In this document: positions 1-64,000 of the stretch, in pieces
Layout: each line of letters starts with the position of its first letter
Position numbering within the stretch: position 1 is the stretch's first letter
Origin: Bremerella volcania
GTDB lineage: Bacteria > Planctomycetota > Planctomycetia > Pirellulales > Pirellulaceae
NCBI RefSeq assembly: GCF_007748115.1
Contig: NZ_CP036289.1
Span: 558,001-622,000 of the forward strand
Direction: 5' to 3'
Length of the DNA: 64,000 bases
Position numbers and translations under genes: made by a program
The notes under the pieces: generated by a model
Databases searched by the model: none
Seen by the model: only the letters and a program-made list of their open reading frames with translations
Told to the model about the DNA's origin: nothing

Positions 1-912
1 GAATGTATATTCCTTTCGGTCCGCGGGTGAAATAAGCCGCAGATTATTGACTTCCTGCAAGATCCGAAATCTCTGCGCCAAGCGATCCGCTTTCGGGCAG
101 CGTTTTTCCCTGGGCTCTAAATCGCAACGTCCGATGATGCTTTTCGGCCAGTACATCTTGCGTTGAAAGAACAAGAGGCCATGTAGCCCAAAGCGTTCTA
201 GCAGCGATTCATCTTTACGACGCGCAACTGGGGTAAGCGGATAGCTGCTTTTGCCTTCCTGGCCGTAACGCAACTTAACCGTGAGTAGCTTAGGATGATA
301 GTTGGCCTGAGCATTCCAAATTTTCTCGAATTCATGTTCGTACATAGCACGAAGCGTATGGCGTCCACGCAGTCGTACCGGAAATGCGTCATTGCCACTA
401 CCAAGATGATAGAGATATTCACCTAACGTCTCGTAGCCAGCAGATGTAATATCTGCATCTAGCTGAGCCATATCCGCTTTGATGCCCTTCAGTTCACTTC
501 CGCCGCTCCGGTCGGTCGTACGATTAGACAGAAAGCCTCTACGTTTTGCTAAATGCAGAAATACGCGGCCGAGTTCATGCGGTGAAAGCTCTTCACGAAG
601 TGCCTTCGCTCGAAGTTCGTACGGGTTCCGTGATAAAACCTTCTCCTGCTCCTGCGGTTCAACTGGGAAAAGACCTGCGTCAACAAGAGCCTTGGTCAAC
701 TGCCGAATCCTTTGAGCACGACGACGAATCTGCCGCCGAATCCCCCGTGCCACGCGGCGGCTTTGCGACTTCGATTTCTCGCCACCTTGCTGATCACGGT
801 CGACACCTTCGGGGAATATTCGCACTCCACAGTCAACTAGAGTGTTTTCAGAAAACAAAGCCCATCCAAGGGAAGTTGGGCCAATGTCGAGGCCAAGAAT
901 AAGATCAGACAT
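1..912 (-). CDS. cas9: CRISPR-associated endonuclease Cas9, N-terminal part (type II, probably II-C)
   Basis: RNA-guided DNA endonuclease; only the first 304 codons are inside the window and the frame is still open at base 1. The reverse strand starts with ATG at 912. RuvC-I is clear: residues 5-17 read ILGLDIGPTSLGW, with the catalytic Asp at residue 9. A bridge helix very rich in Arg spans about residues 52-75, followed by NPYELRAKALRE (96-107) and HLAKRRGFLSNR (120-131), hallmark Cas9 motifs at the start of the REC lobe. Residues 263-292 (CDLEP, then EVNNLRL) match the usual REC-lobe segment. The compact spacing and lack of a long early insertion fit type II-C. HNH, RuvC-II/III and the PAM-interacting domain lie outside the window. 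A candidate tracrRNA gene is divergent, about 90 bp upstream. Cas9 identity is very likely; the subtype is inferred. Confidence 0.93.
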   Translation of the reverse strand, partial: MSDLILGLDIGPTSLGWALFSENTLVDCGVRIFPEGVDRDQQGGEKSKSQSRRVARGIRRQIRRRAQRIRQLTKALVDAGLFPVEPQEQEKVLSRNPYELRAKALREELSPHELGRVFLHLAKRRGFLSNRTTDRSGGSELKGIKADMAQLDADITSAGYETLGEYLYHLGSGNDAFPVRLRGRHTLRAMYEHEFEKIWNAQANYHPKLLTVKLRYGQEGKSSYPLTPVARRKDESLLERFGLHGLLFFQRKMYWPKSIIGRCDLEPREKRCPKADRLAQRFRILQEVNNLRLISPADRKEYTF

Positions 913-999
913 GTAATTGTCTTTTTAGAATGCAGTCGTTGTATTGCGGACAAGATATAGGAGAAATTCACTAGCCTAGAATATCACCATTTGACTGCG

Positions 1000-1027
1000 T
1001 TGACACCCCAATTGGAGTGGCTATACT
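1000..1027 (+). promoter_or_regulatory. Near-consensus sigma-70 promoter of the candidate tracrRNA
   Basis: A perfect -35 box TTGACA (1000-1005) and a -10 box TATACT (1022-1027) are separated by 16 bp. The predicted start of transcription is about 1034. No plausible ORF with a ribosome binding site follows, and a terminator lies about 110 bp downstream, so this looks like the promoter of a short non-coding RNA. Confidence 0.7.
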
Positions 1028-1033
1028 TCAGGG

Positions 1034-1143
1034 CGTGTATCTGATTCCTGCCTGTGACTCTTTTCGTAACAAGAATGAAAAATTCGCAGGCACTGCTCTA
1101 CGGAGCAACCAGCCGTCATGTCTAGTGCAGGGCGGCATTTTTT
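1034..1143 (+). ncRNA. Candidate tracrRNA of the type II CRISPR-Cas system
   Basis: A short unit next to and divergent from cas9, bounded by a near-consensus promoter and a T-run terminator, predicted RNA about 110 nt. Three stems are visible. An 8-bp stem (one G-U pair) joins 1050-1057 to 1084-1091. A perfect 5-bp stem with loop TACG is at 1094-1107, in the position expected for a nexus hairpin. A 6-bp stem (one G-U pair) joins 1112-1117 to 1131-1136, followed by six T. Length, location and layout fit a type II-C tracrRNA, with the anti-repeat expected 5' of the nexus stem, roughly 1040-1092. The CRISPR repeat is not in the window, so base pairing with it, the decisive criterion, cannot be shown. 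It could instead be an unrelated small RNA. Confidence 0.6.
1112..1143 (+). terminator. Rho-independent terminator of the candidate tracrRNA
   Basis: Stem GCCGTC (1112-1117) pairs with GGCGGC (1131-1136) with one G-U pair and a 13-nt loop, followed by A and six T at 1138-1143. Confidence 0.65.
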
Positions 1144-1196
1144 ATGCGCCGATTTCGTTGACCGTGCAAATTGGGCTGGCGAGGGTTAGGTGCCGT

Positions 1197-1257
1197 CGTT
1201 GATTATTCGAGACTACCAAGTCATTTTCTCGACAAGGGAAACGTCATGAGATCAACG
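1197..1257. repeat. Nested inverted repeats between the tracrRNA candidate and an integrase-like relic
   Basis: An outer pair CGTTGAT (1197-1203) and ATCAACG (1251-1257) encloses an inner pair CGAGA (1208-1212) and TCTCG (1227-1231). The arrangement could be a recombination site, an operator or a structured RNA. No terminator or clear promoter accompanies it. The function is unknown. Confidence 0.35.
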
Positions 1258-1275
1258 GGGGTGAATCTCCGGCGG

Positions 1276-1491
1276 CTAGGGGGCGTTGTTGATACGAGCA
1301 TCTTGAACAAGCAGCATAATTTCGCGGCGTACGGACTCCGAGAGGCTATCCCAGGCGTTGACTACTGACAAAAGATCAGGTGACAATGTGGCGCGAAGTG
1401 CGCCGGATTCTGCGCCGCCTTGCTCGGAAGATATCGTTTTTCCAGTGGTTTCTTCATCTGTTCGAATCCCTTGTCCTCCGCTCAAAGGCAA
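1276..1491 (-). pseudogene. Short ORF resembling the C-terminal tail of planctomycete integrases; probable relic
   Basis: The open frame (71 codons from a TTG, and open further upstream with no good start) contains GGQGIRTDEE near its beginning and ends in LSPDLLSVVNAWDSL followed by SESVRREIMLLV. Tails of the general form D-P-D-L-x-x-V-x-A-W-x-x-L are, as I recall, common at the ends of tyrosine recombinases or in small ORFs beside them in planctomycetes. The GIRT part is the antisense of a tRNA T-loop sequence (TTCGAAT on the plus strand), as often seen near integrase attachment sites, but no tRNA stem forms here. No recombinase catalytic domain is present. I read it as a remnant of an integrated element next to the CRISPR locus; this is inference. 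Confidence 0.3.
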
Positions 1492-1666
1492 TATTCGAGC
1501 ACATAAGGACTTACGTCGATTGGACGCGAGTCCTTTTGCTGCTTCTTGGGGGTAGTTAGCTTTGCCTGGGGCTTGCCCGTCCGATTTGTGTGATTCGGCT
1601 CTGTAAGAAGATCAGAACGTAGCGAACGTCTCTTCGGCAAGCCAGCACTCCCCGTTGGGCCGCTTC

Positions 1667-2176
1667 TTAGCGTAGCGGCGGTTTGCCTGAGAGACGGCGC
1701 AACAGCCCCATCTGCCCTAGGTGCATCATCATATGATAGGGGAGAAAGACGAGCGTCTCGAACTTGGTCTTGAAAAGGGGATGATCCGGCAAGCTCGGTT
1801 CGTCGAGTTGCTCGAGCGTGTAGGTTTCCAGTTCCTCCAGCAGTTGGTCGTTGGCTCGCTTATAGATCTCAATAAGACGTTCCTGAGAGGGGTAAATCGT
1901 TTGATCCTGCGAGGGAACGCTGCCGCGGCCGAAATTCGCCGAGTAGCTCTCAGGAATCAGGCCTGCGTCTTCGGCCCGTTTGCCGCGGATTCTAAGCATC
2001 CCCAAGCCATAGTTGGCAATGGTGATGTGCCCCACCTGCCAGGCGATATGCGTGACTCCTTCTTGTGGCATACGAAACCAAAGCTCCGGTTCCAGGCCGT
2101 CGATGAAGTCACGGAACATCTTGTCAGTGAAGGCAATCCGCTGTTTGGTCAATTCCCATTGAGCTGCGTCAGCCAT
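1667..2176 (-). CDS. DinB-family (DinB_2) putative metal-binding protein
   Basis: 169 residues, the usual length of the DinB/YfiT four-helix-bundle family, whose members bind a metal ion through histidines and include thiol-dependent transferases. His43 and His50 in the segment THIAWQVGH and a C-terminal HMMMHLGQ (about residues 147-154) supply the expected ligand pattern. There is no signal peptide, so it should be cytoplasmic. It reads on the minus strand and ends about 175 bp from the integrase-like relic. mobA lies upstream on the same strand with a 22-bp gap, so the two may be co-transcribed. The substrate cannot be predicted. Confidence 0.75.
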   Translation of the reverse strand: MADAAQWELTKQRIAFTDKMFRDFIDGLEPELWFRMPQEGVTHIAWQVGHITIANYGLGMLRIRGKRAEDAGLIPESYSANFGRGSVPSQDQTIYPSQERLIEIYKRANDQLLEELETYTLEQLDEPSLPDHPLFKTKFETLVFLPYHMMMHLGQMGLLRRLSGKPPLR

Positions 2177-2198
2177 GTGGTTTCTTTCCCCGTGTGAG

Positions 2199-2834
2199 TC
2201 AATCTTCCAGTGGATGTTTCAGGCCGGCGATCTGTAACGCTTCGCGATACGCGTCCGGCGTGTTGACGTTTCTTAGTAAACCTAAATTAGGATCGACGCC
2301 GGCAAGCTCGCGCGGATCGATCCAGTGAATGTTCAGAGGTTCGATGCACGACAACAGACGCTGGTTACCCGAGAAGAGAATATTCTCGAAGGTTTCCCTG
2401 GCGCTGTTGGCATAAACGGCGGCCAATGGCTGAGGCATTCCTTCGTGCAGGGGGATGACGGCATCGTACGACGAAAGTTGCTCGAACAGGTATTCAATCG
2501 ACGCCTGCGTTACCAGAGGCAGATCGCATCCCAGCACGATCGCGGCTTCGGACCAGCCGGTCACATACTTCAGGCCTTCATAGATCGCCGCCGCCGGGCC
2601 TTGTTGTTCGACACGATCTGGCAGTTCGACGTAGTCAAAAGGAAGCAGTGGAAGTTCTTGACTCTTGCCCGTTAGCAGCACGACCTCTTCCACCAACGGC
2701 GAGACGATCCGTATGACGCGTTCGAGCATCGTTTCGTTGCCGAACGGAAGATGCGGCTTCGATTGCCCCATGCGGCGGCTTTCACCGCCACAGACGATCA
2801 AAGCGGCTCGCTGGTATCGGGGCAGGGTGGTCAT
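2199..2834 (-). CDS. mobA: Molybdenum cofactor guanylyltransferase
   Basis: Transfers GMP from GTP to molybdopterin to make the guanine-dinucleotide form of the Mo/W cofactor used by DMSO-reductase-family enzymes. The 211-residue protein has the Rossmann-like nucleotidyltransferase start VCGGESRRMGQSKPHL (about residues 14-29), which carries the GTP-binding GG-x4-MG-x-(D/S)K motif, and LGCDLPLV in mid-protein for Mg2+/GTP binding. No signal peptide. It is divergent from fhcC, 68 bp away. Formylmethanofuran dehydrogenases use exactly this bis-guanylated cofactor, which gives the pairing a functional logic. The start ATG at 2834 is the natural one. Confidence 0.88.
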   Translation of the reverse strand: MTTLPRYQRAALIVCGGESRRMGQSKPHLPFGNETMLERVIRIVSPLVEEVVLLTGKSQELPLLPFDYVELPDRVEQQGPAAAIYEGLKYVTGWSEAAIVLGCDLPLVTQASIEYLFEQLSSYDAVIPLHEGMPQPLAAVYANSARETFENILFSGNQRLLSCIEPLNIHWIDPRELAGVDPNLGLLRNVNTPDAYREALQIAGLKHPLED

Positions 2835-2902
2835 GTCGCTTGGGTCGGGGTCGGTTATATTAAAGGACGTATCATGTCGCCCAGGATTGCCGTAATAGAT
2901 TC

Positions 2903-3718
2903 ATGAGACTTCGCTTACGTCACGATATCACGGTTGGCCTCGATCTACGAGGCGTGTTGCCTTCACGTCTGTTGCCGATGTCGCTTTCAGAGGTGGCGAA
3001 GGTGACGGTTTGGGAAGGAAACCGACGCGTCGAACTGGGGGAGCTCTTTGACGTCGAAATCGAGACGCGTCGCGAAGAGACGCTCCGGATCATCGGCAAT
3101 CTCTCGAAAGCGGACAACGTTGGTGCCGGTCTGGATGGCGGCACGTTATTCGTGCAAGGCTCGGTCGGCCATCACGCCGGCCAGGAGATGCGGGAGGGTT
3201 CGCTTTTCATTCATGGCCACGTTGGAAACAATCTGGCTGAAGGGATGAAAGGGGGCTTTCTGAAGGTATTGGGCAACGTCGGCGATCGTGTCGGCGCGCC
3301 CCTGCCTGGCGAGAATCGTGGCATGGCTGGTGGCCATGTTTTTATTCTCGGTTCGGCCGGCAGTGAAGTAGGACACCGGATGCGGCGCGGAACGATCGCC
3401 ATCGCCAACGATTGCGGCGACTTTGTCGGGTACGAGATGCTGGCCGGAACGATCTTCGTCGGCGGTAAGGCGGGAACCAACCCGGGGCTGATGATGCGCC
3501 GCGGAACGATCATTCTGCACGGGAATCAGCAAAGTGATCTGATGGCAGGTTTCGTGCATGCCTGTCGCTTCAAGCCGACCATGATGCCGCTGTTGGCCAA
3601 AGACTTCGCCTGTCAGGAAGTACCGGAGGTCGCTCGCTTGATTGCTTGGCGGGACTACGACCTGTTCCACGGCGACCTGGCCCAAATGGGTCGAGGCGAG
3701 ATTCTTTTGCCGACCTAG
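2903..3718 (+). CDS. fhcC: Formylmethanofuran dehydrogenase subunit C / formyltransferase-hydrolase subunit C
   Basis: 271 residues composed mostly of repeating G-x-x-G-x-x-(M/L) units typical of the GXGXG domain shared by FwdC/FmdC/FhcC and the C-terminal domain of glutamate synthase. Examples are GNVGDRVG, GSAGSEVG and GGKAGTNPG between about residues 125 and 195. In planctomycetes and methylotrophs the FhcABCD complex releases formate from formyl-tetrahydromethanopterin in C1 metabolism. The subunit is structural and forms a parallel beta-helix-like domain. The other fhc genes are not nearby; scattering of C1 genes is common in this phylum. The start ATG at 2903 lacks a strong Shine-Dalgarno sequence. 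It is divergent from mobA. Confidence 0.88.
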   Translation: MRLRLRHDITVGLDLRGVLPSRLLPMSLSEVAKVTVWEGNRRVELGELFDVEIETRREETLRIIGNLSKADNVGAGLDGGTLFVQGSVGHHAGQEMREGSLFIHGHVGNNLAEGMKGGFLKVLGNVGDRVGAPLPGENRGMAGGHVFILGSAGSEVGHRMRRGTIAIANDCGDFVGYEMLAGTIFVGGKAGTNPGLMMRRGTIILHGNQQSDLMAGFVHACRFKPTMMPLLAKDFACQEVPEVARLIAWRDYDLFHGDLAQMGRGEILLPT

Positions 3719-3723
3719 ACGGC

Positions 3724-3795
3724 GCCTGTCCCCCGCACGTGCTGCGTAAAACTGGCCAAGTCGCTACATCCGTTACAACCCGGTGCGGGACAGGC
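3724..3795. repeat. Long-loop inverted repeat after fhcC
   Basis: GCCTGTCCC-cc-GCAC (3724-3738) is the inverse of GTGCGGGACAGGC (3783-3795): 13 paired bases with a 2-base bulge and a 44-base loop. The left arm overlaps the 13-mer GACGGCGCCTGTC (3718-3730), which recurs exactly at 17129-17141 in another intergenic region. This suggests a short dispersed repeat and not a gene-specific terminator, since no T-run follows. The remaining 3719-4260 sequence holds the micro-ORF and the leader hairpins described separately. Confidence 0.5.
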
Positions 3796-3937
3796 AACCC
3801 CTGGCGCGTCGATTGTCCGGGGGAGCAGGGGCGTAGGTAACGTTTAATCCATTAAATCCGAGGCAGGCCAAATTCTGAAAAAAGTATGCATGCACTGTCC
3901 GATACATGTAACTAGCCACGGATGGGTGAAGTGACTC

Positions 3938-4069
3938 ATGGATGGGCAAAGCGAAACCACTTGGTTGGGACCGTTGCATATGCCTGTCGAATTACTCCAC
4001 GCTTGGTTAGGCGTCGCATTTTTGGCGACATGGGCCATGATTGGTCAAGTAACCTTGGAGCGGAACTAG
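3938..4069 (+). CDS. Candidate 43-residue membrane microprotein
   Basis: An ATG at 3938 opens a 43-codon frame ending in TAG at 4067-4069. After a short polar start (MDGQSETTW) the product has a hydrophobic stretch, LLHAWLGVAFLATWAMIG, long enough for one membrane helix, then a short polar end. It lies about 190 bp upstream of the symporter small subunit and reads in the same direction. No obvious ribosome binding site is seen, and I recognise no family, so the call rests only on the membrane-helix-like composition. It could be a chance frame. Confidence 0.3.
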   Translation: MDGQSETTWLGPLHMPVELLHAWLGVAFLATWAMIGQVTLERN

Positions 4070-4171
4070 CTGCACTCGGATAGCATCGGGAAAGGACACC
4101 AAAGCCACACGCTTTCCCCGGATCGTTCACGATTTGCAGCTCTTCACCCCCTTTTCAAGCGGTACTTAGGG

Positions 4172-4194
4172 ATGCGTCTAGTTGACAGACGCAT
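4172..4194. promoter_or_regulatory. Perfect dyad upstream of the symporter genes, overlapping a TTGACA box
   Basis: ATGCGTCT (4172-4179) and AGACGCAT (4187-4194) form a perfect 8-bp inverted repeat with a 7-nt spacer. A -35-like TTGACA (4182-4187) sits inside it, so a repressor bound here could block transcription of the symporter operon. No clear -10 box follows at ideal spacing. Alternatively it folds as an RNA hairpin. The regulatory role is inferred. Confidence 0.4.
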
Positions 4195-4213
4195 AAGAAT
4201 TGATTTTCCTAGC

Positions 4214-4246
4214 GACAACTTTTCTTTTCTTTCGAAAATTGTTGTC
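4214..4246 (+). promoter_or_regulatory. Leader hairpin just upstream of the symporter small subunit
   Basis: GACAAC-TTTTC (4214-4224) can pair with GAAAA-TT-GTTGTC (4234-4246), giving an 11-bp stem with a 2-base bulge that ends 14 bases before the ATG at 4261. It occupies the place where the ribosome binding site should be; only a weak CCGGA is seen. A translational control role is possible but unproven. Confidence 0.35.
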
Positions 4247-4260
4247 CCGGAAAATCCCGC

Positions 4261-4536
4261 ATGTCTTCTTCCCCACCTCCCAGCCGCCCGGAACCAAAGG
4301 TCGCCTATTGGCAGCAAAACCTGATGGTCATCGGCGTGCTGCTTACCATCTGGGCTTTTGTGGCCTTTGGTTGTTCGATTTTCTTTATCGAGTGGCTTAA
4401 TCAATTCCAGATCGGCAATTTGCCCCTGGGCTTCTGGTTCGCTCAGCAGGGGTCGATGTATGTGTTTCTGGTGTTGATCCTGGTCTACGCTCTGGTGATG
4501 GACTATCTTGATCGCAAACATGACGTGAAGGAGTAG
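4261..4536 (+). CDS. Sodium:solute symporter small subunit (DUF4212)
   Basis: 91 residues with two hydrophobic helices, roughly residues 21-43 (LMVIGVLLTIWAFVAFGCSIFF) and 61-80 (WFAQQGSMYVFLVLILVYAL), followed by a basic/acidic cytoplasmic tail. The central NLPLGFWFAQQG and the end YALVMDYLDRKHDV are typical of DUF4212, the small membrane subunit encoded directly before VC_2705-type symporters. It is followed after 3 bp by the large subunit, which starts at a GTG; the AAGGAG preceding that GTG lies inside this gene's last codons, so translation is probably coupled. Its exact job in transport is not known. Confidence 0.9.
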   Translation: MSSSPPPSRPEPKVAYWQQNLMVIGVLLTIWAFVAFGCSIFFIEWLNQFQIGNLPLGFWFAQQGSMYVFLVLILVYALVMDYLDRKHDVKE

Positions 4537-4539
4537 TCC

Positions 4540-6396
4540 GTGGATTTTATCGAACAAATGCCGCTAATAGGCGCCGCCATGACGGCGACGCGAGCGTGGA
4601 CTTTTGGGTTCGTGACGATCACCTTCATGATCTACCTGTACATCGGCTGGCGAAGCCGTGTGAAGGAGTCAGGCGAGTTCTACGTGGCCGGGCAGGGGGT
4701 GCCTGCGATTGCCAACGGAGCCGCCACCGCGGCCGACTGGATGAGCGCCGCGTCGTTCATCAGCATGGCAGGCCTGATCAGCGGATTGGGCTCGGATGGC
4801 TCGGTCTTTCTTCTGGGCTGGACTGGTGGCTACGTCCTTCTGGCGATGTTGCTGGCGCCCTACCTGCGAAAGTTTGGTCAATACACGGTGCCTGACTTTG
4901 TCGCCAAACGCTACTACAGCGAAACGGCTCGAATTGTGGCCGCCGTTTGTGCCGTGTTCATTTCCATTACCTATGTCGCCGGTCAGATGCGTGGCGTGGG
5001 GATCGTGTTTGCCCGCTTCCTGGAAGTCGAGACCTGGCAGGGGGTCGTGCTGGGGATGGTCATCGTCGGCGTGTTTGCCGTGTTAGGTGGCATGAAGGGG
5101 ATTACCTGGACCCAGGTGGTGCAGTTCTTCGTGCTGATCGCCGCGTTCTTGATTCCGACGTTTGCCTTGTCGGGAATGTTGACCGACAGTTCCATTCCAC
5201 AAATTGGTTTTGCGACGGGGGATATCGCTGAGAAGGTTAACTTGATTCAAGAAGACCTCGGCTTTTCATCCTACACGCAGCCGTTTACCAACTACGACAT
5301 GGCGAACGTGTTTCTCATCATGTTCGCGTTGATGGCCGGCACGGCAGGCCTGCCGCACGTGATCGTGCGCTTCTATACGGTGGCCAACGTTCGGGCAGCT
5401 CGGTACAGCGCTTTCTGGGCCCTGCTGTTCATTTGCTTGCTGTACACCTCGGCACCAGTGCTGGCCATGTTTGCCCGCTACTCCATTCTGAATACGCTCG
5501 AAGGTGCCCGGATTGGCGAAGTTGCCAAGTCGGACGATGACGTAGAGTACATCCCGGTTTACCGGGTTAATGATGAAGGCAAGGAAGTCCCCATTCAGTG
5601 GGTCGATACCTGGCAGAAGACCGGCTTGATTACGATCGAAGATAAGAACAAGGACGGCATTCTTTCGCTGAAGAACGTCGACGGCAACTTTGACGAAGTC
5701 AAGATCGACAAAGATATCCTGGTGCTGGCCACGCCTGAGATCGCGCAGCTTTCGCCCTGGGTGATCGCGATCGTCGCTACCGGAGGGCTGGCAGCCGCAT
5801 TGAGTACGGCCGCTGGTTTGCTTTTGGTGATTTCCAGTTCGATGGCTCACGACTTGTACGTGCACTTCTTCGAACCGAATGCTTCCGAGCCCCGGCGACT
5901 GCTCATCGCTCGAATCATGATCATCGGAGCGATTTTGGTGGCTGGCTACTTCGGGATTGCTCCGCCAGGTTTCATCGGCGAAGTGGTCGCGTTCGCGTTT
6001 GGACTAGCAGCGGCAAGCTTCTTCCCGATTATCTTCCTGGGGATCTTCGACAAGCGAATGAATCGAGAGGGAGCGACCTTGGGGATGATCGTGGGCATTC
6101 TGTTCACGGCCGTTTACATCATCCTTTGCCGCTCGGACCGCGTGCTGGGCTTTGACGAGCCACTGATGACCCCCTGGTTCCAGGGAAGCAGTTGGATCCC
6201 CAATGGCCTTCGTCCGGAAGGGGTCGGGGCGATAGGCCTGGCGCTGAATTTCATCGTGGCGGTCGTGATCAGCCGGATGACGTCTCCACCTCCGGAAGAG
6301 GTCCAGGATCTGGTCGAGAGCGTTCGCGTTCCGCGTGGCTCACACGCTCCGGAAGCACACTTCGACGAAACGGATGCGGAAGCAGACAACCCGTAG
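4540..6396 (+). CDS. Sodium:solute symporter large subunit (SSS family, VC_2705/ActP-like)
   Basis: 618 residues with about 13 membrane helices. It imports a small organic acid, probably acetate or a related monocarboxylate by similarity to ActP, driven by Na+. Family marks include the early segment GEFYVAGQGVPAIANGAATA and the later GGLAAALSTAAGLLLVISSS. Between helices, at about residues 318-400, lies a hydrophilic loop with an EF-hand-like DKNKDGIL, which is seen in this subfamily and may bind Ca2+. The GTG start at 4540 is favoured by AAGGAG 6 bases upstream. It forms an operon with the DUF4212 gene. The substrate is inferred only. Confidence 0.88.
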   Translation: MDFIEQMPLIGAAMTATRAWTFGFVTITFMIYLYIGWRSRVKESGEFYVAGQGVPAIANGAATAADWMSAASFISMAGLISGLGSDGSVFLLGWTGGYVLLAMLLAPYLRKFGQYTVPDFVAKRYYSETARIVAAVCAVFISITYVAGQMRGVGIVFARFLEVETWQGVVLGMVIVGVFAVLGGMKGITWTQVVQFFVLIAAFLIPTFALSGMLTDSSIPQIGFATGDIAEKVNLIQEDLGFSSYTQPFTNYDMANVFLIMFALMAGTAGLPHVIVRFYTVANVRAARYSAFWALLFICLLYTSAPVLAMFARYSILNTLEGARIGEVAKSDDDVEYIPVYRVNDEGKEVPIQWVDTWQKTGLITIEDKNKDGILSLKNVDGNFDEVKIDKDILVLATPEIAQLSPWVIAIVATGGLAAALSTAAGLLLVISSSMAHDLYVHFFEPNASEPRRLLIARIMIIGAILVAGYFGIAPPGFIGEVVAFAFGLAAASFFPIIFLGIFDKRMNREGATLGMIVGILFTAVYIILCRSDRVLGFDEPLMTPWFQGSSWIPNGLRPEGVGAIGLALNFIVAVVISRMTSPPPEEVQDLVESVRVPRGSHAPEAHFDETDAEADNP

Positions 6397-6546
6397 GGGT
6401 TATCGGTGATGCGGCTGCTGGCAGAGGGTCGGCAGCTCCCACCGAAGTAGTGGGGGAATTCAATAAGTCCATCCATGATTCAGCAACAAGAATGTGCTGA
6501 ACCCATCGAGATGAGATCGCCAGCCAGGTAGGCAGCGATAGGGCGA

Positions 6547-6825
6547 CTAAACAAGTTCCAACGACGTATCAGGCACATCGGCCCCATCGCGGTACTTATC
6601 GAGCGTTTCTTCCTCGACGTAGTACGTCAGGCCATCGTCTTCGCTGAACAGGCCCTTAAGACCAGCTGCGGATTCATCTGCTCGAGTAATCTTGCGGCAA
6701 GAGACCGCTAAGGCACAAAACTGTTCGGGATCGACAAATCGCACATTGGCTTGGCTTCGGAGAAGCTCACGCCGTTCCCAGAGGGTTTTACCACTCAAAC
6801 TGTTATTCGCTTTCAAACCGACCAT
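6547..6825 (-). CDS. Small hypothetical protein, no family recognised
   Basis: 92 residues from the ATG at 6825, which has GGAAG about 9 bases upstream; a longer start at 6858 is open but has no better signal. The product is soluble and acidic towards the C terminus, with no signal peptide, membrane helix or recognised motif. It contains one Cys pair, CALAVSC, and ends in many acidic residues. It stands alone between the symporter (convergent) and a 360-bp gap. Codon use looks like that of neighbouring genes, which supports it being real. Confidence 0.55.
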   Translation of the reverse strand: MVGLKANNSLSGKTLWERRELLRSQANVRFVDPEQFCALAVSCRKITRADESAAGLKGLFSEDDGLTYYVEEETLDKYRDGADVPDTSLELV

Positions 6826-7185
6826 GATTTCTATCTTCCTTCCATTCTCTATCGTCAATTCGAGAGAGAATCATCACGGGAAGGAAATCCGTTCCATGTC
6901 GCGGGGTCTTCAATGACTCCCGAATCAGCACGATAATCCGTCGCGCTTTCCATCGTTTTGGTGGATTCCGTTCCGATTGGCATCGCCTGCCAACCGTACT
7001 TGCTAGCACGACATCCCTGGCGAAACTGATTGTCTTCGGGTTAAGAACCCTGACAAGCTTCACCACGCCTGATTAACGATACCTTAATCGCCAGTTCATC
7101 TTCAAGTACGTAGCTCCGCAAAATGCGCGAAAGAATTTTGGCGGGAAGACGTACCCTCGCTGGTGTGGTTTTTGGCGTAAGAGAT
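6826..7185. other. Intergenic region with two short dyads
   Basis: No convincing gene is seen. Two short inverted repeats are present: GGGTT-AAG-AACCC (7038-7050) and GATTAA-7-TTAATC (7071-7089). Either could help end the Pho transcript, which runs leftward from 7186, but neither is followed by a clear T-run on that strand. Confidence 0.4.
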
Positions 7186-7920
7186 TTAATTCAAAGAGTT
7201 TATATTCCAAGCGGCTTCGCGGAAACGATAGCCCACCCCCCGGACGGTTTCGATGAGGATCCCCTTCCGGTCGAGCTTGCCGCGAATCGATTTGACATGA
7301 ACATCGATCCGGCGAGTTCTGCTAGCGTTCTCGGAATCGGACTCCGGCTCGCGGTCCTTGGCTGGAAGGCCGGCGGCTTCTTCGAGCTGAGCCCTGGTAA
7401 GAACGTGTCCTGGACGCGATAGCAGTGCTTGCAGTAGCCGAAACTCGGTAGGCGTCAGGTCCAGACGATTGCCGTCCATTTCGACCAGGGAAAAGCGAGG
7501 GTCGAGCCGGATGCCATGGCACTCGAGAACAGCTTGCGTGTCGACGGTGTGGCGGGCACGAAAGGTCAGCGTTTTGACCGATTGAGCCAAAAGGTCGAGA
7601 GCCAGCGACTCGGCCAAGCGAGAATCGTGGGCAGGGTCATCAATGCCGCTTAAATCCCCGCCGGTTGGGGCGATCAAGATGGCTGGTGTCGAGTCTTCTC
7701 CCAGGTGACGCAGGATCGAACGACAAAGATCAAGAGTTTCTACTTCTTCCAACGACCGCGACAAGACGACCACGTCCGGTACGTATTCCATCGCGTGTTG
7801 CAGGCCATCACGCGTTCCGCTGGCCAGGTAAACCTGGCAGCCGGTTTGTTGCAGGTTGTGCGCGACTGTGTGAAGCGGCCCCCCTGCTTTTTCGACGATC
7901 AATATGCTGCGTTGAGCCAC
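7186..7920 (-). CDS. PhoB-like OmpR-family regulator with a degenerate receiver domain
   Basis: 244 residues. The C-terminal part (about 145-235) is a winged-helix DNA-binding domain of OmpR/PhoB type: DLTPTEFRLLQALLSRPG, then RRIDVHVKSIRGKLD and the closing ETVRGVGYRF. The N-terminal 110 residues have the receiver fold pattern (SILIVE at the start, PDVVVLS at strand 3), but the phospho-acceptor Asp is Ser54, the acidic pocket pair is Glu10-Lys11, and the conserved Thr and Lys are not evident. It therefore probably cannot be phosphorylated in the normal way. Position at the end of the pst-phoU cluster suggests control of phosphate genes. No partner PhoR kinase is next to it. Confidence 0.82.
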   Translation of the reverse strand: MAQRSILIVEKAGGPLHTVAHNLQQTGCQVYLASGTRDGLQHAMEYVPDVVVLSRSLEEVETLDLCRSILRHLGEDSTPAILIAPTGGDLSGIDDPAHDSRLAESLALDLLAQSVKTLTFRARHTVDTQAVLECHGIRLDPRFSLVEMDGNRLDLTPTEFRLLQALLSRPGHVLTRAQLEEAAGLPAKDREPESDSENASRTRRIDVHVKSIRGKLDRKGILIETVRGVGYRFREAAWNINSLN

Positions 7921-8011
7921 GGTTCGTCTTCACGCTTTGGTTGAAGGAAACAGGTTGGGTCAGTGTGATCTGATACTCTAAAGCCTTCCGTGGTCTGGAT
8001 GGTTTGCGAGA

Positions 8012-8707
8012 TCATTGTGCCGCTTCCTCGTTGTCGTCGAACGATTGACGATGGCGAACGATTTCGCCTTCGATCCAATAGATGACGATCTCGGCGATAT
8101 TCGTGACGTGATCCGCGATTCGTTCGATATGTTTGGAAATGCCGGTGATCTCGATCATCCAGTCGAGGTCACCGGGATTGTTCGAGATGCCGTCCTTGAG
8201 CCACTGGAATATCTGGCGATGCAATCGATCGAGTTCGCGGTCTTGAAGAATCAACTGACGGCAAGTTAACGCGTCGCGATCGATGAATGCATCCAGGCTC
8301 TTGCGCAGCATCTCGACGGCTTGCTGATTTGCTTGCTTCAAACACTCTGGCAGGACGATCTGATTGGTTGCGATACCACCGTCGCGAAGTCGGACCACGC
8401 TTTCGGCGATGTTCACCGCGAGATCACCGATTCGTTCCAGTTCGTGGCCCACGGACATCGAAGAAATAATCAGACGAAGATCCGACGCCACCGGCTGAAA
8501 GAGGGCAATCGAGTGCAGGCATTCTTCTTCCAGGGCAACGTCCATTTCATCGAGCTGGTCGTCCTCGGCGATCACATCGAGGGCCCGCTCTCGATCGAGA
8601 TCATTCAGTGCCCGCGTCGCCTCGCTAACTTGGGCCTCGGCGTGCGATCCCATCGAGAGGAGGTGCGAACGAACGGCTTCGATCTGTCGGATCCAGTGGC
8701 GGGTCAT
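8012..8707 (-). CDS. phoU: Phosphate signalling/transport regulator PhoU
   Basis: 231 residues, the usual PhoU length, with two repeats of a three-helix domain that carry acidic metal-binding patches, for example the first-repeat ERALDVIAEDDQLDEMDVALEEEC region and the second-repeat ITGISKHIERIADHVTNIAE. PhoU links the Pst transporter to the sensor kinase and dampens phosphate uptake and Pho-regulon signalling. It is cytoplasmic and peripheral to the membrane. It lies 20 bp downstream of the secreted-protein gene and about 90 bp upstream of the PhoB-like gene, so the whole cluster is likely one transcript. The start ATG at 8707 is natural. Confidence 0.92.
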   Translation of the reverse strand: MTRHWIRQIEAVRSHLLSMGSHAEAQVSEATRALNDLDRERALDVIAEDDQLDEMDVALEEECLHSIALFQPVASDLRLIISSMSVGHELERIGDLAVNIAESVVRLRDGGIATNQIVLPECLKQANQQAVEMLRKSLDAFIDRDALTCRQLILQDRELDRLHRQIFQWLKDGISNNPGDLDWMIEITGISKHIERIADHVTNIAEIVIYWIEGEIVRHRQSFDDNEEAAQ

Positions 8708-8727
8708 GAGTGGTCGCTTTCAGATTT

Positions 8728-9558
8728 CTACTTTTCAGGCTTACCGAGGAACATGTCGATCGTTTCGGCGTCGGGAGCTTTGATCGTGGTTCGCATCGGA
8801 CCGGCACCAATACGCGTGACGTGCTTTTCGGGAAGCCCTTCTTTTTTGAAGTGCGTCGCGGCCTCGGTATTCTTGGCGAAGATCCAGGCACGGCCATCCT
8901 CGAAGTAAGTTACGAAACCTGGTTTGGCAAACAGGTAATGGATGGCCGTTTCTCGCGAATCCGTTTTGATAGTCTTCCGATCGGGACCGGCACCAGGCAG
9001 CGTAACGTGCTTCTCGGGACCTTCCCCGGCAACCAGATCTGAGATGCTTGGGCTATCCAAAGAAAGAACCCACAGGCGGCCATCGATTACCTTGGTGAGA
9101 AATCCCGGTCGGTTGTACTTGGAAGAATCGGCCGAGGACTTAACGATCGTGCCGTCGGCAAGGTAGTACAGTTCGTACCAGTCGTCATTCTTTTTATTGA
9201 CGCCAGGGCGCGCACGAAACAACGCCGACAGGGCATAGGGCTTGCCGTCCCGCTGGTACTCGACAACGACGATCGAACCATAATCGAGTTTAGCAAGATC
9301 CTTCGCGGCGGCATCGTTGACGTAGATGGTGCCGTCGGTGCCGGCCTCGGGAGCAGGAACGTTTTGAGGGAAGCCTTCCAACTGCTTCCAATCACTGTAT
9401 TTGTCTTGCAGGAAGGTCCAGAAGTCTTCGGTGAATTTCTGGTGGTCCGCGGAACGCGCGGCCGTTTCATCGGCGCGGGCAACGGCCGCGCAGCAAATAA
9501 AGGTCGTCAACACCAAGAGCGTCAGCAGTCTGGCTGCAACGGGCAATCGAGGCATCAT
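8728..9558 (-). CDS. Secreted protein with two tandem repeats, inside the pst-phoU operon
   Basis: 276 residues with an N-terminal signal peptide (hydrophobic core LLTLLVLTTFICCAAVA, cleavage probably after ARA near residue 29). Residues about 60-140 (DGTIYVNDAAAKDL, then DWYELYYLADGTIVKSS) resemble the cytochrome P460-like beta fold but contain no CxxCH haem motif. Two tandem repeats of about 60 residues follow, each with PGF-(L/V)-T-x3-DGR-x-W at its start and GPEKHVT or LPEKHVT followed by GAGP in its middle. It is extracytoplasmic. I know of no described role. Its place between pstB and phoU suggests a part in phosphate sensing or capture; this is inference from context. Confidence 0.7.
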   Translation of the reverse strand: MMPRLPVAARLLTLLVLTTFICCAAVARADETAARSADHQKFTEDFWTFLQDKYSDWKQLEGFPQNVPAPEAGTDGTIYVNDAAAKDLAKLDYGSIVVVEYQRDGKPYALSALFRARPGVNKKNDDWYELYYLADGTIVKSSADSSKYNRPGFLTKVIDGRLWVLSLDSPSISDLVAGEGPEKHVTLPGAGPDRKTIKTDSRETAIHYLFAKPGFVTYFEDGRAWIFAKNTEAATHFKKEGLPEKHVTRIGAGPMRTTIKAPDAETIDMFLGKPEK

Positions 9559-9596
9559 CGTCGGCGTCCTTTCGCAAAAAGTAAGTGGGGCGAATC

Positions 9597-10451
9597 CTAA
9601 CCAAATCGTCCCGTTACGTAGGCGTTGGTTTCGGATAGTTTGGGTTTGGTGAATATATCGACGGTTTGGCCATATTCGACGAGCCGACCCAGGTACATGA
9701 ACGCGGTGTAATCGCTGATTCGCGAGGCCTGCTGCATGTTGTGCGTGACGATCAAAATCGAATACTCGCCGCGGAGTTCGCGAATCAAATCTTCAATCTT
9801 GCCGGTCGCGATCGGATCGAGCGCGGAGCACGGTTCGTCCAGCAGCAATACCTCCGGCTCGCTCGCGATGGCTCGTGCAATGCACAGGCGTTGTTGCTGA
9901 CCGCCTGAGAGACTCAGGCCACTTTCGTGGAGTCGGTCCTTCACTTCGCTCCAGATTGCGGCACCTTTCAGGCTATGTTCACAAACCCCTTCGAGCACGC
10001 TACGGCTGCGTTCGCCGTCGATCCGCAAAGGGTAAACGACGTTTTCGAAGATGCTCATGGGGAATGGATTAGGTTTCTGAAAAACCATCCCCATTCGTTT
10101 GCGAAGCTCGATGACGTCGACCCCCCGATCGCAGATCGATTGATCGTTCAGGAAGATATCGCCTTGGATCCGAACGGTGTCGATCAAGTCGTTCATGCGA
10201 TTGACGCATCGCAGCAGGGTCGACTTGCCGCACCCGGATGGCCCGACCAGTGCCGTTACCTGACCGCGCGGTATGGGCATGCTGATATTGAAGAGGGCCT
10301 GCTTGTCTCCATACCAGAGATTGAAGTTCTTGATCTCCAGGACCTTTTCTTCACGGAAGACGGCATCGTGCACCACGGGAGCGAAGTTGTGCCCCTGGGC
10401 GATCAATTCGAGCCGGCTTGTTTCCGAAGTTCCTGATTGTGGTTGACTCAT
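9597..10451 (-). CDS. pstB: Phosphate ABC transporter ATP-binding protein PstB
   Basis: 284 residues. Walker A is GPSGCGKST (70-78), the ABC signature LSGGQQQR is at 181-188, and Walker B VLLLDEP at 201-207 is followed by the D-loop SALD and the switch His in VTHNMQQA. The stretch [10 protein letters not shown] after Walker A and [13 protein letters not shown] are typical of PstB. It hydrolyses ATP on the cytoplasmic face to drive phosphate import through PstA/PstC. It starts 51 bp after pstA and precedes the secreted-protein gene. The N-terminal extension of about 35 residues before the ABC domain is modest. Confidence 0.95.
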
Positions 10452-10502
10452 GGAGTTTGGCTTCTGCTAGTCACGAAGGCGAAACATGGGCGTCGTATGG
10501 GG

Positions 10503-13013
10503 CTAAAACTGACCAGACTGAAATCGCTTTCTCAGCCGGGCACGCAGCCATATGGCGAACAGGTTCAAGGTGGCGATCACGGTGATCAGGAGCAGCGTCG
10601 TGGTGAAGACCATCGGCTTGGCCGCCTCGCTGTTGGGGCTTTGAAAACCTAGATCGAATATATGAAAACCGAGGTGCATGAAGCTTCGGTCAAGATGGAC
10701 GAAAGGGGCACTCAGGTCGACCGGCAACTCCGGAGCAAGCTTGAGCACGCCGACCAGCATCAGGGGCGCGACTTCACCGGCACCGCGAGCCATGGCCAGA
10801 ATCATGCCGGTCATGATGCCAGGCAAGGCGTGCGGTAGAACAATGCGGCGAATCGTCTGCCACTTGCTCGCTCCACAGCCGTACGAGCCTTCGCGGAGTG
10901 AATTGGGAACGGCTGCCAAGGCTTCTTCCGTCGCGACGATCACGACCGGCAAGGTCAACAGCGCCAGCGTCAAACTGGCCCACAGCAAGCCCCCTTTGCC
11001 GAAGGTTGGGTTCGGAAGGTTGGCCTGATACATGCCATGGAAGTTGGGTGTAAAGGCCACCAACGCAATGAATGCGACGGTCGTCAAGATCCACAGCAGA
11101 AGACTCGCGATGCCAAGCGTCGGCGTTCGCATCCGCGTGAGCACCTTTCGGCTGCCCAGCGAATACGATGTGGTGATGAACGCGGAAAAGGCCACGATAG
11201 CCAGGCCCGCCGCGGTCAACCACCACCACAGTTTCGGCATGGTCGGCAGGTTGGCATTGCTGGGACCACCATCGATGTAGGCACCGACCACAAGAATCAA
11301 AAAGCCATAGCCGAACACCCCAAACACAATGCTCGGCACGCCGGCCAGGTTATTGATGCTGATGCGAATGATACTGACGATCGGGCCGCTCTTGGCATAT
11401 TCGCGCAGATAGAGTGCTGCTAAAACGCCAAACGGCACGACGATCAGCGACATGATCATCGTCATGGCAACCGTGCCCCAAATCGCCGGGAAAACGCCCC
11501 CCTCGGAGTTCGCTTCACGCGGGTCGGCCAAAAGAAACTCGCCCCAGCGCGAGAAGTAGACGTTCAGCCGCCCCAGCCAATCAAGTTGATTCGCCGGGAA
11601 AGCTCGGACGATGTCGCCAAGTTTTAGCTCCGCTTCCGTTCCTTCGGCGGTGGTAGCAAACAACCCGTAGCGATTGTTGCGATCCTCGATTTCATTGATC
11701 CGTTCCTGAAGCGCGGCAATCTGATTGTCGACCTCGAAACGAACCTCCACGAAGTGATCCACGGCTTGCCGGGCAGCAGGTGGGACTTGTTCCAAGAGCT
11801 GTTCGATTTCATCCAGCCTGGCTTCGATCCGCGACTCTTCGCTCGTCCGCTGGGAATTTAAAGCCGCCACAAGGTCCGGGCCGACTTTGGCCATCGCCGA
11901 GTCTTTGCCGAGGACACGCGTCGCACGTTCGACGATTCGGACGTCTTTTTGTTTGTCGGCTTGAATCGCACTCAATTCGATCTTCAAGTTATAGATCTCG
12001 TTGGCCAGGCCCTCGACGAAAACGTCGTGCTCTAGCTCTTGCGATCGAAGTTGAAGACGGGCTTGTTCCTGACGCCGACTGCTCTCGCCGACTTCGTACT
12101 CGGCAATGCGGTCAATCGCATGAACGCTCTCCCTCGCGGAGTCATGATGTTGCCGGTAAGCATCGTAGGTTGCCTGGGGGCCCTCCAGGACTTCTCGGAT
12201 GGCAACCAGGTTCTGTCCGACCGCGACGTCGGAAAGGGGAAGGACTTCGCCGCTCTCGGTAACACCCACTAGATCTTGCTTGCCGTTTCGATTCTGGGTG
12301 ATGAAGCTCTGAGTGTTCTCGGCCTGAAGGGCATTTAGCTTTTCTTGGACCGAGTCAATCTCTTGCTTGAGCGATTCGAGCGTGGCAGCCCATTCCGCTT
12401 GGGCATCTTCGTCTTGCACATCGGGCCCAGGCAGGCGTGATTGGTTATTGGCAAAGAAGGAGTGGATATCGCTCAAGTCATCTTCATCGGATGAGATCGG
12501 GCGAGCCTTCGAGGTGACGAACTTCTGCGGCGTGCCGATAAAGCGTCCCAGCTTTGTCCGTTCAAAGAGCATCGCCCACTCAGGCATCGTCGGAGGCGTA
12601 TCGGAAAGTTCTTCCTGGGTCACCCATTGGTACGTGCCGCTTTGAGCCGCTTTGAACTCGAAGTTATCGGTCCGGTATTGCCACCGATGGGAAGGCTTAG
12701 GCTTGGCCGTCCCGTTCTCGGATTGATCGGACGAAGTGCTGCCAGACGTGTAGTCTTCCTCGTCGGTGAGTTCTCCCATCAAGACCGAGCCATCTTTCAG
12801 CGTGACCAGGTACAGCCTGCCGGGCCAGAAGCTGGCCATGCCTTGATAGACGATGAGCCCCAGGAGTCCGAAGATCATCAATAGCGCCAAGGCCAAAGCT
12901 CCGCCCGAAAGCCAGATCATCGGTTCCCCTTGAGAGAGGATCGTGAGCCCTGGGCGGACCTTGCGTTGATACTTCTTAACGTGGCTGTTCGCGTTTTCCT
13001 GAGGTTGGCTCAT
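10503..13013 (-). CDS. pstA: Phosphate ABC transporter permease PstA, strongly enlarged
   Basis: 836 residues against about 300 in typical PstA. One membrane helix (34-56) is followed by a long extracytoplasmic region (about 60-500) whose central part (about 210-460) is rich in Gln, Glu, Leu and Arg with heptad spacing, indicating coiled coil. The permease domain occupies about 500-836. It contains the conserved NNLAGVPSIVFGVFGYG segment and the EAA-like loop with SLREGSYGCGASKWQTIRRIVLPHALPGI, which contacts PstB. The ATG overlaps the stop of pstC (ATGA), so translation is coupled. Long PstA/PstC variants exist in several Gram-negative groups; the coiled coil's purpose is unknown. It may span the periplasm or stabilise the PstC partner domain. 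Confidence 0.9.
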   Translation of the reverse strand: MSQPQENANSHVKKYQRKVRPGLTILSQGEPMIWLSGGALALALLMIFGLLGLIVYQGMASFWPGRLYLVTLKDGSVLMGELTDEEDYTSGSTSSDQSENGTAKPKPSHRWQYRTDNFEFKAAQSGTYQWVTQEELSDTPPTMPEWAMLFERTKLGRFIGTPQKFVTSKARPISSDEDDLSDIHSFFANNQSRLPGPDVQDEDAQAEWAATLESLKQEIDSVQEKLNALQAENTQSFITQNRNGKQDLVGVTESGEVLPLSDVAVGQNLVAIREVLEGPQATYDAYRQHHDSARESVHAIDRIAEYEVGESSRRQEQARLQLRSQELEHDVFVEGLANEIYNLKIELSAIQADKQKDVRIVERATRVLGKDSAMAKVGPDLVAALNSQRTSEESRIEARLDEIEQLLEQVPPAARQAVDHFVEVRFEVDNQIAALQERINEIEDRNNRYGLFATTAEGTEAELKLGDIVRAFPANQLDWLGRLNVYFSRWGEFLLADPREANSEGGVFPAIWGTVAMTMIMSLIVVPFGVLAALYLREYAKSGPIVSIIRISINNLAGVPSIVFGVFGYGFLILVVGAYIDGGPSNANLPTMPKLWWWLTAAGLAIVAFSAFITTSYSLGSRKVLTRMRTPTLGIASLLLWILTTVAFIALVAFTPNFHGMYQANLPNPTFGKGGLLWASLTLALLTLPVVIVATEEALAAVPNSLREGSYGCGASKWQTIRRIVLPHALPGIMTGMILAMARGAGEVAPLMLVGVLKLAPELPVDLSAPFVHLDRSFMHLGFHIFDLGFQSPNSEAAKPMVFTTTLLLITVIATLNLFAIWLRARLRKRFQSGQF

Positions 13014-15724
13014 AACTGGTAGGCCCTCCTCCGGAAATAAAGTCGCACGACCTCGGCGACCGTATTGATCAAGAACGTCAGCAGGAAAAGTACCAACGCC
13101 GAGAGGAACAGCACACGGTAGTGCGAGCTTCCTTGGACGGCTTCCGGTAGTTCGATCGCGATGTTCGTACTAAGGGTTCGGAAGCCGTTAAAGATATTCC
13201 AGTCTTCGATCGGCGTGTTGCCCCCGGCCATCAGCACGATCATCGTTTCTCCGGCGACTCGTCCCAGGCCGATCATCAGCGCCGAAAACAGACCGCTCAT
13301 GGCGGTTGGGATAACGACTCGCACGGTCGTTTGCCAATGGGTGGCACCACATCCGAGCGAAGCGGACCGTAGATGGGAAGGGACCGTGGAAAGGGCATCG
13401 TCTGCCAGCGTGTAAATAATGGGAATCACCGCAAAGCCCATCACAAAGCCGACGATCAAGGAATTGCGTTGGTCGAACTCGCCAATGTAAGTGCCTCTAG
13501 GATCCCAGCCAGCCAGGTCTAATAAAGTTCCCAGGGCGTAGGCCAAAGAGAAGGTGACGATCGACAGTAGTACAAACTTTCCCAGGCTCAAAAGCGAGAA
13601 GGTGAACCGGGGCGCCTTGGCGACACTGCCCCGCCAAAAGGTATTCAGAACATTGACGTCCAGCAAGAACGTAACGAACGCACAAAAGGGAATCAGGATC
13701 AGCAGCCAGCCACCCACGCCGGAGCCTTGTTCGGGATGAACAAGCCAGAACTTGATGTTGCCGAGGAACAACCACTGCTCGATCGACGGCCCGAACCAGT
13801 ATGCCAGGTAGATCCCCAGCATCAGTACAGGAGCGAGAAACCAAAGTCGGAAAGGCTGAAGCCGGAGCGTGAAAGCTTGCGGCATGACTTGCCAGATAAA
13901 CGCACCCAGCAGGATCGTGAAGGGAACCGTAAAAAGGGCTGCCAGGCACGCAGGGACCACTTCTTCGACAACGGGCGCGAAGACAAGTGCCGCCAGAAAT
14001 CCAAGCACCACGCTCGGCAAACTGGCCATCATTTCGACGGTGGGCTTCACCAACGTTCGCGTACGGCGGGTACTGAATTCACTGGTGTACACGGCTGCCA
14101 ACAAGGCCAGTGGTGCCCCAAACAGCATCGAGTAAAACGTGGCCTTGAACGTACCGGAGATAAGCGGGAAGAGAGAGAACTTGAGTTCGTCTTCCGTTTT
14201 CGAGGAAGAGCTTTGCCACATGTTCAGCGGTTCGGCATAACCTTCATACCAAACCGGCAAAAAGAGTGAAGCCAGCGTGATGTCGGGGAAACCAGGGGAG
14301 AGCGCAAAGTGAGCAATCTTGCCATCGGCTTCGATAAACAGACCGTCATCGCGAGGAGCAATTCTGGCCAGCTTTACCAGGCCGCCTCCAGGCATCATCA
14401 GGTCGGCAACGTACTTTTCGGTCGTCATATGGAACAGCGAGCATTGACCGGTGGCATAACCAATGATGAACATGCGGCTGCGGGATGAAGCTCCGAACGC
14501 ACTGACCGCTCCGGGGCCTTGAGGAAACGTATGGGCACGCACTAAAGCGAACCCGTCGGAACTCTTGCGGTTGGCAAATCTCTCATCCGTTCGATCCGAC
14601 AGGCGGATCTGGAACCAGCCTGAGCAATTGCCATCGCTGTCTCCCACGCACAAGGTCTCACGCCCCAAAATCCAGTCGCACGAAGTAACCAGCGCATCGG
14701 AATCAGGGGTAAGATCGATGGTTTCGGCGATGACGATGTTGCTCTTGTCGCGAATGTCGTATCGACTCAGCTGGCCTGATTGTTTGACGGCCAGGACGTT
14801 GTTTCCGAGATCATCGATAAGCACGAACTTGGGATCGCCGTCGTCTTCCGTTGCCGGGGGAAGATCGTACAGCTTGGTGTCCAGCTTGACCTTGCCGCTG
14901 AGCAGGCTTTTCTTTTCGCTCACGACGCCCAGCTTCAATTGGTCGTCGCCGGTGAGGGTCACGAACGTGGTCGACTTTCCGCTCAGACTCGAACGCGTGC
15001 TCGCTTCAGGAAGATGATCCAGCAGGACAATTGGTGAATCACTGACGGCAATCGGGTCGCCAAGCGTCCAGTCGACGCTCTGAGCCCGATACTGACCCTG
15101 GGGCGTCATCTGGACGACCCCGTCCTTGTAGATCGCCGTATCACCAGGCTGCGATAGCTGCTTGCCAGAGACGCTGTTGGTTTGGTCGACAAACCAGTTC
15201 TTGATTTCGACCGGGTCCACAAAGGTCGTCTCGAATTCGACGTTGCCGACTCGGACCGTTCCGTCGTCCATGCCCAGGACGAAATCGGTTTGCCCTGTCG
15301 ACGTCGAGATCGCCGTGATCTCTCTGTCGTCGATTAGCTTGGTTTCTTTAACCACCTCGAAAGCCAGGGGGCTCATCGATTCCGCTTCAGAATCCTTTTT
15401 GGCCGACGGGATCAAACGGACGACCTTCAGCGTGCCGTCCTGGGTCAATAGCCATCCCATGGTTTGGTATTCGTTCAGTTCCAAGTGAACGACCTCGCCA
15501 GAACTCCATGGGGCTTCGCGGATATTCAGCGGCTTGATCGACGCCCCGCGAAACAGAGGAATGACCTCCATCACCAGAACGAGCGCCACCAGGCAGACCG
15601 CGACGATCGTACCAATCCCGCCAACCGTGATGACGCCTTCGGAGACAATGTCCGACCAACGCACGCTCCAATGAGTCTTGAGCTTGCGTTTTCTTCCGGT
15701 GAATCTTGGCTGCGTGCCACTCAT
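13010..15724 (-). CDS. pstC: Phosphate ABC transporter permease PstC, strongly enlarged
   Basis: 904 residues, about three times a typical PstC. After a basic N terminus and one membrane helix (31-57), residues about 60-500 form a large extracytoplasmic domain of beta-rich repeats (for example TQDGTLKVV, GMDDGTVRVG, LIDDLGNNVLAV, GDSDGNCSG), resembling a beta-propeller. The permease domain begins near residue 515 (FSLFPLISGTFKATFYSM), has the conserved MMASLPSVVLGFLAA, and ends with the EAA-like loop LRSASLGCGATHWQTTVRVVIPTAMSG. It forms the channel with PstA. pstS lies upstream across a 136-bp gap. The propeller-like reading is from repeat appearance only and needs a structure prediction. 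Confidence 0.9.
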   Translation of the reverse strand: MSGTQPRFTGRKRKLKTHWSVRWSDIVSEGVITVGGIGTIVAVCLVALVLVMEVIPLFRGASIKPLNIREAPWSSGEVVHLELNEYQTMGWLLTQDGTLKVVRLIPSAKKDSEAESMSPLAFEVVKETKLIDDREITAISTSTGQTDFVLGMDDGTVRVGNVEFETTFVDPVEIKNWFVDQTNSVSGKQLSQPGDTAIYKDGVVQMTPQGQYRAQSVDWTLGDPIAVSDSPIVLLDHLPEASTRSSLSGKSTTFVTLTGDDQLKLGVVSEKKSLLSGKVKLDTKLYDLPPATEDDGDPKFVLIDDLGNNVLAVKQSGQLSRYDIRDKSNIVIAETIDLTPDSDALVTSCDWILGRETLCVGDSDGNCSGWFQIRLSDRTDERFANRKSSDGFALVRAHTFPQGPGAVSAFGASSRSRMFIIGYATGQCSLFHMTTEKYVADLMMPGGGLVKLARIAPRDDGLFIEADGKIAHFALSPGFPDITLASLFLPVWYEGYAEPLNMWQSSSSKTEDELKFSLFPLISGTFKATFYSMLFGAPLALLAAVYTSEFSTRRTRTLVKPTVEMMASLPSVVLGFLAALVFAPVVEEVVPACLAALFTVPFTILLGAFIWQVMPQAFTLRLQPFRLWFLAPVLMLGIYLAYWFGPSIEQWLFLGNIKFWLVHPEQGSGVGGWLLILIPFCAFVTFLLDVNVLNTFWRGSVAKAPRFTFSLLSLGKFVLLSIVTFSLAYALGTLLDLAGWDPRGTYIGEFDQRNSLIVGFVMGFAVIPIIYTLADDALSTVPSHLRSASLGCGATHWQTTVRVVIPTAMSGLFSALMIGLGRVAGETMIVLMAGGNTPIEDWNIFNGFRTLSTNIAIELPEAVQGSSHYRVLFLSALVLFLLTFLINTVAEVVRLYFRRRAYQL

Positions 15725-15860
15725 GGAATAGCGAGAAACCTTGGTTTAACCATCAACGGCGAAACGTGTGATGCCAACAACAACAGGAAGGAGCCCCGCG
15801 ATTCTTACATCGACTGGGCGATACGAAAAAGCGGAGTTCACACGATGGCGCGGTGACGGT

Positions 15861-16832
15861 TCAGTTCTTGATACCGACCTTTTCCAACTGAGCTTCCGCG
15901 ATGACAGCCGGGATGGGCAGATAGCCATCTTTGACGACTGCCTTCTGTCCTTGCTGGCTGTAGATGTACTTCAAAAACTCACGGCGCAGCGGATCCAGTT
16001 CGCTGCCAGGGCGATGGTTAACGCTAATGAACAGGAAACGTGACAACGGATAGTCGTCGGCGTTCTCGGCGGTTGGTTCTACGAAATCGGTGCCTTCGAT
16101 CGAGAGCGGCAAAGCACGAACGTCCGAGGTCTTGTAGCCGATGCCGCTGTAGCCAATGCCGAACTTGTCGGTGGCAACCCCTTGCACGACCGAAGAGCTA
16201 CCAGGCTGTTCTTTGACCGAAGGCTTGTAGTCGCCGCCGAACAGTGCGTTTTCCTTGAAGAACGCATACGTACCCGAAGCCGAATTACGTCCATACAAGC
16301 TAATCGGGGACTGAGCGAATGTTCCGGTCAGGCCGAGTTCGCCCCAGCGAGAAATATCCTTGCTGGCGCCCCCTTTGCGGTTGGTCGAGAAGATCGCATC
16401 GACCTGAGGAAGTGCCAGGCCTGCGATCGGATTGTCTTTATTCACATAAACGGCCAGCATGTCGATGCTGGTACCCAGTTCGGTTGGCTTGTAGCCGTAC
16501 CGTTTTTCAAAGTCGTCGATTTCATTGGCCTTCATCGGACGGCTCATGGGACCGAAGGTCGCGGTCCCTTGGATCAAGGCCGGAGGAGCGGTCGACGATC
16601 CTTTCCCTTCGATTTCGATCTGGACGTTCGGGTAGATCTCTTGGAACCCTTCTGCCCACAGGGTCATCATGTTGTTCATCGTGTCCGAGCCGATGCTCTT
16701 GATCGTGCCAGAAACACCCGAAACTCGCTCGTAAACCGGCAGCTTCGGATCGACTTGCAGCTGAGCCATCAACACTCCAGGGCAAAGGCATGCCAGAAGT
16801 GTGGAAAGCGCGAATATGTGGCGACGCAACAT
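15861..16832 (-). CDS. pstS: Phosphate-binding protein PstS
   Basis: 323 residues from the ATG at 16832, chosen because it starts a good signal peptide (MLRRHIFALSTLLACLC to VLMA) and is preceded by GAAGGA; an upstream open start at 16964 would put this inside the protein. It binds inorganic phosphate outside the cytoplasmic membrane and hands it to PstC/PstA. Characteristic segments are IKSIGSDTMNNMM near the mature N terminus, EIEGKGSSTAPPALIQGTA, and GRNSASGTYAFFKENAL in the phosphate-binding second lobe. It is the first gene of the seven-gene Pho cluster, and a Pho-box-like repeat lies 86 bp upstream of the start. Confidence 0.93.
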   Translation of the reverse strand: MLRRHIFALSTLLACLCPGVLMAQLQVDPKLPVYERVSGVSGTIKSIGSDTMNNMMTLWAEGFQEIYPNVQIEIEGKGSSTAPPALIQGTATFGPMSRPMKANEIDDFEKRYGYKPTELGTSIDMLAVYVNKDNPIAGLALPQVDAIFSTNRKGGASKDISRWGELGLTGTFAQSPISLYGRNSASGTYAFFKENALFGGDYKPSVKEQPGSSSVVQGVATDKFGIGYSGIGYKTSDVRALPLSIEGTDFVEPTAENADDYPLSRFLFISVNHRPGSELDPLRREFLKYIYSQQGQKAVVKDGYLPIPAVIAEAQLEKVGIKN

Positions 16833-17172
16833 CAGGTCAAATCCTTCCAGAAGCAGGGCAAACAAAATCGGAGGTGGTCCAGTAAGTACCACGATTTCGC
16901 ATGGGGGAGAAATTAGCATTAACAATGCGCTAACACTCGGAAAAGCTCGTCTCCAGGCGACCAATTCGACTAAGAATAAGCGGATTTCTCGGAGTTTTTG
17001 GGGCCATTCCAGCGAAGGTTAATCTTCTGGCATAACCCCTGGCAAAGAAAGCCCTTACATCTTTTGAGTGGTTATATTTACAAAACGTTAATATCTCAGG
17101 CAATGCCTGCGGTGCTTTCGGGGGGAGGGACGGCGCCTGTCACGGTCCGGCGGGCCAGCCAGAAAGGGCCTG
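16833..17172. other. Upstream region of the pho operon and end of the EF-hand gene
   Basis: No gene is seen in these 340 bp. It contains the Pho-box-like repeat (16919-16936), an AT-rich stretch at about 17065-17100 with the palindrome AACGTT, and the 13-mer GACGGCGCCTGTC (17129-17141), an exact copy of the one after fhcC. The last lies just beyond the stop of the EF-hand gene. Confidence 0.5.
16919..16936 (-). promoter_or_regulatory. Candidate Pho box upstream of pstS
   Basis: Read on the minus strand the sequence is GTGTTAG-CGCA-TTGTTAA, two TGTTA-containing heptamers spaced 11 bp centre to centre, the 7-4-7 layout of Pho boxes (E. coli consensus CTGTCAT repeated at 11 bp). It is 86 bp upstream of the pstS start. 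The half-sites differ from the enterobacterial consensus, so this is a positional and pattern-based proposal. Confidence 0.35.
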
Positions 17173-18927
17173 TTAGAACAGGTTCGGGTGCGAGAGAACC
17201 TCGGCATCGGTGATGAAGCCGTCGTGATCGGCATCCAATTCCGAGAACTGGGCCGGAGTGCCCAGGAATTCGCGAAGACTAATATCGCCGTCTCCGTTGT
17301 AGTCCATGCCTTGGAACCACTCCGGCGTCAGGTTGCTGGTGGCGGTCGCGTCTTGCGATTCACTGTAAAGCTGCGGCACTACCGGATTGTTGTCTTGATC
17401 TCCGCGAAAGAACTCGAACACCAACAGGGCAGGAATCTCCTCGAACTCGACGGACTGCGATTGGTCGACGTCCATCTGACTGAGCTGCGACTTGAGTTGC
17501 TGCAATTCCCTGGCCGATAGCCTGGTATCCCGGTTTGGGTCGATGGCACGAAACAGGGGATCATCCCCGTCGATCCCCTGCAGGCGAATGTGACAGCGCT
17601 GGATCCAATTTCGCTGCAAGAGCGAGGCCTCGATTTCCTCGACGTATAGCTTTTCATCCTCATCTTTGTCGGCCAGGGCAAAGTTGATGTTTGTGCCTTG
17701 CTCGGGGAGTTCGCTTTCCTCGAGATAACCATCCCGGTTGCCATCGTAAATCTGCAATAGATTTTCGGCCTGCTGATGGGCAAACTCGGAACTTACATTA
17801 TCCCTGGTGCGGAAGACAAGCCAGTCCGAGCCCAGGTTAACGGCAACTTCGTCCGTTCTGGTGATCGGTTCGGCCGAAGACTTTTTGAAGGGAACCATGG
17901 CAATTCGCGGCTGCTCTTTCAAGTCTCCACCAAAGCGAATGGTCAATTCGTATTCGGGCGGCAAGCTGGCGAGCTTGGGTAGCTCGTCACGATGCAGCAC
18001 GCCATCCCCATCCGCGTCGATCGTATGCAGCAGGTTGTCTTTCGGAAACTTGTCGAGCTGAAGTTGCCCGCCGCGTTCGTAGTTTTCCTGCATGGCGTAA
18101 AGCAGGTCGTTCCACGGGGTGTTGTCGTCCAGGGTGAACATGCCTTGGCCACCGAAGAAACGACGCCGATCGCCGCGGCGTGTCATGTCATCCATGGAAC
18201 TTCCCGAAGACGTGATCAGTTCCATCGGTGTGACAATCTCGTCGTCGTCCAGGTCACGCAGGCGAAGTCGGTGCGCGGCCGAGGTGATCTCGTCGTGATC
18301 GATCACGCCATTCCCATTTTCATCCAGCAGTTGCCGCAAGGGGGAATCGGTCCGGCTGCGATTCACGGCATACGAGGTTCGACGAACGGAGAACGCTTCC
18401 GTACGGGCGCTGCTGCGACTGACCATGCGGGGCACTTCGGCGCGGTCGACCCAACCGTTGCGGTTGGTGTCGTAGCGATCGATGTTTTGCTTTCGTTGAC
18501 GGGGGTCTTCGAACGAGAGGTTACCGAACTGACCGCTGCGCAGCTCCGGCTGATTGGCCAACTCCTCCCAGGTTGCTTTGCCATCCTGGTTGGCGTCGGC
18601 CAGCGTCAGGACATGATCGACCAGTTCTTCCAAGGCGTGGTCGTACGGCTTGTCGTCGATCCAAAGCAAAACATCGACGCGGATAGGTCCATGCGAAGTG
18701 AAGACCAACAGACGCTGCGGCGTGACGTACGGTTCCAGCTTGAAGGGGAGCCCTGCCTGGGGTTCGGCCATATCTTCTAGCGAGATCAAATCAAGCGGGT
18801 CGACGATCGTCTTGGCGACCACTGGCGGAGCGGGCTTCGGTGGGGGCGTCTGGGCGACGCGCTGGTTGCATCCGCCGATGCCTATCACGAGGGAAGCCAG
18901 AACGAAGGTCGAAACAAACGCACGCAT
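17173..18927 (-). CDS. Lipoprotein with many EF-hand calcium-binding loops
   Basis: 584 residues from the ATG at 18927, which lies one base after the stop of the DUF1501 gene (TAA-C-ATG); a longer frame upstream only overlaps that gene. The N terminus is a lipoprotein signal (VLASLVIGIGGC, lipidated Cys about residue 19) followed by a Pro-rich linker. About ten EF-hand-like loops are spread along the protein, including DANQDGKATWEE, DTNRNGWVDRAE, DENGNGVIDHDE, DADGDGVLHRDE, DGNRDGYLEESE, DYNGDGDISLRE and DADHDGFITDAE. It is membrane-anchored and extracytoplasmic, presumably Ca2+-binding. It is the third gene of the operon with the DUF1549/1553 and DUF1501 proteins, whose joint function in planctomycetes is not established. 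Confidence 0.85.
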   Translation of the reverse strand: MRAFVSTFVLASLVIGIGGCNQRVAQTPPPKPAPPVVAKTIVDPLDLISLEDMAEPQAGLPFKLEPYVTPQRLLVFTSHGPIRVDVLLWIDDKPYDHALEELVDHVLTLADANQDGKATWEELANQPELRSGQFGNLSFEDPRQRKQNIDRYDTNRNGWVDRAEVPRMVSRSSARTEAFSVRRTSYAVNRSRTDSPLRQLLDENGNGVIDHDEITSAAHRLRLRDLDDDEIVTPMELITSSGSSMDDMTRRGDRRRFFGGQGMFTLDDNTPWNDLLYAMQENYERGGQLQLDKFPKDNLLHTIDADGDGVLHRDELPKLASLPPEYELTIRFGGDLKEQPRIAMVPFKKSSAEPITRTDEVAVNLGSDWLVFRTRDNVSSEFAHQQAENLLQIYDGNRDGYLEESELPEQGTNINFALADKDEDEKLYVEEIEASLLQRNWIQRCHIRLQGIDGDDPLFRAIDPNRDTRLSARELQQLKSQLSQMDVDQSQSVEFEEIPALLVFEFFRGDQDNNPVVPQLYSESQDATATSNLTPEWFQGMDYNGDGDISLREFLGTPAQFSELDADHDGFITDAEVLSHPNLF

Positions 18928-18928
18928 G

Positions 18929-20248
18929 TTACGCCAAAACCTGATCGATGGAGTGTCCTTCCGAAATCTTGATAGGACGTGCCTGGGGTGAGAAGTGCTC
19001 GGTCGCCGGATCAACACCGACGGCCCGGCAAAGAGTCGCCAGCAGGTCTTGCACCTCCGTCTTCCCTTCGGTGACTTCCTGGCCGGCTTCGTCGGTTTTG
19101 CCGTAGGCCTGACCGCCGGCGATGCCTCCCCCGGCGAGAACGCACGTCCATGCATCGGGAAAGTGATCACGTCCCGCCGAGTTGTTGATGCTGGGGGTCC
19201 TACCGAATTCACCCATCCAGCAGATGGTGGTCGTTTCCAAAAGGCCGCGCTCCTCGAGTTCCCGCATGAGGGTGCTCCACCCTTGGTCGAGTTCTTTAGA
19301 GAGCCGTTCGACGGCCGGGAAGTTGCCTTGGTGGGTATCCCAGCCCAGTCCGTTGCCCCCGAGCGTCACTTCCACGAAAGGAACATCACGTTCGACCAGC
19401 CGCCGGGCAATCAGGCAGCCTTGGCCAAAGGTACCTCGGCCGTACGACTCGCGTACCTGGGTCGTCTCTTGCGAAAGATCAAACGCCGAGGCCGCATCGG
19501 GGTGCATCATCTTGACGGCCGACTGAAAGATCGTCGCTTGCGCTTCGGCGGCGCCGGAAGGATGCCGGGCAAGGAATTGGTTCTGCTGATCTTTCCACAA
19601 CGCCAGCCGCGCGTCTTGACGCTTCGTATCGATCCCTGGTGGAAGCGATAGGAAGTCGACCCCCAGGTCGGCCATCGCTTCGGAACCTTCCCCGGGTGGT
19701 GTGCCGCGCGCGCCAACGGTTGCCGCCGCATAGCGTGGCCCCAAGAAGCCAGGGCTCAGCGCGCTGCCATTAAGTAGACCACTCGGATTGACGGCGACGT
19801 AGCTGGGTAGGGTCGACTGGTTGTGCTCCAGGGCCTTCGATAGGGACGCGCCGATCGACGGATAGTTCAGCGGCCCGCCTGGACGCTGCCCGGTGTGCAT
19901 CAGGTAAGTGCCACGCAGGTGATCACCTTCCCGGGTACTCATTCCACGCATGATGGCCAGCTTGTCGGCCTGCTTGGCGAGTCCAGCAAAGTGCTCGCTG
20001 AAGCGAAGCCCCGGCACATTGGTTTCCGTTTCCTTGAACTCGCCCCCATTGGCATGCCCCGGCTTCATGTCGAAGGTATCGGTCTGGGTGGGACCGCCGG
20101 CCATCCACAGCACGATGCAGCTTCGCTTGCGATTGGGATCCGCGCCAGCGGCCGCTGCCAATTGGGGAAGCCACGAACAACTGGCAGCACCCAAGAGGCC
20201 TGCGGTCGTTTGCAGGAATCGTCGTCGCGATTGGGGCAAGATGTTCAT
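18929..20248 (-). CDS. DUF1501 protein (sulfatase-like fold), Tat-exported
   Basis: 439 residues, the usual length of planctomycete DUF1501 proteins. The N terminus has a twin-arginine motif SRRRFLQ (about residues 7-13) and a hydrophobic stretch, so it is exported folded. Family landmarks are CIVLWMAGGPTQTDTFD near residues 43-60, PGLRFSEHFAGLA, and the C-terminal CWMGEFGRTPSINNSAGRDHF. DUF1501 is distantly related to the alkaline phosphatase/sulfatase superfamily; no reaction is proven. The upstream gene (DUF1549/1553) ends 11 bp before it and the EF-hand gene starts 1 bp after it. This pairing is a standard planctomycete module, thought to act on complex polysaccharides. Confidence 0.92.
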   Translation of the reverse strand: MNILPQSRRRFLQTTAGLLGAASCSWLPQLAAAAGADPNRKRSCIVLWMAGGPTQTDTFDMKPGHANGGEFKETETNVPGLRFSEHFAGLAKQADKLAIMRGMSTREGDHLRGTYLMHTGQRPGGPLNYPSIGASLSKALEHNQSTLPSYVAVNPSGLLNGSALSPGFLGPRYAAATVGARGTPPGEGSEAMADLGVDFLSLPPGIDTKRQDARLALWKDQQNQFLARHPSGAAEAQATIFQSAVKMMHPDAASAFDLSQETTQVRESYGRGTFGQGCLIARRLVERDVPFVEVTLGGNGLGWDTHQGNFPAVERLSKELDQGWSTLMRELEERGLLETTTICWMGEFGRTPSINNSAGRDHFPDAWTCVLAGGGIAGGQAYGKTDEAGQEVTEGKTEVQDLLATLCRAVGVDPATEHFSPQARPIKISEGHSIDQVLA

Positions 20249-20259
20249 CGGATGTCCCT

Positions 20260-21828
20260 TTAATGGTTCAACATGAATTCAGCACTATTGGCCAGCACCC
20301 ACAGCACGTCCCCCAGGGCCGCCGATTGCTGGTCTGGTTCGGCTTGCTGCAGGAACTCCTGGTATCGCTTCAATTCATCGGGATTGGGTGGGCGACTATA
20401 GGCCGCCAGAAACAACACGTTCAGGCGCTGCTCGTCCGTGAGGAAAGGAGCGGACAAAGCCTTGAGCAGCCCACTCGTTTCTGGCGAAGTCGCCGTCGAA
20501 ACGGGTGGGCCATTCATCACCGCCAGCGCCTGCGGCATGCCGGTATCGAAGAACGTGCGATCCTTACTCGCCGTTCGCAGGCGGGCGACGAATTGATTGC
20601 GCAGCCCATCTTGCTGCATGAGAGGAACATCGTTCTTCAGCAGGCCAACCTTTAAGAAGGCATCGTAAAGCTGTTCCGGCGTGAGCGACTTGACCGCCAT
20701 GCGGGCAAAAAGCTCCGGTGGTGCTTCCGAGTCGGAAACGGCCTCGCTACTGCGGGCATACGTGTCGGTGATGGCGATCGTTTGCAGAAGCAGTCGCAAG
20801 TCGAAGCCGCTGCGAATGAAATAGTCGGTCAGCTCATTCAGAAGTTCAGGATGGCTGGGAAGATTTTGCGGAGACATGTCATCCGCCGGATGCACGATAC
20901 CGCGTCCCATCATGTGCGCCCAGGCCCAGTTCACCGCGCGCCTGGGCATGTAGGGGTTGTCGCGCGAGACCATCCAGATGGCTAACTGCTGACGCCGCGT
21001 TCCACCGAACGAGGCATAGTTTGCGCTGCTGCCGGGAAACGCCGGCGGGACGACCTCGTCCGTTTCCGGAATGGTCACCTCCCCCATGTTGCGATCGACG
21101 ATGTCGAATCGGCCGAGACCGACGATGTTATCGTTGGCTGGCCGTTCCAGTTGCGCGAAGAAGGCCGCCAGTCCCCAGAAGTCGTGCTGCTTCCAGCGAT
21201 CGAAGGGATGGTCGTGACACTGGGCACATTCCAGCTGCAGCCCCAGGAAGATGCGTGACGTTTCGGAAGCCAGCATCTCCGGCTTCAAGTCTTGCGACGC
21301 ATAAAAATAGCCAGGACCATCGCTCCCTTGGGTGGCGGTCAGAAACTCTTCCACCAGGCGGTCGTACCGTACGTTCTCGCTGAACTTGCCTCGCAGCCAA
21401 CGCTGAAGGCCTTGCTCGTTCTGCAGTCGTTGCGGGTCGTCCGATGGCTCGAGCACCAGCGCTCGCCACGTGTTGGCCAGGTGCGTTGGATACGCCGGAG
21501 ACTTCAGCAGCTGAGCGATCAGTTGCTCTCGTTTGTCCGGAGCATCGTTGTCCAGATAGGCTCGCGTTTGGGCGACGGTTGGGATGTTGCCAACCAGGTC
21601 GAGGTAAGCACGGCGGATGAATTCGCCATCGGTGGCCAGCGGAGCGGCGCTGGCTTTTTCGCGGTCGAGCCGGGCTTGCACGAGGGCATCGATCCGTGCG
21701 GCCATCGCTTGCATCTTGGCCGTTTCATTGGGCGCATCCGCAAACGTTTCTTGCGCTTCAATAGCTGTAGTCCACGCAAGCAGCGACAACAGAACGCAGC
21801 TCGCGGACACATGCGTGATGCGAAGCAT
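20260..21828 (-). CDS. DUF1549/DUF1553 (PSCyt2/PSD1) secreted protein
   Basis: 522 residues from the ATG at 21828, preceded by GGCGGAACC and starting a signal peptide (LRITHVSASCVLLSLLAW...EAQ); a more distal start at 21891 would bury it. The DUF1549 half (about 40-250) has FIRRAYLDLVGNIPT and the single CxxCH motif ECAQCHDHPFDRW, which may bind haem c. The DUF1553 half has MPRRAVNWAWAHMMGRGIVHPADD and ends in NSAEFMLNH. Compared with longer relatives it lacks the N-terminal PSCyt1 cytochrome domain. It is the first gene of the operon with DUF1501 and the EF-hand lipoprotein. Biochemical role unproven. Confidence 0.9.
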   Translation of the reverse strand: MLRITHVSASCVLLSLLAWTTAIEAQETFADAPNETAKMQAMAARIDALVQARLDREKASAAPLATDGEFIRRAYLDLVGNIPTVAQTRAYLDNDAPDKREQLIAQLLKSPAYPTHLANTWRALVLEPSDDPQRLQNEQGLQRWLRGKFSENVRYDRLVEEFLTATQGSDGPGYFYASQDLKPEMLASETSRIFLGLQLECAQCHDHPFDRWKQHDFWGLAAFFAQLERPANDNIVGLGRFDIVDRNMGEVTIPETDEVVPPAFPGSSANYASFGGTRRQQLAIWMVSRDNPYMPRRAVNWAWAHMMGRGIVHPADDMSPQNLPSHPELLNELTDYFIRSGFDLRLLLQTIAITDTYARSSEAVSDSEAPPELFARMAVKSLTPEQLYDAFLKVGLLKNDVPLMQQDGLRNQFVARLRTASKDRTFFDTGMPQALAVMNGPPVSTATSPETSGLLKALSAPFLTDEQRLNVLFLAAYSRPPNPDELKRYQEFLQQAEPDQQSAALGDVLWVLANSAEFMLNH

Positions 21829-21972
21829 GGTTCCGCCTCGAAAACAGATGAGAGAGGGATTAGGTCGACCGGGAGGTAAGTAATACCTCATCCTATGAGA
21901 ATTCTATCAGGTTCCCTCACGCGAAGTAAGGAAAATGCAGTGATTTACATGGAATAATATACCGCTGGAAAA

Positions 21973-22000
21973 GGGTGCCGATGTAAGAGGATCGGCACCC
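21973..22000. terminator. Bidirectional Rho-independent terminator
   Basis: GGGTGCCGAT and ATCGGCACCC form a perfect 10-bp stem around an 8-nt loop. On the minus strand the stem is followed by TTTTCC, placed 16 bp after the stop of the gene at 22017-22691; on the plus strand ACGG and five T follow. Confidence 0.75.
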
Positions 22001-22016
22001 ACGGTTTTTGCCAGGC

Positions 22017-22691
22017 CTACTTCTTTTCACGAGCTTTGGCTTCGGCGGCTGTGGCCGTACGACCTTTGACAGCCTCGACTTCCTGCGCCTGACCCCAGAA
22101 GTAAAGCATGATCCCCAGGAGCAAGCCGAGCAAGCTAGCGGACAACACCGCGAACGGACTTTGGGTAAAGGTCGAGTTTTGGGCAGCGGCCTGGGTCGTC
22201 AGCACCAAGCCAATCAAGCTGATGACGAAGCTAAGCACGTCCGAGAGGATCTCGCGAAGGCTGAAGCCCAGATGGGCAAAGACGACCAGCTTACCGATCA
22301 CCAGTTGTAAAGCGAAGCCGATGACGCCTGAGAGCATCAGCGCGAACGCCAGCCAGTGAAACGCCGGGAACTCAAGCGCCTCGGCAACCATATAAATCGG
22401 CGTCAGGATCCCGGCGCTGGTATCTTTGGCCGTTGCCGAGTCATCGACTTCTTTGGCGATACCTTTCAATTGTTCCGGCAACTCGCCGGCTGGTTCATTC
22501 ACCTCTTCCGGCTTTGCCAGCTCTTCTTTGTCATCGGTTGCGGCGGCTGCTTCCGCATCCGGCGTGCCTGCTTCGACGGTTGCGGCTTCTTCAACCGATA
22601 CCGGAGCTTCCGCGTCTTGCGCCCAGGCAGGCGACGTGGCGACGCAAAAGACGAGCGTAATTAACATGATCGGCGCAATAAGACGTGACAT
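22017..22691 (-). CDS. Hypothetical exported membrane protein
   Basis: 224 residues. A signal sequence (IMLITLVFCVATSPAWA) is followed by an Ala/Glu/Asp-rich low-complexity region (about residues 25-95). Then come three hydrophobic helices (about 113-135, 148-168 and 181-200) and a short Lys-rich tail. No family recognised. The acidic linker would lie outside the cytoplasm if the signal is used. It is a monocistronic-looking gene with a strong terminator immediately downstream and a 315-bp region upstream. The acidic repeats vary in length in such proteins and offer no functional clue. Confidence 0.6.
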   Translation of the reverse strand: MSRLIAPIMLITLVFCVATSPAWAQDAEAPVSVEEAATVEAGTPDAEAAAATDDKEELAKPEEVNEPAGELPEQLKGIAKEVDDSATAKDTSAGILTPIYMVAEALEFPAFHWLAFALMLSGVIGFALQLVIGKLVVFAHLGFSLREILSDVLSFVISLIGLVLTTQAAAQNSTFTQSPFAVLSASLLGLLLGIMLYFWGQAQEVEAVKGRTATAAEAKAREKK

Positions 22692-23006
22692 GGTTTCTAC
22701 CTCCGCTTAACAAAATGCTGCAATGACGAGAAACGCCGCACACGCGCATTCTATCCCTTGCAAAGTGTGATTCATCTCTGAACTCAGGTGGGTATTCGAC
22801 AATTTCACCGGAATCTTGGCGAAAACTAACTGAATCGTGATGGACGAATGCAGACGGCATTACGAAGCGAAGTTGCCTTGAAGCGAGATAAGCTTGCGCA
22901 AATAGGATATTGCGTTTACGTGGCTGGCTTGGTTTTATAGTAGGTGCGACCTGCCTCGCCAGAATCCACTCTTATTCCTGCCCAACGAAGATGGAGACCA
23001 TCGCTC
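22692..23006. other. Intergenic region between divergent genes
   Basis: I see no gene, repeat or terminator in this 315-bp region. It must carry the promoters of the two divergent flanking genes, but no box pair close to consensus stands out. Confidence 0.4.
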
Positions 23007-24488
23007 ATGAGTCCTACCGATGCTACGCGTCGAACCTTTCTTAGGTCCACCGCCGCCGGCGTTGCCGCCACATCGCTGGCAATGCATGCCCAAAAGTCAC
23101 CAGCCGCCGATGCCAATTCCAAACTGCGAATTGGTTTCGTGGGTGTGGGTGGACGCGGTTTTGGTGCCCACGTGAAAAGCCTTTCCAAGATCGCAAGCGA
23201 AGGGGCCAACATCGAACTGGTTGCCGTCTGCGACGTCTACGACAACAACCGCAATCGCGCCGCCGATTACATCGAAAAGGAAAACGGCGGCAAGGTTGCC
23301 CGCTACGTCGACTTCCGTGAGATGTACGCCAAGGAAAACCTCGATGCCGTCAGCATCGGTACGCCAGACCATTGGCACGCCATTCAAGCCATCGAGGCGA
23401 TGAAAGGCGACATGCATGTCTACTGCGAAAAGCCCATGGTCAAACAGGTCGAAGACGCCATCGAATTGGTCAGCGTCTGGAAAGATACCGGCAAGGTGAT
23501 GCAAGTCGGCGTGCAGGGAACGAGCCTGCCGGTTTGGGATGCCGCACGCGAGAAGATCGACGAAGGTCTGCTCGGCAAAGTGCTCATGTATCAGACCGAA
23601 TACTTCCGCAACTCCGATATCGGTCAGTGGCGGTACTACAAGTTATCCAAAGACATGACCCCCAAAACGATCGACTGGAAGCGCTTCCTCGGCGTCGAAG
23701 AAGGTCTGGCCGAAGACCAGCCGTTCGACCGAGCCGTGTTCGCCCAGTGGCGGCGCTTCTGGGAGTTCGGCAGCGGTATGTTCACCGACTTGTTCGTGCA
23801 CCGCACCACGCAAATGATGAAGGCCACCGGGCTGCGTTACCCAGCACGCATTACCGGCAGCGGTGGTTTGTATCTGGAATACGACGGCCGCCAGGTGCCG
23901 GACGTGGCGACCGTGGTTGCCGAGTTCAACGAAGGTTGCCAAGGCCTGGTCACCGCGACGATGGCTGCTTCCGAAACGCCGGTGCAGCAGTTGATCCGTG
24001 GTCACTACGGTTCGATCGTATTCGAGAACCCGAATGCTTCCGAGTTCACCTTCGTACCGGAACGTCCCCAGGTAACGCACATCAGCCCGAATGACTTGCC
24101 GTACGAACGGCAGATCATCAAGACCGAAAAAGAAGCACCAAAGGATCAAACCAAGGCGCACTTCGAGAACTGGATTGCCGCGATCGAAAACAATACGCCG
24201 CAGTCGTGCAACAACCCGCCAGATTTGGGTGCGGCCGCGATCGTGCTGGTGAACCTGGGGGCTCGCAGCTACCGCGAAGGGAAGATCTATCGCTTCGACG
24301 ACGAAACGATGACCATCAGCGAGGCGGATGGATCGTGGTCGAAGAAGTGGGAACAGGTTTCCAAAGAGCGCGGCAAGCCAGAGCACGTGCCGGGCTGGAA
24401 AGCGGGCGACAAGGGCTCGACGATCAACGATCCCGATCACCAGCGCCTGGAAGGCCCCTGGATCGACGGTAAAGATCCCGCTGCCTGA
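23007..24488 (+). CDS. Gfo/Idh/MocA-family oxidoreductase, Tat-exported
   Basis: 493 residues from the ATG at 23007 (GGAG about 10 bases upstream). A Tat signal with RRTFLR (8-13) and a weakly hydrophobic Ala-rich stretch leads to the NAD(P)-binding Rossmann domain RIGFVGVGGRGFGAHV (about 39-54). The conserved VYCEKPMVK, with the catalytic-site EKP lysine, is at about 139-147, and TPDHWH precedes it. This family oxidises or reduces sugars and related polyols; planctomycetes have many exported copies. The exact substrate is unknown. It has its own strong terminator at 24519-24547, so it appears to be transcribed alone. Confidence 0.9.
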   Translation: MSPTDATRRTFLRSTAAGVAATSLAMHAQKSPAADANSKLRIGFVGVGGRGFGAHVKSLSKIASEGANIELVAVCDVYDNNRNRAADYIEKENGGKVARYVDFREMYAKENLDAVSIGTPDHWHAIQAIEAMKGDMHVYCEKPMVKQVEDAIELVSVWKDTGKVMQVGVQGTSLPVWDAAREKIDEGLLGKVLMYQTEYFRNSDIGQWRYYKLSKDMTPKTIDWKRFLGVEEGLAEDQPFDRAVFAQWRRFWEFGSGMFTDLFVHRTTQMMKATGLRYPARITGSGGLYLEYDGRQVPDVATVVAEFNEGCQGLVTATMAASETPVQQLIRGHYGSIVFENPNASEFTFVPERPQVTHISPNDLPYERQIIKTEKEAPKDQTKAHFENWIAAIENNTPQSCNNPPDLGAAAIVLVNLGARSYREGKIYRFDDETMTISEADGSWSKKWEQVSKERGKPEHVPGWKAGDKGSTINDPDHQRLEGPWIDGKDPAA

Positions 24489-24518
24489 TAGCTAAAGTAT
24501 CGCCAAATAGGAATCAGA

Positions 24519-24547
24519 AACGGCACCTCCCACGAGGTGCCGTTTTT
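24519..24547 (+). terminator. Rho-independent terminator of the oxidoreductase gene
   Basis: A perfect stem AACGGCACCTC / GAGGTGCCGTT around the loop CCAC is followed by a T-run. It begins 31 bp after the stop codon. Confidence 0.85.
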
Positions 24548-24659
24548 CATGCGCGGGTATTAACGTGCTGTTATGCGCTTTACCATGGAAAGCATCGCGT
24601 AGAAACACTCGATAGAGGCACTGGAATTTGCATCAAGCTTGAGAGCAGAAGGAGAAAGC

Positions 24660-25316
24660 ATGAGCCACGTTTTCATCATCGGTTCAACCGGCGGTGTCGG
24701 GTCGCGCCTGGTGACTAAACTGATTCAAGCAGGGCACACGGTGACTGGTTTGCATCGAAAGCCTGAGCAAGCCGAAACCCTTAAGGCCTCCGGAGCCCAG
24801 GCACATCTCGGCGACATCATCGACATGACGGTCGAGGACCTCACGGCGGCGACGAAGGACTGTGACGTGGTCGTCTTCTCCGCCGGCGCTGCCGGAAGCG
24901 GGCCTGAACGTACCACGGCAATCGATGGAGGGGGCGTCATTAAGATGATGGATGCCGCCCAGGCCAATGGGATCAAGCGTGTGTATCTGGTGTCAGCATT
25001 TCCCGACGCCAGGCGAGATGCCGAGCGGAAGGAAGGCTTCGAGCACTACATCCGCACCAAGCGCATGGCCGACAACGCCTTGGCCGCGACCGACCTGGAT
25101 TGGGTTATCTTACGCCCGGCGACGCTCGTGACTGAAGAAGGGAACGGCAAGGTTAAAGCTGGACTCGCCATCCCTTATGGAACGGTGGCCCGGGGAAATG
25201 TGGCCGCTTTTCTGGCAGCCTTGATCGAGCGACCGGAGATTCGCCGCGAGATCATTGAATTGACCGATGGCGAGGTGCCGGTGAAAGAGGCGGTAGCTGC
25301 GCTGGTACGCAGCTAA
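24660..25316 (+). CDS. SDR-like NAD(P)-binding oxidoreductase (atypical, YwnB/NmrA-like)
   Basis: 218 residues from the ATG at 24660, which has AGGAG 7 bases upstream. The Rossmann start is FIIGSTGGVGSRLVTKLIQAGH (dinucleotide-binding G-x-x-G-x-x-G). It then has VYLVSAF in place of the classical Ser site, and YIRTKRMADNAL, which places Tyr and Lys (Y-x3-K) as in short-chain dehydrogenases. LDWVILRPATLVTEEGNG is typical of the atypical SDR5 group that resembles YwnB. Cytoplasmic; the substrate cannot be deduced. The gene stands alone, after the preceding gene's terminator. Confidence 0.85.
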   Translation: MSHVFIIGSTGGVGSRLVTKLIQAGHTVTGLHRKPEQAETLKASGAQAHLGDIIDMTVEDLTAATKDCDVVVFSAGAAGSGPERTTAIDGGGVIKMMDAAQANGIKRVYLVSAFPDARRDAERKEGFEHYIRTKRMADNALAATDLDWVILRPATLVTEEGNGKVKAGLAIPYGTVARGNVAAFLAALIERPEIRREIIELTDGEVPVKEAVAALVRS

Positions 25317-25571
25317 TCGCCTCGAAGACGAATCCTACTTCAAATCGATGTCAATCTGATTCGCTCGTCAGAGCCCGTCCTTGTAAGGCCTGCTGGTGAC
25401 GGATGCTTCATTCATACCCCTTCACGCCACGTAGGCCCAATGGAGCAATACTTGCCAGAGATTTGCCTCGCAGGATAGTATCCTTATATCGAGCTTGCAA
25501 GCATCTTTGGTTTTCAGCCAGACGTGGACCATAAGGAATAGGAACTCATTACCTCGACGCCGACATGGACG

Positions 25572-27431
25572 TTGTTGCATCTGGGCTTGGGATGGCTCGT
25601 TTCGGCCGTGGGAAGGCATCTTCCGCTGCTGGTAGGACTGCCGCTGGTCTTGGGGCTGTTGCTGGGTCTGGAGGTTTGGTCCCCTTATTTCTTCGGTGAG
25701 GATGACAATTTTCACCAATTTCTGCCGGTCATTCTCGACTCGATTCATCAGGTCGAAGCAGGGGATTTTCCCGCGATGAACCCGCATCAGTCGATGGGGA
25801 TGCCGGTGTTTGCGGCCGGGACCTATTCGATCTCATACCCCGGCATTTATCTGGCGTACTGGCTTGCGATCTTGTGTGGATCGCAGCAGTATTTCATGGA
25901 AGTCTACGCCATCCTACATATCGTGGCTGGGTATGTGGTGACGTACGGTCTGCTTCGGCGTTTGAAAGTGGAAGGGGTGATCGCCGCATGTACTGCTGCG
26001 TCTTTTGTTTTGGGTGCGTACGTCATCTTCATGGGAAGAGCGTGGTACTACACCTACCCGACACTCGTGTTCTTGCCGCTGATTGCCTGGGCAACCCACG
26101 ACCTTGTCGCTCGACCGGCAACGCTCCGTCGGATTATCTGGTGGGGAGTGCTGTGTGGAGTCTACTTTCATGCCGGCAATGCCCAGTTGTGGGTCTACAC
26201 GATGTTCTTTTGCGGCTTGATGTTCCTGATCAAGGTTGTCAGCAGTAAAGTCTGGATGCAGAAGTGGATTGCGTTGGCCCTGGCCAGCCTGGTGGCACTG
26301 GTCATCGCTTCCCCTTTGCTGGTCGCCCAATACCAACTGGTAGCCAACGTCGATCGAGACGGCTCGTCCTTTGCCAGCATGCAGGACTGCTTTCTAAACT
26401 ACCTGCTTTGGACCTCGGGCGGATACGCCGCTTACACCGGTAGTTTCCTGTTTGGTACCGCGCTCTTGTCGATCGCGTTGCGAAGATGGGATGCGTGGTG
26501 TGTGCTGGGGATCGTGGCGATCCTGTCATCGCTGGGGAAGCCGGGGGGCATCTGGTTCATCATGGCCGACTCGCCGGTCTTCGAGAAGTTTCAGCATCCA
26601 TTCAAGTTCGTCCTCTTCGCAACGTTCTTCATGTTGGTACGTGGAGCCATCTATGTCGATTGGACCCGAGTGCTCCGGCTTTCGGCCGTGCTGAATCTCA
26701 TTCTGCTGGTGGCTTTCACCTGGAACCGGGGGGCAGATCACGCGAGCGATATGCCGTATGCGCCACTTTCTGCGGCTAGTGACCAACTGCTTGGCAGCGA
26801 CCGAATCTACAGCTTTGCCTCGTCGCGGCTTCTAGGTGAGAAGTATGCCCAATCGATGACGAACAATTTTGCCTTGTATTACGGGAAGAACTCGATCTCG
26901 AGTTACTCGGACGGGCTCACCTATGAACTCAGCGAACAGATTCGGCAGCGAGAGCACATCCAGGCGCACCCACGGGAGGCCTTGCAAGCGTACGGGTGTC
27001 GCTGGATCATCGTGCATCAGTCATTCGAGATCGTCCGAGCCAATCCCCAGGCTCATGCGTTCGCGTGGTCGGCCGTCCAGACGCAGGTGCCCATTTTTGA
27101 ATCGCTGCAGCCTTATTTGATCGAGCGACATCGCGAACCGCACCAGGTGATCTACGAGCTTCCCGATGCCGCCGCGCTGGCGTTTCCGCAGGGAGTTCCC
27201 GTGCAACCGCTACCGATGGAGGTCAACGGCTCTTGGATGCGAGTAGAACTCGAAGGCCTTCGCCCAGAGCAAAACAAGATCATCGTCAACTTCTTGATGC
27301 GCCCCGGCTACGCAGCCACCCAGGGCGCAAAGACGCTGCCCATTGAAGCCGACCAGTGGGGGCGAATGCAGGTAACGCTTGATGATCACGAGGAGGACCT
27401 GGTGATCACCTACTGGCCGATTCACTGGTAA
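25572..27431 (+). CDS. Polytopic membrane protein, GT-C/YfhO-like
   Basis: About 619 residues with 10-12 hydrophobic helices in the first 400 residues and a soluble C-terminal domain of about 200 residues. The first loop contains FGEDDNFHQFLPVI, an acidic motif in the place where GT-C glycosyltransferases carry their catalytic Asp/Glu, followed by NPHQSMGMPVFA. This is the layout of YfhO-like and dolichyl-phosphate-sugar-dependent enzymes, but I cannot assign a donor or acceptor. The start is uncertain: TTG at 25572 or 25575 are the first usual start codons after an in-frame stop at 25539. An AAGGAATAGGAA sequence about 25 bases upstream would instead suit a rare ATT at 25548. It is convergent with the ABC-F gene, 12 bp apart. 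Confidence 0.7.
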   Translation: MLHLGLGWLVSAVGRHLPLLVGLPLVLGLLLGLEVWSPYFFGEDDNFHQFLPVILDSIHQVEAGDFPAMNPHQSMGMPVFAAGTYSISYPGIYLAYWLAILCGSQQYFMEVYAILHIVAGYVVTYGLLRRLKVEGVIAACTAASFVLGAYVIFMGRAWYYTYPTLVFLPLIAWATHDLVARPATLRRIIWWGVLCGVYFHAGNAQLWVYTMFFCGLMFLIKVVSSKVWMQKWIALALASLVALVIASPLLVAQYQLVANVDRDGSSFASMQDCFLNYLLWTSGGYAAYTGSFLFGTALLSIALRRWDAWCVLGIVAILSSLGKPGGIWFIMADSPVFEKFQHPFKFVLFATFFMLVRGAIYVDWTRVLRLSAVLNLILLVAFTWNRGADHASDMPYAPLSAASDQLLGSDRIYSFASSRLLGEKYAQSMTNNFALYYGKNSISSYSDGLTYELSEQIRQREHIQAHPREALQAYGCRWIIVHQSFEIVRANPQAHAFAWSAVQTQVPIFESLQPYLIERHREPHQVIYELPDAAALAFPQGVPVQPLPMEVNGSWMRVELEGLRPEQNKIIVNFLMRPGYAATQGAKTLPIEADQWGRMQVTLDDHEEDLVITYWPIHW

Positions 27432-27443
27432 GTCTCAGCGGGA

Positions 27444-29240
27444 CTAACCTTCCTCAAAGTCTTCCAACTGTTCCTGGTACTTGAGCCATTTTCCTTCGAG
27501 TTCCGCGATTTCGTCGGCGACGGCGGTGAACTTCTCGTGGATCTTCTGGGCTTCGACCGGGTCGGTAATTTCCATCAACTTCCGGTTAAGGGCCTTTCGT
27601 TCGTCGTCGAGCTTGGCGATCTTGGTTTCCAGCTTGTTGACTTCCTTGCGAGCTGCTCGGGCCTCTTTGTTTCGCTGCTTGCGTTCTTCCTTGGCCAGGT
27701 CGGCGTCGCGCCCTTCGCCCGAGATGGTCGCGGCGACCTGGTTGCCATCTTCCTGCTCGATTTCCTGGCTCAATCGATAGAGGTAATGCTCGTAGTCGCT
27801 GGGGATGTGGGTCACCTTGCCGCCGCTCACTTCGATGATCTGCGTGGCGATGCGACGAACGAAGTAACGATCGTGGCTGGTGAAGATCACCGTGCCGTTA
27901 TAGTCGTCCAAAGCTTCGCACAGCGAGTCGACCGTTTCCACGTCTAAGTGGTTGCCGGGTTCGTCGAGAATCAAAATGTTGTACTTGCCCAGCAGCAGAC
28001 CAGCCAGGCAAAGTCGGGCACGTTCACCACCGCTGAGGACTTTGACCTTCTTCTGCACGTCGTCGCCGCGGAAGAGAAAACTACCGGCGACGGCAAGTAC
28101 CTGTTGGTGGTTGATCGACGGATCGCGGACACCCAGTAAATAGTCTTCGACGGTGTCGTTGGCCGGCAGCGTCGAGTAAACGTGCTGGGCGTAGATTCCG
28201 ATGTCGGTGTTGTGTCCCCATTTTACTTCGCCTGACTTGGGGGCCAGCGAGCCGACCAACGTCCGCAGAAAGGTCGTTTTACCTTGGCCGTTGTCACCCA
28301 CGACCGCCGCTCGGGCGCCATGTTCGATGTCGAGCGTGATTCCATCGGCGACGTCGCGATCGGGATAGCCAATCGTCAGCCCTTCGCAGCGGACCGCCGT
28401 TCCCTTTTTGACGTCGACCTGCGGCACGCGAATGTAGGCACTCGCTTCGTCCTCTTCGATCTCGATGTATTCCAGCCGGTTCAGCTGCTTTTGCTTGTTT
28501 TTGGCCTGGGCGGCCGTGTTGGCACCGGCCCGGTTCTTGTCGATAAAACGCTGCAACTGCTTGGCCTTGGCCTTGGTGGCGGCGTTGACTCGCTCGTCGT
28601 GCAGTTTGCGCTCGTCGCGGTACTCGATGTAGTCTTCGATGCTGCCCGGATAGAGGGTCAGTTTGCCGCGAGACAGCTCCAGCGTTTCATTACAGGTTTG
28701 CTTCAGGAAGCCCCGGTCGTGCGACACGATCAGGTAGCCGCCTTTGTAGCTTTTGAGGAACCGCTCGAGCAGCATCTGGGTACGAATGTCGAGAAAGTTC
28801 GTCGGTTCGTCCAGAATCAAGAACGTCGGATCGTGCAGCAGCAGGGCCGTCAATTTGACGCGCGTTTGCCATCCGCCGGATAGGTTATGCACCGGGGCAT
28901 CGAGCATGGCCCCTTTGATTTCGAAGCGAGCAGCCACTTCGCCACACTTCCAGTCAGGCTGATCGCTGTCGCGCATCAGAAACCCAACAACCGTTTCCCC
29001 TTCCAGAAAGGGATCGTGCTGGCGGAGGTATCCCAGCCGCGTCTTGGGATGCAGAACTACTTCCCCTTTTTCGAGTTCTTCGTCCCCGAGGATGGCTCGG
29101 CAAAGAGTCGACTTTCCCGCACCGTTACGCCCCACCAGGCCTACCTTGTGGTCGTCGGTGATGGCAGCGCTGGCGCCATCGAGAAGCACTTTGTGACCGA
29201 ATCGCTTCGTCGCGTTCTGGATATTAATAACGGGGGGCAC
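27444..29240 (-). CDS. ABC-F family ATPase (ribosome-associated, Uup/Ettlike)
   Basis: 598 residues with two ABC domains and no membrane segment. Domain 1 has Walker A GRNGAGKST (37-45), the signature LSGGW and Walker B LILDEPTNFLD. Domain 2 has GDNGQGKTT, LSGGERARL and ILILDEPGNHLDVET. The interdomain linker (about 225-275) is long, basic and helical, as in ABC-F proteins that act on the ribosomal E/P site. The C-terminal 80 residues form a charged coiled coil like that of Uup. It probably binds ribosomes to resolve stalled states or acts in DNA structure maintenance as Uup does. The subgroup cannot be fixed by eye. Confidence 0.9.
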   Translation of the reverse strand: MPPVINIQNATKRFGHKVLLDGASAAITDDHKVGLVGRNGAGKSTLCRAILGDEELEKGEVVLHPKTRLGYLRQHDPFLEGETVVGFLMRDSDQPDWKCGEVAARFEIKGAMLDAPVHNLSGGWQTRVKLTALLLHDPTFLILDEPTNFLDIRTQMLLERFLKSYKGGYLIVSHDRGFLKQTCNETLELSRGKLTLYPGSIEDYIEYRDERKLHDERVNAATKAKAKQLQRFIDKNRAGANTAAQAKNKQKQLNRLEYIEIEEDEASAYIRVPQVDVKKGTAVRCEGLTIGYPDRDVADGITLDIEHGARAAVVGDNGQGKTTFLRTLVGSLAPKSGEVKWGHNTDIGIYAQHVYSTLPANDTVEDYLLGVRDPSINHQQVLAVAGSFLFRGDDVQKKVKVLSGGERARLCLAGLLLGKYNILILDEPGNHLDVETVDSLCEALDDYNGTVIFTSHDRYFVRRIATQIIEVSGGKVTHIPSDYEHYLYRLSQEIEQEDGNQVAATISGEGRDADLAKEERKQRNKEARAARKEVNKLETKIAKLDDERKALNRKLMEITDPVEAQKIHEKFTAVADEIAELEGKWLKYQEQLEDFEEG

Positions 29241-29398
29241 GGTTGCAGTTTATCGTTTTAAAGTGGGTTTCAAGCAAGTCGTAACATGATCTTCATACAG
29301 TGCGACTACCGAATCTTGCGCGATGGCCGTATCCTGGTGAATCCCAAGATATCAACACCTTAGTGGGGGCTTAAAGCCCGTTATTAGCCATCGCTCTG

Positions 29399-31123
29399 AT
29401 GAACAAGTCGCAACCAACGGTAATTGTTGCGGAATCCGCTTCCGCGTCCAAGACGGCTTACAACGAAGGCAAGCTGACGCCTGCGACGTTGGCCGATCTG
29501 CGGGGGAAGCATCCCAATTTCACCGGGGATTGGGTGCACCTGGTTCATTTCGAAACGGCGCTGCGTAAGCCGAAGACCGACCCCAACCGCTTTAAGGCCT
29601 GGAACCGCTGGCGGCACGACTCTTTGGAAGGGACACAGCCCCAGGATAAGGTGGTTCACCTCGAAGGAGTTACGCTGAGAAGCGTCGATCTGCGGGGCAT
29701 CCACCTGGAGGGGGCCGTGCTGCGGGACGCGACCATCGCGGCCAGCGATTTCCGCGGTGCTCGCCTGGCCGGAGCGGTCCTCCAGGAAACGAATCTGTCG
29801 TTCTGCGACTTTGCGGAAGCCGACATGACCGGCATCCAGCTGCAAGATTCCAATCTCGACCATGCGAACCTGCGATCGGTCACGTTGGACAACGCGAACC
29901 TGGAGGGAGCGGTTCTCACCTCGGCCAACGTCAACGAGGCCCAGTGTCACGAAGCGTCGTTCGAGCGAGCCAAGCTGACTGGTGCCAATTTTACCAAGGC
30001 CGATGCCGCCGGAGCCAGTTTTCGTCGAGCCAACCTGGCCGATGTCATCTTCGAGGAGACTTGTCTCGACCGAGCCAGGTTGAGCGAGGCCGACCTCAAT
30101 TATGCGAACCTGCAGAACGCGAGTCTCAAGAAAGCGGAATTCCAGCGCGCCAATCTGTACGGCGCGACGGCTCACGGAGCGGACTGCGAAGGGGCCGATT
30201 TCACCGCGGCCATTTTGCGACAAGCGAACCTGGGCAATTGCAATTTACGCGGAACGCAGGGCCTGCTGCTGGATCAAACGTTCGTCAGCGGCGGAGAATT
30301 CGACGCCAAGGCCGGAGATCCCTGGACTAAGTTGCTGCAGCACTACACCTGGAAGAAGCTGGCGGTTATATCGCTCGTTTTCAGTATCTTGTTCATCCCG
30401 TATTTCCTGGGCAGCTATTTCAAACCGCCCAAGCAGCTGATCGAACGACCGGTCCCGAAGCGCGTCGAAGAGATCTCGGAAAACTTCTTCAAGGTCCCGC
30501 ATACCGACTACGAAATCGATGAGTTCCTGCGGTTTCGACACGACAACTACTACGCACCGTTGGTCAGCAACCTGAATAGCCCTTCTACCTGGGTCTATCT
30601 GGCGCTGGGGGGTGTCGACGGGATCCTCTTCACGGTCACCGTCGTCGCGATCATTGTTTGCTTGTTGCAGCGGATTGCTTTGACTCGGAGCGTTCACAAG
30701 CTGCACGCGGCCAACGTCATGTTTCGCCGGACGCCCAAGCTGGAAGAATACATGGGACCTTACAGTCCCATCGGCGAAGAGCCCTGCGGATGGCCGTACG
30801 CTTTGATGAAGTGGCTGCAAGGCCATTTCGTCGAGGTTAATGCTCAGAACGGTCAGCAGCAGTTGACCGTGCGCCCCTTTCGCTGGCTGCGGCTGCCCAG
30901 TTGGTGGCTTGAAGGTATGCAGGCCATCCGGCCGCTGTGGAAGGTGACCCCCAACATCTTCAAACGCACTCCACCCCCCTCGTGGATCGATACGCTCGGC
31001 CTCACTCGGATGGATCGTATGAATCAATCCATGACGTGGGGCATTCTGGTGATCGTGTTGTTCATGCTTTGCCGCGTTGCCATCGAGCTAATTCTCGGCA
31101 ACCAGCTAACGCTCGGCGGATAA
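29399..31123 (+). CDS. Pentapeptide-repeat protein with C-terminal membrane region
   Basis: 574 residues. From about 85 to 290 the sequence is almost entirely A-(N/D)-L-x-x type pentapeptides (for example LDNANLEGAVL, FTKADAAGASF, RANLADVIF), which fold into a square right-handed beta-helix. A Trp-rich N-terminal segment precedes this. Two hydrophobic helices follow (about 318-338, after the repeats, and 395-420), and a final helix lies near the C terminus (about 545-565). The repeats lack a signal peptide and are therefore probably cytoplasmic. No function is known. The gene stands alone, divergent from the ABC-F gene by about 160 bp. Confidence 0.8.
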   Translation: MNKSQPTVIVAESASASKTAYNEGKLTPATLADLRGKHPNFTGDWVHLVHFETALRKPKTDPNRFKAWNRWRHDSLEGTQPQDKVVHLEGVTLRSVDLRGIHLEGAVLRDATIAASDFRGARLAGAVLQETNLSFCDFAEADMTGIQLQDSNLDHANLRSVTLDNANLEGAVLTSANVNEAQCHEASFERAKLTGANFTKADAAGASFRRANLADVIFEETCLDRARLSEADLNYANLQNASLKKAEFQRANLYGATAHGADCEGADFTAAILRQANLGNCNLRGTQGLLLDQTFVSGGEFDAKAGDPWTKLLQHYTWKKLAVISLVFSILFIPYFLGSYFKPPKQLIERPVPKRVEEISENFFKVPHTDYEIDEFLRFRHDNYYAPLVSNLNSPSTWVYLALGGVDGILFTVTVVAIIVCLLQRIALTRSVHKLHAANVMFRRTPKLEEYMGPYSPIGEEPCGWPYALMKWLQGHFVEVNAQNGQQQLTVRPFRWLRLPSWWLEGMQAIRPLWKVTPNIFKRTPPPSWIDTLGLTRMDRMNQSMTWGILVIVLFMLCRVAIELILGNQLTLGG

Positions 31124-31393
31124 GTTTCTCGTGCGTCAAACGTGCAGAAGCCATCGTTGTCGCGACGGCTATCTCAACCGACGTTGTGGTCATCGGATGG
31201 TCACTTAACCGATACGACCGTTACGATCCGGCAGGTTAAGCCCGGCCTGGAGGTGGGTTTCCCGCAAGCCCTCGGGTAATCGACGCCCAGAGCTCAGACT
31301 TTGTGCCGTTGTGACCTAGTCTTGAGGAGTATCGAACTACCAAACGCAACGTGTCTTTTCTCCGATACGACGCCTAAGGATCAGTCCCGAATC

Positions 31394-32371
31394 ATGGCCT
31401 CCTCTTCAACCATCGCGACGCAATGCCTCGGCTACACGCCGATACCGGTGGCGTTGTTGACTGCGGAAGAGGTGCCTGCCGTAGATCTTTACCGCAAAGA
31501 TGCAGAGACCGGTCGACTGCGGTTATATCGCGCGGCGAATCTGCCGATGCTGCCGGAAGACCTTCAGCGGCTGAACGAGACCAACATCAATTGGCTTTAC
31601 GCTACCGACATCGATCACGGTCAGATGCAGCGGTTCATTCGCCGCAAGCTCGACTTCATGATTCGAGATGAAACCCTTTCGCTGCGAGATCGGTTCGGAC
31701 GACTGAACCTGGTGGTGGAAGGGCTGCTCGCGTCGGCGTTCGAGTCGAACGATACCGACGACGTCATACGGAGCGCCGGCAGTATTTCCGCGATGGCCGT
31801 CCGGCTGCTTTGCCGCGACGACATGACCGCTGGCGATTTGATTTCGCTTTTGCATCACGACTACCAAACGGTCACTCACTCGCTGAATGTCGCTTACATG
31901 ATGGTGGCCCTGGCACGCGATCTGCGACTGGTCGGTAACGACCAGCTGCCAGCGGTGGCTGTCGCCGGTATTCTGCACGACATCGGCAAGCTGTCGGTAA
32001 GCGAACGCATTCTGACTAAGAACGACCGACTCCAACGCCGCGAACAACGCATCGCACAAAAGCACCCGGCTCTCGGCTTCCGCCGATTGGGCAAGCGAAC
32101 CGATATCTCCTTTGCTCAGTTGATGGTCGTCTATCAGCATCACGAGCGTACCAGCGGCAAAGGCTATCCGGTCGGTGCCGTCGGCGACGAAATTCACCCG
32201 TGGGCACGCCTGTGCAGCGTGGTCAATGTATTTGAGTCGCTTATCAGTAATCGCCCGTATCGCGGTCGTTATTCGTTGACCGAAGCGTTATCCATGATGG
32301 ATCAGCACCTATCGGATGGCTTGGATCAGGAAATGTATCAATGCTGGAAACAGTCTATTCGCAAAAAATGA
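31394..32371 (+). CDS. HD-GYP domain cyclic-di-GMP phosphodiesterase (putative)
   Basis: 325 residues from the ATG at 31394; an upstream frame opening at 31301 has no better start. The HD metal pair is in GILHDIGKLS (about residues 192-201) and the second signature is HHERTSGKGYP (about 245-255), which retains GYP although the usual Asp before it is Ser. Residues 1-130 are a separate N-terminal region with no recognised domain. HD-GYP enzymes hydrolyse cyclic-di-GMP in the cytoplasm. The stop codon overlaps the ATG of the PilZ gene (ATGA), so enzyme and receptor are made together. Confidence 0.85.
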   Translation: MASSSTIATQCLGYTPIPVALLTAEEVPAVDLYRKDAETGRLRLYRAANLPMLPEDLQRLNETNINWLYATDIDHGQMQRFIRRKLDFMIRDETLSLRDRFGRLNLVVEGLLASAFESNDTDDVIRSAGSISAMAVRLLCRDDMTAGDLISLLHHDYQTVTHSLNVAYMMVALARDLRLVGNDQLPAVAVAGILHDIGKLSVSERILTKNDRLQRREQRIAQKHPALGFRRLGKRTDISFAQLMVVYQHHERTSGKGYPVGAVGDEIHPWARLCSVVNVFESLISNRPYRGRYSLTEALSMMDQHLSDGLDQEMYQCWKQSIRKK

Positions 32372-32820
32372 AGTTGCTGTTGGACCGGCTGCGCTGTCGG
32401 ATTCAATTGCCTGATCAATTTGCGGACCTGGAAAACCGCCGCGGGGTGCTCCCTGCGCAGGCACTCGACATGCGACGTTCCGTGCGCTTGTACTGTCCAG
32501 GTAAACTGCTGATTGAATCGTTCGCGTCGTTGCCGTCGGTACCTCGGAACCATCAATACGTCGTAGGTTACTCGGTCGACATTTCCTCGACCGGCATCCG
32601 TTTTCTGCACGATACCGAACTCTATCCTGGCGAACAGGTCACTCTTTGGACTTCCGCTCAGCAACTGACATGCACCGTCATCCGCTGCCGCCGCCTGAAT
32701 GAGCTTTGCTTCGAAATCGGCGCATCGTTCACGGACGAAGATCCAAACGCCGAAAGCCCGCAAGACGTCGAGAATCCCGAGCACGATCGCGGCCATCAGG
32801 GCGAAGACTTTTTGAATTGA
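32368..32820 (+). CDS. PilZ-domain protein (cyclic-di-GMP receptor)
   Basis: 150 residues from the ATG at 32368, chosen because it overlaps the stop of the HD-GYP gene (ATGA); an in-frame ATG at 32341 is also possible. The two PilZ ligand motifs are intact: R-x-x-x-R as RRSVR (36-40) and D-x-S-x-x-G as DISSTG (71-76). They are followed by the beta-barrel and an acidic, poorly structured tail. It should bind cyclic-di-GMP and pass the signal to an unknown target. Translational coupling with the phosphodiesterase suggests a small local signalling module. Confidence 0.85.
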   Translation: MKLLLDRLRCRIQLPDQFADLENRRGVLPAQALDMRRSVRLYCPGKLLIESFASLPSVPRNHQYVVGYSVDISSTGIRFLHDTELYPGEQVTLWTSAQQLTCTVIRCRRLNELCFEIGASFTDEDPNAESPQDVENPEHDRGHQGEDFLN

Positions 32821-32950
32821 TCTCCTGGCTGAGGATCTCGCCACCTACTCGACCTTGCTGATATGGTCCACACTATTGTTGACCTGCAGTCACAATGCGG
32901 GTATGCATAAGACTCACCGTCGGTCTTATTGCACGAGAAGGAAGAGCAAC

Positions 32951-33538
32951 GTGAATCTGCCAGGCCGTTGGAAGCAAGACGATTCCCAGGACGTGGTGGC
33001 TGAGATTATCGAACTCTTTCGTGACCGGGGCGACTCCGGCTACGGACACGAGGCGGTCACCCAATTGCAGCACGCGCTGCAAGCGGCGACGCTGGCCCTG
33101 GAAAGCAATGCCACGTCCCAGTTGATCGCGGCCTCGCTGCTGCACGACATCGGCCATCTGCTGCACGATTTGCCTGACGACGCGCCCGATCAGGGGATCG
33201 ACGACCATCATGAGAACGTCGGCTTTCACTTCCTCAAGACGCACTTCGGCCCGGCAACCTACGAGCCGGTGCGGATGCATGTCGATGCCAAACGCTACTT
33301 GTGCGCTGCCCGGCCGGGATATCAGGAAACGTTGAGCGAGCCTTCACAGGTCAGCTTACGACTCCAAGGCGGGCCCATGAACCCGGCGGAAGTCACCCAG
33401 TTCGAGAGCAATCCGCACTACCACGCGGCGATCGAACTTCGGATCTGGGACGACACGGCCAAGGATCCGGATAAGACGACGCCCCCGCTGGAAGCATTCG
33501 AGCCGCATCTTCGCCGCGCGCTGGCGGCCAATGCTTGA
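32951..33538 (+). CDS. PhnZ-like HD-domain diiron oxygenase
   Basis: 195 residues from the GTG at 32951 (GGAAG 6 bases upstream). The mixed-valent diiron HD oxygenase PhnZ cleaves 2-amino-1-hydroxyethylphosphonate to glycine and phosphate. The layout here parallels PhnZ with an offset of about 7: Tyr31 and Glu34 in GYGHEAV (PhnZ Tyr24, Glu27), His41, the HD pair His65-Asp66 in LLHDIGH, His87 in DDHHENV, His110, Lys114 and an Asp near 167-168. The partner hydroxylase PhnY is not adjacent. A role in releasing phosphate from phosphonates would suit an organism with the large Pst system nearby in this window, but related family members act on other hydroxylated compounds. Confidence 0.8.
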   Translation: MNLPGRWKQDDSQDVVAEIIELFRDRGDSGYGHEAVTQLQHALQAATLALESNATSQLIAASLLHDIGHLLHDLPDDAPDQGIDDHHENVGFHFLKTHFGPATYEPVRMHVDAKRYLCAARPGYQETLSEPSQVSLRLQGGPMNPAEVTQFESNPHYHAAIELRIWDDTAKDPDKTTPPLEAFEPHLRRALAANA

Positions 33539-35488
33539 TTACGGCTGCCAGGCTTCGTCGAAGAAGTCGGCGGCAACCACTTTGCCGGGGGACGAACCGT
33601 CGGGATCTTGGCGAATGTCAATGAAAGCCCAGTCCGGCAGCTTGGGGTTTTGCAGGCTGTTGGTACGATCGTGATCCTCGCGGAACGTCGGGCCACTGTT
33701 GATCACCAGGTACTTCTTGGGGTTTAACGGATTCGGGTAGATCATCAGTGGGACGTGATTGGCCGCGTCGACCTGGTGACTGCCGAGCGAGATTTCCTTT
33801 TCGTCCCATGCCAGCGGCAACTGGCCAATCGTCTTCTTGAGGATCGAATTGCTCTCCGGCGTACCCCAGCAGATCAAGTTGTACTTCTGGATATCGGCAT
33901 CCGTCACCTCCTTATCGAGCTTGGTCCGCAGCTTGCCGCGAAACAAGGCCTGCCAGCGATTGGCCAGGTGCTTCGATTCGAAGTCGACCCAGCGCTGCAC
34001 GTTGGCGTTGGACGACTTGCCGGAAGGAAGCACGACCAGAAACGGCGTCATCAACGCATCGTCGATCGGTCCTTGCAGGCCTGGGATCTTATGCAGCTTG
34101 TCGGTCGATGCCGCCTGATCGGTGACTTCCCACTGGTTGCCGCTTTTGGCCAGGATGATCGACTTGGCGGGCTTGTCTCCTTCGTTCACGGCGAGCTTCT
34201 GCCCGTCGATCTCCAAGTTGAACGGCTTTGCCTTGTCGAGATCGATCTTCATCTTGGCGACGTTCCGTGTGACGACGAAGAGTTCGTTGTCCGCCTTCCA
34301 CAGGGCACCGACTCGGCTGTCTTCCCAGTGCCGCGTCAGTTCCAGCAGCTCGACCCAGTGCATCTTGCCGTAACGTAGGGTCGGCGTCTGGATGGTGACG
34401 TTCAGCGGGTATTCCGCTTGCCCTTCCTCCCGAGCCGCTTTGATCATCGCCAGGATTTGCTCCAGCGTTTCCGGGGCGTACTTGTGCCCCATCTTCGGGC
34501 CGATCAGGTGAGTGAGCGTTTGGCCTTCTTTCTCAAAGGCTTCTTCCATCACCCGGGCGGCTTGGATTTGTTTGTCGTTTTCGCCGCTGTACGCAACGAC
34601 CGGAAGATTAAAAAGGTTCGTTGTGTAGCTGGGAACGTCGTAAACCTGCCACAAGATTTGCTCGTACTTGGGCGGGTAGTCTTCCTTCTTCAAGTTCTGA
34701 TAGCGGGCCGTTTCCGCGAAGCCAGCTCCCGGGCTCATCGCAACGAAGTTCTCGGCATAGTGAGCACCGATGTGCCAGCAGCCTGCGCCACCCATCGAGA
34801 AGCCCATCAGGACGATCCGCTTGTCGTCGATGTTGTACTCTTTCTTCACGGCGGCAATCGCGTCGAGCACGTCGACTTCGCCGGCCGACTTGAAGCCGAT
34901 GCACTGACGGCCGAACGGATGCAGGACGATGGCGTCGTCCGGCGTGATCTGGCCAGCCTTGGTCGAGCGTTCGTGAATGAAATGCAGGTCGGTGGCCTTG
35001 TCGCCGCGGCCATGCAGCCAGACGTAAAGCGGCTGCGGCTGGGAAAGGTCCAGGCCTTCCGGAATCACCAGGCCGTATGGCTGTGAACTACCGTCGATGC
35101 TGCTGGTGTACCCGCGAACGACCAGCCCTTTTTGTTCCTTCCAGGGAGCGTTGTTTTTGGCGAGGCTCTCGGCTCGATTGCGAGCCATCGTCAGGCAGGC
35201 TTGGGCCTTCTTGACGTCTCCTTCGCCATAGAACTCGCCATGCTCGATGGCGAACTCGACCGCCTTGCGATAGACGTCGACGTCGGCAAACAGCGGGTTC
35301 TCTTTCACCTCGGTCGAGAACTTCTCGACCTCGGCGATCCGAGCTTCCAGGTTCTTCTTGGTTGGCTCCGGCAACGTGTAGTCGCTCTTGGCCGGCAAAC
35401 GGCGGGCGATCGGTTTGATGGCATCTTGGGCCAAGGCCGAAGCCGTGAACAGACCGATGAAAAAGAGGCAAAACAAAGTGCGATTCAT
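33539..35488 (-). CDS. Large secreted alpha/beta-hydrolase (esterase-like)
   Basis: 649 residues from the ATG at 35488, which opens a signal peptide (TLFCLFFIGLFTASALA). A helical region (about 30-120) precedes the hydrolase domain. The oxyanion-region LYVWLHGRGD is followed by the nucleophile elbow GFSMGGAG (Ser near residue 231) and the candidate acid in YSGENDK; the His is probably in GPKMGHKY. The C-terminal 250 residues form a further domain with no family assignment. This arrangement is seen in planctomycete secreted esterases and depolymerases. Substrate unknown. The upstream DUF1801 gene starts on the same strand and may be co-transcribed. Confidence 0.82.
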   Translation of the reverse strand: MNRTLFCLFFIGLFTASALAQDAIKPIARRLPAKSDYTLPEPTKKNLEARIAEVEKFSTEVKENPLFADVDVYRKAVEFAIEHGEFYGEGDVKKAQACLTMARNRAESLAKNNAPWKEQKGLVVRGYTSSIDGSSQPYGLVIPEGLDLSQPQPLYVWLHGRGDKATDLHFIHERSTKAGQITPDDAIVLHPFGRQCIGFKSAGEVDVLDAIAAVKKEYNIDDKRIVLMGFSMGGAGCWHIGAHYAENFVAMSPGAGFAETARYQNLKKEDYPPKYEQILWQVYDVPSYTTNLFNLPVVAYSGENDKQIQAARVMEEAFEKEGQTLTHLIGPKMGHKYAPETLEQILAMIKAAREEGQAEYPLNVTIQTPTLRYGKMHWVELLELTRHWEDSRVGALWKADNELFVVTRNVAKMKIDLDKAKPFNLEIDGQKLAVNEGDKPAKSIILAKSGNQWEVTDQAASTDKLHKIPGLQGPIDDALMTPFLVVLPSGKSSNANVQRWVDFESKHLANRWQALFRGKLRTKLDKEVTDADIQKYNLICWGTPESNSILKKTIGQLPLAWDEKEISLGSHQVDAANHVPLMIYPNPLNPKKYLVINSGPTFREDHDRTNSLQNPKLPDWAFIDIRQDPDGSSPGKVVAADFFDEAWQP

Positions 35489-35516
35489 GGCAGGTTGGCT
35501 CGCAAGGAACGAGAGT

Positions 35517-35903
35517 TTACTTGTGGCAGCTGGCGTATTGAACAAGGCGGGTAATCGAATCGACGGGGATATCCAGGGCAGATTCAAACGGCACGTATCG
35601 GATGTGCGAAAGTTCCTCTCCCTCAAGCAGGCCTTCCTCGTCCGGCAAGCGAGTTCCCCACTGGAACCCAAGTCGGACATGGTCGGCCTTGGGTTGGATA
35701 AATGCAAAGTAAAACGACTGGCGGTATCCAATGATTCGCCAGCCGGGATACGCTTTCTCGCGAACGTCCGGTACGGCCTCTTTTACCAGCTTGCGTAGCG
35801 ACTGGGCCGTATCGCGAACCGAGAGGGGAAAGTCGGCCAGAAGATCCTTGGGAGAGAAGACTCCACTGGGCCGACGGTTTCCCATGTCTCGTGTCACTTT
35901 CAC
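35517..35903 (-). CDS. DUF1801 domain protein
   Basis: 128 residues, the usual length of DUF1801 (YdhG-like) proteins, cytoplasmic, alpha/beta fold. Characteristic segments are VRDTAQSLRKLVKEAVPDVREKAYPGW and the strand-loop segment FYFAFIQPKADHVRLGF. Related proteins include the iron-chaperone-like Fra, but no function can be deduced here. It lies between a DUF1080 gene 13 bp upstream and the esterase gene 28 bp downstream, all on the minus strand; the three may form one transcript. ATG at 35903 is taken, with ATG at 35885 as alternative. Confidence 0.78.
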   Translation of the reverse strand: MKVTRDMGNRRPSGVFSPKDLLADFPLSVRDTAQSLRKLVKEAVPDVREKAYPGWRIIGYRQSFYFAFIQPKADHVRLGFQWGTRLPDEEGLLEGEELSHIRYVPFESALDIPVDSITRLVQYASCHK

Positions 35904-35916
35904 GTTGCGAAAACGT

Positions 35917-36912
35917 TTACTTCTTCACGACCCAGATGTTGCGATAAACAACCGGGTTGCCGTGACCTTGCAGGTAAATCGCATCCGGCCCTGGTCCTTC
36001 CTGGTGACGGCCTGGGGTGTTGCTGGGCAGTTCCAGGTCGTCGTGGATGACGACGCCGTTGTGCTTGATCGTGACGCGTGCGTTTTCGGTCTTCTTGCCG
36101 TCGGCGTCGTACTTGGCCGCGGTGAAGTCGACGTCGTAGGTCTGCCAGGTGAGTGGCGGGAAGCACATGTTCACCTTGGGCTTCGAGACCTTGTAGATGC
36201 CTCCGCATTCGTTGTCGGCGCCGGTCAGGCCAAACGAATCGAGGACCTGGCATTCGTAGCGGCTTTGAATGTATAGACCGCTGTTGCCGCGAGCCTGACC
36301 GCGAGCGTCTGGCTTGAAAGGCGTACGGAATTCGAGGTGCAGCGTGTGATCGCCGAACTTCTCTTTCGATTCGCAGTCGGCCAGCAGCAGGTCTTCTTGA
36401 ACGATCTTGCCGTTATTCCAGGCATCGGCGCTGGTGCCGTCGAATAGAACGAGCGCACCTTCAGGAGCCTTCGCGCCCAGGGTGGGGCTCTTGCGAACGA
36501 CCTTTTCCAGCGTGCCGATTTCGGCACCCCCTTCGCCAATGACTTCGATCTTGCCGTCGTGGAGCGTGGCGACGAAGTTGTCCCCTTTGAACTCGACCTT
36601 GTTGCCGCTGGCGGTTCCTTCGACCTTCAGCAGTTCGTCGTAGTTGCCGCCGGAGTAACCCTCGCCGGGCAAACCGCCTGGGTAGGTGACCGCCTGGAAC
36701 TTATCGTTGCCCAGGGCGATGACCTGAACGCCGTACTTCACTTCCGCGCCGTCGGTCTCGACTTTGCCGACGTATTCGCCTTGAAGCTTGTACGAAGCTG
36801 GGGCTTCTTCCTGTGTGGTGTACGTTTTGGTGTCGTCCGCGGCGAACAGGGCCAGCGGAGCGGCGACGGCCAACATGGCGGTCAAAATGAGGTGGGCGAG
36901 GGGACGCTGCAT
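35917..36912 (-). CDS. DUF1080 (3-keto-disaccharide hydrolase-like) secreted protein
   Basis: 331 residues from the ATG at 36912, which begins a signal peptide (RPLAHLILTAMLAVAAPLALFAA); an open start at 36996 is upstream of it. The DUF1080 domain is a concanavalin/LamG-like beta-sandwich, with ALVLFDGTSADAWNN near residues 157-171, GNSGLYIQSRYECQVLDSFG in mid-domain and NIWVVKK at the end. An extra N-terminal beta-rich region (about 30-150) precedes it. Family members degrade or bind keto-sugars and cyclic sugars; the precise substrate is unknown. The protein is extracytoplasmic. Lhr ends about 100 bp upstream. Confidence 0.85.
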   Translation of the reverse strand: MQRPLAHLILTAMLAVAAPLALFAADDTKTYTTQEEAPASYKLQGEYVGKVETDGAEVKYGVQVIALGNDKFQAVTYPGGLPGEGYSGGNYDELLKVEGTASGNKVEFKGDNFVATLHDGKIEVIGEGGAEIGTLEKVVRKSPTLGAKAPEGALVLFDGTSADAWNNGKIVQEDLLLADCESKEKFGDHTLHLEFRTPFKPDARGQARGNSGLYIQSRYECQVLDSFGLTGADNECGGIYKVSKPKVNMCFPPLTWQTYDVDFTAAKYDADGKKTENARVTIKHNGVVIHDDLELPSNTPGRHQEGPGPDAIYLQGHGNPVVYRNIWVVKK

Positions 36913-37013
36913 GATGAACTCCCAGCAGTTGATCAGGGGGTGGAAAAAACAAGGAGAGGGACATTCCATTGTGGTTCGCCGCACGGCCAGATGCAACCTG
37001 CCTCAATCCGGGG

Positions 37014-40000
37014 CTAGCTGGCGGTCGAACGGCGACGGGGAAAGCCGATCGGGATCGTTTGTGGCGGTAATCGTCGGCCTGCGTGCAGCGCTCGGGTCAT
37101 TTCCATCTGGTCGTTGGGATCGACGGGACGCAAAAACTCAATCTCGCCTCCCCGCTTTGTCGCCACGACCTGGCCGTTCTGCCAGATGAGAGCATTGGTA
37201 TGAATCGCGGGCACCTTATGCCCTTCGGTCAGCACGCCGGCCAGGTTCAAGGGGTCGGTGCCGCTGACCGCGACCCAGGGATCCTCTTGCTTGGCATCGC
37301 GCAGCTTTCGCAGCGCGTAGATGGCCTGCTCGGTGCCGTACTGCTCGCCGCCGGCATTCTTCACGAAGCGTCCCCCGCGAAGTTCGCCCCGACGTTCCAT
37401 CCGCCGCAGCATCGGAACGAGCTGAGCCCACGAGGGGGCTGCCGTTTCACGGTGCAGCAGGTCGCGGAAGATCACCCCGTACCGTGCGATCAGCTGCAAG
37501 CACCAGCGGTGCAGGTAATCTTCGGCGGTGACTTCCTCGACGATGCCCGGGAACAGCGACCACCGCCCGGCCCGCGAGGTGGCGCTGGCCTTGCGCCGCG
37601 TGCGCGACTTCTTGGTGCCTGATTCGTCGACGATCTTCCGCACGGCGCTGAAGCTGTCGCAGGTGATCAGCCCCAAGGCCGCCAACTCGCGCAGGGCTTC
37701 GTCCAGGTGAGTCGGCAATAGCTTCGTGAGCACTTTGAGGTCTTGATGAAACAGGGCCCCGCGCGAGGTCAATGCTTCGAGCACATCTTGCGCGTTGCCG
37801 CGCGCCAGCGCTTCGGCCGATTGCCGCACGTCGGGTATGAGCCAGCCCAGGTTTTCGCGCTGCACGATCGCCATCGGCACGCTGCGGCGCAGCGACGCCA
37901 TGCTGGGACCTTCTTCGGCGTCCCCCTGCGGTGGTCGCAGACGTCCCCAAACCAGTTCGCCGGAAGTCAGCTGATCGTCGAGCCAGTCCGGGTCGTAATC
38001 GTCCATGCGCGCCGCGAGCAAGCTCCGTTCCCAGCTTCCGGCCGAAGCTTCGAAGCCTTGCAAGAGGTTCATCACCGCATTCAGGCCGCGTGCGCCGGAC
38101 GACTTCGTTTCCCGCTGCAGCAGTTGGTGCCGCACGAGAAAACGCAGGTACACGTCACGCTCGACCGGCTGAATCTGCTGGCGCAGGCCGTTGACCGTCA
38201 AGCGATGAATGCGAGCCAGCAGCCGCCGATCGCACCACTGTAGATCCCCTTCATGGGAAGAGCCTTCGGTCGAATATTGACCCCGCAGGATGATCCCTTC
38301 CGCCTCGACCGCTTCACACGCCGCATGCACGCTCGAGGTCTTTAGCCCCCAGGTCTGGGCCAGCTCTTCCGTCGAGAACGGACCCAGGCAAGGAGCCGCA
38401 CTACGCACCAGTTCGACCCAGGCCTGATGCGATTCCAACTGCTTGCCGACCCCTTCCGGTACGCTCACACGGGGTTCAGCCGTTCCGCCAGGCAGCGCCG
38501 CTTCGACGATCGAAAGGGTCTCGGTCGCCGTCCACAGTGGCTCGTGACCCTCGCGGACGTAACGCGTCGCGCGGCCTTGACTGACCAGGCGATCGAAAAG
38601 ACTATGCCACTCCTGGCCTTGCGACTCCGGCAAAGCGACCATCGAACTCAACACGTCATGTAGTTCGTCCGGGTCGCGCGCGGTCGGCCAGGCCTCGCGG
38701 CGGACCGTGGCGATCGCCTCGGGAGAAAGCTGCCCCAGTTCTTTCATCTCGCCAGGGGCCAGCGTGCGGCGGGTGGTGACGGCACGCGTCCGGCGGTCTT
38801 CGAGCCCGGCCGGATCGAGGAACGAATACGGATTCGCGTTGATGCGCTCGTGGGCAAACGGCGATGGCTCGCGCGTCTGCCGGGCAATGAACTGGACCTC
38901 GCCTGCTTCGACCGCCCGCAGAAGATCCTTCCAGCGTTCGACGTCCATCCCTTCGGTCAAACAGTCGTGCAGCGTCTGCTGCACCAGCGGGTGATCGGGG
39001 TACTTGATGTCTTCGTTGTGGTTTTCCAGGCACCCGACCTGATCGGGGAACGCGGCCGCCAACAGGTCGTCGGAACGGAAACGTACCATGTGGGGCGGGA
39101 CCTTCTTGCCTCCCATGAATCGCAGGATCGCCAGCGCGCGGGTCGCGTTCCAGCGCCAGCGAATGCCGAACATGGGAAACGCCAGGAGTGCTTGTTCGAG
39201 CAGTGCCTGACCGTTGTTGGAGTTCAACATCTTGAACATGTCTTCCAACGGAAAGCTGTGCTGCGGTCCCAGCGAAAGGACCAGTCCGTCATCGTCAGCG
39301 CTGGCTTGCAGTTCAAAGTCGAACGACCGGCAGAACCGTTTGCGAAACGCCAGTCCCCAGGCCCGGTTGATGCGGGTCCCCAGCGGTGCGTGCACAACCA
39401 ACTGCATGCTGCCTGCTTCGTCGAAGAAGCGTTCGAAGACGATTTTCGTTTGCGTCGGCACCAAGCCCATCGCCGCATGCTGAGCGGCGACGTAGCGAAC
39501 CGCTTGCAGAGCGGCCCATGGCGTGGCGTGGCACTCGGCCTGAACCCACTTCACGGTCTCGACGTCGATCTGATCGAATGACGACTCCAGCAGGCCGCCA
39601 TCTTGCGATTGAATCTTGAAACGTTCGCGCGTTGGGTCATCCGCCGCGGCGACGATCTTCTCGGCGATCTCCTCACGCAGGTCGGCGACTTCCTTGGAAA
39701 GCTCGATCGTCCGGCCTGGGGCTTCGCCGAACCAGAAGGGAACGCTCGGCGGCTGGCCTTGGGCATCCTGCACGATGACGTCGCTGCCGCGAATGGCCAG
39801 CACGCGCCACGAGGTGTTACCTAGCAGGAAGACGTCACCAGCTTTACTGTCGACGGCGAAGTGCTCGTCGACGGTTCCGACGACTTGCTTTTCCGGATCG
39901 GTCACCACGCGGTAGATCGGCATGTCGGGGATCGCCCCGCCAGAGGTCGTCGCGCTGATCCGGGCACCGCGGCGGGGCCGCAGCTTGCCGTTGATGCGGT

Positions 40001-41423
40001 CGCGATGGATATGCGCCCCGGTCTTGATCGAACGGGTCACTCCCTCGTTCACCATCTCCAGGACGTCCTGGTACTTCGGGTACGAAAGGTCGCGGTAAGG
40101 CCAGGCACGTTTGAATCGCTCGTACAGTTCGGCTTCGTCCTGCTCTTCGGCCGAAACTTCCGCGACGACCTGCTGGGCGAGGATATCGAGCGGGGCGACC
40201 GGGATTTCGATCCGATCGAGTTCCCCTTTCTCGACGCTTCGCATCAAAGCCAGACACTCGATCAGCTCGTCGCGCGTCAGCGGAAACAGGCGTCCCTTGG
40301 GGGTGCCATGCAGCGAGTGGCCAGAACGCCCGACGCGCTGCAGGAAGTTGGCGATACTACGAGCCGAACCGATCTGCACGACCAGGTCGATATAGCCGAT
40401 GTCGATCCCCATCTCGAGCGAAGCGGTCGCGACGATCGCTTTCAGTTTGCCGTCTTTCAGCCGCTGTTCGGCCGAGTGGCGGATCTCTTTGGCCAGGCTG
40501 CCGTGATGGCTGGTGATCACCTCGTCGCCAAGGACTTCCGTCAGGCGATGAGCGACCCGTTCGGCCATGCGGCGCGTGTTGACGAAGACGAGCGTGCTGT
40601 GATGCGACTGGATGAGTTTCACCAGTTCGTCGTACACTTCGCCCCACTGCTCGTTGGAGCAGACGGCTTCCAGCGGAGAAGGGGGGACGCTCACTTCCAG
40701 GTCGAGCTGCCGCCGATGGCCCCCGTCGACGATCGCACAGTCAGGCACGTCGTTCTCGTCGACGCGCTGGGCACCGACCAGGAAGCAGGCAATCTCTTCG
40801 ATGGGCTTCTGCGTGGCCGACAAGCCAATACGGGTCGGAGGTTCGATGCACAGGGCTTCGAGTCGCTCCAGGGTGATCGTCAGGTGCGAGCCGCGCTTGT
40901 CGCGCGCCAGCGCGTGGATTTCGTCGACGATGACCGTATCGACATGCCGCAGCGTCTTGCGGCTGCGCTCGGCGGTCAGCATCAGGTAGAGCGATTCCGG
41001 CGTGGTCACCAGAATGTGAGGGGGACGCCGCGTCATCGCTTGACGCTGCGACGAAGGGGTATCGCCGGTTCGCACGGCCGTACGGATCTGGGGCGGAAGC
41101 ATGCCCATGCTCTCGGCCATGTCGCAGATCTCTGCGAGCGGAACGTCGAGATTGCGATGGATGTCGTTGCTGAGCGCTTTCAGCGGAGAAACATAAACGA
41201 CGTAGGTCGTATCGAGTAGCTTCCCCGATAGCCAACGACGAAATAGCTGGTCCAGGCAGACCATGAATGCGGCGAGCGTCTTACCCGAGCCGGTCGGGGC
41301 CGCGATCAGCGTACACTGGCCTTTGGCAATCGACGGCCAGCCAGCGTTTTGGGCCTCGGTGGGCTTGCCAAACCGCTTGGTGAACCAGGCCTGAACGACA
41401 GGATGAAATAGCTCGAGCGACAT
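37014..41423 (-). CDS. lhr: Large helicase-related protein Lhr
   Basis: 1469 residues, close to E. coli Lhr (about 1538). Walker A APTGSGKT is at 42-49; DEIHALARDKRGSHL (near 165-180) is motif II. SATQKPIEE is motif III and VGRSGHS motif VI of this superfamily 2 DNA-dependent ATPase. The N-terminal helicase core is followed by an Lhr winged-helix/beta-barrel and a long C-terminal region (about 830-1469) characteristic of Lhr-Core plus Lhr-CTD. It translocates 3' to 5' on DNA and unwinds RNA-DNA and DNA structures in repair. No partner nuclease is adjacent. The start at 41423 gives MSLELFHPVV, which matches the family N terminus. Confidence 0.93.
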   Translation of the reverse strand: MSLELFHPVVQAWFTKRFGKPTEAQNAGWPSIAKGQCTLIAAPTGSGKTLAAFMVCLDQLFRRWLSGKLLDTTYVVYVSPLKALSNDIHRNLDVPLAEICDMAESMGMLPPQIRTAVRTGDTPSSQRQAMTRRPPHILVTTPESLYLMLTAERSRKTLRHVDTVIVDEIHALARDKRGSHLTITLERLEALCIEPPTRIGLSATQKPIEEIACFLVGAQRVDENDVPDCAIVDGGHRRQLDLEVSVPPSPLEAVCSNEQWGEVYDELVKLIQSHHSTLVFVNTRRMAERVAHRLTEVLGDEVITSHHGSLAKEIRHSAEQRLKDGKLKAIVATASLEMGIDIGYIDLVVQIGSARSIANFLQRVGRSGHSLHGTPKGRLFPLTRDELIECLALMRSVEKGELDRIEIPVAPLDILAQQVVAEVSAEEQDEAELYERFKRAWPYRDLSYPKYQDVLEMVNEGVTRSIKTGAHIHRDRINGKLRPRRGARISATTSGGAIPDMPIYRVVTDPEKQVVGTVDEHFAVDSKAGDVFLLGNTSWRVLAIRGSDVIVQDAQGQPPSVPFWFGEAPGRTIELSKEVADLREEIAEKIVAAADDPTRERFKIQSQDGGLLESSFDQIDVETVKWVQAECHATPWAALQAVRYVAAQHAAMGLVPTQTKIVFERFFDEAGSMQLVVHAPLGTRINRAWGLAFRKRFCRSFDFELQASADDDGLVLSLGPQHSFPLEDMFKMLNSNNGQALLEQALLAFPMFGIRWRWNATRALAILRFMGGKKVPPHMVRFRSDDLLAAAFPDQVGCLENHNEDIKYPDHPLVQQTLHDCLTEGMDVERWKDLLRAVEAGEVQFIARQTREPSPFAHERINANPYSFLDPAGLEDRRTRAVTTRRTLAPGEMKELGQLSPEAIATVRREAWPTARDPDELHDVLSSMVALPESQGQEWHSLFDRLVSQGRATRYVREGHEPLWTATETLSIVEAALPGGTAEPRVSVPEGVGKQLESHQAWVELVRSAAPCLGPFSTEELAQTWGLKTSSVHAACEAVEAEGIILRGQYSTEGSSHEGDLQWCDRRLLARIHRLTVNGLRQQIQPVERDVYLRFLVRHQLLQRETKSSGARGLNAVMNLLQGFEASAGSWERSLLAARMDDYDPDWLDDQLTSGELVWGRLRPPQGDAEEGPSMASLRRSVPMAIVQRENLGWLIPDVRQSAEALARGNAQDVLEALTSRGALFHQDLKVLTKLLPTHLDEALRELAALGLITCDSFSAVRKIVDESGTKKSRTRRKASATSRAGRWSLFPGIVEEVTAEDYLHRWCLQLIARYGVIFRDLLHRETAAPSWAQLVPMLRRMERRGELRGGRFVKNAGGEQYGTEQAIYALRKLRDAKQEDPWVAVSGTDPLNLAGVLTEGHKVPAIHTNALIWQNGQVVATKRGGEIEFLRPVDPNDQMEMTRALHAGRRLPPQTIPIGFPRRRSTAS

Positions 41424-41504
41424 GCTGAAGCATTATATCGAACTGTACGGATGTGCATAGGTAAAAGTTGCGAAAGAAAGACGCAACCAGCCCTGTCAGT
41501 AAAG

Positions 41505-42158
41505 CTAAAGCGTTTCCAGCTCTAGGTTTCGCAGGGCGGCCCCGGTGTTCCAGGTGCCGATGCCCAGGGGCTTGGTCGTATCTTGCTCGATCCAGATATC
41601 GAGTCGACGCCCTTCCGGGTTGTAGTGGATAATCTCTTCGTTATCGAGCCAAACCTGGACGTGCTTCGGCTTCACGCTTACGCGGATCTTGTACCACTTG
41701 TTGTTCTCGAACTCGGTGTAGCCGGTCGTTTCGTTCTCGACCGCCGACATGCCGTCGATGCTGGTGATGCCGGTCACGCCGCCCCCCCAGCCGCCGATGA
41801 TCAGCGTTTGATGGGCGTCGCCGACCGGGAAGGTCAGTCCGCAGAAGAAGTCTCCCCCTTCGACTCGCTTGGCTTCCAGGCGAATCTCGTAGTTCATCTT
41901 CGGCGGGTTGCCGTCGAGCACAATGCCGGTGGCCGGGTCCCCTTTGCCGAGCAAGATTTCGCCATCCTTGACCGAGACCTTCCCATGGTCTTCGTAGAAG
42001 CCTTCGTCGTTGATCTTCCACCCTTTGAGGGTTTTTCCGTCGAAGAGCTTCTGGATCTTCGACTCCTTCTCCTGCGGTTTCGCGGCTTCCTTTTCTTCTG
42101 CCAGCGCCGGGAGGGCCAAGAGAACGAAACAAACCAATAGCAGGGAAGTACGAAGCAT
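41505..42158 (-). CDS. DUF1080 (3-keto-disaccharide hydrolase-like) secreted protein, short
   Basis: 217 residues: signal peptide (RTSLLLVCFVLLALPALA), a charged linker, then a single DUF1080 beta-sandwich starting QKLFDGKTLKGWKI and ending NLELETL. The domain includes GGDFFCGLTFPVG and DIWIEQDTTKPLGIGTW. It is the minimal form of the family, without the extra N-terminal region of the homologue at 35917. Exported or periplasmic. Upstream, 80 bp away, lies the hybrid histidine kinase on the same strand. Confidence 0.85.
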   Translation of the reverse strand: MLRTSLLLVCFVLLALPALAEEKEAAKPQEKESKIQKLFDGKTLKGWKINDEGFYEDHGKVSVKDGEILLGKGDPATGIVLDGNPPKMNYEIRLEAKRVEGGDFFCGLTFPVGDAHQTLIIGGWGGGVTGITSIDGMSAVENETTGYTEFENNKWYKIRVSVKPKHVQVWLDNEEIIHYNPEGRRLDIWIEQDTTKPLGIGTWNTGAALRNLELETL

Positions 42159-42238
42159 CGAGCGAACCTCTGGCAGGCGAACAAGGAATCAAGATGACTC
42201 AATCTTCGCACGCACCACGCCCCAACGCAACGGTTGAA

Positions 42239-44221
42239 TTACACCTCGAGCGAGGTTGTCGCGAATTGCCGGGCTTGCTCCCCGTATCGTTTGACGAACT
42301 CGATAAATGGGCCACGCTTGACCGGTTTGGCGATGTAGTCGTCGCAGCCAGCCGCCAGGCATCGCCCGCGATCTCCTTGCAGGGCATGCGCGGTGACGGC
42401 CAGAATGGGTTTGAAAAATCCATTCTCGCGCAGGACCCTGGTGGCCTCATAGCCGTCCATGACCGGCATCTGCATGTCCATCAAAATCACGTCGACACGC
42501 GGATCGCTATCGTGTCCGCTGCTGCCGGTATCGCGCCGGTTCGCGCTGATCCACTCGACCGCTTCCAGGCCATTGTTGGCCACGGTCACCGTGGCGCCTG
42601 CTTTGCGTAGAAACGCGCTGAGGACCTTCTGATTGTCCGGACCGTCTTCGACAAGCAGCACGCGGAATCCATCGAGTCGGATATCTTGCGTGCTATTTGC
42701 AGAACTGGTCGTAGGAGGATGATCCTTAAGCGACTGGGAAGTGACTTCCAGAGGAATACGAAGCAGGCAGGAAGTCCCGTGGCCAACCTCGCTTTCCACC
42801 TCGAGGGAACCTTGCAGGGTCGTTACTAGACGCTGACAGATCGACAGCCCCAGCCCCGAGCCGGCATGGCTGCGCGAAGGGGAATTGTCGGCCTGGTTGA
42901 AGGGCTCGAAGATCGACTTCAAGCGGCTATGCGGAATGCCAACGCCGGTGTCCCGCACGATCAGTTGCAGCGTCGGTGTGGGAAAGCCATGGAAACTGGC
43001 TTCAACGGTGATTTCCCCCTCGCGCGTAAACTTGAAGGCGTTGTCGATCAGACGCGAGAGGATCTGGCGCGTTCGCACGGCATCGGTGATAAACTCGGAC
43101 GGAACGCCTGGTTGGATGCGAACGTGAAAGGCGAGACCGCGCCCAATCGCTTGCGCTTGATAAACATGGTGCAGATCTCCCAAGACCGCGTCGATCGACG
43201 TTTTCCTGGTGCTGGCCGAAGGCAACGCCGATTCGATGCACGAGAGTTCCAGGATGTCGTCCAGCAGATGCATCAATTGATGGCCGTTACGGTTAATCGA
43301 TTCCAGCGAACCGGCCACTTCTTCATCCGCAGAACGGTTGCCCAAAAGCTCGACGTGGCCGAGGATCGCGGTGATCGGCGTGCGCAGATTGTGGCTCATG
43401 TTGGTCAGAAATTCGTTCTTGGCATGCACGGCCGTATTGGCCAGTTGGTTGGCCTTGGCCAAGGCGATTTCGATTTGCTTCTTCTCGGTGATGTCGGTGG
43501 CGGCCCCTAAGATTCTACCGCGGAAGGGACCGCTAGTTTGAAGTTGCCCGCTGAACGTGTACCAGCGAAAGCGACCGTCGACGTGTCGTACGCGGCATTC
43601 GAGTTCAAACCGTTTGCTGTCCCAGGTGAATTGATTCTCAATCGCCTCGGTCAATGGGAATCGGTCGTCGGCATGCACGCGGCTGAGCCATTGGTCGGTG
43701 TTCCGCGGCAATTGGTCCGACGCGAGCCCCAGCATGTGCTGAAAGTGCCGCGAAAGATAGACGAAGTCGAGCCGCCGGTCCCACCACCAAAGTCCGACAT
43801 TCCCTTCGGCGACCGCCAGATGGTACCATCGCTGATGTTGTCGCAGGTCTTCGCGGATCTGCGCTTCTTCGATCAGGTGCTTGAGCTTCAACTCGACTTG
43901 CAGCGCATCGAGTTCTTCCCAGGTGATGACGTACGGTGAGTGAGAACGGCCGGGGCCGGACTCGATCGTGACGTTCAGACATTGCCCCAGGATCGCCGGA
44001 GATCGGTCTCGATCAGGCAAGTGCCGATGCGCATCGCTTTCGGGAGGAATCGCCCACAAACAAAGCCCGATCGGCTCATGAATCAACTCGGGCCAACGGC
44101 TTGGCTTGACGCAGAGAATGTCTTGTGGCTGGACGCCACAGTCATGCAGGCGCGGAAGAATCCTGGCGGACTCGTGCGCGTCGGCAACAATTGCAATATG
44201 GATCTTTTCGTATTCCATCAT
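42239..44221 (-). CDS. Hybrid sensor histidine kinase (PAS-HisKA-HATPase-REC)
   Basis: 660 residues, no membrane helix, so cytoplasmic. Residues about 1-110 are uncharacterised. A PAS-like domain (about 125-255) includes RWYHLAVAEGNVGLWWWDRRLD. The HisKA box is MSHNLRTPITAILGH with the phosphorylated His near residue 275 (NLR instead of the usual ELR). The HATPase (about 370-500) has NAFKFTREGE, DTGVGIP and GSGLGLSICQRLV. A C-terminal receiver contains VLLVEDGPDNQKV and ILMDMQMPVMDGYEA, with its Asp near 581. The kinase probably passes phosphate to its own receiver and then to an unlinked phosphotransfer protein. The stimulus is unknown. Confidence 0.9.
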   Translation of the reverse strand: MMEYEKIHIAIVADAHESARILPRLHDCGVQPQDILCVKPSRWPELIHEPIGLCLWAIPPESDAHRHLPDRDRSPAILGQCLNVTIESGPGRSHSPYVITWEELDALQVELKLKHLIEEAQIREDLRQHQRWYHLAVAEGNVGLWWWDRRLDFVYLSRHFQHMLGLASDQLPRNTDQWLSRVHADDRFPLTEAIENQFTWDSKRFELECRVRHVDGRFRWYTFSGQLQTSGPFRGRILGAATDITEKKQIEIALAKANQLANTAVHAKNEFLTNMSHNLRTPITAILGHVELLGNRSADEEVAGSLESINRNGHQLMHLLDDILELSCIESALPSASTRKTSIDAVLGDLHHVYQAQAIGRGLAFHVRIQPGVPSEFITDAVRTRQILSRLIDNAFKFTREGEITVEASFHGFPTPTLQLIVRDTGVGIPHSRLKSIFEPFNQADNSPSRSHAGSGLGLSICQRLVTTLQGSLEVESEVGHGTSCLLRIPLEVTSQSLKDHPPTTSSANSTQDIRLDGFRVLLVEDGPDNQKVLSAFLRKAGATVTVANNGLEAVEWISANRRDTGSSGHDSDPRVDVILMDMQMPVMDGYEATRVLRENGFFKPILAVTAHALQGDRGRCLAAGCDDYIAKPVKRGPFIEFVKRYGEQARQFATTSLEV

Positions 44222-44458
44222 CGATCTGCCCCCACGACCTTTACCGGCCGTGAATCAATGCCTGGTTGGGTAAACTTTCTTGCGAGGGGCATTGGCCCCC
44301 CGAAGAACTTATCAACCCTACGCCATGAATAGTGAAGTGACTTCATCTAGCATCCCATTACGGCAACACGCGGATGGGATGATGCCGGTCGTACCGATTA
44401 CGCGGCCTCCAGGACAAGCCCGTTATTACGTTTGGTAATAAGGCAGAAAGTAGCCAGA

Positions 44459-46396
44459 TTAGTTCTTCAGCAGTTCTTCGCGATAGCGGGCCATCACGTC
44501 GGCCCGAATCAACAGCCCGATCAAAACCCGCTTGCCGGCGGTTTGAATCTCGACCGGCAGCGTGCCAACGTCGCGCGTGCCGAAGTCACGCAGAGCCTCC
44601 AGAAGGTTCTCGTCCGGAGAAACGGCGATCGGCGAGACCATGGCAATATCGTGCGCGTTGACCAGGTACGGCGAGACGTCCGTATCCAGCACCCGGTGCA
44701 GGTCTTCGGGGCGAATGATTCCGTGCAGCGTGCCATCTTCGTTCATCACCGGAATGCTCTCGATATGAGGATTCTCGCGCGCGATCTTGATGATCTGCAT
44801 CACGTTGTCGGTGTGCTTCACGGTGGGGAACTTGCGCACCATCACGTCCCGCACGGCGATGTTCTCGATATGGTGCAGATCGTGGCTGCGGGCGATCGAT
44901 TCGCCGCGGCGCGAAAGCTTCTTTTCGTAGATGCTTTCTGGATCGACCCAGCGGGCAATCAAGCTGGATATGCCGGCGGCCGCCATGATCGGCAGAATAA
45001 TGCGGTAGTCGTCGGTCAGTTCATACACCACGACGATCGCGCTGAGCGTTCCGTGCGTGGTCCCGGCCACGACCGCGCCCATCCCGACCAGCGCATACGC
45101 CCCTGGATGGTCGCACCACTCGGGGGCAAACAGGTTGAGTAAAAGCCCAATCACCGCGCCGGTGGTCGAGCCGATAAACAAACTGGGCGCAAAGATACCG
45201 CCAGACCCACCCCCGGCCAGGCAGGCACTGGTCAAGAAAGGTTTCACCAATACCAGCGGCAACAGCCAGATCAGGTGCTTCCACATCGCCGCGCGCGACA
45301 GCCGGACGTTCTCGTAATGCGAATCGCTTTCGTTGATGTCGGCATCGGTCAGCTTCTGGGCGTTCTCTAAGTGCAGCGTATGACTGATCGCCGCGTAGCC
45401 GGTGCCGTACAACACGGGAATCGGCTCGCTACGTTCGATATCTTGCCGAGCCGCCACCGATTGCTCGGGCGCCACGGGATACAGCACGTAGTAAGTCGTT
45501 CCGACCACGCCCAACAGTAAGCCGCACGCGATCGAGCGGACCCAGTGCTTGGGAATCCAGTATTCCGATTCGTCTTCAAACCAATACAGCAGTTTGGTAA
45601 AGCCGACTGCCATCAGTCCGCAAACGATCCCCAGGAAGATGTACGACGGCAGTTCGTGGTAGGCCCCATCGAACTTGTGGGCGATATGCGGGAACTCCGG
45701 GGCGAAGCCGTGGGCTCCTTGGTTCTGCTGTACGACGTTGGCCAGCACGGAGGCAATCACGATCGCCGAGAGGCTTTCGACCGCGAAGTTCGCCAGAATG
45801 ATCTCGCTGGCAAAAATCACCCCGGCAATCGGGGCATGAAACGTCGCCGAGATACCGGCCGCGGCTCCCGCGGCGGCCAGCACTTTGATGTTCCGGGCCG
45901 AAAGCTGAAAGATCTGGGCGGCCGTACTTCCAAACGCCGCGCCAATCTGCACGACGGGACCTTCCCGGCCAATCGAACTGCCAGTCCCGATACACAGCCC
46001 GCTGGCCAAAAGCTTCACGATCGCCACCGGTGGACGGATGACGCCATCCTTCCGGGCAATCGCTTTGACCACTTCCGGAACGCCGTGACCGACCGCTTCC
46101 GGGTAATACTTGCGGGTATACCACGAGACGATCACGAGCCCGACCACGGGGCAAAGAACGAGCGCAATCAGGCCCACCCAATGATAGTGAGCCAACTGCA
46201 TGGCGGGGCGAAGCGTCCAATCTTCGATCCAATGAATCATCATCGAAAGGAAAATCGAACTATAACCGGCCAGAATGCCGACGATTCCGGCCAAAGTAAT
46301 GGTCAACGGCTGCGCAGGGATCGTCCCACGCTTCAAATGCAGGGCAAGCCAGTCCTGAACCGGCTGCAACCACCCACGTACCCGAGACCAAGGCAT
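44459..46396 (-). CDS. ClC-family chloride channel/transporter with CBS domains
   Basis: About 645 residues from the ATG at 46396; a TTG at 46453 is an alternative that would overlap the divergent gene's reading frame. The membrane part (about 35-440) has GREGPVVQIGAAFGS (gating Glu in GREGP), GSGGIFAPSLFIG (anion-binding loop) and other ClC segments. Two CBS domains follow (about 505-640), starting IAVRDVMVRKFPTV and ISPIAVSPDENLLEALRDFG, which usually bind nucleotides and regulate transport. Whether it is a channel or H+/Cl- antiporter cannot be told from sequence alone. Downstream is about 240 bp of non-coding DNA with a short dyad TTATTAC-5-GTAATAA (44423-44441). Confidence 0.9.
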   Translation of the reverse strand: MPWSRVRGWLQPVQDWLALHLKRGTIPAQPLTITLAGIVGILAGYSSIFLSMMIHWIEDWTLRPAMQLAHYHWVGLIALVLCPVVGLVIVSWYTRKYYPEAVGHGVPEVVKAIARKDGVIRPPVAIVKLLASGLCIGTGSSIGREGPVVQIGAAFGSTAAQIFQLSARNIKVLAAAGAAAGISATFHAPIAGVIFASEIILANFAVESLSAIVIASVLANVVQQNQGAHGFAPEFPHIAHKFDGAYHELPSYIFLGIVCGLMAVGFTKLLYWFEDESEYWIPKHWVRSIACGLLLGVVGTTYYVLYPVAPEQSVAARQDIERSEPIPVLYGTGYAAISHTLHLENAQKLTDADINESDSHYENVRLSRAAMWKHLIWLLPLVLVKPFLTSACLAGGGSGGIFAPSLFIGSTTGAVIGLLLNLFAPEWCDHPGAYALVGMGAVVAGTTHGTLSAIVVVYELTDDYRIILPIMAAAGISSLIARWVDPESIYEKKLSRRGESIARSHDLHHIENIAVRDVMVRKFPTVKHTDNVMQIIKIARENPHIESIPVMNEDGTLHGIIRPEDLHRVLDTDVSPYLVNAHDIAMVSPIAVSPDENLLEALRDFGTRDVGTLPVEIQTAGKRVLIGLLIRADVMARYREELLKN

Positions 46397-46605
46397 AGCA
46401 CTCGCTAAGAATAAACCCCCGGACCCGACCACCGGAGGGAACCAAATTGGCAAGGAAAGAGAATAAGGTTATCAGGGATGCCAGTCAGGTTAAAGGGTGC
46501 ACCAACGTACTCTTCTTTTCCCAAGCTGCCAGCCACTTCACGGCAAATTCAACTTCTCTGCACGAAATGCCAGCAAACCTCCGGCATAACTTGGGATTAC
46601 GCCCA

Positions 46606-47109
46606 ATGGACACCCTCCTTTCGGAAAGGCCAGCTGTGAACGCCGAAGACCTGCGAAAAATTATTGGAGCCTCGAAGGAACCGGTCGAGTACGCCCCGGT
46701 CGCGTTGCTTTTGAAAACGGGCTATGCCTGTTTCGGCCACTACAACGGCAACTTGAACGAAGACCTCGGCCAGACGCTGGTCGTCTTGAACGCTCAGCTC
46801 ATGGACCTCAAAGCCGAGGTCCATCGCACGCGCCCGGCCGCGGAAGACTTCCGCGAGTTTTTGCTCGAGATTGTTGGGGCATACGATTCCGACGAAGAAA
46901 ATGATCTGCCCACCCGCGAATTCCTGGGCAAGCCGATCCCCCTGATCGCGATCCCACTGGAAGAGATCGCGATCGTCTACCCGGTGGCGCAAATCGTGAC
47001 CATGCTCCAGCGCGTCAGCCCCGAAAAGCGGGAAGAACGCTCGACGCCGGCGCTGTTTGACTTCGATCGTAGCGAAATCCTGACCGTCCTGCGCATGAAG
47101 CTGTGGTAA
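46606..47109 (+). CDS. Conserved-looking hypothetical protein, no family recognised
   Basis: 167 residues from the ATG at 46606 (a longer open frame begins at 46447 but its N-terminal part looks non-coding and overlaps the clc promoter region). The product is soluble, without signal peptide, and alternates hydrophobic strands with charged segments: PVEYAPVALLLKTGYACFGHYNG near the start, then ALFDFDRSEILTVLRMKLW at the end. The repeated IPLEEIAIVYPVAQIV region is also well ordered. It is divergent from clc and precedes the repeat-rich gap at 47281. No function assigned. Confidence 0.6.
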   Translation: MDTLLSERPAVNAEDLRKIIGASKEPVEYAPVALLLKTGYACFGHYNGNLNEDLGQTLVVLNAQLMDLKAEVHRTRPAAEDFREFLLEIVGAYDSDEENDLPTREFLGKPIPLIAIPLEEIAIVYPVAQIVTMLQRVSPEKREERSTPALFDFDRSEILTVLRMKLW

Positions 47110-47280
47110 GACCACACGTCCGCAGTTGCTCGGCACTGCGGACAGCCTCAGCCCTGGCACCCCATATCTCTCTTCCCTTCCGTGGTCAAAAAATTTTCCC
47201 GCGCGCACTATCTCACTGAAGCGCTAGTCCTCTAAATTGCACGTACACCCGACGAAGCATCACGCTTTCCGGGTGCCAAA

Positions 47281-47296
47281 CCCACATTCATGTGGG
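47281..47296. repeat. Perfect palindrome at the start of a repeat cluster
   Basis: CCCACAT-TC-ATGTGGG, a 7-bp perfect stem, 11 bp before the large composite inverted repeat. It is probably part of the same dispersed repeat. Confidence 0.5.
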
Positions 47297-47307
47297 CCTG
47301 CCGTCTC

Positions 47308-47502
47308 AGCCCCAACGGGGCGATAGATAATAGCCAGGGGCGTCAGCCCCTGGTAGGTGACCAAAAAAAACCAAGCCCTGAAAGGGCGACAGAACCTATG
47401 TGTCGTTCATGATTCTGTCGCCCCGTTGGGGCTCACCATTCGTCGTGCATCCAGGACCAGGGGCTCACGCCCCTGGCTATTATCTGCCGCCCCGTTGGGG
47501 CT
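47308..47502. repeat. Composite palindromic repeat (REP-like) of about 195 bp
   Basis: Outer arms 47308-47353 and 47457-47502 (46 bp) are near-perfect inverse copies of each other. Each contains the palindrome GCCCC-AA-CGGGGC, an ATTATC-type spacer and CCAGGGGC-GCCCCTGG. Inside, AGCCCTGAAAGGGCGACAGAA (47374-47393) and its inverse around TTCTGTCGCCCC (47413-47424) form a further pair. The GCCCCAACGGGGC motif is, from experience, dispersed in many planctomycete genomes. No gene is present in the 440-bp gap 47110-47547. The element may be mobilised by a RAYT-type transposase elsewhere. Confidence 0.75.
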
Positions 47503-47547
47503 CGGAAGAACTCGAATCCCTTAAACCTTCAACACGCATCAAACATC

Positions 47548-48432
47548 ATGTCCCATTCCCACACGTCACAACCTGAAAAACACGGAGTGAACGCATCAGC
47601 GCACGCTCCGCAGGTTGCCGTGCGCGAGGGGAATCGGCTTCTCTGCCCCTGCTGCGGAGAAGTGTTGATGGTCTTGCAGGAAGAGCCGGCCAACGAGTCG
47701 CAGCCCAAAAAATTCTGGCCGCCGAAGATGGCCCCTCCGAAACGAACGCCTCGCCCACAATCGGCCACGCTCAACGAAATCATTCGTCGGCAGGAGGCCC
47801 AGGAAGAAGCCGCGTTTCAGGCTGCGATGGCAAAGGACGTTTCCCACGACGAGCCGCCTGTTGAAGCGTTCGACCCCGATCGACCGCACTACCGGGCCGA
47901 CAGCATCGTGGTCGAAATCGATCCGGAAATCAACGCGTACGAGTTCCCCGAAATCGATCCTCCCCTGGTGCCCAATGGCTTAACGCCCAAACGTTCGCGA
48001 AGTGACTCAGGCGAATACCGCGAGCCCCGCGAACGCGACGCCGTGACGCGTTACGAGGAACGAAAACGGTACCGACTGCGGCAACCGCTGCGCGAACCCC
48101 TCACGTACGAAGCCGCCCGATTGTACGCGTGGATGTTCTACCGCATGAAGAAGCTTAACCTGCAGTTGATCGAGGAGATCACCGCGAAACAGGCCGAGAT
48201 CGACGCGTTAGAAGAAGAACTCAACGCACCCGTCGAACAGGCATCGAGCGAAGAACAATCCGAAAGCGAAACGCAGCCCCAAGTAATCTCCCGAGCCGAA
48301 ACCAAGCAGATCATCACACCCACACGACGCGAACGCGTGCTTCGTGCGATTGAAAAGCGTGTCCACGCGAGCATGGCGTCCAACAACCAAACACAACGAG
48401 TCGAAACGGCTAACGAACGCGGGCCGCCTTGA
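47548..48432 (+). CDS. Hypothetical protein with a CPxCG-like metal knuckle
   Basis: 294 residues. Near residues 31-38 it has LLCPCCGEVLMV, a single CPxCG zinc knuckle, with no second Cys pair obvious. A Pro-rich linker follows (about 50-75), then a charged Glu/Arg-rich body with YEAARLYAWMFYRMKKLNLQLIEEITAKQAEIDALEEEL (a helix, possibly coiled coil, about 190-230) and a polar, Gln/Ser/Glu-rich tail. No signal peptide or membrane helix. I recognise no family. The start ATG at 47548 follows a short spacer after the REP-like repeats. Confidence 0.6.
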   Translation: MSHSHTSQPEKHGVNASAHAPQVAVREGNRLLCPCCGEVLMVLQEEPANESQPKKFWPPKMAPPKRTPRPQSATLNEIIRRQEAQEEAAFQAAMAKDVSHDEPPVEAFDPDRPHYRADSIVVEIDPEINAYEFPEIDPPLVPNGLTPKRSRSDSGEYREPRERDAVTRYEERKRYRLRQPLREPLTYEAARLYAWMFYRMKKLNLQLIEEITAKQAEIDALEEELNAPVEQASSEEQSESETQPQVISRAETKQIITPTRRERVLRAIEKRVHASMASNNQTQRVETANERGPP

Positions 48433-48547
48433 TTGTGATAGCCCCAAGGGGGTGGCGTAAGAAACTGCGTAGTATTCGTTCCGAGCCTATCGCGAACTTT
48501 GATCTCGCATGCGCTTTCAGGCCGGCGGGGATAACCCCTCACCCTGG

Positions 48548-48570
48548 CCCTCTCCCCTCGGGGGAGAGGG
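48548..48570. repeat. Dispersed GC-rich palindrome
   Basis: CCCTCTCCCC (48548-48557) pairs with GGGGGAGAGGG (48560-48570) around TC. It sits within a CCCTCACCCTGGCCC-type sequence seen in intergenic DNA of many Gram-negative genomes. It is probably a repeat and possibly an attenuator, but without a T-run. Confidence 0.55.
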
Positions 48571-48599
48571 GACTGGAATGCGCGCGCTGGTGGTTGCGT

Positions 48600-49007
48600 T
48601 TAGCGTGATCTCTTCGTGGTCTTGGGTACTTCGAAATCGTACTCGCCTGACTCCATCGGCAGATCGTAGCTTTCCTCATGCGGTTTGAAGAGAATTTGGC
48701 CGTCGAGGTTGTCTCCGTGCGCGATGCCGTTGAACCCTTCGATGCGCACCACATGCGGTCCGCCTACCAGGCCAAAGCTTTCCCGGGTCGTGTAGGTGCC
48801 GTCCTGGATGATCGCCTTGCTGCCGTGGCCGGCGTTTCCTTGCTTGGTGTCGGGCGAAAAGGTGATCGTGCCGCGCGGGACCGGCTTGCCGTCGTACGTC
48901 ACGTGGCCGGTCAGGTGAACGGTCGAGTCGCCGTAGTTACAGCCTGCGGCCGTCCAATACAGAAGCAAGCTCGCGGCGATGGCAATGGAAGGTAGTCTCA
49001 CACGCAT
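48600..49007 (-). CDS. Small lipoprotein downstream of a DUF1559 gene
   Basis: 135 residues from the ATG at 49007, two bases after the DUF1559 stop (TGA-TC-ATG), so translation is coupled. The N terminus is a lipoprotein signal (IAIAASLLLYWTAAGC, lipidated Cys near residue 23). The rest is beta-rich with LTGHVTYDGKPVPRGTITFSPD and GPHVVRIEGFNG, the transthyretin-like or carboxypeptidase-regulatory-like pattern commonly found after DUF1559 proteins in planctomycetes. Probably anchored in a membrane facing outward. Its role alongside the DUF1559 protein is unknown. Confidence 0.75.
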   Translation of the reverse strand: MRVRLPSIAIAASLLLYWTAAGCNYGDSTVHLTGHVTYDGKPVPRGTITFSPDTKQGNAGHGSKAIIQDGTYTTRESFGLVGGPHVVRIEGFNGIAHGDNLDGQILFKPHEESYDLPMESGEYDFEVPKTTKRSR

Positions 49008-49009
49008 GA

Positions 49010-49963
49010 TCACAAACTTCCCAATCCACCGGTGGGCAGTCCGTCGTCGATTTTGCCCAAAGATTGATAGGTGGCCAGATCGATCGTTTCCGGAATGAAG
49101 TGAACCGAAGCGTCCCCCATCAGGAACATGCAACCGCCAGGATGATAACTGCCAAACAGCTTGGTCATGATGTTGAGCGTGTCGTTCTTGATCCCGTCGC
49201 GCGGGTCCGAGTTGATCTGTTCGCGGGTCGCGGCCAGCACCAGCGGCGTTCCCCAAGAGTCAAGCTTCGTGGCCGATGCCCACCCGCTGTGGTAGCCGTC
49301 GGGTCGGCCGCTGGGGGTCAGGCAGTAACGCGTTTCACCCACCATGAAAATGTTGGTCGAGCCGTCGGTCAGATCCTGGAAGCCAGTATCGGAGTTCAAG
49401 TGCAGTACCCCGTTGCGATAGAACACCCGCTGTCCCGAAGAGGTCGAGCAAGATTCGTCGGCAGCCGGACCACCCCCTTGAACGCCGTAGTAACTGATCG
49501 AGTTCCAGTCATCGCGACTGGCCGGGTCTGAAGGGCATTGGTACGCCGCGTTGCTCAGCTTGAACAGGTTATGATTCACCGACGCCCCCGGCACGTTGCT
49601 GGTGGCGGTGAAACTACTGTTGAGATCGAATTGACCGTACAGATTGTTTTGTTCCAGAAACGGCAAGATCTTGACCGTCCACGGTTCACGCGTGCCGGTG
49701 GTGCCACTGGAAGAACACCAACTGCCGCTGGTGAAGTCAGGCTCCGGCGTATACCGAACCCCAGAGGGAAACTGGCCGTACGTATCGTGATGATTGTGAA
49801 GGGCAATTCCGATCTGCTTGAGCTTGTTGGTACACGTCATCCGCCGAGCCGCTTCCCGGGCTTGTTGAACGGCTGGCAGAAGCAGGGCGATCAGAACCCC
49901 AATGATGGCAATCACAACCAGCAACTCCACCAACGTGAAGGCCGAACGACGGGCCGTATTCAT
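49010..49963 (-). CDS. DUF1559 prepilin-like protein (H-X9-DG type)
   Basis: 317 residues. The N terminus is a type IV prepilin-like signal: RRSAFTLVELLVVIAIIGVL, with processing expected before the Phe and the following helix forming a pseudopilin stem. It continues to AVQQAREAARRMTCTNKLKQIGIALHNH, typical of DUF1559. The C-terminal HPGGCMFLMGDASVHFI matches the H-X9-D(G/A) motif of the family. DUF1559 proteins are very numerous in planctomycetes and are thought to be extracellular pseudopilins or fibre components. The downstream lipoprotein gene is coupled. Confidence 0.92.
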   Translation of the reverse strand: MNTARRSAFTLVELLVVIAIIGVLIALLLPAVQQAREAARRMTCTNKLKQIGIALHNHHDTYGQFPSGVRYTPEPDFTSGSWCSSSGTTGTREPWTVKILPFLEQNNLYGQFDLNSSFTATSNVPGASVNHNLFKLSNAAYQCPSDPASRDDWNSISYYGVQGGGPAADESCSTSSGQRVFYRNGVLHLNSDTGFQDLTDGSTNIFMVGETRYCLTPSGRPDGYHSGWASATKLDSWGTPLVLAATREQINSDPRDGIKNDTLNIMTKLFGSYHPGGCMFLMGDASVHFIPETIDLATYQSLGKIDDGLPTGGLGSL

Positions 49964-50289
49964 GGCATAACCTGCGAGAAGAGAAGATAAGGGAAATATG
50001 GAGGTATATCGGCTTTTTATCCTTCCAATGCCTAGTATTCAAGAACGAAATCGATCGGCAGCTTCAATATGCACGATTTCGCTGCCCTTAATCCACGATT
50101 AAGCGAAGTTAACTGTCTGTTCTGTTGATTTGGTGAAATTGGGAAGACCGGGCCGCAGAAAGAACTACCGGTCGTTATGGAGCCGATTCGCGGCGGTTGT
50201 GAACTATTTCACAGATCGACCGCTAAGCAGTCGCAAGGATGAACTGCCCCGCCCGAAGCGCCTGCCTTTTTTTTAGTTAGAAAGAGATC
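49964..50289. other. Intergenic region of divergent DUF1559 and cytochrome genes
   Basis: A 326-bp region with no gene visible. It contains the CRP/FNR-type palindrome at 50198-50213 described separately and an A/T-rich stretch (49985-50040) next to the DUF1559 start. Two copies of an ATTAAG-type inverted pair lie near 50096-50106, too short to be meaningful. Confidence 0.4.
50198..50213 (+). promoter_or_regulatory. CRP/FNR-superfamily consensus palindrome
   Basis: TGTGA-ACTATT-TCACA is an exact match to the CRP core TGTGA-N6-TCACA, 76 bp upstream of the cytochrome start codon. It probably controls the cytochrome gene in response to a CRP/FNR-type regulator (cAMP or redox state). The same position is about 235 bp upstream of the divergent DUF1559 gene. 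The regulator is not in the window. Confidence 0.5.
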
Positions 50290-51105
50290 ATGTCGATCCA
50301 TCGATTCCTGTTGTGCGTGTGCATGGTGACAGCCACCAGCGCCTGGCTGTTAGCCGAAGAGGAACCCACCGTTCCTAATGCGTACCCGGCCGGTCCGCTC
50401 GGCGAGGTGGTGCGGCTGGGCGAGCAGCTCGTTTACGAAACGAAAGATCACCCGCTCAGCAAACCATTCGTCGGAAATCAATTGAACTGTACTTCGTGCC
50501 ACTTGGACGGGGGCACTCACCCCGATGCCGGCAGCTTTCTGCAAACGGCCGCGGCGTACCCAGCCTGGTCGCCGCGCGAGAACCGGGTGATCACGCTCGA
50601 AGACCGCGTGCTCAATTGCTTCATGCGAAGTCAAAACGGCATCCGCCCACCCAACGGCAGCCAGGTCTCGGTCGCGATCACGACGTACATCACCTGGCTA
50701 TCGACGGGCAGCAAGATCCAAATGAACGAGAAGAAGCCGCTCGGTCCGCGGCATGTGCCGGAACTGGAATTCGATTGGAGCAAAGCCAACCCCGTGCAAG
50801 GCAAAGAGGGCTACAAGACGTACTGCCTCGATTGTCACGGACAAGACGGCCAGGGCACTGCCGACGGGCCGCCGGTGTGGGGTCCGCAATCGTACAACGA
50901 CGGTGCCGGGCTCAGCCGCGTTCCCAAGTTGGCATCGTGGTTGAAGGTTGGCATGCCGCTGGATGACCCTTCGCTGACCAAGCAAGAAGCGGCTGACATC
51001 GCCGCGTATATCAACCGTCAACAGCGCCCCCGGTTCAAGCTCGAAGAGCACCTGCCCAAGGCCGAGCGGCTCGGGGAATACAACTTTGAGCCAGCCCAGC
51101 CCTAG
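50290..51105 (+). CDS. tsdA: Dihaem cytochrome c, thiosulfate dehydrogenase-like (TsdA-type)
   Basis: 271 residues with a signal peptide (RFLLCVCMVTATSAWLLAEE). It has two haem c motifs, CTSCH (67-71) and CLDCH (179-183). Between them Cys110 lies in LEDRVLNCFMRSQNG, which matches the conserved Cys that serves as axial ligand of haem 1 in TsdA. TsdA oxidises two thiosulfate to tetrathionate or catalyses the reverse. The fold is two cytochrome c domains, periplasmic. Upstream is a CRP-type palindrome; the stop overlaps that of the convergent ilvA by 4 bp. Directionality of the reaction cannot be predicted. Confidence 0.85.
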   Translation: MSIHRFLLCVCMVTATSAWLLAEEEPTVPNAYPAGPLGEVVRLGEQLVYETKDHPLSKPFVGNQLNCTSCHLDGGTHPDAGSFLQTAAAYPAWSPRENRVITLEDRVLNCFMRSQNGIRPPNGSQVSVAITTYITWLSTGSKIQMNEKKPLGPRHVPELEFDWSKANPVQGKEGYKTYCLDCHGQDGQGTADGPPVWGPQSYNDGAGLSRVPKLASWLKVGMPLDDPSLTKQEAADIAAYINRQQRPRFKLEEHLPKAERLGEYNFEPAQP

Positions 51106-52700
51106 GCGAGAAACAACCGATAGGCCGGGTTCTCGGTCTCTTCGACGTACGGGTACGCGATGCTCTCGATGAAGTCTTGAAACTCAGTGGTCGCATCACT
51201 GGGAATTTGCAGGCCCACGAGAATGCGTCCGTAGTCGGCGCCTTGATTGCGATAGTGAAACAAACTGATGTTCCAATCACTGGGCATGGCGGAAAGGAAC
51301 TTCATCAAAGCCCCTGGCCGCTCGGGGAAGACGAAGCGATAAAGGTGCTCGTCGGCTGCCATTTTGCTGTGGCCCCCCACCAGGTGCCGGACGTGCAGCT
51401 TGGCCAGTTCGTCGTCGGTCAGGTCGAGCGTGTCGAAGCTGCTCGAGCGAAGTTCGTCCGCGATTCGCTTGGCCTCGTCTCGGTTGTTGACTGCCAGGCC
51501 GACAAAGACGTGCGCGACGTTCGAGTCGGAGATGCGGTAGTTGAACTCGGTCACCGCGCGCGGGCCGATCAGTTCGCACAGCCGTTTGAAGCTCCCTTTG
51601 CGTTCCGGAATCGTGACCGCGAAGAGGGCTTCCCGGTTTTCACCCACTTCGGCACGTTCGGCCACGAAGCGTAGGCGGTCGAAGTTCATGTTAGCCCCGC
51701 ACGTGACGGCGATGAGCGCGTCGCCCAGCAGATTGTGCTTCGCGGCATATTGCTTGAGACCGGCGACGCTGAGCGCTCCGGCGGGTTCCAGAATGCTGCG
51801 TGTGTCTTCAAACACATCCTTGATCGCGGCGCACACGGCGTCGGTATCGACCACGACGAAGTCGTCGACCAACGCTCGGGTGATGCGGAAGGTCTCTTCG
51901 CCGACCTGTTTGACGGCGGTGCCATCAGAGAAGAGGCCGACGTCCTGGAGCTGCACCCGCTTGCCTTGCTTGACGCTGCGGACCATGGCGTCGGAGTCGT
52001 TCGTCTGCACGCCGATGACTTTGATCTCCGGCCGAACCGCTTTGATGTAGGCGGCCACGCCTGAGATCATGCCGCCACCACCGATCGCGACGAAGATGGC
52101 ATGAATCGGTTTTTGATGTTGCCGCAGGATCTCCATCGCGATGGTCCCTTGGCCGGCGATCACGTCGGGGTCGTCAAAGGGATGGACGAAGGTCATCTCG
52201 TTGGTGCTGCTCAGCTGGCCGGCGTGCTGGTAGGCGTCGGTGAAGCTTTCCCCATGCAAGACGACATTGCCCCCGAGGGCCTTCACCGCTTCGATTTTCA
52301 GCTCGGGCGTGGTCTTGGGCATGACGATCGTCGCCGTGCAGCCGAGATGCGAAGCCGCCAGCGCCACCCCTTGGGCGTGGTTGCCAGCCGAAGCGCAGAT
52401 CACGCCGCGCTCCAGCTGCTGCGGGGTGAGCTGAGCCATTTTGTTGTAGGCCCCACGCAGCTTGAAACTGAACACCTTCTGGCTGTCTTCGCGTTTCAGG
52501 TAGACGTTGTTTTTCAGTCGCTCGGAAAGCTTGGTGGCCCGTTCGAGTGCCGACTCGTGAGCGACGTCGTAGACCTGGGCGTTGAGGATCTTGCGGAGGT
52601 AGTCCATGAGCCCGAGATGGGTCCCATCTCCGACAAGACCACGTTTAGCGGAAGAACTCGCAGCTGGCTTCGATTTAGGCGTTTGGTTCATGTCGTCCAT
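51102..52700 (-). CDS. ilvA: Threonine ammonia-lyase, biosynthetic (threonine dehydratase)
   Basis: 532 residues: first step of isoleucine synthesis, converting threonine to 2-oxobutanoate with PLP. The catalytic PLP-lysine is in SFKLRGAYNKM (about residues 77-87), with the Gly-rich phosphate-binding loop SAGNHAQGVA and VAIGGGGMISGVAAYI. The C-terminal 200 residues contain two ACT-like regulatory domains (from RAEVGENREALFAVTIPERKGSF and PGALMKFLSAMPSDWNISLFHYR), implying isoleucine feedback control. The N-terminal 30 residues are low complexity. The gene overlaps the convergent tsdA stop by 4 bp. Confidence 0.93.
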   Translation of the reverse strand: MDDMNQTPKSKPAASSSAKRGLVGDGTHLGLMDYLRKILNAQVYDVAHESALERATKLSERLKNNVYLKREDSQKVFSFKLRGAYNKMAQLTPQQLERGVICASAGNHAQGVALAASHLGCTATIVMPKTTPELKIEAVKALGGNVVLHGESFTDAYQHAGQLSSTNEMTFVHPFDDPDVIAGQGTIAMEILRQHQKPIHAIFVAIGGGGMISGVAAYIKAVRPEIKVIGVQTNDSDAMVRSVKQGKRVQLQDVGLFSDGTAVKQVGEETFRITRALVDDFVVVDTDAVCAAIKDVFEDTRSILEPAGALSVAGLKQYAAKHNLLGDALIAVTCGANMNFDRLRFVAERAEVGENREALFAVTIPERKGSFKRLCELIGPRAVTEFNYRISDSNVAHVFVGLAVNNRDEAKRIADELRSSSFDTLDLTDDELAKLHVRHLVGGHSKMAADEHLYRFVFPERPGALMKFLSAMPSDWNISLFHYRNQGADYGRILVGLQIPSDATTEFQDFIESIAYPYVEETENPAYRLFLA

Positions 52701-52734
52701 TGGACGCGAAGAACAGCGCGTGGTCTAGGGCACC

Positions 52735-53808
52735 TCACAGCGGCAACTGCGTTTGCCGGGCCTTTCGTTCGTGTTCCAGCAGCCACTTTTTACGCCACAA
52801 GCCGCCGGCGTAGCCGCACAGGTGGCCGTCGCTACGGACGACGCGATGGCACGGCACGACGATCGCCAGGCGGTTGTCGCCGTTGGTGCGGCCGACGGCT
52901 CGGGAGGCGTTGGGCTTGCCGAGCTGCTTGGCTAACTCGCCGTACGAGCGGGTCTGGCCATAAGGGATTTCCAGCAGCTTTTGCCAAACGGTCTCTTGAA
53001 AGGAGGTGCCGTCCAGGCGAAGGGGGAGGGTGAACTCGCTTCGCTCGCCGCGGAAGTACTGATCGATCTGCTGGGCCGCTTCGCTCAGCACCGGGTGCGT
53101 GCCAGGCAGGATCGGTTGTTGAAAACGCTTGTTGATCCGCTCGAACTGTTTGGGCAGCATCTTGCGATCGGCAAACTCCAACAGGCACAGCCCGGCGTCG
53201 CTCGCGGCGGCCAGCATCGGGCCCAGCGGCGTGAGCAAACGCTCGACCAGGATCGGTTCGCCCTGCTGGATGCTGGTGGGGGACTGGCCGGTCCATTTTC
53301 GGAGGCTGTCGCGAAATCCGCTGAGCGACTGGTAGCCGCTATCCAATGCGACTGAAGTGACGTCCTGGCCGGCGTTCAGCATGTCGACCGCCAGGCCAAT
53401 CCGCCGAGTACGCAGGTACGCGTGAAAGGTCATCTGGTAATGCTCTTGAAACCAGTGTCGGACGCGGATGGGTGACAGACCCATATCGATCAGGTCGGCA
53501 TTGGACCAGCGGCGCGTCGGCTCGGCCTCGAGGGCATCGACCAGCTGCGTGAGCCACGGGGGCACACTGCCGGATAGCTCCTGCGGGCGGCAGCGTTTGC
53601 ACGCGCGATAGCCAGCGGCGAGCGCATCGTCTGCGGTGGCGAAGAACTCGACGTTCTCGCGCTTGGGAGGTTTCGCTTTGCAGCCAGGGCGGCAGAAGAT
53701 GCCGGTCGTCTTGACCGCGAAAAGGAAGAGACCTTCCATCTCGGCATCGCGGTCGACGATGGCCTGGTACATGGTTTCCGGGTCGGGCAGGATGATCGTA
53801 GCGTTCAT
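52735..53808 (-). CDS. ada: Ada: methylphosphotriester/O6-methylguanine-DNA methyltransferase and transcriptional activator
   Basis: 357 residues from the ATG at 53808, preceded by AAGGA; an upstream in-frame start at 53862 is less likely. The zinc-binding N-terminal domain has Cys39, Cys43, Cys70 and Cys73 (FCRPGCKAK, ACKRCRP); the acceptor Cys39 repairs methylphosphotriesters. An AraC-type DNA-binding helix-turn-helix region spans about 85-190. The C-terminal MGMT domain has the active-site PCHRV with Cys320. It repairs O6-methylguanine and, once self-methylated, activates its regulon. It lies alone on the minus strand, 35 bp past ilvA's start. Confidence 0.93.
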   Translation of the reverse strand: MNATIILPDPETMYQAIVDRDAEMEGLFLFAVKTTGIFCRPGCKAKPPKRENVEFFATADDALAAGYRACKRCRPQELSGSVPPWLTQLVDALEAEPTRRWSNADLIDMGLSPIRVRHWFQEHYQMTFHAYLRTRRIGLAVDMLNAGQDVTSVALDSGYQSLSGFRDSLRKWTGQSPTSIQQGEPILVERLLTPLGPMLAAASDAGLCLLEFADRKMLPKQFERINKRFQQPILPGTHPVLSEAAQQIDQYFRGERSEFTLPLRLDGTSFQETVWQKLLEIPYGQTRSYGELAKQLGKPNASRAVGRTNGDNRLAIVVPCHRVVRSDGHLCGYAGGLWRKKWLLEHERKARQTQLPL

Positions 53809-53882
53809 GTCCTTACTGTAGAAACGCGACGCGAGCCTGGCGACCGGAAACGGAACAAACAATTCGGAATGAGAAACGAGCT

Positions 53883-54491
53883 TTAGTTCAGGATCTCGCT
53901 GGTCTGGTTCACTACCTCGGAGATCTCTTCTTTGGAGAGATGAGGAGCCAACGGCTTGTTAACCTTCAGCCCGTCGTCGTTCCACATCATGACCTGGATC
54001 CGCGCTTTGGGATCAAGGCCGTAGCCGGCAGGCCCTTCCTTTTCGTTAAATACGGTTAGCGGCGTGTTTTCAATGTGCTGCGAAACCTGAACACGCTGCA
54101 GCGTCGGTTTGACCTCGTCGGTGTTTTCGCCCACGACCACCATGAATGCCGAAAGCTTCTTGTCGGCGTTCTCGGCAACCTTGCGATCGATCTGCTGTAC
54201 CAGGCTGGTTACCGAGTCGTTCACTTCTCGCGCGAAGATCACGACGGTCGGCTTGCCGCTGTACTTGCAGCGATAACAGAGGAACTCGCCGGCTGCCGGA
54301 CCGGTGACGTCTTCGACTTGAAAAGCTCCGGGTTGTTGACCCAGTTGCAGCGAGACAATCTGGTTCGAGCGAGCATCCGAGGCCAGCGTACCAGGGGCAT
54401 TGGCAGTCAGTTCTGGGGCTTTGAACTTCGTGCATCCAACAGCAACTGCCGCACACAGCGACATGGCGAACAACGGGATAAGAGTTCGCAT
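53883..54491 (-). CDS. Thioredoxin-fold lipoprotein
   Basis: 202 residues with a lipoprotein signal (RTLIPLFAMSLCAAVAVGC, lipidated Cys near residue 20). The segment GEFLCYRCKYSGKPTVVIFA (about 88-107) has a CxxC pair in a position similar to thioredoxin-like proteins, though with Tyr-Arg between the cysteines. Then come AFMVVVGENTD and a KARIQVMMWNDDGL segment consistent with the rest of a thioredoxin/peroxiredoxin-like fold. Membrane-anchored and extracytoplasmic. Function unknown, possibly redox. It has its own upstream region of about 290 bp. Confidence 0.72.
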   Translation of the reverse strand: MRTLIPLFAMSLCAAVAVGCTKFKAPELTANAPGTLASDARSNQIVSLQLGQQPGAFQVEDVTGPAAGEFLCYRCKYSGKPTVVIFAREVNDSVTSLVQQIDRKVAENADKKLSAFMVVVGENTDEVKPTLQRVQVSQHIENTPLTVFNEKEGPAGYGLDPKARIQVMMWNDDGLKVNKPLAPHLSKEEISEVVNQTSEILN

Positions 54492-54778
54492 AAGACACCT
54501 CCGCGAAGGAAACCGTGCGATCGCAAGATTAGGGGGCTGATCCGTCCGGGATCAGGAAAGGCGCGGCGTTTGACGATCCGTTCGGCCGCACGCTTTCACT
54601 ACTATTATAGCCGTTTTCTTGCGATTGCCACTTCTTGGCGCCAGGGGAAAGGGGCCTTTTCCCGATCGATCGGCATAATCGGCAAATTTTTGGGCCGCAG
54701 CTGACGACACCTATTCTTAGGTCGACTTCTCGCAGGGAAATTCCTCCCCAGTTGCTAGCATGGTGAAAGTAGGCGGTT

Positions 54779-55171
54779 ATGGGTGAAGAGGCATTACAGG
54801 TATCCGAACACTTCGAAGCGTGGGCCAATCTGTTTCTGACTTGGGTTGGTTTCGGCACGTTGACCGGGCTATTTGCCAAAGCGATCATGCCGGGCCGAGA
54901 TCCTGGCGGACCGATTGCTACCCTAGCGATGGGGATTGGCGGATCGGTGATCGGCTGCGGAATGCTGTCCCTCTTTTTTGAAGGCTACAAGGTCTCGCCG
55001 CTGAGTCCTCTGGGATTTGCTGTGGCGACCGGCGGAGCGTTCATCATTTTGTTCTTTTACCGCCTTCTTTCGGGGCACGTGATCGACGAAAGCCAACCGA
55101 CCGCCCCGCGGCGGATGCGGCTGTACTCGCATCGTCGCCGCTCCAGTCGCTCGACTGCCGACCATTATTAG
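54779..55171 (+). CDS. GlsB/YeaQ/YmgE family small membrane protein
   Basis: 130 residues with three hydrophobic helices (about 15-35, 43-65 and 75-95) and a basic C-terminal tail. The motif GLFAKAIMPGRDPGG and IATLAMGIGGSVIG are the core of the transglycosylase-associated (GlsB/YeaQ/YmgE) family, small stress-related inner membrane proteins. An N-terminal extension of about 20 residues and the Arg/Ser-rich tail are longer than usual. It is convergent with glnB, with a bidirectional terminator in between. Confidence 0.78.
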   Translation: MGEEALQVSEHFEAWANLFLTWVGFGTLTGLFAKAIMPGRDPGGPIATLAMGIGGSVIGCGMLSLFFEGYKVSPLSPLGFAVATGGAFIILFFYRLLSGHVIDESQPTAPRRMRLYSHRRRSSRSTADHY

Positions 55172-55195
55172 AACCATGCGTGCTCTTCTCCCGAG

Positions 55196-55226
55196 AAAAA
55201 AAGCCGACCCAGGGGGGCCGGCTTTT
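55196..55226. terminator. Bidirectional terminator between the YeaQ-like gene and glnB
   Basis: AAGCCG-A-CCC pairs with GGG-C-CGGCTT (10-bp stem with one mismatch) with A-runs on the left and T-runs on the right. It therefore terminates both convergent transcripts. Confidence 0.8.
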
Positions 55227-55296
55227 CGAGAGAGAGATTGACTGGGTGGTCGAAGGGCTGTGCGCGGTGCCGATTCGACAGGTTTGAAATCGGTTA

Positions 55297-55797
<501 letters not shown>

Positions 55798-55976
55798 TCA
55801 GCTGTCTGTGCGTGGCAGCATTTCCTAAATATCAGTGAGCTAGTGGTTTAAGTCAACGAACTTTTCCCTAAATAGATGTCTGGCAACGATCCTCTGCGTG
55901 ACAAATCAGCAGTGAACAGGAAAACCTGCCTAAGATGGTGACAGGAAAAAGTTCTTTAGAATATGCTTTAGCGCAT

Positions 55977-56021
55977 AAAAATAGCCGAGGTTAAGGAGGC
56001 AAAACCTCCTCAACCTCGACT
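55977..56021 (-). terminator. Strong Rho-independent terminator on the minus strand
   Basis: The arms 55983-55999 and 56005-56021 form a 17-bp stem around a 5-nt loop followed by five T on the minus strand. Two positions that would be A-C mismatches in plus-strand RNA become G-U pairs in minus-strand RNA, which shows that the functional transcript runs leftward. Confidence 0.8.
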
Positions 56022-56088
56022 ACCGTTCGCGGCAGCCCCACTGCACGCGAACAACACCCCATCATGCTTCCACACTGTTCGGGTCAGA

Positions 56089-56229
56089 TCACTTGGAGAT
56101 GATCTTGATTGTCTTGTTCGGTTGGAAAGCCAAGCAGTTGAGCTTGTCCCCAGCTCTGTCGCACTCCTTGTCACAGAAGCACGGGGCAAGCATCTTATTG
56201 CTTTCAGAAGCGAGAAGTCCGAGGTACAC
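56089..56229 (-). CDS. Candidate small cysteine-rich protein
   Basis: 46 residues from a GTG at 56229 (AAGGA directly upstream, close spacing), or 34 residues from the ATG at 56193. The frame stays open further upstream to about 56290 and reads like protein (ANQKEIRNRSRRIVYLGLL). Third codon positions are about 65-75% G/C. The last part carries four Cys, as C-x-C-x3-C-x8-C, then a Lys/Ile-rich tail. A strong minus-strand terminator lies about 70 bp after the stop, so the region is transcribed. I recognise no family. The Cys spacing suggests a metal knuckle. The true start is unresolved and a frameshift from an upstream ATG frame is possible. Confidence 0.4.
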   Translation of the reverse strand: MYLGLLASESNKMLAPCFCDKECDRAGDKLNCLAFQPNKTIKIISK

Positions 56230-56503
56230 GATCCTTCGCGACCGGTTCCGAATCTCTTTCTGATTCGCTTTCGCCCTACCTAAGATGCATTCGGTGTGCC
56301 AATTGAATCACACGCCGAGAAAACGCGCCGAAATAGACTCATTTCCCGAGTTTCGGGCAGAAAACCACCTGTAGTTTTTTTGACCGCCCCTAATCAGCCA
56401 CGGACTTGCTGCCTAAAATGCACGCAGTTGCTGCCTTGAAAGGCATCGCCTGGGACGCGGTTGTGCGGGTAGCCATGGCTGTGGCGGCGTTGCCTTCAGT
56501 TTG

Positions 56504-56580
56504 AAGTTTTCAGTGTTCAGTTTTCAGCAAGAAGCAGATGGTCGTCTCTTCTCCTGCTGAAAACTGAACACTGAAAACTT
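56504..56580. repeat. Perfect 26-bp inverted repeat
   Basis: Arms 56504-56529 and 56555-56580 are exact inverse copies (AAGTTTTCAGTGTTCAG and onward) around a 25-bp loop. The AGTTTTCAG unit is widely dispersed in intergenic DNA of planctomycetes. No T-run follows in either direction. The rest of 55636-56643 holds glnB's promoter, the small cysteine-rich ORF and its terminator. Confidence 0.8.
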
Positions 56581-56643
56581 GGCCATTTTTTGGCCACCCA
56601 CAAGTCGTTTCCACTGCGAACCATTTTTCAACCAAAGAAGACT

Positions 56644-57225
56644 ATGCCCTTAGACTGGCCCACTCTGTTCAATTCCGGCCTTTCCTACGAAGACTTTCTG
56701 GCGAAGTATGCCAACGAGAACCAGAAAGAACGCTGGAGTGCGAAGCTTCGGACGTTGTCCCTCAGCGAAGACCAAAAGACGTTGCTGGCCAGCTTCACGC
56801 GCGAGATGCACGTCCTTTGCCTCAGTGGCGCCTGGTGCGGTGATTGTGTTGATCAGTGTCCGATGCTGCAGTTAGTGGATCAGGCGTCTCCCAACATCCA
56901 TGTTCGCTACATCGATCGGGATGACGCCCCGGATGATTTGAAAGAAGCGATCAAAGTGTGCGGCGGAAATCGTGTTCCGGTCGTCGTCTTTTTGAACGAA
57001 GATGATCAAGTGACTGGCATGTATGGCGACCGTACCTTGGCCAAGTATCGCCAGATGGTCGAGAAATTGGGCGGAGCCGCGTGCAGCACCGGCATTTCGC
57101 TGCATCCGGCCGGAGAAATGGATGCCCTGACGACGAGCGTGCTGGCCGAATGGATCGATCAGTTTGAACGTCATCAATGGATTTGCCGCACATCGACCCG
57201 TCTTCGCGAGAAGCACGGCGACTAG
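56644..57225 (+). CDS. Thioredoxin-family protein
   Basis: 193 residues from the ATG at 56644; an alternative start at 56590 precedes it by 18 codons without a better RBS. The CxxC pair is CGDC (65-68) in LCLSGAWCGDCVDQCP, with a cis-Pro region GNRVPVVVFLNE at about 110-121, consistent with the thioredoxin fold. An N-terminal helical extension of about 55 residues and a C-terminal addition of about 60 residues are unusual. There is no signal peptide, so it is probably cytoplasmic. The TAG stop lies in the end of an inserted 164-bp element, so its C terminus may differ from that of relatives. Confidence 0.8.
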   Translation: MPLDWPTLFNSGLSYEDFLAKYANENQKERWSAKLRTLSLSEDQKTLLASFTREMHVLCLSGAWCGDCVDQCPMLQLVDQASPNIHVRYIDRDDAPDDLKEAIKVCGGNRVPVVVFLNEDDQVTGMYGDRTLAKYRQMVEKLGGAACSTGISLHPAGEMDALTTSVLAEWIDQFERHQWICRTSTRLREKHGD

Positions 57226-57385
57226 AGCGTTTCCAAGTTAGGTGTAGCGTCCTGGGCGTCGGCGAGGCAAGCTGGACAAGGCGACCGAAGCAGGCGAATC
57301 CTCTAGATTCGCCGATGCAGGTCAACGAAGTCCCGCACAGCCGCAGCCAGCCAAAGACGCTACAGATGAATGGGAACCGCTCTAG
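57222..57385. mobile_element. MITE-like element, 164 bp, with imperfect terminal inverted repeats
   Basis: Left end CTAGAGCG-T-TTCC (57222-57234), a spacer and TGTAGCGTC (57242-57250) correspond to the reverse of the right end GACGCTACA (57355-57363) and GGAACCGCTCTAG (57373-57385). In the centre GGCGAATC-5-GATTCGCC (about 57291-57311) forms a palindrome. Both ends carry CTAG, a possible 4-bp target duplication. There is no ORF, so mobility would need a transposase elsewhere. Its left end supplies the stop codon of the thioredoxin-like gene. Confidence 0.6.
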
Positions 57386-57424
57386 AATAGAAGTAGTATC
57401 CGCAGACGATTTATTCGATTGAAA

Positions 57425-57874
57425 ATGAAGAGATTCACGTTGAACGAACCGCCCACACTCACCGCGGAAGAACTGATTGACGACTTCGAGTTCGCCGAAA
57501 CGAAAGAAGAGCGGCTGAAGTTGATCATCGAATTGGGACGCGAACTGCCTGATCTGCCGGAAGAACTTCGCCGCGATGAATTCAAGGTCCAGGGATGCCA
57601 AAGCCAGGTGTGGTTGGTCCCGGAAGTCGTCGAGGGAGAAGCGCAGGCCAAGAAGATCGTCTTCCGAGCTGATAGCGATGCCCACATCGTCAAAGGGTTG
57701 GTTGGCATATTGGTAATGCTGCTGTCGGGCAAGAGCCCGCAAGAGATTCTCGACTTCGACCTGCGCGGGCTGTTCGATACGCTCAAACTCGAAAAGCACC
57801 TGGTGCCGGCTCGCTCGAATGGCTTGCATTCGATGGTGCGAAAGATTCACGAGATCGCGGTAAGCGTTCGCTAG
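57425..57874 (+). CDS. sufE: SufE family Fe-S cluster assembly protein
   Basis: 149 residues from the ATG at 57425, with a TTG two codons earlier as alternative. The catalytic Cys is in KVQGCQSQVWLV (near residue 58), which accepts sulfane sulfur from SufS. Family features are the N-terminal helical LTAEELIDDFEF, LPDLPEELR and GLVGILVMLLSGKSPQEI. It would activate cysteine desulfurase for Fe-S cluster synthesis. sufS, sufB and sufC are not in this window. The element upstream leaves only 40 bp for a promoter. Confidence 0.92.
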   Translation: MKRFTLNEPPTLTAEELIDDFEFAETKEERLKLIIELGRELPDLPEELRRDEFKVQGCQSQVWLVPEVVEGEAQAKKIVFRADSDAHIVKGLVGILVMLLSGKSPQEILDFDLRGLFDTLKLEKHLVPARSNGLHSMVRKIHEIAVSVR

Positions 57875-57924
57875 GGATAGGAAATTGCCGGGTGCCAAGT
57901 AAGGCACTTCTCGAAGGCATGCGA

Positions 57925-60363
57925 CTAAGCGTTGGGTCGTTGTTCTGGTTCCAGGATTGCCAGTTCAATCAACTCGTCGACGGGGATGTTATTGTTCCAC
58001 CAGTCGGCGGCATCTTGCTGGGTCCAGGGGAAGTCGTCCATCAACTTTTCGATTTCCTTCAAGACCTCGTCAGCCGTTTGAGGACGGTCCTTGGGGTCTT
58101 TGGCCAGGCAGCGTGAGATAAGGTCTTGCAGGGCATCGGGAATGACGCGGTCGGATGCGTCTTTCACCGAAGGAATCGACTGCGTAACGATCTGCACCAA
58201 CACATCGACGGCACTGGCCGCGTTGAAGATCGTCTGCCCGGTAAGCATGAAGAACGCGGTCGCTCCCAGGGCGTAAATATCGACGCGCGGATCGGCCTGG
58301 GTGGGGTTTTTGACTCGCTCAGGCGGAATGTACATGGGGGTTCCGCTGATCTCAGTCGTGTTGGTCACGATGGTCGCGCCGGGATCGGCCGAAAGGTTTT
58401 TCACCAGGCCAAAGTCCAACACCTTGGCCACGTCGTACTCGCCGCCGACGCGGCAGAGCATGATGTTGAGCGGTTTGATGTCGCGATGGATCAGACCACT
58501 CTCGTGGGCTTCGCGCAGCGACGCGGCCACTTGCCGCATGACCCAGAGCGTGCGGGAGATCGGCTGCCAGCCATACTGACGCACGAGGACTTCAATGGTG
58601 ATGCCGTCGAGATACTCCATCGCGTAGTAGAAGATGTCGTCCGGCGTCTTGCCGTAGTCGTAGATCTCGACCGTGTTGGGATGCTTCAAGCGGCTCGAAA
58701 GCTGAACTTCACGTTCGAATCGTTTGATCAGCGCGGGATCGGTTTGCTCGGGTCGCATCAGCTTGACGGCCGTGGGGCGTTTGAGCATCTGGTGCCGTGC
58801 GAGGTAAACCTGGCCCATGCCTCCTTCGCCGATTTTTCGGATGAGTTCATAAGCACCGACGATCATGTTCTCGCCGATCGTGCGGCGCATTTGCACCAGA
58901 GAGGATGCGGCGTAATAAGCGAGACCCGCGAATCCGGCGATCAGAAACAAGAGGGCATACTGGGAAAAGGAAATATACGTGAAAGGGCGGAACGCTTCTT
59001 GCGATTCGGTTTCGTAGGCGACGCCAAAGTTGTATTCGTCGATCCACTGCCAGGCCCCCACGACGTAATGCCCTCGGTAGTTGAGGTACGGCTCCATCAT
59101 CACGGCCGACTTGGGGCCCGATTTATGATCGGCAAGCGCTTCGGCAATCAGACGCGTGAAGCGGTGGTGATTCTCAGGATTGGGATGCTGCATGGCGAAC
59201 GGTGGCCGAAGCATCAGATTGGCCCGCGACGGTTCCCCTTCGGGCAAGATCCCCATCCGCCACAGGTCTTTGGTAAAGCGGCTTTCGGTCAGCATCAGAC
59301 CATTGGCATCAAACGCATACGCTTCGCCGGTCTGGCCGGTCCGGGCATTGATGAGCGACTTGGTGAAGTTGCCCACGGAATAATAGCCGAAGCAGAGCAG
59401 CGCCGACGGAAGATTGGAGTCGTCGTAGATAGGCTGATAGACCCACGTGAATGCGACACTTGGTCGGGTGCCGGGAATGGTCATTTCGTGATCGGGACGC
59501 ATGGGGGGAATGAATCCCGCTTTGTTCTGAAACACATCGGAAAAGACTTGCAGTCGGCGGGTGCCTGCGAGGGTCTGGTTGATCGCGTTCTCTTCCGTTG
59601 AGGCAAGGATCACGCCGGCCGCGTTGGCGACGAAGTATATCCCTTCGTCCGGGAGCAAACCTGGCGGAACGGCCAGGGGATCGCCATGCCCGTCGAATGC
59701 GATGGGCTCGTTTTCTTCGATAAAACGTTTCGCTTCGTCTTCTGACCGCGTGAACTTTGGAAATCGTTGGCGAAAGAACGCGAGTTCTTCCTGCACGGCG
59801 CTGGCGGAGTAGTCGTCTCCAAGCGTTCGCTTTTCTTGGACCAGGCTGAGGATCGCTTCACGAACGTCTTGATCTTTGGCCACGACCGAAACATGTTCCT
59901 TACGCGTTTCGATCCAAGAGGTCAGGGCCTGGACGTCGGCGGCCAGCAAAGCGGTGAACTCTTGCTGGCGGACTTTGCTGAGTTCGTTCCAGACCAAGTA
60001 TCGAGCCCCGATGCCCAGCAGGATGATCAGCACGACGAAGCTGACGATGGCGATGGTGCGATACAACCGGGATGCCCAAACCTGGACCAGCAAACTGGTG
60101 CCTGGAAGATAGCGAGTAGTCAGTCCCTGTCGTGGGTGAAGCGAATGCTTCGACGCCGGTGGGGCGGCGAACGTCGCGTCGAGATCGACTTGAGCGGGAA
60201 CCAGGGTGCCGGCCGGCTTGGGGCGGATCTTTTCTTCAACCAACTTGCGAAGGACCTGATCCGTGCCGCACGTATCATCGAGAAACGCCTCCCGAGCGGC
60301 ACCTTGGCGTCGCCGAGCTTCGGCGGCTATTTTCAAAACGACTTCGTTATCCGGCTGATTCAT
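57925..60363 (-). CDS. Membrane serine/threonine protein kinase with an extracytoplasmic sensor domain
   Basis: 812 residues. A cytoplasmic N-terminal region (about 1-100, with AAREAFLDDTCG typical of planctomycete kinases) precedes a membrane helix (about 105-125). A large extracytoplasmic region (about 130-470) resembling a dCache sensor follows, then a second helix (about 475-495). The C-terminal Hanks-type kinase begins YELIRKIGEGGMGQVYLA near 510, has the ATP-anchoring Lys in TAVKLM, the catalytic HRDIKPLN near 625 and DFGLVK near 650. Downstream from its start is the galM terminator. The usual kinase layout in bacteria places the kinase N-terminal; here it is C-terminal to the sensor. 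Signal unknown. Confidence 0.9.
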   Translation of the reverse strand: MNQPDNEVVLKIAAEARRRQGAAREAFLDDTCGTDQVLRKLVEEKIRPKPAGTLVPAQVDLDATFAAPPASKHSLHPRQGLTTRYLPGTSLLVQVWASRLYRTIAIVSFVVLIILLGIGARYLVWNELSKVRQQEFTALLAADVQALTSWIETRKEHVSVVAKDQDVREAILSLVQEKRTLGDDYSASAVQEELAFFRQRFPKFTRSEDEAKRFIEENEPIAFDGHGDPLAVPPGLLPDEGIYFVANAAGVILASTEENAINQTLAGTRRLQVFSDVFQNKAGFIPPMRPDHEMTIPGTRPSVAFTWVYQPIYDDSNLPSALLCFGYYSVGNFTKSLINARTGQTGEAYAFDANGLMLTESRFTKDLWRMGILPEGEPSRANLMLRPPFAMQHPNPENHHRFTRLIAEALADHKSGPKSAVMMEPYLNYRGHYVVGAWQWIDEYNFGVAYETESQEAFRPFTYISFSQYALLFLIAGFAGLAYYAASSLVQMRRTIGENMIVGAYELIRKIGEGGMGQVYLARHQMLKRPTAVKLMRPEQTDPALIKRFEREVQLSSRLKHPNTVEIYDYGKTPDDIFYYAMEYLDGITIEVLVRQYGWQPISRTLWVMRQVAASLREAHESGLIHRDIKPLNIMLCRVGGEYDVAKVLDFGLVKNLSADPGATIVTNTTEISGTPMYIPPERVKNPTQADPRVDIYALGATAFFMLTGQTIFNAASAVDVLVQIVTQSIPSVKDASDRVIPDALQDLISRCLAKDPKDRPQTADEVLKEIEKLMDDFPWTQQDAADWWNNNIPVDELIELAILEPEQRPNA

Positions 60364-60522
60364 ACGTCCATCGCGTAACGGTTGGCAGGTGTGATGGCTG
60401 CCAATATGTTACAAGCAAGCAGGGGTTAAGGAACAAGCCCGAGCGAAAAAAACGAAGTCGGCGACACAATTTGTGCATGGGTTGCCAGATGGGTGCTCTG
60501 CCAGGATGGGCCATACCCATAG

Positions 60523-60551
60523 AAAAAGCGACCCCACGAATGAGGCCGCTT
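60523..60551 (-). terminator. Rho-independent terminator of galM
   Basis: A minus-strand stem of 11 pairs (with two G-U pairs that would be mismatches in the other strand) closes around a TTCG loop and is followed by a run of T, 30 bp after the galM stop. Confidence 0.8.
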
Positions 60552-60580
60552 CTCGTTATTCACGAATTGTCGTTTATTGA

Positions 60581-61732
60581 CTATTTCTCGACGGAGAACT
60601 TGTGGACAGTCGTCTCATGGTACGTTTCGCCTGGCTTTAGCGTTGCCGTAGGGAAGCTGGGCTGGTTCGGGGTGTCGGGGTAGTGCTGCGTTTCCAGACA
60701 GAACGCTTCGTGCTGGTTGAGCCCGGCGTTTCCTTTGCTGCCATCCAGGAAGTTGCCACTGTAGAACTGGATACCGGGTTGGGTGGTCCAAACTTGCATC
60801 ACACGGCCGGAGGTCGGTTCTTTGACGGTGGCGGCTAGCGACAGATTGCCCGATTGATCGTTGAGCACGTAGCAGTGGTCGTAGCCGATTGGATCGCCGC
60901 CGGTCTGTTGGATGTCTTTGCCGATCGCCTTGAACTGGGTGAAGTCCATCGGGGTTCCCTTGACCGACGCCATGTCGCCGGTAGGAATCAGCGTTTCGTC
61001 CACCGGCAGGTACTTGTCGGCTTCCAACTTCAGTTGGTGATCGTAGTTCTTGCCACTGGTGGCACCGGCCAGGTTCCAGTAGTTGTGGTTGGTCAGGTTC
61101 AGCACGGTTTCGGCGTCGGTCGTCGCCGTGTAATCCATCACCAGCTTGTTATCTGGGGTCAGGGTGTACTTCACGGTGACCTTCAAGTTACCGGGATAGC
61201 CTTCTTCGCCATCCTTGCTGGAGTAATCGAACTGCACGCCGACGGCGTCTTCGGTTTCGATTTTCTTGGAGTCCCAGACGACCTTATCGAATCCCTTTTC
61301 ACCGCCGTGCAGCGTATTGGGGCCGTTGTTGGTGGCCAGGGTGTACTGTTTGCCGCCGAGGGTGAACTTCCCCTTGGCGATACGATTGGCATAGCGCCCC
61401 ACGGTCGCACCGAAGTAAGGCGTGCCGCCCAGGTAGCTTTCCAGGTTGTCGAAACCAACGTTGATGTTGGTCGACTTGCCGTCTTTATCAGGCGTGGAAA
61501 GGCTGGTCATGATCGCGCCGTAGTTGATCAGTTCCATCACGATGCCGTTGCCGTTGTCGACCGTGTACTTGGCAATCACGGTTCCATCGGGCAGTTGGCC
61601 GAACTCGCTCGCGGTCACATTCATGGGGGTGTCATTTCCTTTTGCTGCAGGCTCTGCGGCCGTCAGGCCAGAAGCACTCATTACAATCGCCGCAAGGCAT
61701 AGTGCGGCAGGGGCTAAGCAGCGTTTCATCAT
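60581..61732 (-). CDS. galM: Aldose 1-epimerase, secreted (GalM)
   Basis: 383 residues, with a signal peptide (CLAPAALCLAAIVMSASGLTAA), unlike the cytoplasmic E. coli enzyme. It interconverts alpha and beta anomers of sugars. Residues: NRIAKGKFTLGG and NTLHGGEKGFDKV in the substrate-binding region, the catalytic His in NLTNHNYWNLAG (near residue 216), and the catalytic Glu in CLETQHYPDTPNQ (near 344). Probably periplasmic, serving the sugars released by secreted planctomycete hydrolases. ATG at 61732 taken; a second ATG immediately follows. Confidence 0.93.
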   Translation of the reverse strand: MMKRCLAPAALCLAAIVMSASGLTAAEPAAKGNDTPMNVTASEFGQLPDGTVIAKYTVDNGNGIVMELINYGAIMTSLSTPDKDGKSTNINVGFDNLESYLGGTPYFGATVGRYANRIAKGKFTLGGKQYTLATNNGPNTLHGGEKGFDKVVWDSKKIETEDAVGVQFDYSSKDGEEGYPGNLKVTVKYTLTPDNKLVMDYTATTDAETVLNLTNHNYWNLAGATSGKNYDHQLKLEADKYLPVDETLIPTGDMASVKGTPMDFTQFKAIGKDIQQTGGDPIGYDHCYVLNDQSGNLSLAATVKEPTSGRVMQVWTTQPGIQFYSGNFLDGSKGNAGLNQHEAFCLETQHYPDTPNQPSFPTATLKPGETYHETTVHKFSVEK

Positions 61733-62002
61733 CGGAACTCCAAGCGATTGGGGCTAGTAGACTGACGGCCGAAGGGGCCGCACCAGGAAAAGAAAAAGGG
61801 ACGTGCATTGAGAAACATTATCAAGCTGAAAATTCCGGAAGTCTAGCGTTCTCCGTAATTTACGAAGCAAACCAACCCACATTTTCGTGCGTAGAACAAG
61901 AGTTTGAGTTTACTTGCACAGGCATCTGAGATTTTTTGCGAAAATATTCGAGTCGCGCCGCAAGGTTTTCCGCTGGCCGGTAACTAACCCTCTGAATACA
62001 GG

Positions 62003-62557
62003 ATGAACCCCATCGAGCTGCCAGGAGACAACGTGAAGCCCGAGCCCGCACAACTGCTGCAGCAGCATGAGCGATGGCTGAGAACTGCGCTGTACGCACG
62101 GCTTCGCAGCCCGGTGGAGGTGGACGATGTGATGCAGGAAACGGTTACCGCAGCGCTGGAAAATTGGCAGCAGATAAGGGACCCCAGCGCTGTGGGACCG
62201 TGGCTCTACAAGATAGCCATTCGTAAGGCGCTCTTGTATCGCCGCAAGCAAGGACGGATTCGCAAGCTGCACGATGCCGTCGAGCAGAACTTGCCACCCA
62301 AAACAAATGCCGAATCCAACCCGTTGGATTGGCTGTTGGCCGAAGAACGCAACGAACTCGTTCGTCAGGCCTTGAACGAACTACCAAGACGCGATGCCGA
62401 GATCCTCTTGCTCAAGTACACCGAGCAGTGGAGCTATCGCGAAATCAGCGAGCGACTGGGCGTAAGCACCAGCGCCGTGGAAGCCAGACTTCATCGTGCT
62501 CGTCAACGATTACGAGAGCGATTGGTGGCCCGCGAGATCTTCTCGACGGCGACCTGA
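62003..62557 (+). CDS. ECF-type RNA polymerase sigma factor
   Basis: 184 residues, canonical ECF length. Region 2 includes LRSPVEVDDVMQETVTAAL and DPSAVGPWLYKIAIRKALLYRR, for core RNAP and -10 recognition. Region 4 includes LPRRDAEILLLKYTEQWSYREISERLGVSTSAVEARLHRARQRLRER, for -35 recognition. An anti-sigma-like membrane protein follows after about 7-20 bp, then a PDZ protein. This suggests a cell-envelope-stress or protein quality-control circuit. The group is uncertain; many planctomycete ECFs are unclassified. Confidence 0.9.
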   Translation: MNPIELPGDNVKPEPAQLLQQHERWLRTALYARLRSPVEVDDVMQETVTAALENWQQIRDPSAVGPWLYKIAIRKALLYRRKQGRIRKLHDAVEQNLPPKTNAESNPLDWLLAEERNELVRQALNELPRRDAEILLLKYTEQWSYREISERLGVSTSAVEARLHRARQRLRERLVAREIFSTAT

Positions 62558-62563
62558 ACTTAA

Positions 62564-63280
62564 GTGAAACATGCCATGAACGATTCATCGAACAATATTG
62601 ACGACCGTCAGCTCGATCGCCTGGTCGATGGAGAGCTTTCGCCGGAAGAATATCGCGAGGTTCTTTCCCAGTTAGATCAAATGCCAAATGGTTGGCGACG
62701 ATGTGCCCATGCGTTCCTCGAGTCACAGGCGCTGGGGCAATCTCTGCCGTTGGTGATGCAGACCACTCCGTCATGCCCCCAGACTGAGTTGGCACCAGCG
62801 GCAGAGAAGTCGTCCACTTCGGGCAATGCCTCGTTTCGTCGTATGGAAACATTGGCGGCGATGGCGGCTTCGGTAATGGTTGCGTTTGGCCTGGGATGGT
62901 ACGTCTCCGGGATCGATAGTACCACGGTCGACGGACCTGTCCCTGGCCTGGCGACTAACGTGACCGATCCGCAGTTGCCGCCTGATGCACCGGTACACAC
63001 CGTGCAGAAGCCGCAGTTCGTGTACGTCAACCAATGGGACGGCCAGCAAGGAGGCGGCATGCCGATCGCCATCGATCCGAACAAACAATACGATCCCAAC
63101 GCCAAGTGGGATACCTCTTGGGGCATGAGCCCCGAGCAGCTCCAGAAGCTGAAAGATTCCGGGCAACCGTTTCAAACCCAGAACCGCTTGATCCCGGTTT
63201 CGCTGGAAAACGGCGACCGCGTCGTGGTTCCGGTGCAAGACGTGATCGTCTACGAAAAGCCGGATCTGCCGTACCACTAA
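62564..63280 (+). CDS. Probable anti-sigma factor, single-pass membrane protein
   Basis: 238 residues from a GTG at 62564, or 234 from the ATG at 62576 that I also consider possible; neither has a strong RBS. The N-terminal cytoplasmic part begins LDRLVDGELSPEEYREVLSQLDQMPNGW, similar to zinc-less anti-sigma domains in planctomycetes. A hydrophobic helix (about 105-125) is followed by a Pro/Gln/Asn-rich periplasmic region with a repeated VPVQ/VIVYEKP end. It is directly downstream of the ECF sigma gene and upstream of the PDZ gene. Anti-sigma activity is inferred from position. Confidence 0.7.
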   Translation: MKHAMNDSSNNIDDRQLDRLVDGELSPEEYREVLSQLDQMPNGWRRCAHAFLESQALGQSLPLVMQTTPSCPQTELAPAAEKSSTSGNASFRRMETLAAMAASVMVAFGLGWYVSGIDSTTVDGPVPGLATNVTDPQLPPDAPVHTVQKPQFVYVNQWDGQQGGGMPIAIDPNKQYDPNAKWDTSWGMSPEQLQKLKDSGQPFQTQNRLIPVSLENGDRVVVPVQDVIVYEKPDLPYH

Positions 63281-63365
63281 ATCACTGACAGCCCCATGGG
63301 CACCAGCACACGTTATTCCCGAACTCTATCACACTTGATCCCCACACAGTAAAAGGAGTGAAAGC

Positions 63366-64000
63366 ATGAAGGTCAGACATTGGTTCATGGCCGCCATACT
63401 GGCGACCGGCGTCGTCGCCATTCCGATGATGCAGGTCGTCACCGCCGACGAAGCGGCCAAGGAAGAAACGAAGGTCGAAGCCAAGCAGGAAGAACCAGCC
63501 GCCAAAAAGTATTGGCTTGGCGTTCAATTGGCACCGACGCCTGAGATCTTGAAGAAGCACGTCGAACGTCTGAAGGATGGCGGCGCGATGGTCGCGGGAG
63601 TCGCCCCCGAGAGCCCTGCCGAAAAGGCCGGCCTGAAAGCAGGCGATCACGTTTTGAAGGTGAATGACGTGACGATCACTTCGCCAGAACAGATGGTGGA
63701 CGTCGTTCGCGATAGCGATGGCAAGGCGATGACCGTGCGTGTTCTCCGCGGCTTAGAGATCGAGTCGGTGACCGTGCAGCCGGAAGAAGCCCCTGAGAAC
63801 ATGTGGTCAGCCAGTCCGCAGTTCGGCGCCGTTCCTGGAATCGAAATGCAACCAGCTCACCCAGGTGCCCGTCTGCGTTTCTTTGGCCCGGGTCAAATGG
63901 TGCCCCCTCAAGTGCGTCTGCAGGCCCTCGATAAAGACATGCCGCAGAACATGATGATCCGAGTTGAAAAGAAGGGCGATGCCCCCACCACGCTGCACAT
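63366..64000 (+). CDS. PDZ-domain secreted protein, truncated by the window end
   Basis: 211 codons visible, open at base 64000. GGAG 9 bases upstream supports the ATG at 63366. A signal peptide (RHWFMAAILATGVVAI) and a Glu/Lys/Ala-rich stretch (about 27-48) lead to a PDZ domain: WLGVQLAPTPEIL, then GVAPESPAEKAGLKAGDHVLKVN with the G-D-x-(I/V)-L-x-(V/I)-N pattern (about 82-108). Downstream is a Pro/Met-rich region. PDZ proteins of this sort often accompany trypsin-like DegP/DegQ proteases or bind unfolded peptide C termini. Any catalytic domain would be beyond the window. In the ECF-anti-sigma context it may sense misfolded envelope proteins. Confidence 0.8.
   Translation, partial: MKVRHWFMAAILATGVVAIPMMQVVTADEAAKEETKVEAKQEEPAAKKYWLGVQLAPTPEILKKHVERLKDGGAMVAGVAPESPAEKAGLKAGDHVLKVNDVTITSPEQMVDVVRDSDGKAMTVRVLRGLEIESVTVQPEEAPENMWSASPQFGAVPGIEMQPAHPGARLRFFGPGQMVPPQVRLQALDKDMPQNMMIRVEKKGDAPTTLH

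What the first reader, a model, noticed from the sequence alone, without database searches (positions are those of the whole stretch)
1000..1143. Divergent short RNA gene beside cas9 is a probable tracrRNA
A perfect TTGACA and a TATACT at 16-bp spacing, a 110-nt unit with a TACG-loop nexus-like stem, and a GCCGTC/GGCGGC terminator with six T follow each other without any ORF. The expected anti-repeat region is about 1040-1092. From pairing, a CRISPR repeat beginning near GTGCCTGCGAA would be one prediction.
Basis: partly seen in the sequence, partly recalled or inferred. Interest (0 to 1): 0.78.

Follow-up and report, generated by a model that had tools for sequence, protein, structure and literature searches.

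The report
Self-folding tracrRNA beside a Cas9 gene
The short RNA gene next to cas9 is the partner RNA that lets Cas9 use its CRISPR guides, and when alone it is predicted to fold up and hide the part that grips the guide, a habit that related bacteria seem to have kept as their sequences changed.

Summary
The array lies on the same contig, left of the window (21 repeats, 20 spacers). Its repeat pairs with 1035-1070 (-54.9 kcal/mol; mean -18.8, sd 4.1, in 20 kb outside the array).

Those bases are the interesting part. In the free RNA they are predicted to fold back onto the anti-repeat (1049-1057 with 1084-1092; 1061-1067 with 1075-1081; z -3.73), which breaks the crRNA-bound nexus and leaves the first 15 nt open. 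Across 97 loci the tail matches its own anti-repeat better than another locus's (z -10.1). It does so in 32 of 48 phylogenetically separate pairs, against 13 (p 0.00086); the pair-test controls are flat. Replication in 20 new loci is weaker (swap p 0.0096). A crRNA-gated fold, opened from a 5' toehold, is the most likely meaning. Function and expression are untested.

The parts
1..912 (-). 5' part of cas9 (1042 aa in full; continues left of the window to genome position 555784; window 1 = genome 558001)
   Evidence: TIGR01865 cas_Csn1 684.6 bits, HNH_4, RuvC_III; 77% identical to a Blastopirellula marina Cas9
1000..1027 (+). sigma-70-like promoter TTGACA-N16-TATACT of the tracrRNA gene
   Evidence: promoter-like pair with at most 3 mismatches in about 60 nt upstream of the anti-repeat in 52 of 73 loci examined, against 19% of letter shuffles, the -10 ending 4-8 nt before it in 40 of the 52
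1034..1143 (+). tracrRNA (about 110 nt), divergent from cas9; start inferred from the promoter, end from the T run
1035..1070 (+). anti-repeat, pairs with the CRISPR repeat (32 predicted base pairs)
   Evidence: duplex -54.9 kcal/mol
1034..1048 (+). 5' part left single-stranded in the free RNA (proposed toehold; 1035-1048 pairs with repeat nt 22-35)
   Evidence: MFE and centroid; toehold duplex -24.1 kcal/mol; same end free in relatives on average
1049..1057 (+). 5' arm of fold-back helix A (inside the anti-repeat)
1084..1092 (+).
1061..1067 (+). 5' arm of fold-back helix B (inside the anti-repeat)
1075..1081 (+). 3' arm of fold-back helix B (overlaps the nexus)
1073..1085 (+). nexus hairpin GAAT-GAAAA-ATTC, predicted when the anti-repeat is taken up by crRNA, absent from the free fold
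   Evidence: fold with repeat added, and fold with the anti-repeat forced open; free fold
1094..1107 (+). second hairpin TGCTC-TACG-GAGCA (UNCG-type loop)
1112..1143 (+). terminator hairpin and T6

Best explanation
A gene for the tracrRNA of the neighbouring cas9-cas1-cas2-CRISPR locus. Shown by sequence: promoter just before the anti-repeat, complementarity to the array repeat over nearly its whole length, predicted nexus and hairpins, terminator. Inferred from established type II biology: it pairs with pre-crRNA, a double-strand RNase trims the pair, and Cas9 takes up the complex. Proposed in addition: before crRNA arrives the RNA folds back on itself, the tail covering the part of the anti-repeat opposite repeat nt 1-21 (the part kept in mature guides, recalled) and replacing the nexus. 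The 5' 15 nt stay open. The 3' third of the repeat lands there and peels the fold open by strand displacement, so that the Cas9-binding shape appears only on a crRNA-tracrRNA pair. I put the tracrRNA identity at about 0.97, the fold-back as a selected feature at about 0.7, and the gating role at about 0.45.
For: Identity. Fold-back in this RNA: MFE equals centroid, z -3.73; anti-repeat against the first 40 nt of tail better than shuffles, p 0.014. Relatives: 77 loci, Fisher p 7.9e-7 over 39 clusters at 50% Cas9 identity; swapped tails worse than own, z -10.1 over 97 loci, and in 32 of 48 path-disjoint pairs against 13, Wilcoxon p 0.00086; 20 further loci scored with the same test, swap p 0.0096 and Fisher p 0.027. 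In 67 loci of the non-Bacteroidota type the free-RNA ensemble pairs anti-repeat positions -23 to -16 with the tail at 0.65-0.78 (shuffled tails 0.39-0.50), and the 5' end less than shuffles. Energetics: net gain on binding -35.8 kcal/mol for the 36-nt repeat, -14.9 for 24 nt, -6.0 for 20 nt.
Against: No expression data. All structures are computed. The effect is weaker in the replication set: 2 of 20 loci individually at p 0.05 or less, and 7 of 20 at p 0.49 or more. A narrower test, upper anti-repeat against tail nt 9-40, gives p 0.011 at 50% and 0.11 at 45% identity. One control, the upstream 40 nt, reached p 0.025 and p 0.0082 in the swap test, though not in the independent-pair tests (p 0.73; 0.57). 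In this RNA the number of anti-repeat-tail bonds is not above shuffles (15.9 against 17.2, p 0.65). Part of the tail motif (AGG) looks also used to close the second hairpin, so some complementarity has another reason. The full-length repeat beats the fold-back easily, so gating, if any, must be kinetic or act on short crRNAs.
Confidence: 0.9

Rival explanations
1. An ordinary tracrRNA; the fold-back forms in the free RNA but has no role, or serves only RNA stability, and the complementarity follows from other constraints on repeat and tail.
For: Tail bases AGG seem to pair with CCU beyond the second hairpin in many loci (read by eye), UUC with the nexus; the crRNA outcompetes the fold by 36 kcal/mol; the effect is small or absent in single replication loci and in model systems (recalled sequences).
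Against: Own tails beat swapped tails also among relatives at 60-80% Cas9 identity (38 ordered pairs, swap weaker in 74%) and in phylogenetically separate pairs; conserved motifs alone would not give this.
Confidence: 0.4
2. A long-form tracrRNA (tracr-L) that acts as a natural single guide and represses cas genes.
For: Divergent placement beside the cas9 promoter; tracr-L is described for type II-A (PMC11417352, outline and passages read).
Against: The promoter puts the start at the anti-repeat, leaving no 5' guide and repeat mimic; here the repeat-like stretch lies 3' of the anti-repeat, the wrong side for a guide.
Confidence: 0.04
3. An unrelated small RNA or a leftover repeat beside cas9.
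For: None beyond the lack of expression data; Rfam has no match here.
Against: Extended pairing with an intact array, and a tracrRNA at the same place in 96 further loci.
Confidence: 0.02

Closest known systems
tracrRNAs of type II-C CRISPR-Cas9 systems (for example those of N. meningitidis and C. jejuni; recalled)
   Same: Anti-repeat, nexus, hairpin(s), terminator; small Cas9; cas9-cas1-cas2-array order; repeat read towards cas2; upstream and reverse orientation, which a metagenome survey found the commonest (reverse 69.8%, upstream 79.2% of candidates; PMC10278012, passages read)
   Different: Tail matches the anti-repeat and is predicted to cover it in the free RNA; not significant for the recalled Nme, Cje, Spy and Sau sequences
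Blastopirellula marina DSM 3645 locus (L032)
   Same: Cas9 77% identical; repeat differs at 1 of 36 positions; tracrRNA nearly identical, with the same fold-back
   Different: A few base changes, some in the anti-repeat
tracr-L of type II-A systems
   Same: A repeat-like stretch inside tracrRNA pairs with its own anti-repeat (recalled)
   Different: There it is 5' and makes a natural guide (guide role: PMC11417352, passages; position recalled); here it is 3' and can only mask

Membership tests
tracrRNA of a type II CRISPR-Cas system | Anti-repeat complementary to the repeat of the associated array | tested here: met
tracrRNA of a type II CRISPR-Cas system | Gene beside cas9, own promoter and terminator | tested here: met
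   (sequence only; the terminator scan did not list it because of its 13-nt loop)
tracrRNA of a type II CRISPR-Cas system | Nexus and 3' hairpins after the anti-repeat in the bound state | tested here: met
   predicted fold with repeat
tracrRNA of a type II CRISPR-Cas system | Transcribed, processed with crRNA, needed by Cas9 | not testable with these tools
   no RNA or protein data
type II-C locus | cas9, cas1, cas2 only, no csn2 or cas4 in the operon; small Cas9 | tested here: met
   cas9 (1042 aa), cas1, cas2 and the array follow each other; cas4 and csn2 were not searched genome-wide
type II-C locus | Cas9 groups with II-C Cas9s in a reference tree | not tested
   only relatives were put in the trees; the PDB matches listed are mostly Cas9s, without subtype
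tracr-L natural single guide | 5' extension with guide and repeat mimic aimed at the cas promoter | tested here: not met
   promoter -10 ends at 1027, 7 nt before the first paired anti-repeat base; a second promoter further upstream was not excluded

The most novel reading that the evidence does not exclude
Many type II-C-like tracrRNAs are folding switches: the tail co-evolves with the CRISPR repeat to mask the anti-repeat and abolish the nexus until the 3' third of a full-length repeat, the part trimmed off later, opens it from a 5' toehold. This would make crRNA the key to Cas9 loading and give the discarded third of the repeat a job.
Probability: 0.42. Interest if true: 0.7.

Novelty: new member of a known kind. 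Interest (0 to 1): 0.45.

Why it matters
As a tracrRNA it is ordinary and completes an apparently intact Cas9 system, giving the guide scaffold for a new 1042-aa Cas9. If the co-evolving fold-back is functional, it would explain why these anti-repeats pair along nearly the whole 36-nt repeat though mature guides keep only part of it (recalled), and how free tracrRNA could be kept off Cas9. It also gives a testable rule for guide design with such Cas9s: repeat truncation costs assembly because it removes the toehold.

Tried and rejected
A search for Cas9_PI (PF16595) in the genome gave nothing, but its controls rang nowhere either; the full Cas9 family gives one match over its cut-off, this gene. 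Rfam gave no tracrRNA match. The array (1319 bases) has no match in 50,697 phage records, so no PAM could be inferred; plasmids and viral contigs were not searched. A regular expression for tracrRNAs in loci not yet solved was mostly fruitless and was replaced by nhmmer. In this RNA the count of anti-repeat-tail bonds in the ensemble does not exceed shuffles (15.9 against 17.2, p 0.65), though over 41 loci it does (12.4 against 10.1, Wilcoxon p 0.00016); duplex energy separates better. The toehold row is void (no-pair values). At 40% identity 74 of 77 loci fall in one cluster and the cluster test has little power (p 0.039, 4 clusters); at 45% p is 0.0011 (19 clusters). Energies from my scripts (-36.1) differ from the folding tool (-37.9), probably because T was not read as U for the special tetraloop. 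Nine paper searches ran. Five were aimed at a self-folding free tracrRNA, four at neighbouring matters (31, 34, 47, 64). No title or abstract start in their listings describes it (one search listed 25 of 34 papers). Passages were read in PMC10278012, PMC11417352 (also its outline), PMC7606464 and PMC5097132. The library holds open-licence papers only.

Rows dropped: of 91 loci (80; 10; the window's own) 50 had a usable array; 4 had no recognised cas9 frame; of the other 46, 5 had their best site on the cas9 strand (three of these also too weak), leaving 41; 36 were added by homology to these. Replication: 40 loci fetched, 25 with arrays examined, 21 kept, 1 removed because its scored stretch was identical to that of L092; another, L131, is close to L092. 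A first pass over these loci by a whole-locus scan picked repeat copies near the array in several; before any scoring I went back to the rule of the first set, 1.3 kb upstream of cas9. The set of 10 Bacteroidota-type loci was set apart; tests including them are.

Full report
What is there. The window is genome 558001-622000 of a single 6.50-Mb contig. cas9 (1042 aa, TIGR01865 684.6 bits) runs leftwards from window 912, followed by cas1 and cas2, and then a CRISPR array at genome 553061-554415. The array has 21 repeats, 20 of them identical and the leftmost with 12 mismatches, all in its first 12 nt, and 20 spacers (19 of 30 nt, one of 29). The residues read as catalytic (D9, E512, H594, N617, H727, D730; roles recalled) are invariant in an alignment of six Cas9s, this one included. 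The closest named relative is Blastopirellula marina DSM 3645, with Cas9 77% identical.

The RNA gene. Right of cas9 and divergent from it lie TTGACA-N16-TATACT (1000-1027), a stretch with no ORF of 80 aa or more, and a hairpin with six T. The array repeat pairs with 1035-1070 by 32 predicted base pairs, at -54.9 kcal/mol. The 50-nt windows (every 5 nt) of 20 kb on both strands outside the array have mean -18.8, sd 4.1, and the next best site reaches -39.9. With repeat added the RNA is predicted to form that duplex, a small nexus 1073-1085, the hairpin 1094-1107 and the terminator. This is a tracrRNA.

Relatives. Of 91 loci (80 named ones, ten stretches of relatives' genomes, and the window's own), 50 had a usable array. 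Of these, 41 gave a tracrRNA within 1.3 kb upstream of cas9 on the opposite strand, and 36 more were found by homology, 77 in all. A promoter-like pair lies in the roughly 60 nt upstream of the anti-repeat in 52 of 73 examined (19% of letter shuffles), its -10 ending 4-8 nt before the anti-repeat in 40 of the 52.

The fold-back. In the free RNA, MFE and centroid agree that 1049-1057 pairs with 1084-1092 and 1061-1067 with 1075-1081, that the nexus is gone and that 1034-1048 is open (z -3.73, 0 of 200 shuffles as good). The anti-repeat is drawn paired with the tail in the 23 rows from L001 to L052, its closest relatives; L048, L051 and L055 in the same listing fold otherwise. I asked whether the tail (first 40 nt after the anti-repeat) fits the anti-repeat better than chance. 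In the first 41 loci: own mean -17.2, shuffled tails -13.2, swapped tails -13.1 kcal/mol. By clusters of Cas9 at 45% identity (median p per cluster): Fisher p 3.4e-6 (24 clusters), with upstream 0.21, distal tail 0.98 and reversed anti-repeat 0.68 as controls. In 77 loci at 50% identity: p 7.9e-7 (39 clusters), controls 0.025, 0.99, 0.92; at 45% p 0.0011 (19 clusters) and at 40%, with little power, p 0.039 (4 clusters). A narrower version, upper anti-repeat against tail nt 9-40, is weaker: p 0.011 at 50% and 0.11 at 45%.

Co-evolution. Exchanging tails between loci keeps conserved motifs and destroys only the match. Own pairs win: 67 loci, own -18.98 against -15.63 (sd 0.37), z -9.0, with reversed anti-repeat z -0.7, upstream z -1.4 and distal z +0.4. 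Within clusters p is 2e-4 (51 loci). Twenty further loci from a search of 392 genomes of the phylum, scored with the same test, gave swap p 0.0096 and Fisher p 0.027, with swap controls at 0.42 or more; only 2 of 20 loci reach p 0.05 singly, and 7 of 20 are at 0.49 or more. With pairs of loci whose paths on a FastTree Cas9 tree do not overlap, own beats swapped in 29 of 43 against 12 (2 ties; p 0.0021). With no locus left out it is 32 of 48 against 13 (p 0.00086), controls 0.91, 0.57, 0.87. In that last call the upstream control does reach p 0.0082 in the plain swap test, which is why I lean on the pair test. Examples of changed but kept pairing, read by eye: L036 (CCUAC/GUAGG), L045, L052, L054, L063, L071; and L078 (GCCUAC/GUAGGC) and L027.

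Shape of the mask. Averaged over 67 loci, tail pairing peaks at anti-repeat positions -23 to -16 from its 3' end (0.65-0.78 against 0.39-0.50 with shuffled tails), and is lower than with shuffled tails at the 5' end (0.07-0.16 at -38 to -30 against 0.11-0.29). So the mask covers the part opposite the first two thirds of the repeat and spares the 5' end, where transcription is likely to begin. Binding a 36-nt repeat gains 35.8 kcal/mol net, a 24-nt repeat 14.9 and a 20-nt repeat 6.0; the open 5' end with repeat nt 22-35 alone is worth 24.1. That mature crRNAs keep about 20-24 nt of repeat is recalled knowledge, not tested here.

Mechanism and limits. Most likely the free RNA waits as a masked hairpin. 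The 3' third of the repeat in pre-crRNA lands on the open end and displaces the mask, which lets the nexus form, and Cas9 takes up the pair. The pairing and its co-evolution are computed results; the order of events, any effect on Cas9 loading, and expression are inference.

Known or new. Surveys describe type II tracrRNAs as anti-repeat, nexus and hairpins, clustered by Cas9 clade, with many not following the canonical fold (PMC7606464, PMC10278012, passages read). The nearest described self-pairing I know is tracr-L in type II-A, a natural single guide (PMC11417352, outline and passages read), in which the mimic lies on the other side (recalled). Searches aimed at a self-masked free tracrRNA listed nothing describing it by title and abstract start; subscription papers are mostly not held. 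I therefore file the gene as a new member of a known kind and give the switch as the novel case.

Noticed in passing
L001 8061-8096 (genome 553061-553096): The leftmost repeat has 12 mismatches, all in its first 12 nt, while the rest (ending TACACT) is intact; the repeat holds TTGGTC-N16-TACACT, a weak promoter-like pair read by eye, as if each repeat could start the next crRNA.
   Followed up: partly
L053 9530-9700: Beside this gammaproteobacterial cas9, upstream of what looks by eye like the tracrRNA and on its strand, lies a single repeat copy followed by a terminator-like hairpin: a one-unit crRNA-like gene that might regulate cas9.
   Followed up: no
L044 about 450-500, and L123, L129, L137 upstream of cas9: Single inverted repeat-like copies near cas9, outside the array and, in L044, close to the tracrRNA.
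   Followed up: no
L001 8097-9415: No match of the array in 50,697 phage records; targets of this planctomycete's spacers remain unknown.
   Followed up: partly
G002:C80:266650-269769: Of 8 other genomes of the same genus searched, one carries a Cas9 match, a much more distant Cas9 (33% identity over the main stretch) with a different repeat, so cas9 loci may come and go within the genus.
   Followed up: no
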